Positions 1 through 27,945 of a stretch of DNA of 27,945 bases are shown piece by piece. Under the pieces are notes generated by a model. The model was not told the origin of the DNA. It did not search any database and saw nothing but the letters and a program-made list of their open reading frames with translations. Each line of letters begins with the position of its first letter. Within the stretch, counting starts at the first letter, position 1. Position numbers and translations under genes: made by a program. The DNA is from a virus: positions 1-27,945 of IMG/VR virus record IMGVR_UViG_3300025892_000114; one strand, written 5' to 3'.

Positions 1-1063
1 CTTGACAACGAAGTGCAGTAATACTTGTGTTTCCTAAGTTAACTTCATTAGAAGCTGTCGCTGTAGAGGCTTTTGCAAAATTTCCTAGTGAGCTATTATT
101 ATCTCCGGTTGTTGTTGTGTAACCCGCAAGAAATCCGACGCCAGTATTCCTAACCCCTGTCGTTACATTGGATAAAGCACTACCACCAACCCCTGAATTA
201 TAATCGCCTGTGGTCAAAGAACCAAGAGCTTGGTTACCAAGTGCGGTATTGGTTGCTCCTCCGTCTATTACATACAACGACTTATAGCCTACCGCTGTAT
301 TTCCACTATTACTATTAGTGGAACCTGAACTTCCGTACCCCATCGCCAAGCTGCCAATCGAAACATTATATGAACCAGCAGTGCCATATCTGTTGCCTGA
401 TTGATATCCAAGAGAAGTATTCTCAGTACCCGTAGTTAAATTTCGGCCTGCTTCAAAACCAACAATAGTATTCTCAGGGCCGGTTGTAATGTGATAGCCA
501 GCGCTATCTCCCAAAGATATATTGTAACTTCCTGTAGTATTTGAATATAAAGAACTATGTCCTAAAGCAAGATTTTTAATTCCGGTAGTTATAGTTCTAG
601 CAGTTTGAAATCCAATACCAATATTAAAGTCGCCTGTGGTAACTGCTTTAAGAGAATTAACGCCAACAGCCACATTTCGATTGGCTGTAGTGGCAGTATT
701 TAAAGCGTAATACCCTACAGCAACATTACTTTCGCCGGTTGTCAGATTAGTACCAGCGCGATGCCCTACGAAAGTATTGTATTCGGCTCTGTTTGATGAA
801 GGAGAACCAGTTAAAAATGAAGTACCTGAATTAGCACCTAAAGCTACATTTTCATAAGAGTTTGAAACCGCATCTGAAAGCCCATTAATGTCGGAAGCAC
901 CACCGCCTCCAGCGGTTGCAAAACTAACAACGCCAGAACCATTAGTGGTAAGAACTTGACCGTTTGTGCCATCAGCGCTTGGTAAAGTGTAAGCATTACT
1001 TACTTTCAGGCCGCCGCTAGTGGGTGAGATGTCGTTGGTCTGATGGTTAATCGTTAAAGCCAT
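1..1063 (-). CDS. Tail fibre with YadA-head-like repeats, 3' end beyond window
   Basis: The reading frame is open from the ATG at 1063 to the window edge, about 354 codons with no stop, so the C-terminus is missing. A strong AAGGAG lies six bases before the ATG. Residues 20-50 hold a module of the form LPSADGTNGQVLTTNGSGVVSF that recurs in the neighbouring fibres. After a glycine linker come many imperfect repeats of roughly 15-25 residues, of the type NVAVGxxSLxxxTTGxxN, resembling the left-handed beta-roll of YadA-type adhesin heads. The visible end, NEVNLGNTSITALRCQ, is the kind of sequence that in many phage fibres immediately precedes an intramolecular chaperone (peptidase S74, endosialidase-type) domain. 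That domain is therefore expected outside the window but not seen. Likely role: receptor-binding distal fibre, trimeric. Confidence 0.85.
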   Translation of the reverse strand, partial: MALTINHQTNDISPTSGGLKVSNAYTLPSADGTNGQVLTTNGSGVVSFATAGGGGASDINGLSDAVSNSYENVALGANSGTSFLTGSPSSNRAEYNTFVGHRAGTNLTTGESNVAVGYYALNTATTANRNVAVGVNSLKAVTTGDFNIGIGFQTARTITTGIKNLALGHSSLYSNTTGSYNISLGDSAGYHITTGPENTIVGFEAGRNLTTGTENTSLGYQSGNRYGTAGSYNVSIGSLAMGYGSSGSTNSNSGNTAVGYKSLYVIDGGATNTALGNQALGSLTTGDYNSGVGGSALSNVTTGVRNTGVGFLAGYTTTTGDNNSSLGNFAKASTATASNEVNLGNTSITALRCQ

Positions 1064-1073
1064 TACTTACTCC

Positions 1074-1379
1074 TTAAACGGCGGTTGAACCCTCAAAATC
1101 AGCTTGCGCCATTACCCACGAATAGCACTTGTCTAAAAAGGCATCACCGCTGCTTGCGTTAATGTCATCTAGGTTTGCGTTCAAGCGTCTAAACTCTACT
1201 GGCGCAGTGTCATCTGTGGGTGAACTGCTAGCAAAAGCTGAAAGGTCAATTATTACCTCAAACTTTGGGTCTGTTCCGCGTTGACGAGAAATCATTGACG
1301 TAACGATACGGTAGTAAGCGTTATTAAATGCAATGCCGTATTGGCTGTTGCTCTCTGTTATGTTGTTCTTAATAGCCAT
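1074..1379 (-). CDS. Small conserved-looking phage protein between two fibre genes
   Basis: 101 residues; GGAG lies eight bases before the ATG. The sequence begins MAIKNNITESNSQYGIAFNN and continues with alternating hydrophobic residues (YYRIVTSMISRQRG, then FEVIIDLSAF), which suggests a small beta-rich protein. There is no signal peptide, membrane segment or cysteine cluster. It sits 10 bases upstream of the partial fibre gene and 14 bases downstream of the 507-residue fibre. A fibre-associated structural part or fibre chaperone is therefore possible, but nothing in the sequence proves it. I do not recognise a named family. Confidence 0.7.
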   Translation of the reverse strand: MAIKNNITESNSQYGIAFNNAYYRIVTSMISRQRGTDPKFEVIIDLSAFASSSPTDDTAPVEFRRLNANLDDINASSGDAFLDKCYSWVMAQADFEGSTAV

Positions 1380-1393
1380 TTAGCCATCTCCTT

Positions 1394-2917
1394 CTAAGCG
1401 TATCCATTTTCAGATGTGTGAATTGTAGCTTGCCACCGAATATTCGTTGAACTTGCGCCTGTTACTGCAATCTTTAACGCACCGTTGCTTGTATCAGCCG
1501 ACAGTGCCATCCCCCAATTTGGGGTGTTGTCAAGAACAGTAATTGCAGAATTTACCAACACAGTTGTTCCAGCACTTGCCTCTCTGCGGAGTAATCCTTC
1601 AACTTTCCAAGCAGCGCAAGCAGTACCTTCACTAGCTTTTTGGCGACCATTGATTGTACCGTGGAAAGAAACTAAGGTGTTGTTGTTTGCAATAACCTGA
1701 TTGTCTGAAGAAGCAGAAGAGTTATTAGTTGTAAGCGTAGTCTGTGATGCATTTGTAGTGTTTATATTTAAAGTATAAAGACCAGAACAAGTAAACGTTG
1801 TGTAATACCCTGCACCAAATCCAACTTTGCCTTTAACCTGAACTAAACACATCCCAAGAGCTACAGAGTAGTCGGCTAACGCTTGCGACCCATAGGTAAG
1901 TGCAGAGGAATATGCACCACTAGCGATTGCAAAACCGCCTAGTGCTGTTGCGTAATTTGAACCACTTGATTTCGACATATAACCTATACTGAGTGCGTAA
2001 TTATCAATCGCACCGTAAGATGTCGTGTTGTTGTTAATTTGAACAGCAAAAGAATTATTTCCAGATGCGTTAGCTTTTCCTAAACTTATGCTTTTTTCAC
2101 CTGAAGAAACCGAACTGTCTCCAATCGCTATTGCATTCGTACCTGTTGCGCTTGGCTGCGCTGCTGGACTAGATTCGTTAGCTGTGTATAAGTCAGCGCC
2201 GCCACCACCAGAAGCAACCCAATCATAGTCAGAACCAGTCCAGCTAAGAATTTCTCCAGTTGCTGCGGTGCCAGTGTTTAAGTGCGTGTCAACATTGCTG
2301 TCAGTGTATGCCGTTGCACCAGCGCCCCAGCTTAAATTACCTGACCCATCAGTCTGTAAAAACTCAGACGCAGAACCGTCATTGTTTGGCAGTGTCAGCG
2401 TGTAAGACGCTGCCGCAGAGTGCGGTGGGCCTTTGATGACAATACCGTGGCTGTTTTGCTCACAGTTAAGAACAAACTGACCAGAGCCTTTTGTGGCGTT
2501 ACCCTTGAATACAACTTTGCCAGAACCGTTAGGGTCTAAGTCAATGTCGCCGTTGCTTGTGCTAACAATATCCTGCCCATTGACATCTAAATTACCGCCA
2601 AGCTGAGGGGTTGTATCCTGCACAACATCAGTCCCTGCTGTTGCACCGGCAGCAATTCCGTCCAGCTTAGTACCGTCTGCCGCTACGTCACGACCGTCTA
2701 TGGTTGAAGTCGTGGTAAGCGCACCAGTCAGAGACAGGCTGTCGGCGGCAGGACTTTCAAGAGATACCGCGCCGGTAGACACGTCCTTGAGATCAGCCAT
2801 AACGCCCCTTATGGCGTCATTGATGCCAGCCGGAGAACAACCCTCTGAAATATCAGCGCCGTCAACCGCCGTGTTTGAGGCTGCCGTTGCGGAATAATCT
2901 CTTATCGTGCTTGCCAT
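1394..2917 (-). CDS. Tail fibre protein, modular
   Basis: 507 residues, beta-rich and poor in charged residues. The N-terminus (about residues 1-55, from RDYSATAASNTAVDG to IRGVMADLKDVS) is closely similar to the N-terminus of the 224-residue fibre at 3653-4327. It is probably the shared virion-anchoring part. Next comes a module with DGTKLDGIAAGATAGTD and LGGNLDVNGQDI, which are common in phage fibre shafts. About residues 175-200 hold the LTLPNNDGSASEFLQTDGSG module shared with the other fibres. The C-terminal half has head-like repeats (AIGDSSVSSGEKSISLGKAN) and ends in a globular-looking segment with no S74-type tail visible. Role: side fibre or tailspike-like receptor binding. The ATG has a modest AGGT upstream. 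Confidence 0.85.
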   Translation of the reverse strand: MASTIRDYSATAASNTAVDGADISEGCSPAGINDAIRGVMADLKDVSTGAVSLESPAADSLSLTGALTTTSTIDGRDVAADGTKLDGIAAGATAGTDVVQDTTPQLGGNLDVNGQDIVSTSNGDIDLDPNGSGKVVFKGNATKGSGQFVLNCEQNSHGIVIKGPPHSAAASYTLTLPNNDGSASEFLQTDGSGNLSWGAGATAYTDSNVDTHLNTGTAATGEILSWTGSDYDWVASGGGGADLYTANESSPAAQPSATGTNAIAIGDSSVSSGEKSISLGKANASGNNSFAVQINNNTTSYGAIDNYALSIGYMSKSSGSNYATALGGFAIASGAYSSALTYGSQALADYSVALGMCLVQVKGKVGFGAGYYTTFTCSGLYTLNINTTNASQTTLTTNNSSASSDNQVIANNNTLVSFHGTINGRQKASEGTACAAWKVEGLLRREASAGTTVLVNSAITVLDNTPNWGMALSADTSNGALKIAVTGASSTNIRWQATIHTSENGYA

Positions 2918-2927
2918 TTGTTTTTAC

Positions 2928-3653
2928 CTATGATGGTTGTGTTATACTGTTGTTGTGAAAAGTTCCCAGCATAATTTCAGAAGATTTCCCATAACTAGAA
3001 GGATTTTTTAATCTAAAACCAAACCAAGTGTATCCGGCAGTAATTGCTGCTGACACATTGTCTGTTACTAAAGAAATAATTTGAGTTTGAAAAGACCCGC
3101 CAGTGTATGTTAGTGACGATATTTTTCCATCAGCACTCCAAACAATGTCATAACTTCTACTACCACCCTCATAATTTATTTGGCTCGCGTTCCACTGCGC
3201 CACAATGTTTGTGACCGCAGACTCAGACGTTCCGCCATACAAAATAACGTGTCCTGTGTTTGCCGCAACAGATTCGTTCTGCTGAATGGTAATTGATGCG
3301 TTAGTAATAAACCCTGTTCCAGCGTGAAAAACAGGCTGGTAAACCACTGTATTAGGAGAAGCCGAGATAGAAGAAGGAGCGTCTGTACTGCTAATATTGG
3401 TTAGCCCAAATCCAGACCCTCCGGCAGGAACTGTATAAGTAAGCCTTATTGAAACATTTCTAGTTTGAGTACCTGCACTACCGCGATAATTGCTGAGGCT
3501 AACTGCTCCGCTGGAAGGCACATTAACATTAACTGCGTTGTTTGCCACAAGGCTACCGCCGCTGTAAAACTCAGACATAGAGTTAGGCGCACTGTCGCTG
3601 AACTCAGTGGCTAAGTCATTTAAACTGATTTCTCCAGAAGCTTGCAAAGCCAT
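2928..3653 (-). CDS. Tail fibre or tail-tip associated protein
   Basis: 241 residues. The N-terminal 60 residues contain ISLNDLATEF, SMSEFYSGGSL and GAVSLSNYRG. This SL-ND / MSEF / SLSNYRG pattern recurs at the start of many phage tail fibre and tail-tip proteins. The rest is beta-rich and threonine/serine-rich, without repeats, and ends in a possible globular head. The start codon overlaps the stop of the upstream fibre gene by one base (TAATG), so translation is probably coupled. It may be a separate receptor-binding subunit or a C-terminal part acting in trans with the 224-residue fibre. I cannot tell which. Confidence 0.75.
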   Translation of the reverse strand: MALQASGEISLNDLATEFSDSAPNSMSEFYSGGSLVANNAVNVNVPSSGAVSLSNYRGSAGTQTRNVSIRLTYTVPAGGSGFGLTNISSTDAPSSISASPNTVVYQPVFHAGTGFITNASITIQQNESVAANTGHVILYGGTSESAVTNIVAQWNASQINYEGGSRSYDIVWSADGKISSLTYTGGSFQTQIISLVTDNVSAAITAGYTWFGFRLKNPSSYGKSSEIMLGTFHNNSITQPS

Positions 3654-4327
3654 TATATAGTACCAAACGCTGTTACGTTGTTTGCGGAAGTTATCGCGCC
3701 ATCAGAAGCTATTTTAGCTACAGCCGTTCCATTGTAAGAAAACACTAAGTTATTGCTAGCAAAAGTTAAAGCAACGTCATTTGCAATCGTAATAGCTGTG
3801 TCCAAGACAAGTTCTGTTTGTGAGGTTACAGTAGCAACTTTAACACTACCGGAAATACCTGTCCCTGTTACGCTCATACCTACAACAATTGTCCCGCTGT
3901 TGTCATCAACAACAAGGGCTGTTGATGATGTAACCGCACCGTTTACAGTAGCGGTAGCACTGTTGCTAACCATAGATATATTCCAGTCACCGAAATCAGC
4001 TTGCGTAGCCCAAGACAGTACACCTGACCCATCAGTTACTAAAGCCTGACCAACAGAGCCTGCACCGTCAGGCAGGGTTAGCGTGGTGGTTGTAGTGACC
4101 TCTGTAGGCGCTTGGAGCTTGATAGAGGCGCTTGCGTCATCATCTTGCAGGTTTAGTACGTCAATGCCGCTAGTGCCGTCTGAAACGTCTTTAAGGTGCG
4201 CCATTTGCTCACGAATGGCGTTATTGATATCTGATGGCACCATTACACCTTCTGACAGGTTAATGCCGTCAATGTCGGTGTTAGAGGCAGCGGTTGCGCT
4301 GTACTCTGATATTTTGGTCTTTGCCAT
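3653..4327 (-). CDS. Short tail fibre protein sharing the fibre N-terminal module
   Basis: 224 residues; AGGAG lies six bases before the ATG. Residues 1-55 (SEYSATAASNTDIDGINLSEG, then INNAIREQMAHLKDVSDG) match the start of the 507-residue fibre. Residues 80-115 hold the shared LTLPDGAGSVGQALVTDGSG module followed by WATQADFGDWN. The C-terminal half (TGTGISGSVKVATVTSQTEL) is a beta-rich segment with no obvious receptor domain. It looks like an anchor plus short shaft lacking a distal head, so it may serve as an adaptor to which the product of 2928-3653 attaches. This is an inference from order and length. Confidence 0.8.
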   Translation of the reverse strand: MAKTKISEYSATAASNTDIDGINLSEGVMVPSDINNAIREQMAHLKDVSDGTSGIDVLNLQDDDASASIKLQAPTEVTTTTTLTLPDGAGSVGQALVTDGSGVLSWATQADFGDWNISMVSNSATATVNGAVTSSTALVVDDNSGTIVVGMSVTGTGISGSVKVATVTSQTELVLDTAITIANDVALTFASNNLVFSYNGTAVAKIASDGAITSANNVTAFGTI

Positions 4328-4362
4328 TCTTTTCTCCTAAAGGCGTATGCCTATTTATAGCA

Positions 4363-6459
4363 CTATTCCTGCTCACCCGCTAGTAGACCGCTTTGTGAAG
4401 CGGCTGATACACCCATAAGGCTACCAACGAGGTTCTTAGCCTGTTGTGAGCTTGGGTTCATATTAGCAAGGCGTATAACAGCATCAATACTATCATCGCT
4501 AGCAAGTGCTTTAGCTATGGTTCTATAGGCTACTTCTGATGGTTTCTCTATAACGTCTGAGAGCAATCCAGCAGGTCGTGTCACTTCAACACCAGTAAGC
4601 CTTTTAACAGCACCGGCAACGGTACCAGGAACGTCAGGAGCAACTGGCTCAATAGAAGAAAACTTAGGCACCTCTGTTGTGCGGCCTAAGACATCAAGCA
4701 TATTATTGATACCAGTAACTAGCTGCTCTGGGTCTTGCTTCTTTGCGAGAGCAACACCACGCAAAAGCTCGTTCATATTGGCTTTGCCGCGCCCAGTTTT
4801 CCTTAAAGCAGCCTCTACTTTTTCGCCTGGCTTTGCCTTGCTCAAAGCCTTATCTGCTTCTGACTCCATAAGAAACTTTACAATCTTAGGGAATGTTTTA
4901 GGGTTTTGCTTGTTCATTGCTTTTGCAATTTTCTTAATATCTTCTGGCCCTACAAGGTCTGGGTTAGATATTAGGTTTGCTACACGATTTGCCGTAACAC
5001 CTTCTTGAGCCATACTTCTTATTCCTGTGGCGTCAAAATCAGCCATAATTGTGTTACTGAATTTTTTATACGCTGCCTTACCTGCACGAAACTCAGGCAC
5101 ATCTTCCAGTATTTTCTTTAAGTCTGTGACAAGAGGCCCGATGGTGCCGCCAACAGCTTTCTTGTTAGCATCTACATATGCCTGCATTTCTGAGCGAACC
5201 TGCTCTAAGTTTCTGGCGGTAACGCTAACATCTTCCGGAGTGTCCAGAAGCGTCTTGAACTTCTTTGCAGCCTTCTGAATTTTACCACCCTTTGGGGCAG
5301 ATGCAGCCTCAGACTCGATAGACTCAATAATGCTGTTTATTCTTGATTTTTCATCGGGAACAAGAGCCTCAGAAAGTTTGCCGTAACCGGCTCTATTAGC
5401 AAACTTTGTTCTTGCTTTTTCAACCCTTTGTATCGCTTCTGACGCTGTTTTTTGCGTTTCCATAGCCATACCAGTAGGACGAATAGGAGCCTCATCAACC
5501 TCAAGCAACCCACGGCGAGTGGCCTCTGTTATTTCTTCCTGACGACCAGCTAATCGTGGCTCAAGAATAGCGCGGCCAGCCTTTGACCTTGCGACATCCG
5601 CTGCTAAAGTACGAAGTTTCGGCGCATCTAATGTTTCTGCTGCTGTCAAAGGAACGCCTATCCGTTTAGCTTGAGCTTCCAATGTTTTGCCATCTTTAAT
5701 TTGGGCATCTTGCAAAGCTTCACGCATCATACGAGCCGCAGCAGCAGGTCGTGTACGAGCTTGTATAAGCGACTGCGCTACGGCCTGTGCGCCACCAGCC
5801 ACGCCGCCTAAAGCCTCTGAATCAGTAACCTCTGTAACTCCAGCAGCAGTCAAACCAGCAGGCGCACCAATTCGTAATGGCGAACTTTCTAATATTTGAC
5901 GACCTACAGATGGGCCAGCAACGCTAGGAAGCTCAGTAGCAACATTTCTGCCTAATGCCTTGGCAATTTCTTTGCCACCCTTAACGAATGGCCCCCCACC
6001 CAGCATAGCTGTGCCAAATTCAACAGGTGTCTTAACCATTCTACCAGCGGTTGTCTCAGGCACATAAGTAGCACCCAATGCTTTAGGTATTGCCATTTCA
6101 GTGTATTTTTTAGTGGTCGGAAACACAGAGTCAGGGGCAACATCGTACCCCATCGCTGCACCAGCCTGCCTACCTAAAGTTTCCACGTCACCAAAAAAAC
6201 CTGGGATAGCTGACAATCCTGTAAACAAACCAGACTGAGCAGAATACCCGACATCCATTAAAGAACGTAAAATTTCATCTTTTACGCTTGTTGTTTTTGG
6301 TGTTTCTGGCTCAACAACTTTAGGAGCTACACTGCCGCCTAATAGTTCATTAACGATATCATATGAAAGGTCTTTTTCTTCTGGCCTTTCTTTAGCAGAA
6401 GAACCAGACAAAAGTTCATCAACTATAGAATCCGCTAGTTTTTTATCTTTGTCGGACAT
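4363..6459 (-). CDS. Large internal virion / probable DNA ejection protein (P22 gp16 position)
   Basis: 698 residues, alanine-, lysine- and glutamate-rich and mostly predicted helical (for example EAQAKRIGVPLTAAETLDAPKLRTLAADVARSK). It is last in a row of three similar genes before the fibres, the place held by gp16 (609 residues) in P22. Near residues 75-130 there is a glycine- and hydrophobic-rich stretch (YSAQSGLFTGLSAIPGFFGD, then GAAMGYDV) that could insert in a membrane. The N-terminus carries a duplicated short motif (SIVDELLSGS and DIVNELLGGS). No lytic transglycosylase motif was seen. Role inferred from position, length and composition: a capsid-internal protein injected to help DNA cross the cell envelope. 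The ATG overlaps the upstream stop by one base (TAATG). Confidence 0.65.
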   Translation of the reverse strand: MSDKDKKLADSIVDELLSGSSAKERPEEKDLSYDIVNELLGGSVAPKVVEPETPKTTSVKDEILRSLMDVGYSAQSGLFTGLSAIPGFFGDVETLGRQAGAAMGYDVAPDSVFPTTKKYTEMAIPKALGATYVPETTAGRMVKTPVEFGTAMLGGGPFVKGGKEIAKALGRNVATELPSVAGPSVGRQILESSPLRIGAPAGLTAAGVTEVTDSEALGGVAGGAQAVAQSLIQARTRPAAAARMMREALQDAQIKDGKTLEAQAKRIGVPLTAAETLDAPKLRTLAADVARSKAGRAILEPRLAGRQEEITEATRRGLLEVDEAPIRPTGMAMETQKTASEAIQRVEKARTKFANRAGYGKLSEALVPDEKSRINSIIESIESEAASAPKGGKIQKAAKKFKTLLDTPEDVSVTARNLEQVRSEMQAYVDANKKAVGGTIGPLVTDLKKILEDVPEFRAGKAAYKKFSNTIMADFDATGIRSMAQEGVTANRVANLISNPDLVGPEDIKKIAKAMNKQNPKTFPKIVKFLMESEADKALSKAKPGEKVEAALRKTGRGKANMNELLRGVALAKKQDPEQLVTGINNMLDVLGRTTEVPKFSSIEPVAPDVPGTVAGAVKRLTGVEVTRPAGLLSDVIEKPSEVAYRTIAKALASDDSIDAVIRLANMNPSSQQAKNLVGSLMGVSAASQSGLLAGEQE

Positions 6460-8015
6460 TACACACCTAAACCAAAAAGTGATTGCATATCAGATTTAAT
6501 TGCAGACCTTCTTTCATCATATGGTAAATCTTTGTATTTTTTTGCAAGCTTAACCGCTTCCCTTTCCATAAGTATTTTTGTTCCATCAAGGGTAAGAACA
6601 CCATCATCAGTCTCATAAAAGACATTATACCCTCTTGGATTTTCTTCGGTTCTTTCTGTTTTTTTAAAAATCGGCTCTAAACCGTTTTTCAAGAAATACT
6701 GCTGTCTTGCAACAGCTAACTTAGCTTCTTGTAAAGCTCTTTCTAACTTTGCTTTGTACTGAGTCGGGCTTGAAATCTTAAAGAAATCAGCTTCACGCGG
6801 GTCTGGAAGTTGTTTCATAATACGTTTTGCTTCTGGCTCAGACATTTGTGCGCCGGTAATGGCCTTAATTGTTTCGTTAACTTGAGTCCAAGCATCAAGT
6901 TGCCAATCAGAAACACGACCTATTAAGTCTTTTTGTTTGTCAGTGGCAAAATTACCCCAATCCGCACCTTTTGCGATAGCTAAATCAACTTTTCCACCAA
7001 TACGAAGGAAATTTTCATCAAAGGATGACTTTACATTTTCTAGCTTATTGATGCTTTCCGTAGCATCGAAAACTTTAAGAACTCTCTTAGAGTAATCAGC
7101 TTTAGACAAGCCAAAACCAACATCTTCTTTTGTGCCGGTTATGCTAGTTGACTCAACAATTCTGTATCCCTCTTTTGCGTAATTATCTGCCTTTTCTGAG
7201 TCTTCTCTTACGTTTTCTACAAAGTTTCCTTCTTTATCGTAGACAGAAACAAACCCAGATGGTTTGCCTTCTTTCGTAGGCTTATCAGCAGCAACACCAC
7301 CTACATCCTCTGTAGACCAGCCGCCTTCTTTAGTGCGAACATCACGAACAAATTTCTTTCGGCCTGTCTGCACATCGTAAATTTCATATGGCTTTGTTGG
7401 CTGGCCAGCAGAAGCCTCTTCACGAGCAGCCTTGCGCCTTGCTATGTTAAAGTTTCCAACAGTAATAGCATCCAGCATAGACTGACGCTGACGAGTGTAT
7501 TGCGTTTCTTCTTCTGCTTTTTCTAACGCAGCTTTCTTTTCAGCAATAGCAGCTTGCTTTTCTTCAGCCGTACCATACGCCTCACGAGCCTTGCCTAAAG
7601 ATGCACCAAGGATTTGCCCAAAGGTCATTGGCTTATCCTGCCAGCCGCCTAGCTGTGACATAGTTGACCCAAAAGCACCTAACGCAGCAGAGCCAGGTGT
7701 ACCGCGTCCAGGCAGCAAAGAACGAAGCCCAGAAGTTGCTGTGGTGGGTGTAATCAGTGTAGGCCTAGTTATGGCTGATGTAGGCTGTTGTGTCGCCCCT
7801 AGTAATTTAAGGGCGCGTAAACGAGCAGCTTCGGCAAGAGAACGCTCTTGCAACCCTTGACGAGAGTAAGCATTACGAATATCAGAAATGTTTGCCGTGC
7901 TTGAGGAAGGCATTTCCATTAACCGGCCTGCCGTTGACAAGCCTGTATTTGCCCCTATAGTGCTCATATTCCTTAATGAAGGAAAAATTGCGCTTATTGG
8001 TCTGCGTGGACTCAT
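6459..8015 (-). CDS. Internal virion / probable DNA ejection protein (P22 gp20 position)
   Basis: 518 residues; AGGAG lies six bases before the ATG. The first 140 residues are rich in Ser, Thr, Pro and Gly and probably flexible. They are followed by a helical coiled-coil-like stretch (about 145-180, KQAAIAEKKAALEKAEEETQ). Residues 200-290 have beta-type repeats such as PYEIYDVQTGRKKFV and FVSVYDKEGNFVENV. The C-terminal 200 residues are helical (AKLERALQEAKLAVARQQYF). It lies between the 233- and 698-residue genes, in the position of P22 gp20 (471 residues). Function is inferred from synteny and composition only. It has no enzyme motif, signal peptide or membrane segment. Confidence 0.6.
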   Translation of the reverse strand: MSPRRPISAIFPSLRNMSTIGANTGLSTAGRLMEMPSSSTANISDIRNAYSRQGLQERSLAEAARLRALKLLGATQQPTSAITRPTLITPTTATSGLRSLLPGRGTPGSAALGAFGSTMSQLGGWQDKPMTFGQILGASLGKAREAYGTAEEKQAAIAEKKAALEKAEEETQYTRQRQSMLDAITVGNFNIARRKAAREEASAGQPTKPYEIYDVQTGRKKFVRDVRTKEGGWSTEDVGGVAADKPTKEGKPSGFVSVYDKEGNFVENVREDSEKADNYAKEGYRIVESTSITGTKEDVGFGLSKADYSKRVLKVFDATESINKLENVKSSFDENFLRIGGKVDLAIAKGADWGNFATDKQKDLIGRVSDWQLDAWTQVNETIKAITGAQMSEPEAKRIMKQLPDPREADFFKISSPTQYKAKLERALQEAKLAVARQQYFLKNGLEPIFKKTERTEENPRGYNVFYETDDGVLTLDGTKILMEREAVKLAKKYKDLPYDERRSAIKSDMQSLFGLGV

Positions 8016-8031
8016 AAAGCTCTCCTATGCC

Positions 8032-8733
8032 CTATATTAGATCGAGGTCACTAAGAAGACCTGCGGCTTGCGTAGCTGTGCCAAGAAATTCTGCGGCTGG
8101 CTTTTTAAACTGCGGGGTGATTTGTTCGCTGCCAACCGTGCCACCAGAAATAATTGCCATATAATCTCTTAATTTCTGTGCATCAACATTCTGCTCGAAA
8201 GCAAATCTTTCAATATCTGCTGCAAGCTCTGCCTCTGACTGAGCTTCCCTAGCGGCACCTACACCAGCAAGAGTGTTTAAATCGGCATAACCAAACTCAC
8301 GCACCGCAGGAGCCATAGCAATTGCGTCTTGCTGCGCCTCATAAGCCATAGGAGCCAGCGCAGCGCCTAAAGCCCCCTGCTCGTAACCAGAGCCATAACG
8401 GCCAGCCTTAGAGGCTCTTGCTTCCATTTGTTCAACAACAGGGCGAAACGCGGCGCTCATTAATGGGTTAGTACCCATAAGATTTTGCATTACTACATCT
8501 TGTGTGGCCTTGATAAAGGGGCTACCAGTGATAGCTTTCTCACGAATGCCAGATAAAGCCATTTCTGACTCTGGAGAAAATCCTACGGTTGTTTGACCAG
8601 GATAATACTCAGGCTTTGCAGAGCCGTATAAATCTTTTGCTTGTTCAAGTCCAAACTCAAGGAATGGCTTTGCATACGCTGGTGGGTTGACCATCGTATT
8701 AATTGTTCTTGTGCTACCGCCGCCTTTACTCAT
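8032..8733 (-). CDS. Internal virion / DNA transfer protein (P22 gp7-like position and composition)
   Basis: 233 residues, alanine-rich and helical, close to the length of P22 gp7 (229). Visible features are a Gly/Ser-rich start (MSKGGGSTRTI), YYPGQTTVGFSPESEMAL near residue 42, then GTNPLMSAAF and ASKAGRYGSGYEQGALGAAL. The last resembles the NPMF...GRLGAGD-type segment that I recall from gp7-like proteins, though I cannot align them here. Proteins with SYPGQT-type N-termini are common beside the tail genes of short-tailed phages. AAAGGA lies upstream of the ATG, and the upstream stop is one base away. Likely role: small ejection protein packaged inside the head. Confidence 0.6.
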   Translation of the reverse strand: MSKGGGSTRTINTMVNPPAYAKPFLEFGLEQAKDLYGSAKPEYYPGQTTVGFSPESEMALSGIREKAITGSPFIKATQDVVMQNLMGTNPLMSAAFRPVVEQMEARASKAGRYGSGYEQGALGAALAPMAYEAQQDAIAMAPAVREFGYADLNTLAGVGAAREAQSEAELAADIERFAFEQNVDAQKLRDYMAIISGGTVGSEQITPQFKKPAAEFLGTATQAAGLLSDLDLI

Positions 8734-8734
8734 T

Positions 8735-9148
8735 TTATATTTCCTTTATCAGTACAGTTGACGCTGCATTGTAATCTTTAAGCTGTCTTTCCCAGCCCTT
8801 GCGCCCGATAATTTCCATTCCACTGCATCCGTGACTTTTAGCCCACGGTACAATTTTCTTTTCTGCTTCTACAAGCTCATCCATATTCCCGCCAGCCAAC
8901 CATATTCTGCATACGGATTTTTTCGGGTAGTCAACTACTTCAGTCACTATAACAGAATTTTCTAATGGAAAAAACTGTGCGCTACCGTCCTTTATAGCAT
9001 CTATAACCTGTACTAGGCTATGAGTGTCTCCAGAATAAGCCAACGCGGCTTCTATATGATGAGCTAGTCTTTCTAGTTCATCCAATGATGAGGTAGGCGA
9101 AATCAGCGGTGTGTCCTTGATTATCGTGTCCGATGACCATTGTTCCAT
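8735..9148 (-). CDS. GNAT-fold-like small protein (P22 gp14 position)
   Basis: 137 residues. The second half has alternating strands and helices: SVIVTEVVDYPKKSVCRIWL, GGNMDELVEAEKKIVPWAK, GCSGMEIIGRKGWERQLKDY. A helix ending in a GRKGW-type turn followed by STVLIKEI is typical of small phage proteins with an acetyltransferase-like (GNAT) fold that have lost or kept activity. T7 gp13 is a comparable virion protein. The start is unusual: the ATG at 9148 lies 71 bases inside the upstream gene, but an AAAAGGA sits ten bases before it. The only other candidates are a TTG at 9085 and rarer codons. Position just before the gp7-like gene matches P22 gp14. Whether it acetylates anything is unknown. 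Confidence 0.6.
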   Translation of the reverse strand: MEQWSSDTIIKDTPLISPTSSLDELERLAHHIEAALAYSGDTHSLVQVIDAIKDGSAQFFPLENSVIVTEVVDYPKKSVCRIWLAGGNMDELVEAEKKIVPWAKSHGCSGMEIIGRKGWERQLKDYNAASTVLIKEI

Positions 9149-9401
9149 TGGTGCTTGTTCCTTTTACATATGGATTGTGGTGCCAAGGGTCGTGATCGAC
9201 ACCAGTAAAAAACACAAGGCTTTCTGTGCTATATCTAGGCTCAGATACAGTTGTCTCAGTAGAGTTTGCGCCAAGCGTGACATACCCGACACTGTTTAGG
9301 CCGCCATTTATTGTTCTATTAAGAACCTCAGAAATCTCGCGGGTTGTTGCCGTAATTGGGTTTAGCGTCCGAAAGTTTGCTTTGCGCTGTTCTACTGTCA
9401 T
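9078..9401 (-). CDS. Small beta-rich phage structural protein, unknown role
   Basis: 107 residues. The N-terminal third is helical (QRKANFRTLNPITATTREIS). The C-terminal part is beta-rich with SLVFFTGVDHDP, TSTNGTMVIGHDNQGHTADF and a final AYLIIG. Many phages carry a short protein near the tail genes with this closing pattern (a strand, then THANN/HDNQ-like polar turn, then FxYxxxG). I know no established function for it. The ATG overlaps the stop of the nozzle-like gene (ATGA). Its last 71 bases also encode the start of the next gene in another frame. It occupies roughly the P22 gp26 (tail needle) position but shows no long coiled coil, so I do not call it a needle. Confidence 0.65.
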   Translation of the reverse strand: MTVEQRKANFRTLNPITATTREISEVLNRTINGGLNSVGYVTLGANSTETTVSEPRYSTESLVFFTGVDHDPWHHNPYVKGTSTNGTMVIGHDNQGHTADFAYLIIG

Positions 9402-10852
9402 CGCCTGCCAATGCCCCTCGCCTCAACATCTAGGCCGATAACCTTACTCCATCCGTTTGACAAAACCAGCTTTGCCCTGTGATACCGACCCTGTGACCTC
9501 AAAGGCACAAACCCATCATCATTAGGCGCTGTTGCGGCACCGTAAGAGTGAGTTGCCGTCTGCGTGTCTCTTGTGCCAATAGCCACAGTCACATCACCGT
9601 CTTGGTAGTACGGATAAGCCCTAGTAACAATTGAGTGCTTGCCGGTGCTGAGTGGCACCTCGCCAGTTTCAATTGTTCCAACAAGCGGCGCACCAGTAAA
9701 TGTGTAAATCTTGTTGCCGTAAGCGCCACCAAAAAAATACTGACCGCCTTTAAAAACTCGGCTATCTAACTGGCTAGTCAAACCGTCTACCGTTGCAGAC
9801 AAATTGTTTAGCCCCTCAACAGTATAGCCAGCAGAAAAAAGTGGGGCCAATAGATCAGCCTCTATCTCAGCCAGAGACCACTTATTCAAAACATAGTTAT
9901 ACATAATAATTTTATCAGGCTGACCTGTGGGAGACTGTGTACTGGTATAGCTCCACATAGCAACTTCGTTCAGTGGATCTACGCTGGCCGTAAGCCTATA
10001 ATCATAGTTACTGTCAAAGTCCTTGAGAAAAAACTCATTAACGCGCTCCGAACCAATCGGAGATGCTTTTTGTCCGTCAAATGCGTAGAACCCATCTGAA
10101 GCCAAGAAAAATACAAGATTACCGCTATTGCAGACAGAACCGCTAAAGGCGCACCCGCGCTCAGACGCAACCTTGTCAAACTGCCAGATTAGGGGCGGGC
10201 CTGTGTATGTGGCTCGGTAAATAGCTCGCTCGGTCAAAATCGTGCAATATTCGCCGCCGACCAGACCAGTGATTGCGCCAGAGTCTGGCAAGTCTTGAAA
10301 ATCAGACTGATCCACTCCGGGTGTCCAGCTTGTGATGTCGTTAAATCCAGACCATTGGCAGCGGTATGGTATCCGACCTGGGCCAGTGTTCACGTTTGCC
10401 GTCCACACAAAGTCACGCACTACAGCAAGAAAATCAGACTTTGGCGCATTTGTCAGGTCTGCAAATTCCGAGCTTGAATTCAAGTTAAAGGATTGCAACG
10501 TCTCATTAATGCCGCCAGAGCAAATTGCGTAATCGCCAAACTGGACAAAACGCCACTTCTCACTGTCAGTTAGCGAATATGGCGCGGCAGTATTAGTAAT
10601 GTCGTCTAAATTATTTGTTGTTGCGTTGTGCAGGTAAAGTTTTGTGGCATCACCAGCAAACAGCTTTGTGTTTGAATCAGTACTCTTTGCCGCAAATATG
10701 CCTTTAATCGTGCCTGTAGCGGCGTTTGAATAAGACACAAACTCGCTCATAGAATGATAACCCTTAGCCGCTGGTAGCACATTTGTTGCTACGGTCACGC
10801 CGGGGTTCATTATGTCAGCTTGGTCTGGTGTCCATTGACCTAGTTCTATCAT
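9398..10852 (-). CDS. Tail nozzle / DNA stabilisation protein, P22 gp10-like
   Basis: 484 residues from the ATG at 10852, which overlaps the previous stop as ATGA. A longer reading from a TTG at 10864 is possible but less attractive. The protein is almost all beta, with repeated strand-turn units such as KLFAGDATKLYLHN, KWRFVQFGDYAICSGG, YCTILTERAIYRATYTGP, LVFFLASDGFYAFDGQ and YGNKIYTFTGAPLVGTIETG. Such a chain of blades fits the beta-propeller fold of P22 gp10 (472 residues), the hexameric tail part that plugs and prolongs the channel after gp4. Proteins of this length and pattern are common in podoviruses directly downstream of the adaptor genes. I am fairly sure of the family from length, blade pattern and synteny, without a search. 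Confidence 0.75.
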   Translation of the reverse strand: MIELGQWTPDQADIMNPGVTVATNVLPAAKGYHSMSEFVSYSNAATGTIKGIFAAKSTDSNTKLFAGDATKLYLHNATTNNLDDITNTAAPYSLTDSEKWRFVQFGDYAICSGGINETLQSFNLNSSSEFADLTNAPKSDFLAVVRDFVWTANVNTGPGRIPYRCQWSGFNDITSWTPGVDQSDFQDLPDSGAITGLVGGEYCTILTERAIYRATYTGPPLIWQFDKVASERGCAFSGSVCNSGNLVFFLASDGFYAFDGQKASPIGSERVNEFFLKDFDSNYDYRLTASVDPLNEVAMWSYTSTQSPTGQPDKIIMYNYVLNKWSLAEIEADLLAPLFSAGYTVEGLNNLSATVDGLTSQLDSRVFKGGQYFFGGAYGNKIYTFTGAPLVGTIETGEVPLSTGKHSIVTRAYPYYQDGDVTVAIGTRDTQTATHSYGAATAPNDDGFVPLRSQGRYHRAKLVLSNGWSKVIGLDVEARGIGRR

Positions 10853-12315
10853 TGTCTTGCCCAAACCTCATTGCCAGTTGGTACTGCGCCCCAAATCTCT
10901 GAACCAACAGCAACGTCAGTCCAAGTCTCTGAGCCAATAGCAGCATCAGTCCAAATCTCTGAACCAACAGCAACGTCAGCCCAGACTTCTGTTCCAGACG
11001 CTACATCAATCCAGTCTTCGCCCAGAACGTGGTTATCTGAAACCGTTGTTATTGACGTTGTTACATTTGCATTATAAACGAATATACCACTAGATACAGC
11101 CGTTGTGGAGGTGGATACTTGGCCTTGCCCAGACATAACAAACAACGCGTTTGCTGCTGCTGATTCTGTGACGGCGATTAACGCAGAGCCTACAAGCCCC
11201 CTTGTGCGGTCAACAGAACTTAGCTGGGACACCGAAAGTGATACGTTGCCAGTGACTTGCCTTAGGGGCTTCATAACTGCCGTCGCAGAAGCAGCGCCAG
11301 TTATTGAGGCCGACATCAACTCTATGCGATTGAAATTAGCATCAATAGAAGCAGAAACGTTTACGGCTGCGCCAAATAAGTAAACAGCTTCTGCCGCACA
11401 GACAGTAGACAGGCTAACATTATTGGCGGCTGTTAACTCTCTTTTTCGGCCAACGGAACCAGAACCGAGGACAGATATCTGAGAACTAGCCGTAGACTGG
11501 GCTACGCGAATAGCTCCTGATCCAACAGAGGCGGTAACGCTTGCAGAACCTAATAAAAGTTTCCTAGAATTGAAAGAACAAGACGCTGACGCGTTTATAT
11601 TTACAGCAGAAGCTGCGTTTAATTCGTATTTTCCTAACGCAGCAGAGCTTACGGAAATAGCTGCTATCGCATCAAACCGACCTTCAACGTGAGAGGCACA
11701 GACAACAGAAAGGTTAGCGCTGACAGCAGAGTCAAAGGCTTTTTGACGTACAAAAACCCCTGTGCCAGAAACCGATATCTGTTCAGCCGCGCTAGTTTCT
11801 TTGACGCGGTTTACAGAACCTGAAGCGGCTGTCGCTACGCTGGCAGACCCAGAAAACTTTAATATGCTATGAGGGCTTACCGCAACAGACAGGGCGGCAT
11901 CAGCCACACCAGCGATAACCAAATCAGACGTAGCGTTGGCAGATGTGTCAACAGATATGTTTACCGAAGCTCGCGCGAAGAAGTCAGATATTTCGCCAGT
12001 AGCGGATAGCGATACTGATGCTGTAGCACTAGCAACAAGAACACATAAGCGGTCTAGTTTGTCTAGTTCTTCTAACGTGTAACCAAAGGTGGCAATATAC
12101 TCTAGGCTGCCCCAAGTGCCTAACTGGTCTAAAGTTGGGTTGCACCAAGGCAACGACCCCAAGCTGTCTAAGCTGGCCGGAAGATCATCTAAACTTCCAG
12201 ATAACTGCTCAAGCTGAAGATTTAAAAAAGGCAAATCATTCAGATTGTCCAGACTAACAGGCAAGTCATCCAGACTGCCTGTTAACTGTTCAAGCGTTGG
12301 GATACTAGTAGCCAT
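10849..12315 (-). CDS. Repeat-built structural protein of unknown function
   Basis: 488 residues made of three different repeat types. Residues 8-61 are two 27-residue Leu/Asp-rich units (LEQLTGSLDDLPVSLDNL / LEQLSGSLDDLPASLDSL), followed by a decayed third unit starting LDQL. About residues 90-440 are some 14 alanine/serine/valine-rich units of about 20 residues (NVSLSTVCAAEAVYLFGA, AVNVSASIDANFNRIELM). The alternating hydrophobic pattern suggests a beta-solenoid or fibre shaft. The last 50 residues are five 10-residue units of the WTDVAVGSEI type. It lies between the adaptor and nozzle genes, so a tail or head fibre is possible. No catalytic motif was seen. The ribosome binding site is weak. 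Confidence 0.7.
   Translation of the reverse strand: MATSIPTLEQLTGSLDDLPVSLDNLNDLPFLNLQLEQLSGSLDDLPASLDSLGSLPWCNPTLDQLGTWGSLEYIATFGYTLEELDKLDRLCVLVASATASVSLSATGEISDFFARASVNISVDTSANATSDLVIAGVADAALSVAVSPHSILKFSGSASVATAASGSVNRVKETSAAEQISVSGTGVFVRQKAFDSAVSANLSVVCASHVEGRFDAIAAISVSSAALGKYELNAASAVNINASASCSFNSRKLLLGSASVTASVGSGAIRVAQSTASSQISVLGSGSVGRKRELTAANNVSLSTVCAAEAVYLFGAAVNVSASIDANFNRIELMSASITGAASATAVMKPLRQVTGNVSLSVSQLSSVDRTRGLVGSALIAVTESAAANALFVMSGQGQVSTSTTAVSSGIFVYNANVTTSITTVSDNHVLGEDWIDVASGTEVWADVAVGSEIWTDAAIGSETWTDVAVGSEIWGAVPTGNEVWARQ
10861..11010. repeat. Five tandem 30-bp coding repeats
   Basis: Units start at 10861, 10891, 10921, 10951 and 10981. The three central units are nearly identical (ccaaatctctgaaccaacag then caacgtcagt in the first and third). 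The outer two are diverged. They encode the C-terminal 10-residue repeats of the 488-residue protein. The gradient from near identity in the middle to divergence at the edges suggests copying by slippage or unequal exchange. Confidence 0.9.
12133..12294. repeat. Two 81-bp coding repeats (27 residues each)
   Basis: These encode residues 8-34 and 35-61 of the 488-residue protein. The amino-acid copies agree at most positions (LEQL, GSLDDLP, SLD, LP). The DNA copies have diverged more, so the duplication is older than that of the 30-bp array at the other end of the gene. Confidence 0.8.
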
Positions 12316-12322
12316 TGGCTAA

Positions 12323-12709
12323 CTAGGCTGCCGTAATGTCTAAGTCACCAGCAGCTATTTTTAGGATGTCGCCTGTGTCGATGAGCTTGGCGGCTGTAAA
12401 TGCGCCGTGGATCAACAGGTTGCCACCTGAACTAGCGTCAAACAAACCAAAATGGCTTACCGTACCCCAGCTTGACGTGGCAGCGGAAAACTCAACAGCA
12501 CCACTATTGTCAGCCGTGCCAGCTACCGCTGCATCGAAGGCCATAACCTTGCGAGTGTAACCATTTCCGTTTAGCTCAGTGCCACTGGCGTCATCGCCAA
12601 ATGAACCAGTAGACAGCCCAATATAAATTGCTGACGGCATTGTGTATGCGCCAGTGGCCAAAATATGATCTAAGATCTCGTTCTCTAGGTAGTCAGACAT
12701 TGCACTCAT
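12323..12709 (-). CDS. Small phage structural protein (SDYLEN...LLIHG family)
   Basis: 128 residues. It begins MSAMSDYLENEILDHILATG, followed by PSAIYIGLSTG, then GNGYTRKVMAF, SSWGTVSHFGLFDASSGGNL and a closing GDILKIAAGDLDIT. This pattern (a helix that reads SDYLExxxLDHxL, a strand with YIGLSTG, WGTVxHxGxxDxxxGGNLL) is recurrent in phages, where it is usually annotated loosely as a tail or virion protein. The beta-rich C-terminal two thirds suggest a small jelly-roll-like or fibre-base domain. A second ATG three codons in may be the true start. Its place between the adaptor and repeat-protein genes supports a virion role, but the exact one is not known. Confidence 0.7.
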   Translation of the reverse strand: MSAMSDYLENEILDHILATGAYTMPSAIYIGLSTGSFGDDASGTELNGNGYTRKVMAFDAAVAGTADNSGAVEFSAATSSWGTVSHFGLFDASSGGNLLIHGAFTAAKLIDTGDILKIAAGDLDITAA

Positions 12710-12712
12710 AAT

Positions 12713-13354
12713 CTATTTCTCCGCTGTTGAGTTCTGTCTCATATAGACAGATTTGATTTGTAACGATCCTGTTCCGTAATGAGAACGCTCTTCATCAATA
12801 CGCACTTCATTTATACCACGAGTAAATTTTTCATCATACTGCGCGGCTCTGGCTTCATCCAAAAGATAAACATAAGCTTCTGTCAAAGCTCCATAAAGAT
12901 AAAGGTCTGGCGAACGTAAAAATAATTGCGGTGTACTTACCGCGCTAATAGCATCTACAGAACCTACATAAACAATTTCAGCAGTATAAGTGCTATCGGG
13001 TATCGGGCGAAGCTTTATTTCTTTGCCAACGACACTGTATCCAAGAGGCTTTCCATTGCCATTGCTTGAGTATGTTTTATCTAAAGATGACGGACTCGCA
13101 TATTCTAAAACTGTAAGAGGGCTTGTATTTAACTTTACCTCACGAATTTCTCTCATATCTGTAGGCAAAGATATATACTCATCACCTGCTACAAGAGTCG
13201 CTGTAGAACGTTTTTCCTGCTCACGAGTTTCTAGCTCACGATTAATACGAGCTTCCGCAAGCTGAATAAAATCAGGAATTTGTGCAGTTAAATCGCTACG
13301 CGCCAAAAAGTTGGCAATTGATGTCTTTAAATCTGCGTAAGATGCTATAGCCAT
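12713..13354 (-). CDS. Head-to-tail adaptor protein (gp4/gp11-type)
   Basis: 213 residues. It starts SYADLKTSIANFLARSDLTA then IPDFIQLAEARINRELETRE, an N-terminal helical segment common to podovirus adaptor proteins that sit under the portal. A beta-rich centre follows (YISLPTDMREIREVKLN, PLTVLEYASP, YSVVGKEIKLRPIPDSTYTA), then a C-terminal helical part with LYLYGALTEAYVYLLDEARA. In P22 gp4 and similar proteins, the helical bundle contacts the portal and the C-terminus reaches the nozzle. The gene lies just after the capsid block and before the nozzle-like gene, as expected. The ATG overlaps the upstream stop by one base (TAATG). Confidence 0.8.
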   Translation of the reverse strand: MAIASYADLKTSIANFLARSDLTAQIPDFIQLAEARINRELETREQEKRSTATLVAGDEYISLPTDMREIREVKLNTSPLTVLEYASPSSLDKTYSSNGNGKPLGYSVVGKEIKLRPIPDSTYTAEIVYVGSVDAISAVSTPQLFLRSPDLYLYGALTEAYVYLLDEARAAQYDEKFTRGINEVRIDEERSHYGTGSLQIKSVYMRQNSTAEK

Positions 13355-13674
13355 TAAATGTTACCGCCGCCTGTTCTAAAGTCTCGGTTTTCGCTGTCGT
13401 TAAGCCAAGCCTTCCAAGCCTTTGGGTTTTCACTGGGCTTACCTAGCGTCTTTAATAGGTGATGATACACTACATTAGGTATTTCCGCTATATGCTGAAC
13501 GTGCTTCTGCGTCCCAGTTAGCTGGCCTTTACGCCAATCATCGGCCATATGCTTGTTTAGCTTCATAAGCGTGTCAAAGTTTTGTGTGTTTTCAATAAAC
13601 GTAGAACCATCAGATTCTTGGCGCATAAAAGTATGCTTGCCAGTAGCTTTATCGGATGTAAGTAATCTTTTCAT
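13354..13674 (-). CDS. Small conserved phage protein after the capsid gene
   Basis: 106 residues from the ATG at 13674. The frame is open further upstream, but a longer form would run back into the capsid gene and across the hairpin at 13691-13717. AGGTG lies five bases before the chosen ATG. Features: a beta hairpin-like start (KATGKHTFMRQESDGSTFIE), a central helix (LMKLNKHMADDWRKGQ), then HVQHIAEIPNVVYHHLLKTL, and a closing AWLNDSENRDFRTGGGNI. Proteins with an AEIP helix and a final NrdFRTxxGxI are common in short-tailed marine phages at this place. They are possibly head completion or neck parts, but no function is established to my knowledge. Confidence 0.75.
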   Translation of the reverse strand: MKRLLTSDKATGKHTFMRQESDGSTFIENTQNFDTLMKLNKHMADDWRKGQLTGTQKHVQHIAEIPNVVYHHLLKTLGKPSENPKAWKAWLNDSENRDFRTGGGNI

Positions 13675-13690
13675 TATAACACCTATAAGA

Positions 13691-13717
13691 AGAGAGGGCG
13701 GTAAACCCGCCCCCTCT
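13691..13717 (-). terminator. GC-rich hairpin just after the capsid gene
   Basis: The 50-base gap between the capsid stop and the next start holds an 11-bp stem (agagagggcgg at 13691-13701 with ccgccccctct at 13707-13717) and a 5-base loop. On the leftward transcript one pair is G-U and the rest are Watson-Crick. It is followed only by UCUUAU, so it is a weak or partial terminator. It could instead protect the 3' end of the abundant capsid mRNA. Confidence 0.65.
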
Positions 13718-13724
13718 ATTTTAC

Positions 13725-14675
13725 TTAGGAACCGTTCAGGTCGAAGATACCAGCGTGTGCTTTTGGAGCTTGTACTTTCAAAGCCCACTCAGTCACAATT
13801 TGGAACTTCTCTGCGTCACCTGTTGCCGCAATTTCGTTCTCTGCAAAGTTGCGACCATTGATGGTGCAAAGAGAAGCAAAATCTGGGTCAATCAAGAACG
13901 CACGGTCATTGCCCATAAAGCGTGATGGAGCGACCTCAATTGTGCCAAAGTCAGTCAGGAAGACTGAAGTTGAACCAACGTAGGTTACTTCTTTTGCCTG
14001 AGTCATATTCACTTGGTTGTTTACCAAGTTTGAAGATGCTGTCAGGTTTGAGAAGTTCGCACGGTTTGTTGCTGAACAAACCATCATCTTTGGGTTACCA
14101 CCATCTGTCCAAGCATCCTGCATTCCGTCTTCGATGAGTGCAAGTGTTAGAGCGCGGTCATCACCGCCTGTGATGGTGTCTGTGCCGTCACCTGTGCCAA
14201 AAGCACCGGCTGTTGCACCGACTGAACCGTTTGTCAGCCAGCAAGAAAGTGATGCTGATTTGCGAGGGTCTGAAGCAGCACGAGCAACGTCTGTGTCACC
14301 GATTGATTTTTCGATGTCACGGCGAAGTTCCAATGATTTCAGTACCTTCTGGTATGCCAGTTCACGGTCACGGCCAGCTTTTTCGACTGCATCAAGTGTC
14401 TTTGATACAGCGACTGCTGCTACTGAAATCTGGTGGTAGTTGCCCAGACGAGTAGTAGCTGTTGGTGTGCCGATGCTGGCGTCTGCGCCCTCATTGACGT
14501 AGTTGGTGGCTGATGCACTTGCCAATTCTTGAACCTGCCACTCAGTAAAGATACCGTTTGAGGTCTCTTTTTTGAGTGCAGAAAAGATTGGTGTCTCATC
14601 TGGGTCGATGCGATAAATCACATCTGCTAGCTGCTCTTTTTCTCCGACAGCGAGAGTGGTTGTGAATGTGGCCAT
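13725..14675 (-). CDS. Major capsid protein, SU10/DUF5309-like HK97 fold
   Basis: 316 residues with a strong GAAGGAG ahead of the ATG. The N-terminal part reads EKEQLADVIYRIDPDETPIF, then GIFTEWQVQELASA, then YVNEGADA, TRLGNYHQISVAAVAVSKTL and DRELAYQKVLKSLELRRDIE. This order (IDPxETPF, EWQxDxLA, NEGxDA, TRLGNYxQI, AGRxxELAYQ, LxRDxE) is the signature I associate with the SU10-type capsid family. The C-terminal half contains PKMMVCSATNRANFSNLT and VAPSRFMGNDRAFLIDPDFA. It is the product of the usual gene after the scaffold and is followed by a hairpin. It differs from the longer P22 coat (430 residues) although the surrounding order is P22-like. Confidence 0.9.
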   Translation of the reverse strand: MATFTTTLAVGEKEQLADVIYRIDPDETPIFSALKKETSNGIFTEWQVQELASASATNYVNEGADASIGTPTATTRLGNYHQISVAAVAVSKTLDAVEKAGRDRELAYQKVLKSLELRRDIEKSIGDTDVARAASDPRKSASLSCWLTNGSVGATAGAFGTGDGTDTITGGDDRALTLALIEDGMQDAWTDGGNPKMMVCSATNRANFSNLTASSNLVNNQVNMTQAKEVTYVGSTSVFLTDFGTIEVAPSRFMGNDRAFLIDPDFASLCTINGRNFAENEIAATGDAEKFQIVTEWALKVQAPKAHAGIFDLNGS

Positions 14676-14689
14676 TTTGAAAACTCCTT

Positions 14690-15706
14690 CTAAGTTTTGT
14701 TGCCCATCAAGTATGATACGGCTGCATCTACAGAACGCTCTTTATTGAGCCTGCCCATAGCCTGCTGCCGCGAACGACTAGCATCTTGCTTTTTAGTTCG
14801 TGGCTGACCAGCTTTAGCCATTTTAGGAGCTTGTTTTGTGCGTTTTTTAGCCGTAGGTTTCTTCTTCTGAAGATTATCCCACTGCATCGCCTTGTAGAGA
14901 AGTTCTATTGCTCGCGCATCTGTTGCACTAGCTACCTCCTCCTCGCTGAACCCAACATTCCGAGCGTAATTAATTACATTAACGCGCTCTTCATTTCTGC
15001 GTTCATCGTCCTTCCAAGCAGGAATACGTTCCAGCATTTGTGACCGTTGAGCAGACAAATGTTTCTTCAACATTTCTTCTTGCTCTGCGGCCTGCTGTTG
15101 AGCAACGTATTGACGCTCTTGCTCCACTTTTGACAAGTTACTCATCCGAGTGTCGTACTCCGCTTTGATTGCATTGTACTCTTCGGCTGTAACCTCTCTT
15201 GCTAACGAGACCCAATCAGGTTCCTGTGGAATTGTCTGACTGATCTGCTGTGCCACAACTTCAAGTTGCTGCGCGTAGTAGTCACGAGCTTGCTTTGCTT
15301 CGGCTGCCTCTTTTTCGGCAGCCTTTCGTTGCTCCGCAATCTCCATACTACGCTTTGTAAAAGTCTTCTGTCGCTGATAACCTTGTAGGGCTTCGTCCAG
15401 GCTGACCTCTATCTCTTCTCCGTCTACCTTGACTTTGTAGAGATTTTCTTGAGGTTCCTCTTCGTCATCCTCGTAGTCATCGTCTTCGTCAGACTCCTCG
15501 ACTTCATCAACATCGTCCTCATCATCTTCGTAGGATTCAGCGTCTTCCTGAGTGTCCTCTTCAATAATTTGGTCTTCTGTCTCCATCGGTTCGGAAGCTT
15601 CTGCTTCCTGTCGCTCTTCTTCAACCTTGTCCGGCTCGGGGGTCGTTAGAAGGCTAATTGCATCATTTACTGAAAAATTGCCGGTTCCTTGCGGATTGTC
15701 GGACAT
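14690..15706 (-). CDS. Capsid scaffold protein
   Basis: 338 residues; AAAAGGA lies before the ATG. Residues 25-90 are extremely acidic (EDQIIEEDTQEDAESYEDDE and a following EESDEDDDYEDDEEE). Next comes a short folded module, LYKVKVDGEEIEVSLDEALQ GYQRQKTF (residues 88-115), which is a hallmark of phage scaffold proteins. A long charged coiled coil follows (about 120-230). The last 60 residues are very basic (KKPTAKKRTKQAPKMAKAGQ), fitting a coat-binding helix. The gene is directly upstream of the capsid gene. No serine or other protease motif was seen, so this appears to be a scaffold without a maturation protease. Confidence 0.9.
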   Translation of the reverse strand: MSDNPQGTGNFSVNDAISLLTTPEPDKVEEERQEAEASEPMETEDQIIEEDTQEDAESYEDDEDDVDEVEESDEDDDYEDDEEEPQENLYKVKVDGEEIEVSLDEALQGYQRQKTFTKRSMEIAEQRKAAEKEAAEAKQARDYYAQQLEVVAQQISQTIPQEPDWVSLAREVTAEEYNAIKAEYDTRMSNLSKVEQERQYVAQQQAAEQEEMLKKHLSAQRSQMLERIPAWKDDERRNEERVNVINYARNVGFSEEEVASATDARAIELLYKAMQWDNLQKKKPTAKKRTKQAPKMAKAGQPRTKKQDASRSRQQAMGRLNKERSVDAAVSYLMGNKT

Positions 15707-15708
15707 TA

Positions 15709-15996
15709 TTACTTCCTTTTCTCAAATTGTTGACGATTATGCAACTCTTGTAGAGTCGCCTTTGCCATTTTTCCATCCTCGACTACTTTATGTATGTAGC
15801 CTTTCAATGCTTCTAGGTTCTGGCAAAGCATATACAAACGCTCTCGTGCGTCCGTGTCTTCCAATGCGCTTTGCTTCCACGCTTTCGTAAACTCATCCTC
15901 TAAATACTCAAAGCTCTCAATGAATATTTCGTTTCTAAGTACGGCTTCAGCTTTGTCAGCCCTAGCCATATCTTGTCTAGCTTTTCCTTCATTCAT
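15709..15996 (-). CDS. Small helical protein beside the scaffold gene
   Basis: 95 residues, almost wholly helical and charged (ARADKAEAVLRNEIFIESFE, EDTDARERLYMLCQNLEALK, ending FEKRK). Small proteins of this type, with a DxxxRERLYxL helix, sit next to scaffold or terminase genes in many phages with no assigned role. The ATG overlaps the upstream stop (ATGA), and the stop is two bases from the scaffold start. A scaffold or portal-assembly helper is possible; this is inference from position. Confidence 0.7.
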   Translation of the reverse strand: MNEGKARQDMARADKAEAVLRNEIFIESFEYLEDEFTKAWKQSALEDTDARERLYMLCQNLEALKGYIHKVVEDGKMAKATLQELHNRQQFEKRK

Positions 15997-17078
15997 CCAA
16001 TTTTCTCTAGTCCCGCTAAATTATATAGGCCAGAGTAATACTCAGGCCGTGTTGCTGTTGCCATACGAAAAGCTCTGTTTGCTTCATCAAAGTCATACGG
16101 CTGTCCAGCAACCTGTAGCAAGCCCATAGGCGCTTGGTCAAGCAGCCCCATACGAGCATATGCACCAGGCTCAAAAGGTTTGAATAAAATATCTTCATCA
16201 ATTTCTTCTTCGACAGGCTCTTCTAACAAGGGAACCAGTGGCTTGACTTCTGGTTCATATCCATCACGGCCACCGTCATCGTAACCTGTGCCTTCAACGC
16301 CCTCTACAGGCATACCTGTATAAACTTCACCAAAGCCAAATGGCCCTTCATTAAAGACACCTTGTAGTTTACCGGAAGAATCAAAAACAGGCCTGCCACC
16401 TTTTTCTAATCCAGACTTTATTCTGCCAAGAGAAAATTGACCTATTGCACCAAGTTTGCCAGGAATAGATTTTGCTTGCTCCATACGACTTTCAAACGTG
16501 TCTCCTAAAAGACTAGAAAAAGCTTGGTTTACAGCAGGGTCATCAAAATAATTGGAGTAACTAGGAACCCCCATAAGCGCACTAAAATCACCGCCTCTTA
16601 AAGCAGCGGGTATAGAGCCACCAAAACGATTGGCAGAAAAAACTGAAGGAGCAAAAATATTTTTACCGTTTGCACCAAGCGAGTTGGCATAAGACTGCGC
16701 AATTCTTTGAGCGGCTGGGGTTTGTTGAAATGCCATTTCAGAAGCAGTCATCGAAGATGGCTGAGTTGCGCCACGCTCTAAAATACTTTGAACTAAATTA
16801 ACCTCAGCAGCACGAGCAGCCGCTGCTTTAGCTGACTCAAGGTTTTCACCACCAAAATCATCAGACAACCCAAAATCATTAGTGCTGTCATTGCCACCGG
16901 GGCCAGTATAATCATCACCTTCATCATAAAACGCAGGAATACCCATTGGCCCCGGCTTACCGGCACCACCATTAGCCATAAGCATCTGCGCTTCTTCGGG
17001 CGTGATGTAGGCCAGTAGGTGATCTTGCCCACGGATTTCTACGCGGCGTGGTGGGTTTTTTTCTTGCATTTTAGCCAT
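15993..17078 (-). CDS. Unknown virion-module protein with LAYITPEEAQ motif
   Basis: 361 residues; GAGG lies eight bases before the ATG. Near the N-terminus is VEIRGQDHLLAYITPEEAQM followed by a Gly/Pro segment (NGGAGKPGPMGIPAFYDEGD). I have the impression that this LAxITPEEAxxLxxxGG..GPMGIPAF pattern recurs in marine phage genomes near portal genes. The middle is low-complexity, rich in Gly, Ser, Phe and Asn. An acidic proline segment lies near residues 275-300 (VKPLVPLLEEPVEEEIDEDI). It is possibly disordered and packaged or assembly-related. No catalytic motif was seen. It lies between the portal and scaffold module, a place where some phages have a head-internal protein. Confidence 0.7.
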   Translation of the reverse strand: MAKMQEKNPPRRVEIRGQDHLLAYITPEEAQMLMANGGAGKPGPMGIPAFYDEGDDYTGPGGNDSTNDFGLSDDFGGENLESAKAAAARAAEVNLVQSILERGATQPSSMTASEMAFQQTPAAQRIAQSYANSLGANGKNIFAPSVFSANRFGGSIPAALRGGDFSALMGVPSYSNYFDDPAVNQAFSSLLGDTFESRMEQAKSIPGKLGAIGQFSLGRIKSGLEKGGRPVFDSSGKLQGVFNEGPFGFGEVYTGMPVEGVEGTGYDDGGRDGYEPEVKPLVPLLEEPVEEEIDEDILFKPFEPGAYARMGLLDQAPMGLLQVAGQPYDFDEANRAFRMATATRPEYYSGLYNLAGLEKIG

Positions 17079-17080
17079 CG

Positions 17081-19147
17081 TTACACCCTCGGCAAGTTAG
17101 TTGAAATCTGTGAGTCTGTTACAGCCTTAGCCACGCGAAGCTCTGCTTCTGCTTGCAACTCTTGACGGCGTAGCTCTATTTCCATTGCCATCTTTTCACG
17201 CTGTAGCTGTAAGTCTTGCTCCATTTTTTCGCGTTGGAGCGCAATATTTGCCTCTGCTTTTTGTTGCTCAAGAGCCTGCTGTGCTTGTGCTTTTTGCTGC
17301 TCAAGCTGCATAAGCTGCTGCATCTGCATTTGCTCTGGAGACATCTGTGGCTGCTGTTGAGCCTGCTGTTGCTCTGCCGTCATAATCTGCTGGGCATTGT
17401 TAAAGAACTGGTCAGCATCTTTAAAGCCGCCAATTTCTGCAATGCTACGAAGTGTATTAACGTACTGAGACATTGTAACAACAGGATTGTTTGGCCCTAG
17501 CTGCTGCAAGATTTGCTCTTGCTTTGTTGCAATCTGCGTCAGGAACGCAATCTTCTGCTCATCGTCAGCCGTTCCAAGCCCAACCTGCACAACAACGTCA
17601 AACTCGCTAGTCCACTCACGCGGGTCAATCGGTACAAAGTTATTACGAAGTCGCACAATGCGCGGCTTGTTATCGTACTTAGTTACTAGGTGCAGAATGC
17701 CACGGAACAAATCCTTAACACCTGTCTCAGCCATTGTACGAGCATAGCTTTCTAGCTTGACCTGTGCGCCTCTGACAGTCGCGCTAATAGCACTAGCTGT
17801 CGTAGACTGCAAGGCGTTTGCATCTAGCCCCTGTGACGCCTTGCTCATACCTGTGCGCTGCTCTTTGATGTTGTCTAAATAATCCATCAAAGGCCGGATT
17901 TCGCCGCCTACAGGGGTGCCTGTAATGGCCTGCACCATACCAGGCTGACGAGCGCGGATGATGCCACCAGCAGTGCCTTCAAGAAGGTCATCTAGATTAA
18001 CCTGACCCTCAACAGCAACCATTCGTGGCAGTGTGCTTGTATATACGCTATCCAGATACTGACGCATCAATGTAGATTTAATGACCTGCAAGTCCTCAGT
18101 CATATCGTAAATGCTGCGGCCAATGAGGCGGTGAGGCATCAGGATTGGGCTAACAACCGCAAACGGAACGTGGTCAAACGGCTCGTTATGCAGAATGTGT
18201 GATGCACCGTCACCGATAGCACAAATACGGCGGCGTTCAGCAATGCCGTCACCGTCAAAGTCCACATTCATAATGCACTCGTAATACACGACCTCACGCA
18301 AGGTGGGGTCTGCTGCATCTGTGCCTGTGCTTGCTTCTAGGTCTTGGAAACGATTTGTACGCTCTTGGTCTACGTCTAGGTCTGAAGTACCGGCGTGTGC
18401 TTCGACCTCATCGCGGTCATAGCCCATTGCTACTAGGTCAGAGACCGTCATTGTTGTGCGGTGTGCTACAAAATACGCTTCTTCTAGGCTAGTAGCGCGG
18501 CGGTTTACCAGAAACTCTTCTGGCGGTACGTTTATGACTTTAATCTTGCCCTTGCGCTCTGTGACACGGACTGACAAATCATAAGAACTCTCAAGAGGAA
18601 CCACCGTTCCATCTTCTTCCATATACGAATTAGTGACGGTTTCTTGCTGCTCAACCACATCAATATCTGGGTTAGACAAGAGCGCAGCCAGTTCATTCTC
18701 ATCAAGTCCGTTATATTCTTCTTCAGTGACATTCTCTTCTTCCTCATAGAAATACTTGACTACACCCAAACGGAAAAGCAAAGCATCTTTAAACCAATTA
18801 TATAGAACCTTATAGCCTTCATTATCGTGATTGATGATGTAGTTTACATAATCACTGACCTGTTCGGCACGTTCTACATCCTCTGCTGTGCGGGGGCTAA
18901 ATCGTACATACTTGTCGTTTGCCGTAAACACCCTCATAAGGTTCGGCATAATAGCCTCAACCGTGTCTGCTACCTCAGTGGTGACAACTGAGGAGCGACC
19001 TTGTACCTCGTTGCCAAACGGCTCACCAAGGTAGAAGTCCATAGCGCGGATACGGTCTTGAGAAAATTCACTATCGAAATGATTTAGGGCATCTGTTACT
19101 TCCGAAGAAACAATGCTGTTAAGCTGATACTCATCCATTTTTGGCAT
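17081..19147 (-). CDS. Portal protein, P22-like
   Basis: 688 residues from the ATG at 19147, chosen because GAAGGA lies eight bases before it. Other candidates are 19177 (longer) and 19138. The N-terminus reads LNSIVSSEVTDALNHFDSEF then AMDFYLGEPFGNEVQGRSSV, followed by VTTEVADTVEAIMPNLMRVF. This is the typical start of the large P22-type portal family, which forms the dodecameric DNA channel at the head vertex. The middle has IDVVEQQETVTNSYMEEDGT and PEEFLVNRRATSLEEAYFVA. The last 115 residues are Gln-, Glu- and Met-rich helices (QQLMQLEQQKAQAQQALEQQ) resembling the C-terminal helical barrel of the P22 portal (725 residues in P22). The start overlaps the upstream gene by 17 bases. Confidence 0.9.
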   Translation of the reverse strand: MPKMDEYQLNSIVSSEVTDALNHFDSEFSQDRIRAMDFYLGEPFGNEVQGRSSVVTTEVADTVEAIMPNLMRVFTANDKYVRFSPRTAEDVERAEQVSDYVNYIINHDNEGYKVLYNWFKDALLFRLGVVKYFYEEEENVTEEEYNGLDENELAALLSNPDIDVVEQQETVTNSYMEEDGTVVPLESSYDLSVRVTERKGKIKVINVPPEEFLVNRRATSLEEAYFVAHRTTMTVSDLVAMGYDRDEVEAHAGTSDLDVDQERTNRFQDLEASTGTDAADPTLREVVYYECIMNVDFDGDGIAERRRICAIGDGASHILHNEPFDHVPFAVVSPILMPHRLIGRSIYDMTEDLQVIKSTLMRQYLDSVYTSTLPRMVAVEGQVNLDDLLEGTAGGIIRARQPGMVQAITGTPVGGEIRPLMDYLDNIKEQRTGMSKASQGLDANALQSTTASAISATVRGAQVKLESYARTMAETGVKDLFRGILHLVTKYDNKPRIVRLRNNFVPIDPREWTSEFDVVVQVGLGTADDEQKIAFLTQIATKQEQILQQLGPNNPVVTMSQYVNTLRSIAEIGGFKDADQFFNNAQQIMTAEQQQAQQQPQMSPEQMQMQQLMQLEQQKAQAQQALEQQKAEANIALQREKMEQDLQLQREKMAMEIELRRQELQAEAELRVAKAVTDSQISTNLPRV

Positions 19148-19364
19148 TTGATTTTTCCTTCGGCTTGGTTTGCCCATACATACAGCAGCCAGAGCTTTTG
19201 CACATTTTCTTTGCTACACAGCCCTTGCAAGTCTTAAAACTTGGCAACGCTTCTACTTTGGCAGATGCAGAAACGGAAGCCTTTGCTATTGCTTGGGCTT
19301 CCTTGCTTAGTTCTACTGGCCTGGGGCGCTGCACAGGCGGCCTTCTCATAACTCTGGTAAACAT
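19131..19364 (-). CDS. Cys-rich basic micro-protein A (C-x2-C-x5-C-x5-C)
   Basis: 77 residues, very basic. The middle has a helical, alanine-rich part. The C-terminal third holds TCKGCVAKKMCKSSGCCMYG, with cysteines spaced 2, 5 and 5 apart (and one extra next to the last). This suggests a bound metal (zinc or iron-sulphur) and fits a knuckle rather than a long zinc ribbon. The start overlaps the upstream stop by one base (TGATG), and the end overlaps the portal start. An internal ATG at residue 6 is an alternative start. The same spacing occurs in the protein at 19570-19758. Function unknown. Confidence 0.65.
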   Translation of the reverse strand: MFTRVMRRPPVQRPRPVELSKEAQAIAKASVSASAKVEALPSFKTCKGCVAKKMCKSSGCCMYGQTKPKEKSNAKNG

Positions 19365-19573
19365 CAGTCGCTTGCGTAATTTCCTGTTTGAATCTTGCTA
19401 CGAGCAGCCGCTGCTTTTTTGCTCTTCTTAACCATACGTATTTCTGTTGCCGCATCTTCAGCCGCTGTCTGCGGCTTAATAGAGGCTGGTGTACGCATTC
19501 CAGTGAAACGCTCAATAGCACTAGGCTTTGACATTGGGATGGGTGTGCCTTTAGGTGTCTTGCCGTAGTTCAT
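19364..19573 (-). CDS. Basic micro-protein, unknown
   Basis: 69 residues with an N-terminal Pro/Gly-rich part (GKTPKGTPIPMSKPSAIERF) and a basic alanine-rich C-terminal helix (VKKSKKAAAARSKIQTG). No cysteine. The start overlaps the upstream stop as ATGA and the stop overlaps the next start as TGATG, so it is coupled on both sides. I do not recognise a family. The high lysine content suggests binding to nucleic acid or to an acidic partner, which is inference. Confidence 0.55.
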   Translation of the reverse strand: MNYGKTPKGTPIPMSKPSAIERFTGMRTPASIKPQTAAEDAATEIRMVKKSKKAAAARSKIQTGNYASD

Positions 19574-19758
19574 TTCTTTTTAGCTTTCTTTTTGAATGTT
19601 TGCTTGATAGTGCCAGTCATACCAATGCCAGTGCTAGTCATAACCGGCACAGACTCTGGTTCCTGCATAATAACAGGCTTCGCATCATTTTTATAGGCTA
19701 TACAACGTTCCTGTGCTTGACACCGTTTAGGATACGGACATTTATCACAAATAATCAT
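19570..19758 (-). CDS. Cys-rich micro-protein B (C-x2-C-x5-C-x5-C)
   Basis: 62 residues from the ATG at 19758. AAAAGGA lies six bases before it, so the longer reading from a GTG at 19779 is less likely. The start is MIICDKCPYPKRCQAQERCI, with four cysteines spaced 2, 5 and 5 apart, as in the protein at 19131-19364. The tail is lysine-only at the end (KKKAKKK). It is one base away from the previous stop. Possibly a small metal-binding protein; the CPYxxRC form is also seen in ferredoxin-like knuckles. Function unknown. Confidence 0.65.
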   Translation of the reverse strand: MIICDKCPYPKRCQAQERCIAYKNDAKPVIMQEPESVPVMTSTGIGMTGTIKQTFKKKAKKK

Positions 19759-19759
19759 A

Positions 19760-19978
19760 CTATTTCCTTTTCTTGCCACTAGCCGTTACCGACCAGTTCA
19801 CACGTTCTGGGCCTGTCTTCTTCTTGGCCTCTTGCTTGCTAATACGGCCTGCAACCTTTGCTGGTCTGCAAGCAGGGTAAGCACGTTTCTCGCCTTTCTG
19901 GCGTCCACACGGCTTTCCTGTGTTTACATCAACCCACTTGTCTTTGAACCATTTACCTAGTCCGGCTTGTGCTGGCAT
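19760..19978 (-). CDS. Basic micro-protein with GKWF..KWVDV and C-GRQKG..YPACRPA
   Basis: 72 residues. It begins MPAQAGLGKWFKDKWVDVNT then PCGRQKGEKRAYPACRPAKV. This KWxDx...CGR...KRAYPxCxPA pattern is, as far as I recall, widely spread in cyanophages and other marine phages as a small protein of unknown function. The pairing of two cysteines with many Lys/Arg suggests a small DNA- or metal-binding protein. The ATG overlaps the upstream stop by one base (TAATG). No ribosome binding site is needed if translation is coupled. Confidence 0.75.
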   Translation of the reverse strand: MPAQAGLGKWFKDKWVDVNTGKPCGRQKGEKRAYPACRPAKVAGRISKQEAKKKTGPERVNWSVTASGKKRK

Positions 19979-20148
19979 TACGCTTTCCCCACACGATTAT
20001 CTGAGCCGCCCCACTTGCCACCCTTTTCTTTGTACCACTTAGCAGCGTAGGCGTTAGCGTAAGCAGAAGGATAAGCCTTGTACTTACGCTTCGCCGCTGC
20101 TTTGGCTCGTGACCAAAGCGCAGGGTCTTTTGGCTTACTTGCCGCCAC
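19978..20148 (-). CDS. Micro-protein of the KPKDPALW...YPSAYANA type, GTG start
   Basis: The frame has no ATG between the stop at 20182-20184 and its end. The best start is the GTG at 20148 (alternatives: ATT 20151, CTG 20160), giving 56 residues. The sequence reads AASKPKDPALWSRAKAAAKR then KYKAYPSAYANAYAAKWYKE and ends in KGGKWGGSDNRVGKA. The K-DP-x-LW-xxAKxxAKxKx...YPSAYANAxAxKxYKxKGG core is a very recurrent small phage protein. The gene is therefore real even though its start is odd. It ends in TAATG with the following gene. The upstream 19-codon ORF overlaps it in another frame; see findings for a possible frameshift. Confidence 0.75.
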   Translation of the reverse strand: MAASKPKDPALWSRAKAAAKRKYKAYPSAYANAYAAKWYKEKGGKWGGSDNRVGKA

Positions 20149-20194
20149 AATACTTGCCAGTTTTTGTGTTTGATGACTTCTTCATTTTACCCAT
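20135..20194 (-). CDS. 19-codon ORF, either tiny gene or N-terminus of the next protein
   Basis: An ATG at 20194 overlaps the upstream stop as TAATG. AAGG lies ten bases before it, and the frame runs to a TAA at 20135. The peptide is MGKMKKSSNTKTGKYCGGK. Its last 14 bases overlap the start of the KPKDPALW-type gene in a different frame. The Lys/Ser/Thr-rich start looks like the natural N-terminus of that family, so this may be one gene with a one-base frameshift rather than two genes. Weak by length alone; supported by the junction and ribosome binding site. Confidence 0.4.
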   Translation of the reverse strand: MGKMKKSSNTKTGKYCGGK

Positions 20195-20475
20195 TACCAT
20201 TTCACCTTATTTGCCCAATATGCTGCTGAACATCTGCCCTTCGCAATATTCTTGGCGTGTCTTGCCTTGAATGATTTGCGCCGCGCCTTCTCTGATGCTG
20301 TACTTGGGCTTTTACCAGCACCAGAAACTCCTTGCTGACCAAAACGAATAGTTTTTACGCTGCCATCCTCACATTTAGCAACAACAACGTGGCTTTTAGT
20401 CGGGTGGCTGGGTGTACGCTTTGGCTTATTATAGCCGGATACGCCGATTCTTTCTAGTCGGGGGTCTTTAGGCAT
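20194..20475 (-). CDS. Small basic phage protein (FGQQGV..RRKSFKARH..AAYWANKVKW)
   Basis: 93 residues from the ATG at 20475. AGAGG lies nine bases before it; a TTG at 20484 would add three residues. It is strongly basic. The central and C-terminal blocks are KTIRFGQQGVSGAG, EKARRKSFKARHAKNIAKGR and SAAYWANKVKW. This signature is very frequent in marine phage genomes (podoviruses and others), mostly as a protein of unknown function. A nucleic-acid role is suggested only by charge. The start overlaps the upstream stop by eight bases. Confidence 0.8.
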   Translation of the reverse strand: MPKDPRLERIGVSGYNKPKRTPSHPTKSHVVVAKCEDGSVKTIRFGQQGVSGAGKSPSTASEKARRKSFKARHAKNIAKGRCSAAYWANKVKW

Positions 20476-20749
20476 CGTACTCAACCTCTTTGATGTTTGA
20501 TGTCTTCATCATCTCTTCAATTTCTTCTGGAACCATACCAGCGCGAAGACCAGCACTAACAGCCATACTCATACAAGCATCCATAACGTGATGCCATTTT
20601 GCTTCTGATGTGACTAGCAAACCTGCAACGTGCATTTCTAACATTGTGTTGATGGCCTCGACCATCTCCATATATTCTTCTTCAGTCTCATCAAGCTCCA
20701 CTTCAACATCTAAATGCCTGTTTGGAAACTTTATGATGTTGTCAGTCAT
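20468..20749 (-). CDS. Small acidic protein coupled to large terminase
   Basis: 93 residues from the ATG at 20749, which overlaps the large terminase stop as ATGA. AGGA lies eight bases before it. It starts MTDNIIKFPNRHLDVEVEL, then has an acidic helical part (DETEEEYMEMVEAINTMLEM), followed by WHHVMDACMSMAVSAGLRAG and EEIEEMMKTSN. Small phage proteins that begin with xNIIKFP and have two or three helices are common and unassigned. It is the only clearly acidic member of the small-gene string, so it could partner the basic ones. That is speculation. Confidence 0.7.
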   Translation of the reverse strand: MTDNIIKFPNRHLDVEVELDETEEEYMEMVEAINTMLEMHVAGLLVTSEAKWHHVMDACMSMAVSAGLRAGMVPEEIEEMMKTSNIKEVEYDA

Positions 20750-22161
20750 ACTACCCATCCTGTATTTGCCTTGAGGCTGCGCTTGCTACTATAACCTCTT
20801 GAGTAGCCGCCAGCAATGGCACCGTTTTCAGCAAAACTCAAGACAAAAGCATCTGCTACGTCTGGACTTCTCTGCCCTCTGCGCTTCATCTCGTCCTTGC
20901 TCTCGACCTTCAGCTTACCATTAGACAGGTATTTATACCTAATCGCAGTAATCTCCTGTATCAACGTAGCATCATTCGGTATATGGCAATCTCTTGCCTC
21001 AAACCATTCACGAGCATTCCAGAACAACTCATCACGAAGCCGGTTAAACCTGTCCTTCAAACTAGCTGTCTCCGACACAGATATCGCTACGGCAGGCAAG
21101 TCAAGCTCTCTTAGCCTGTCAGCGAGGCCAGCACCAATACCAATAGCATCAATATAAATGCTTTGAGGACGTAACCTGTAGTTGCAAGCCTCATACTCAG
21201 AAAGTACAATTCCTGCCATCTCCATAATATCCCTGCCCTGGTAGGTCTTAATCGGCTCAACAAGAACATTACCCTGTCTCTTAGCAATCGCACTACGGTC
21301 TGCACCAAATCTTGCAACGTCTACTCCCCATACAACCGGCATAGTGGGTGAGGCTTCGACTTCTCTCTTAGTTGCTTCTTCAACCAAATACAGCGGCAAA
21401 AGTACATCATCTGATTGCGTAGGAAATTGACCAAGGACACGCACCCTGTAAACATTAGACTCTTCACCGTATTTGTCCTTCATCTCCTCAAGAAACTGCT
21501 CAGAAACCGTGGTTGCCTCGTGACAACTCACCGTCATCGTGTGCCAACGCTCACGCTGAGAATGGTGACTATCAAAGAAAAAACCTTCAGATCGCGTAGG
21601 GTTGCCGCACATAACCGTCTTCGCACCGGCTGTAGACATAGCGCCCTCACCGACCTGGAAGACAACATCCGGTATACCTGACGCTTCTTCACACAAGAAT
21701 AACATATTCTCGGAGTGAAAGCCCTGCAAAGCCTCTGGGTTTTCCCTGCGACTTGTTCGCGCAACCGCAAAGCTGTCACTAGCCCCTTTGAGGCTAATCT
21801 TGTCGCTCTTGAACTCCAGTAACTGCTTGAAACCCTCTGGCAACTTTCTTGCCCACTTGTCAATCTCAGTCCATAGCACATCACTCAACTGATGCGCCGT
21901 GTTCGCCGTCACAGCCACCTTGCAGGGGTAATGCGTTACAAGCCACCACAGAACCAACCAACTCTGAAACGCCGTCTTACCGACACCGTGGCCAGAAGCA
22001 ATGCTAACCTTATCGTGATTTGCAACTGCCTTAAGTGCCTCGGCTTGCCACGGCTGGGGTTTTGCATTGAGAATGCTGGTGACGAATAAAACCGGGTCAT
22101 TGTGCAACTGAACGAGCAGATCAGTGTTCTCAGTCTTTTTCAACTTCAACAGCCTCCACAT
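20746..22161 (-). CDS. terL: Terminase large subunit
   Basis: 471 residues from the ATG at 22161. The upstream TTG at 22164 would add one residue, and a start within the small-subunit overlap is typical. The ATPase half has SGHGVGKT near residues 56-63 (Walker A) and LFLCEEAS near 154-161 (Walker B and catalytic Glu). The nuclease half has VWGVDVARFGADRSAI near 278 (first Asp), IYIDAIGIGAGLADRL near 335 and RSPDVADAF near 431 (last Asp). All parts expected of the headful or P22/Sf6-type packaging motor are present. It cuts the concatemer and pumps DNA through the portal. It overlaps the small subunit by 32 bases. Confidence 0.95.
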   Translation of the reverse strand: MWRLLKLKKTENTDLLVQLHNDPVLFVTSILNAKPQPWQAEALKAVANHDKVSIASGHGVGKTAFQSWLVLWWLVTHYPCKVAVTANTAHQLSDVLWTEIDKWARKLPEGFKQLLEFKSDKISLKGASDSFAVARTSRRENPEALQGFHSENMLFLCEEASGIPDVVFQVGEGAMSTAGAKTVMCGNPTRSEGFFFDSHHSQRERWHTMTVSCHEATTVSEQFLEEMKDKYGEESNVYRVRVLGQFPTQSDDVLLPLYLVEEATKREVEASPTMPVVWGVDVARFGADRSAIAKRQGNVLVEPIKTYQGRDIMEMAGIVLSEYEACNYRLRPQSIYIDAIGIGAGLADRLRELDLPAVAISVSETASLKDRFNRLRDELFWNAREWFEARDCHIPNDATLIQEITAIRYKYLSNGKLKVESKDEMKRRGQRSPDVADAFVLSFAENGAIAGGYSRGYSSKRSLKANTGWVV

Positions 22162-22594
22162 CAATGGTGTTATCTTCTAGCCGCTGACGCTCTATCTGCG
22201 CTGCTGCCAGCTTCAACTCGTCAACAAAGCTTACAACCTTATGCTCGTGTTCGACCTTCTGGTTCTCACCGTAAAACTTCGGATACAGTTTCGCTGCCCG
22301 CCACTTGTAAGTATCAATCACAACTCTCGCTTGCTGGGCGTCAAGCTCTCCATACTTCATAAGCTCAATAGCATCATCAATATCATCGTCAATCTTCTGA
22401 GCGCGAAGCTCCATAGCGACCTTGTACTGGTCGCGGAAATCAGCGTCATCACGCAGCCACTTGCTAATCGTCATAAACGTAGGGATTTGCTTGTGAGTGC
22501 AAGCCTTCCTCGCAGACATACCGTCAGAAACAAGCTCTATAAACTTCTTCTTGCCACGGTCTATCTCTTTAGGGTCAGTGATTTTACGTCCCAT
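22130..22594 (-). CDS. terS: Terminase small subunit
   Basis: 154 residues; AAAGGAG lies seven bases before the ATG. The N-terminal half fits a helix-turn-helix: KKKFIELVSDGMSARKACTH, then FMTISKWLRDDADFRDQYKV. This is the usual layout of DNA-recognition small terminases. A central helix (IDDDIDDAIELMKYGELDAQ) is followed by VIDTYKWRAAKLYPKFYGEN, a very characteristic motif of this family. The C-terminus is charged and contacts the large subunit in relatives. It is the first gene of the leftward operon, next to the divergent control region. Confidence 0.9.
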   Translation of the reverse strand: MGRKITDPKEIDRGKKKFIELVSDGMSARKACTHKQIPTFMTISKWLRDDADFRDQYKVAMELRAQKIDDDIDDAIELMKYGELDAQQARVVIDTYKWRAAKLYPKFYGENQKVEHEHKVVSFVDELKLAAAQIERQRLEDNTIDVEAVEVEKD

Positions 22595-22627
22595 TTGGCA
22601 CTCCTTTATTCGTCACATAGCAGACTT

Positions 22628-22654
22628 GATATAGCAGTGCAAGAAAACTTGCAA
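22628..22654 (-). promoter_or_regulatory. Possible promoter of the late operon with palindromic operator
   Basis: On the leftward strand TTGCAA (22654-22649) is followed after 15 bases by TATATC (22633-22628). This would start a transcript about 25 bases before the small terminase ribosome binding site. The spacer is short and the -10 only partly matches, so this is weak as a sigma-70 site. The perfect palindrome TGCAAG-AAAA-CTTGCA (22638-22653) covers the -35 and spacer and could bind a regulator. Confidence 0.3.
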
Positions 22655-22930
22655 CTTTTGGGGTGCTAGGGACGTTTTAGGCGTGGTAGAAAGAAGGGGG
22701 GGTAGAGGGGATTAGATGTGGAATGTTATATATTTATGCCGCCCCCCGCGCAGATTCGATGGGGGGTCAACCGGATTCCAGTTAACTCGCCAGATTGTTT
22801 TAGCGTGTTAGCACATTGAAACGCCGCAGAATAGCGCAGGACGCCGCCAAGGTATCGTCCAGGTTGAATCATACACGCCAGACACTAACACCAGCCAGCG
22901 GGCAAATATGGGCGATTGTCGCGCGTGTGG

Positions 22931-22939
22931 TGATATAAT
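22931..22939 (+). promoter_or_regulatory. Extended -10 promoter for the rightward cluster
   Basis: TGATATAAT is a perfect TATAAT with the TG-n extension. No good -35 is found 16-18 bases upstream, which extended -10 promoters tolerate. It points to the gene at 23111 and implies a leader of about 165 bases that includes a C-rich block and an AT-rich end. Confidence 0.45.
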
Positions 22940-23110
22940 ACCGTATAGATGTGATGCCCTTCTTTCCCCTATCCAATCCCCTAACCCATCCCCGCACCAA
23001 ACACGGCAAGCGTTGCAAGTTTTTTTCAGCGATACCGTCATTTTTTTCTTGATTATGTCAATTTATGCTTTACGGTAATACATAAGGAAACAAACAAGGA
23101 ACCCAAAACA

Positions 23111-23872
23111 ATGACAAAACCAAACGCATTTGTAATCTATGACGGCGCAAGCCAAATTGACGGCAAGCGCATTGTGGCGATTGCTAACATTGCCAAGAGC
23201 CGCAACGGTAAAACCGGCGCAATGGTGCAAACCTATATATTGCGGCCTGATATCAATCCGCTTGAAGCTAACAAAACCGGCGAGGATTATTCTATTTGCG
23301 GCAATTGCCCTCATAGGGGTGAGGCGCATAATGAACCAGACCGCAAGACCGCAAAAAATCGTTCTTGCTATGTCAATCTTGGCCAAGGCGTTTTGATTAC
23401 ATATAAAGCTTATAAGGCTGGCAAATATCCTGCAATCAGCGGTCACGAAGCTATTGCTGCGCTTGGTGTTGACCGTATGGTTCGCATTGGTACCTATGGC
23501 GATGGCGCAGCGGTTCCAAGCTATATATGGGATAGCCTTATTAGCAAGGCTAAAGGCCATACCGCTTACAGCCACCAAAGCGGCATTGATACCGCAAGCT
23601 TTGACGCTGCAATCTATATGCAATCCGCTGATAGCGAAGCAGAAGCACAAGAAGCTTGGAATAAAGGCCACCGGACGTTTCGCGTCATTGACCGCATTGA
23701 AAGCCTTATCACCGGCAAGGAAATTTTATGCCCTGCTAGCAAGGAAGCGGGATATCTAACGCAATGCATCACTTGCGGCTTGTGCGCTGGTACTAGCACA
23801 AAAAGCCCTAAATCTATCGCCATAGTCGCGCACGGCGCTGGTGCAAATAACTTTAAACGCCAAGCGGCATAA
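23111..23872 (+). CDS. Conserved multi-cysteine phage protein of unknown function
   Basis: 253 residues; AAGGA lies ten bases before the ATG. Cysteine-bearing motifs are spread over the protein: SICGNCPHRGEAHN (about 62-75), SCYVNLGQGV (about 85-94), ILCPASKEAG (about 205-214) and TQCITCGLCAGT (about 218-229). Between them are GTYGDGAAVPSYIWDSL, YSHQSGIDT and HRTFRVIDRIESL. The arrangement CxxCPHR ... CYVNxGQ ... GxYGDxAAVP ... CPAS-E ... CxxCxxC is one I associate with a family found in phages and bacteria. It may be DUF7227, which I cannot verify. The clustered Cys imply zinc or an iron-sulphur centre. It is first in the rightward cluster. The 202-residue antisense ORF over it is a shadow. 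Confidence 0.8.
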   Translation: MTKPNAFVIYDGASQIDGKRIVAIANIAKSRNGKTGAMVQTYILRPDINPLEANKTGEDYSICGNCPHRGEAHNEPDRKTAKNRSCYVNLGQGVLITYKAYKAGKYPAISGHEAIAALGVDRMVRIGTYGDGAAVPSYIWDSLISKAKGHTAYSHQSGIDTASFDAAIYMQSADSEAEAQEAWNKGHRTFRVIDRIESLITGKEILCPASKEAGYLTQCITCGLCAGTSTKSPKSIAIVAHGAGANNFKRQAA

Positions 23873-23890
23873 ATCGGAAAGGCTAAAACA

Positions 23891-24052
23891 ATGACGAAAA
23901 CAAACTACGATTGCGGCAATTGCAACCACCACTGGCAAGCCGACAAGCTTCAAATAGAATGCCCCGAATGCGAGTCGTTCTATATCGCAGCGACTAACGA
24001 GTGGGATTATCACGACAGCCGCGAACCACTCTTTGAAGACGTTACACAATGA
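23891..24052 (+). CDS. 53-residue zinc-ribbon-like protein
   Basis: ATG at 23891, AAAGG eight bases before it, stop TGA at 24052. The peptide begins MTKTNYDCGNCNHHWQAD and continues LQIECPECESFYIAATN. The two pairs C-x2-C (CGNC and CPEC) are 12 residues apart, the pattern of a small zinc ribbon (rubredoxin-like knuckles). The C-terminus is acidic. It overlaps the next gene as ATGA. This kind of tiny zinc-ribbon protein is frequent in phage early regions. A role in binding host transcription or replication proteins is conceivable but unproven. Confidence 0.7.
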   Translation: MTKTNYDCGNCNHHWQADKLQIECPECESFYIAATNEWDYHDSREPLFEDVTQ

Positions 24053-24201
24053 ACCGTGAAAGCATATCAAGCGGGCTTGCGCTGATTGCGCTTGGGCTTG
24101 CCCTTGTCGCGGCATCACTGGCAAGCGATGGCTTGCCGTTGCTGCTAACCATTGCAGCCGGTTGCGTATTGGCAACCGTTGCAAGCTTCATTCTAAAATA
24201 A
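24049..24201 (+). CDS. 50-residue protein with two membrane segments
   Basis: ATG at 24049 overlapping the previous stop (ATGA); stop TAA at 24201. After MNRESISS come two hydrophobic stretches: GLALIALGLALVAASLA (about 9-25) and PLLLTIAAGCVLATVASFIL (about 30-49). A short polar turn (SDGL) separates them and a single Lys ends the protein. This is the size and topology of a small two-span holin-like or membrane-disturbing protein. No lysin gene is beside it, so this is a guess. Its last 23 bases form the left arm of the hairpin chain at 24179-24235. Confidence 0.6.
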   Translation: MNRESISSGLALIALGLALVAASLASDGLPLLLTIAAGCVLATVASFILK

Positions 24202-24235
24202 TGCTTGCAATCTGTTTTAGATTGCTTAATCTAAA
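24179..24235 (+). promoter_or_regulatory. Chain of three mutually exclusive hairpins
   Basis: Hairpin 1 pairs 24179-24186 (TTGCAAGC) with 24203-24210 (GCTTGCAA). Hairpin 2 pairs 24207-24213 (GCAATCT) with 24219-24225 (AGATTGC), loop GTTTT. Hairpin 3 pairs 24216-24223 (TTTAGATT) with 24228-24235 (AATCTAAA), loop GCTT. All pairs are perfect. 1 excludes 2 and 2 excludes 3. The left arm of hairpin 1 lies in the last codons of the membrane protein, so a ribosome would open it. No U-run follows, so the control may be on translation of the gene at 24264. Confidence 0.5.
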
Positions 24236-24263
24236 TTGACAACATTACGAAGGGAAACCAGTT

Positions 24264-24473
24264 ATGATTCAGATACCAAAGCAAAAATCGGTTGAAAAAT
24301 CGGTCAGGCTATCGGTTAGCCGGTCAGGTGTTGACCGCCAGTTTCTTGTCGAAGAAACCAGCCGCAAGCTTTGCCGGTGTTGTATGCAGACAATGCTAGA
24401 CGACATTGGCGCGACTAAACAAGAAACAGACCAAGCCTATATCGGTTGGGAATATGAGAGAGGAATTTTGTAA
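24264..24473 (+). CDS. Small basic protein, unknown
   Basis: 69 residues; GAAGGG lies nine bases before the ATG. Start MIQIPKQKSVEKSVRLSVSR, then RQFLVEETSRKLCRCCMQTM, with a C-x-C-C group, and an acidic C-terminus (QAYIGWEYERGIL). No family recognised. It is separated from the upstream gene by the hairpin chain and joined to the next gene by TAATG, so it begins the second half of the cluster. Confidence 0.6.
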   Translation: MIQIPKQKSVEKSVRLSVSRSGVDRQFLVEETSRKLCRCCMQTMLDDIGATKQETDQAYIGWEYERGIL

Positions 24474-24685
24474 TGGCTAGATATTCAGTGGAGACAAGCG
24501 CGGTCATAACGCAAACGGTTGAGATTAACGCCGATAGTTTAGAGACCGCCAAAGAATGGGCGATGGATTTGCTCAAGAGCCAGCTAGAAGATTATCAAAA
24601 AGATTCGGTTTACGGCTCTAATGTTCATCACAATCATTTTTATGTTTACGATTTGGAAACACTACAAGCAAATGAGGCAGGATGA
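24473..24685 (+). CDS. Small beta-alpha protein, unknown
   Basis: 70 residues. MARYSVETSAVITQTVEINA followed by SLETAKEWAMDLLKSQLEDY and HFYVYDLETLQANE. The strand - DSLETAKEWA helix - strand pattern resembles small phage proteins that carry a YxVxxxxxxxxTVEVxADxxExA segment. No known function. Coupled at both ends: TAATG at the start and ATGA at the end. Confidence 0.6.
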   Translation: MARYSVETSAVITQTVEINADSLETAKEWAMDLLKSQLEDYQKDSVYGSNVHHNHFYVYDLETLQANEAG

Positions 24686-24918
24686 TGGATAGATACGAGG
24701 AAGCATTTTACGCCGAAGAACGTAAAAAAGAGCGCGAACGGTTGAAAGATAACACAGTCACAAGCGCAATTGAGTTCGTCATTTGGGTTGATGAATTTGA
24801 CCCATCTGAAGAAGAAATGGCAACGGTTGTACACGCCTTGCCAGACACTGAACAGCAACGGTTAAAGAACGCTGTCGCAAAAATCAAAGCAATGAAGGGA
24901 AACCAAGACAATGGATAA
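24682..24918 (+). CDS. Small charged helical protein, unknown
   Basis: 78 residues, starting at the ATG that overlaps the upstream stop; a second ATG follows at once. N-terminus highly charged (DRYEEAFYAEERKKERERLK), then IEFVIWVDEFDPSEEEM, then LPDTEQQRLKNAVAKIKAM. No motif recognised. Mostly helical by appearance. Its end overlaps the next start by eight bases. Confidence 0.55.
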   Translation: MMDRYEEAFYAEERKKERERLKDNTVTSAIEFVIWVDEFDPSEEEMATVVHALPDTEQQRLKNAVAKIKAMKGNQDNG

Positions 24919-25243
24919 CGTAGTAAACATCAAGTCAAAAACTGAAACAAAAGAAAAGCCAAAGAAATATAAGAAGCCAAGCAAGGCGCAGTATCAGAAA
25001 ATGGAACTGATGCAGGCAGTCAGCGGTGTAACCGCAATCCTAAAACAAGAAGGCCATTGCGCTGCCAACGGCACGACAGGCGATAACGCTATCGCTTGGT
25101 GGAGCAAGGGAGAAATTATGGTTATTATCGAAGTCTGCAAGCACGGTCATATTGTGGTCAGTATAATGTCTGACGATATGAAAGAATCCACTTATCATCA
25201 GCTTATTGGATTCTGCGCTTCTAATCTTATTGAATGGGATTAA
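24911..25243 (+). CDS. Small basic-start protein, unknown
   Basis: 110 residues. GAAGGGAAACCA, the same 12 bases as before the gene at 24264, precedes the ATG. Lysine-rich N-terminus (SKTETKEKPKKYKKPSKAQY), then a helix (KMELMQAVSGVTAILKQEGH), then AIAWWSKGEIMVIIEVCKHG and HIVVSIMSDDM. Likely a folded alpha/beta domain after a disordered basic arm. No family recognised. Confidence 0.6.
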   Translation: MDNVVNIKSKTETKEKPKKYKKPSKAQYQKMELMQAVSGVTAILKQEGHCAANGTTGDNAIAWWSKGEIMVIIEVCKHGHIVVSIMSDDMKESTYHQLIGFCASNLIEWD

Positions 25244-25248
25244 TTCTA

Positions 25249-25509
25249 ATGCCAAAAGCAAAACCACAAACGGTTACAATCGACAGCAATTACAAAGTCG
25301 AGATTGAGCCATATAATCACACGCTAATGCGGCGCAACGACAACAAGAAGACCGGCTGGGATACGATGGGCTATTACAGCACAATGGCAACCGCATTACG
25401 AGCCATCAGCCGTGATAACGTGCTAAAAGGCAGAGACTGTAACATAAACGAATATGCCGAAGGTGTGCTGGCAAAGGCATCAGATTTGCTATGTCACAAA
25501 AACCCCTAG
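25249..25509 (+). CDS. Small phage protein of the YKVEIEPYNHTLMRR type
   Basis: 86 residues from the ATG at 25249; an earlier in-frame ATG at 25234 lies inside the previous gene and lacks a ribosome binding site. TVTIDSNYKVEIEPYNHTLM then TGWDTMGYYSTMATALRAIS and NEYAEGVLAKASDLL. The pattern (Y-x-(I/V)-x-x-(E/D)-x-Y-N-x-T-L, then WxxxGYYSxxxxALxAI) is common in phage genomes as a small unassigned protein. Last gene of the rightward cluster, followed after 30 bases by a strong terminator. Confidence 0.7.
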   Translation: MPKAKPQTVTIDSNYKVEIEPYNHTLMRRNDNKKTGWDTMGYYSTMATALRAISRDNVLKGRDCNINEYAEGVLAKASDLLCHKNP

Positions 25510-25538
25510 CATTTACCTATTAAGCGACACGATAGAAC

Positions 25539-25564
25539 AGGCCGGTCATCCGGCCTTTTCTTTT
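25539..25564 (+). terminator. Rho-independent terminator
   Basis: A perfect 7-bp stem AGGCCGG (25539-25545) / CCGGCCT (25550-25556) with loop TCAT, then a T-run (TTTTCTTTT through 25564). It ends the rightward cluster between converging genes. The complementary strand lacks a T-run of this quality, so it mostly acts rightward. Confidence 0.9.
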
Positions 25565-25647
25565 GCCTGTGACAGAATCGTGACAAGAAACCTGCAAGCT
25601 ATTGATATTGCTGGTTAGTCGTACCAATCCATCATCGGACTGACACA

Positions 25648-26412
25648 CTAGAACGGACGCGGTAGGCCAGTGCCTTGATCACGCCAAGATTGGTCAGACT
25701 GGTCAGTCAGCATAAAAGCGTGAACCGCCTTCTCAATAATCTGATAGGTGTAACCCTCATCCTTATATTTGCCGAATAACTTGCCGATGGCAGTCTTTGC
25801 ATATTCTTGCTGCTTATGGGTTAGTGTCCGACACTGAGATGCCGATTCCTGGCGATTTGAGCGTGATGGACGGGCTTTGGCCTCTTTCCGCACCCAACCC
25901 TGCCAAAATGCTCTACAAGAGGCGTATGCGGCTTTATTTCCGTTCTTTTCATTCCAGAGCGTGATATCGGTCAAAGTCTCTGACCAGTCAATGCCAAGTT
26001 CGGTTGCATATTGCTTATCAGCATCATCCGGTTGCCAATCCACTAAAAGCTGTTTTTTTGATTTCCCCTTATTATTTATTATAACGGTTCTATTATGGTT
26101 AGTGTGTCTGTGTGACACCTCTAGGGGTGTCTGTGTGACACCTGTCTGTGTGACACCCACCAAGTTCAAGCTGTATAAATCGGTCTTGTTAAACCGCTTT
26201 TGCCGTTGCAAGAATCCGCTAGTTTCAAGCATCTTTAATTTGCGTAGGACGGTGCTTCGGCTGGCGCAGGTCATCTGCTCAAGACGCTCGACACTAGGCC
26301 AAGCATCGCCGGTGCTTTCATTGATATGGTCAGCCACCGCTATCAGCACCAGCTTTGCCAGCGGGTCTTTTATCTGCTGGTCGAATGCCCAGCTAACTGC
26401 CTTTATGCTCAT
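25648..26412 (-). CDS. Replication initiator / helicase-loader-like protein (lambda O-like plan)
   Basis: 254 residues; AAGGGG lies eight bases before the ATG. Residues 1-85 are a winged-helix domain (LAKLVLIAVADHINESTGDA, WPSVERLEQMTCASRSTVLR, KLKMLETSGFLQR). This is the common start of phage replication proteins (HTH_36 / replication protein O type). Residues 85-107 are a polar linker encoded by three DNA repeats (see 26106-26157). The C-terminal half has VDWQPDDADKQYATELGIDW and AAYASCRAFWQGWVRKEAKA. These resemble the W-x-P...FW..W pattern of DnaT-like primosome domains. Likely role: bind the origin within its own gene and help load the host or phage helicase. It is coupled to the upstream gene (ATGA). 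The function is strongly suggested but not shown. Confidence 0.75.
   Translation of the reverse strand: MSIKAVSWAFDQQIKDPLAKLVLIAVADHINESTGDAWPSVERLEQMTCASRSTVLRKLKMLETSGFLQRQKRFNKTDLYSLNLVGVTQTGVTQTPLEVSHRHTNHNRTVIINNKGKSKKQLLVDWQPDDADKQYATELGIDWSETLTDITLWNEKNGNKAAYASCRAFWQGWVRKEAKARPSRSNRQESASQCRTLTHKQQEYAKTAIGKLFGKYKDEGYTYQIIEKAVHAFMLTDQSDQSWRDQGTGLPRPF
26051..26157. other. Putative replication origin: iterons plus AT-rich stretch
   Basis: Three iteron-like repeats at 26106-26157 adjoin an AT-rich tract at 26051-26100 with runs such as attatttattataacg. In the direction of the gene the repeats come first and the AT-rich part second, the same order as iterons and unwinding region in the lambda origin within O. 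No DnaA box was identified. Confidence 0.6.
26106..26157. repeat. Three 14-bp direct repeats (iteron-like)
   Basis: GTCTGTGTGACACC occurs exactly at 26106-26119, 26129-26142 and 26144-26157. Start-to-start distances are 23 and 15. Each contains GTGT-G/C-ACAC as an inverted repeat (GTGTCACAC on the gene strand). Between the first and second the sequence gacacctctaggggtgtc is nearly palindromic. Confidence 0.9.
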
Positions 26413-26747
26413 TTCTTTTTCCCCTTTAACTCTTTGTATTTTCTATCGCACTCAGACAATCTTTCATTCAAAAATTTAATTTCATTATCCTTTTTTGTTA
26501 TTTGTTTCCTCTGTAATTCTACACTTTGTCTTTCCTTTTCCAATAGTTCATATCTTTTTTGAGACTCACACTCTTTAACATTCAACCTTGTGTTCAATGC
26601 TTCGATTGCGCGGCGAGATTTTGACCAAGCGAATGAAGTCAATCTTAAAACAGCCATAACATTATGAACGTCCTCAAGCACAACCCTTCCGCTTAATAAT
26701 TTCTCATCAAACTCACGCATAAACTTATATACTTCTTCATCAGTCAT
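26409..26747 (-). CDS. Coiled-coil protein, unknown
   Basis: 112 residues; AGGGAG lies seven bases before the ATG. N-terminus TDEEVYKFMREFDEKLLSGR, then WSKSRRAIEALNTRLN, and a long charged coiled coil (ELLEKERQSVELQRKQITKK, EIKFLNERLSECDRKYKELK) to a lysine end. Coupled to the initiator-like gene by ATGA, so it may act with it. No family recognised; coiled coils of this type are poor evidence for function. Confidence 0.65.
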   Translation of the reverse strand: MTDEEVYKFMREFDEKLLSGRVVLEDVHNVMAVLRLTSFAWSKSRRAIEALNTRLNVKECESQKRYELLEKERQSVELQRKQITKKDNEIKFLNERLSECDRKYKELKGKKK

Positions 26748-26759
26748 TTCATAACTCCC

Positions 26760-27203
26760 TTAAATATCCAGAATAGTAAACTTATCGACATCGTAATGAG
26801 CGACTATGCCATCATCCTGACTGTCGCCCCTGTCGAACCTGCCGCCATACTCAGCGGTGAATTGCTCGTTAAAGTCAATCGTTCCAAGCCGGTCTTTCCA
26901 TTGCACGGCTAGATAGCAAGGTATGCCGGTATTGCGTGTTAGGTCTCTGGCAGCCGTTGCCTTGTCCAGATTCACAAAACTGGTCTTGTATCGGTTCATC
27001 TCAAACGTGCGAACCTTTACCTCAAGAAAAAACCATATCTTCTTTGTCACCAACTTATGCACCGCAAAGTCCATTCGGTAGGTGAACGGTATCTTCTTGT
27101 AATCTGCCCCGATGTGGTTGCAGATGCGCTCTATAACATCGGTCTCATTCTGCAAGTGAAACTCGGTCTCATAGTCTGCACGGTTCTTTCGGTTGTATTC
27201 CAT
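26760..27203 (-). CDS. PD-(D/E)XK-type nuclease-like protein
   Basis: 147 residues; AGGGG lies six bases before the ATG. The region YRMDFAVHK (Asp 45) followed by WFFLEVKVRT (Glu 61 and Lys 63) gives the D-x(n)-E-x-K core of PD-(D/E)XK nucleases, with an alpha helix before it (TDVIERICNHIGADYKKIPF) and a helix after (LDKATAARDLTRNTGIPCYL). The final part has a beta hairpin. Which substrate it cuts (recombination junctions, host DNA, or none) cannot be told. Next to another nuclease pair at 27206-27902. Confidence 0.65.
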   Translation of the reverse strand: MEYNRKNRADYETEFHLQNETDVIERICNHIGADYKKIPFTYRMDFAVHKLVTKKIWFFLEVKVRTFEMNRYKTSFVNLDKATAARDLTRNTGIPCYLAVQWKDRLGTIDFNEQFTAEYGGRFDRGDSQDDGIVAHYDVDKFTILDI

Positions 27204-27205
27204 TA

Positions 27206-27517
27206 TTATCCCCTAAACTCATAATCCTGATTGTCAGATGTCTTTATCTTGTGACAGTTGGCACACAGTAGCTGATATACAGACCTAGGTTCCTGGCCAG
27301 CCTTTGCCATTGCATTAATGGTATTGGTGTTCTGTTGACCGTTCATCTTGACCTTGCCATTGGTTCTCCACTGTATTGGCGTAACGTGGTCAAACTCAAG
27401 CACACGGTAATCGTCCACACCGCATTGGCAACAAGCACCGCCAAGCGCGTCTATAGCAAGTTTCCTCATCTTGACCCTAGATTTACGCTGGGTTTCTCGC
27501 CGTCCTTTACTAGGCAT
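27206..27517 (-). CDS. HNH endonuclease
   Basis: 103 residues from the ATG at 27517. AGGGAG lies 10 bases before it, and the longer reading would fall inside the previous gene. The motifs are CCQCG (C29/C32), EFDHVTPI (D43, H44) and LLCANCHKIKT (C85, C88, H89). This gives C-x2-C ... DH ... C-x2-C-H, a zinc-bound beta-beta-alpha metal site. The N-terminus is basic (SKGRRETQRKSRVKMRK). Such small HNH enzymes are often found in phages, sometimes beside the terminase and needed for packaging cuts. Here it is in the replication module, so a homing or recombination role is as likely. Confidence 0.8.
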   Translation of the reverse strand: MPSKGRRETQRKSRVKMRKLAIDALGGACCQCGVDDYRVLEFDHVTPIQWRTNGKVKMNGQQNTNTINAMAKAGQEPRSVYQLLCANCHKIKTSDNQDYEFRG

Positions 27518-27902
27518 CTCCCCAACTCTCCCTGACCAGCATACACCAAGTCTCAAAGCTGACAGTCGCTAGGTCATCCTTGCCAGCAAAGTCAGCATTG
27601 ATGCTCGATAGACGGATAACGCACCGAATCGGATGCCGGTCATATTTGTAGATAAGCACCGGCTCAGTACCAGACGCATCACTGGCACGTTCCACCTGTG
27701 ACCACCATTCATCTTTGTGTGTCACGCCGTGAGCATACCTCTTTGCCTCGACAGTCCAACCGTCAATGCCAATCAGGTCGCCGTGGTCGCCAGCCCTATA
27801 TTGCTCTAGGTCTCGCTTGACATCATCAATGCCAAGTTCATCCATAGCCATACGAGCAAGTTCACGTTCAAAATTTGCTCCTTTTCTACGTCCGTTTGTC
27901 AC
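27510..27902 (-). CDS. PD-(D/E)XK nuclease, Holliday-junction-resolvase-like
   Basis: 130 residues from a GTG at 27902; GGGGAG lies eight bases before it. The N-terminus is NGRRKGANFERELARMAMDE, a pattern (KGxxFERELA) typical of phage nucleases of the Hjc or putative PDDEXK endonuclease type, with Glu 12 as the first acidic residue. Then GDHGDLIGIDGWTVEAKRYA gives Asp 42, Glu 52 and Lys 54. After it comes EWWSQVERASDASGTEPVLI, as in relatives where a helix and a last strand (PVLIYKYDRHP) follow. The start overlaps the previous stop (GTGA). Role inferred: resolve branched replication or recombination intermediates. Confidence 0.75.
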   Translation of the reverse strand: MTNGRRKGANFERELARMAMDELGIDDVKRDLEQYRAGDHGDLIGIDGWTVEAKRYAHGVTHKDEWWSQVERASDASGTEPVLIYKYDRHPIRCVIRLSSINADFAGKDDLATVSFETWCMLVRESWGDA

Positions 27903-27945
27903 TGAGGTTTCTCCCCATTGCCGCCGTAATGCCCCATATCATCAC
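27899..27945 (-). CDS. 3' end of a gene cut by the window edge
   Basis: Codons from 27943 down to the TGA at 27899 read DDMGHYGGNGEKPQ. The stop overlaps the GTG start of the following nuclease (GTGA), the same coupled style as other genes here. The piece is too short to identify. An ATG at 27937 could make a 12-codon peptide, but a longer upstream gene is far more likely. Confidence 0.5.
   Translation of the reverse strand, partial: DDMGHYGGNGEKPQ

Follow-up and report, generated by a model that had tools for sequence, protein, structure and literature searches.

A candidate replication origin inside the HTH_36 initiator gene of a phage

Why would a phage carry the same short DNA word three times in the middle of a coding sequence, and read it in more than one frame? 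The question is raised by a 27,945-base virus record (the window, by which we mean this whole stretch of DNA), where the three copies lie within a gene whose product resembles replication initiators. Comparison with relatives suggests as the best reading a lambda-type intragenic origin, set in a protein family that has no sequence relation to lambda O.

The repeats, their gene and the adjoining tract

The word GTCTGTGTGACACC is found without change at 26106-26119, 26129-26142 and 26144-26157, at spacings of 15 and 23 bp, and a search of the window allowing up to two mismatches returned no further copies. On the coding strand two copies translate as GVTQT and the third as VSHRH. The first-pass annotation had described just this, three exact 14-bp copies in the linker with two in one frame and the third in another. 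It had also seen an inverted repeat in each copy, which stands, as a 15-bp unit GTGTC(A)-N5-GACAC; the form it gave, GTGT-x-ACAC, is one arm overlapping the spacer and does not. The unit that emerges across relatives is 15 bp long, an inverted repeat of the form GTGTCA-NNN-[A/T]GACAC with 3-4 copies per gene, and in the window and the five related phage records searched GTGTCANNNWGACAC is confined to the initiator gene. The iterons of the window sit about 260-310 bp into that gene, between the parts for the DNA-binding and the C-terminal portions of the protein (Table 1).

Table 1. Features of the initiator gene and of the candidate origin within it
Feature	Position in window	Strand	Basis
Replication initiator gene, 254 aa	25648..26412	(-)	HTH_36 PF13730 E=2.3e-9; phrog_1032 E=1.3e-19
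N-terminal winged helix-turn-helix domain, residues 1-82	26167..26412	(-)	AlphaFold2; Pfam HTH_36 residues 17-68
Recognition helix SRSTVLRKL, residues 51-59	26236..26262	(-)	Profile alignment to E. coli CRP and covariation with iterons
Disordered linker, residues 85-117, carrying the candidate origin	26062..26160	(-)	AlphaFold2 pLDDT <50
Block nearly free of synonymous change, codons 84-115	26068..26163	(-)	13 relatives, Fisher p=7e-9
Iteron 1, GTGTC-ACACA-GACAG, right arm imperfect (one mismatch)	26142..26156	(-)	Repeat search, alignment of relatives
Iteron 2, GTGTC-ACACA-GACAC	26127..26141	(-)	Repeat search, alignment of relatives
Iteron 3, GTGTC-ACACA-GACAC, other reading frame	26104..26118	(-)	Repeat search, alignment of relatives
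TAACC, first copy of second element	26097..26101	(-)	11-bp-spaced [TG]AAC[CA] array 3' of iterons, conserved across families
GAACC, second copy, 11 bp on	26086..26090	(-)	11-bp-spaced [TG]AAC[CA] array
Least stable 40-mer of gene (gene positions 330-369), probable DNA unwinding element	26044..26083	(-)	Nearest-neighbour stability
Middle helical domain and C-terminal helical part, residues 121-254	25651..26052	(-)	AlphaFold2 helices 130-180, 199-245

The protein belongs to HTH_36 (37.4 bits against a gathering cut-off of 25), and among PHROG families it matches the replication initiation protein phrog_1032 as well as O-like families. An AlphaFold2 model of moderate quality (mean pLDDT 69, 14 sequences in the alignment) gives the N-terminal domain helices at residues 3-11, 17-28, 41-48 and 52-65 and wing strands at 68-73 and 77-82, and predicts disorder exactly where the iterons are encoded. 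By profile alignment the helix SRSTVLRKL is the equivalent of CRP residues 179-187 and pairs with the E. coli CRP helix GCSRETVGR. No Pfam family matched residues 121-254, a part shared with proteins that have a different N-terminal domain. Matches from a fold search with the model were weak and of a generic winged-helix kind throughout. They include plasmid initiators, such as the solved structures 4pt7 and 5kbj, which we take to be probable RepA_N members; a sequence search of solved structures gave generic HTH matches only. No relatives turned up in 84,980 bacterial and archaeal genomes.

Next to the repeats, the 60 bp that follow the last copy have an AT content of 75%, which no other 60-mer of the gene exceeds, and the least stable 40-mer lies beside the iterons, which bears out the AT-rich stretch noted at first pass. 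In each of the 15 genes examined the least stable 40-mer begins 3' of the last iteron, within about 20 bp, and in a few it overlaps the last iteron bases. Several of these genes are close relatives, so that the independent cases number fewer than 15.

Constraint on the block and its exchange between genes

No 14-mer of any sequence came up three times in 5000 synonymous-codon shuffles of the window gene, so the repeats are not forced by the peptide. Among 49 initiator genes tested, repeats exceed the codon-shuffle expectation in most HTH_36 members, and lambda O, taken as positive control, behaves likewise; it should be noted that many copies are spaced by 22 bp, a distance at which the reading frame cycles by itself. 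The identical 15-mer is translated as GVTQTP in 16 genes, as VSHRHT in 13 and as [TR]CHTDT in 3 (near-identical relatives counted). Among 13 close relatives, synonymous variation affects 47 of the 79 codons that precede the block and 81 of the 129 that follow it, as against 1 of the 18 codons in the iterons and 2 of the 15 in the flank; taken together this is 3 of 33 in the block versus 128 of 208 (∼60%) in the rest (Fisher p=7e-9). The drop over the block recurs in three other clades, four in all. The constrained block is longer than the repeats and extends into the AT-rich tract, and it likely marks the extent of the origin. Selection on DNA and not on peptide, as had been proposed, is thus upheld by relatives that keep the repeat as DNA while peptide and frame change. 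An alignment of relatives had been set beforehand as one of the checks, and it returned repeats kept and peptide not, the opposite of a linker peptide preserved without its repeats.

The sites change together with the helix that is expected to read them. In one clade (L017) the helix has changed from SRSTALRK to SRATVKRK, and each of the three iterons has a GGCTC core where GTGTC stood before; in a tree built without the helix this clade is still nested within the GTGTC clade. Among the initiators of a Pseudomonas phage family, those with SEST (GGGTGTCA) branch from within the S-x-R-T group (GGGTGCA). Within the window's own clade SRRT proteins always go with GTCAC in place of GACAC in two iterons. 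If both halves were read alike, one would not expect a change limited to two of three iterons and to their right halves, and this counts against the best explanation. A rule by which Ser goes with T and Arg with A or C agrees with 62 of 63 rows of the data on which it was formed, the one counterexample being Vibrio phage 14E30.1, but we claim no significance for it since there are only 4-5 changes, with two well-supported independent pairs. It also fits an out-of-sample set, though one drawn nearly entirely from the same lineages. The Pseudomonas-type initiators of the viral contigs L161 and L164 differ from L137 and L147 by GGGGTGCA to GGGGTGTCA in all iterons and by S-x-R-T to SEST in the helix.

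Three related genes (L013-L015) have the C-terminal part of the window protein behind an unrelated-looking N-terminal domain without such iterons. Compared with the window, their DNA is about 50-65% identical as far as the AT tract, nowhere above 75%, and >90% identical behind it. The same exchange of N-terminal domain and iterons is seen in relatives of phage C72C1, while L016-type genes keep the N-terminal domain and the iteron type and miss the middle domain. N-terminal domain, repeats and AT tract are thus swapped as one cassette in front of the same C-terminal part.

Some further details of the exchanges were noted. Both in L013-L015 relative to the window and in L081 and L084-L091 relative to L043, N-terminal domain and origin are replaced by a MSDSLIV.../MSKDELII... 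type, which often has its own repeats of 15-bp period, CCGTATACGGAAAA or CCGTTGACGGAAAA, and is followed by a C-terminal part up to 97% identical. There is also a second exchange point: beyond gene position 570 (window 25648-25840) DNA identity with L004 is about 0.7, compared with 0.98 before it, and so the last stretch of the C-terminal region is swapped too.

The origin model and its alternatives

Comparison of related genes allowed us to demonstrate the repeats, their selection at DNA level and their inheritance together with the N-terminal domain, as well as the unstable tract beside them and, for the records searched, the restriction of the site to this gene. We consider it very probable that 26044-26163 is the replication origin of the phage, placed within its own initiator gene, with a winged-helix domain that would bind the three iterons, an AT tract that would melt and a host helicase that would be recruited. 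The N-terminal domain would bind the 15-bp inverted repeats through the helix SRSTVLRKL, probably with one initiator dimer per iteron. Several initiator copies would then load side by side next to the AT-rich tract and cause it to melt, while the C-terminal helical part may help to bring in the replicative helicase of the host. Host recruitment is proposed because no DnaB-type helicase was found in the seven phage records examined. Two points speak against the model: the protein has no sequence relation to lambda O, and no lambda-P-like loader gene lies directly downstream of the initiator in the window, where the downstream genes run towards the initiator gene. GC skew of the 28-kb fragment is dominated by gene strand. 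The lambda-like plan first suggested for this locus gains support from DNA-level conservation in relatives and from the same signature in the lambda O control.

Other functions could be proposed for the repeats. HTH_36 domains look like those of transcription factors, and the profile matches CRP and SlyA helices, so the copies could be operators at which the HTH protein regulates its own transcription, or another regulator does so. We find this improbable, as the sites lie so far from the start of the gene, the 15-bp motif has no other occurrence in the window or the related records, not even on the promoter side of the gene, the constraint reaches the AT-rich flank and the protein families name the product a replication initiator. 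Hairpins in the mRNA, e.g. for translation control or as RNA sites, could form too, each iteron being an inverted repeat that could fold in RNA as well. This is very improbable given that several conserved copies have broken arms (GACAG in iteron 1 of the window, GTGTC/GTCAC in L002 and L008, GATAG in L021), that the unpaired AACC words and AT tract are constrained as well and that the repeats travel with the DNA-binding domain in cassette exchange. Selection for a repeated linker peptide, for which one could cite the frame that two of three copies share in the window and the three in-frame copies of relatives like L177, is still harder to believe when one DNA word yields three unrelated peptides, synonymous sites are frozen and the segment is predicted to be disordered. 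Equally remote is a block that serves mainly as a recombination site for swapping initiator modules: exchange junctions do fall directly after it, but the iterons differ between swapped cassettes and so are not the shared homology, which starts behind the AT tract.

The AACC array and comparison with known systems

Within the proposed origin, the AACC words at 11 bp, between iterons and AT tract, may form a second element. Many HTH_36 initiators have 2-4 words [T/G]AACC (or AACA) directly 3' of the iterons, mostly 11-12 bp apart; the array is seen at window 26086-26101 and in L103, L198, L199, L205, L207, L314 and L319, among others. Across 22 families the 60-bp flank contains 48 copies, against a mean of 25.5 and never more than 35 over 500 rounds of codon shuffling; the density is 36 per kb compared with 2.9 elsewhere in the genes. 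These families have 11 pairs at exactly 11 bp versus 0.8 in the shuffles. The word was derived from the same 22-family data and was retested on 14 further genes, which have 24 words against 15.4 expected (maximum 22 in 300 shuffles). Of six additional phages, four have three copies at the array position and two are without it. The array was not seen in lambda, and we found no published description of it in the open-access literature.

Phages with differing iterons have the AACC word in common, and unlike the iterons it does not change alongside the recognition helix. A second initiator binding site or a phased strand-opening element are our guesses for its role. As a tentative view, to which we give somewhat less than even weight, HTH_36 phage initiators may have a two-part intragenic origin. 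One part would be fast-changing iterons that track the recognition helix, where the residue aligned to CRP Glu181 is tied to one base, Ser being paired with GGTGT and Arg with either GGTGA or GGTGC. The other would be a conserved ∼11-bp [T/G]AACC array, shared by phages with differing iterons and hence read by something other than that helix, as an undescribed origin element common to phages of Proteobacteria and Actinobacteria.

An origin in the initiator gene, with inverted-repeat iterons mid-gene and an AT-rich tract 3' of them, is known from lambda and Stx phages (PMC7466680, PMC5043065). The lambda ori in gene O shares this order with the window. It has four iterons, compared with three here that are 15 bp long and spaced by 15 and 23 bp, and unlike lambda the window has the AACC array and no P gene behind the initiator. 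The initiators differ as well, that of the window being HTH_36 and not Phage_rep_O PF04492: at E 0.1 its protein gives no match to PF04492, which lambda O itself matches at 5.7e-36, and a profile comparison of the two proteins aligned no N-terminal domain. These comparisons support an initiator that would work as at the lambda origin without belonging to the lambda O sequence family.

Other systems share single aspects of the layout. In pSK41 Rep (RepA_N) the N-terminal domain binds boxes in the middle of rep, chimeras of such genes occur and the linker is not essential (PMC5703833). The central boxes are as in the window, but RepA_N is another sequence family, of a Gram-positive plasmid and not a phage; the window protein has no RepA_N Pfam match and weak fold similarity. 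In repABC replicons oriV lies inside repC with an AT-rich region, and silent mutations there destroy the origin (PMC3155836). RepC thus resembles the window in having its origin within the initiator gene, but has no iterons; a link to its N-terminal domain shows up below the Pfam cut-off, and then in relatives of the window protein only. In the PLE satellites of Vibrio cholerae the DNA-binding domain of RepA and the origin covary, and both are exchanged while the C-terminal part stays constant (PMC8263062). Covariation and swapping are like those described here, while the PLE origin is intergenic and the candidate of the window intragenic. For the HTH_36 phage family we found no published description of this layout in the open-access literature.

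Intragenic origins and initiator-origin covariation are already known, and the window adds to them a phage protein family, HTH_36, with this layout. HTH_36 is a very common initiator family, and to our knowledge few phages have mapped origins. With repeats in changing frames, frozen synonymous sites and an adjoining unstable tract as its signature, a candidate origin can be located with no more than sequence data. Since initiator and site lie in one gene and are swapped as one cassette, relatives constitute natural helix/site pairs in which a recognition code can be tested. The AACC array, if real, would be a second element common to these phages.

Outside the initiator gene two more observations were made in the window. 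Upstream of it, at 26760-27902, three probable nuclease genes stand in a row (PDDEXK_14, HNH and PDDEXK_15/RusA-like), and positions 2-1063 encode an open-ended 354-aa protein with many tandem glycine/asparagine-rich repeats (TTGxxNxxxG), which is probably tail-associated.
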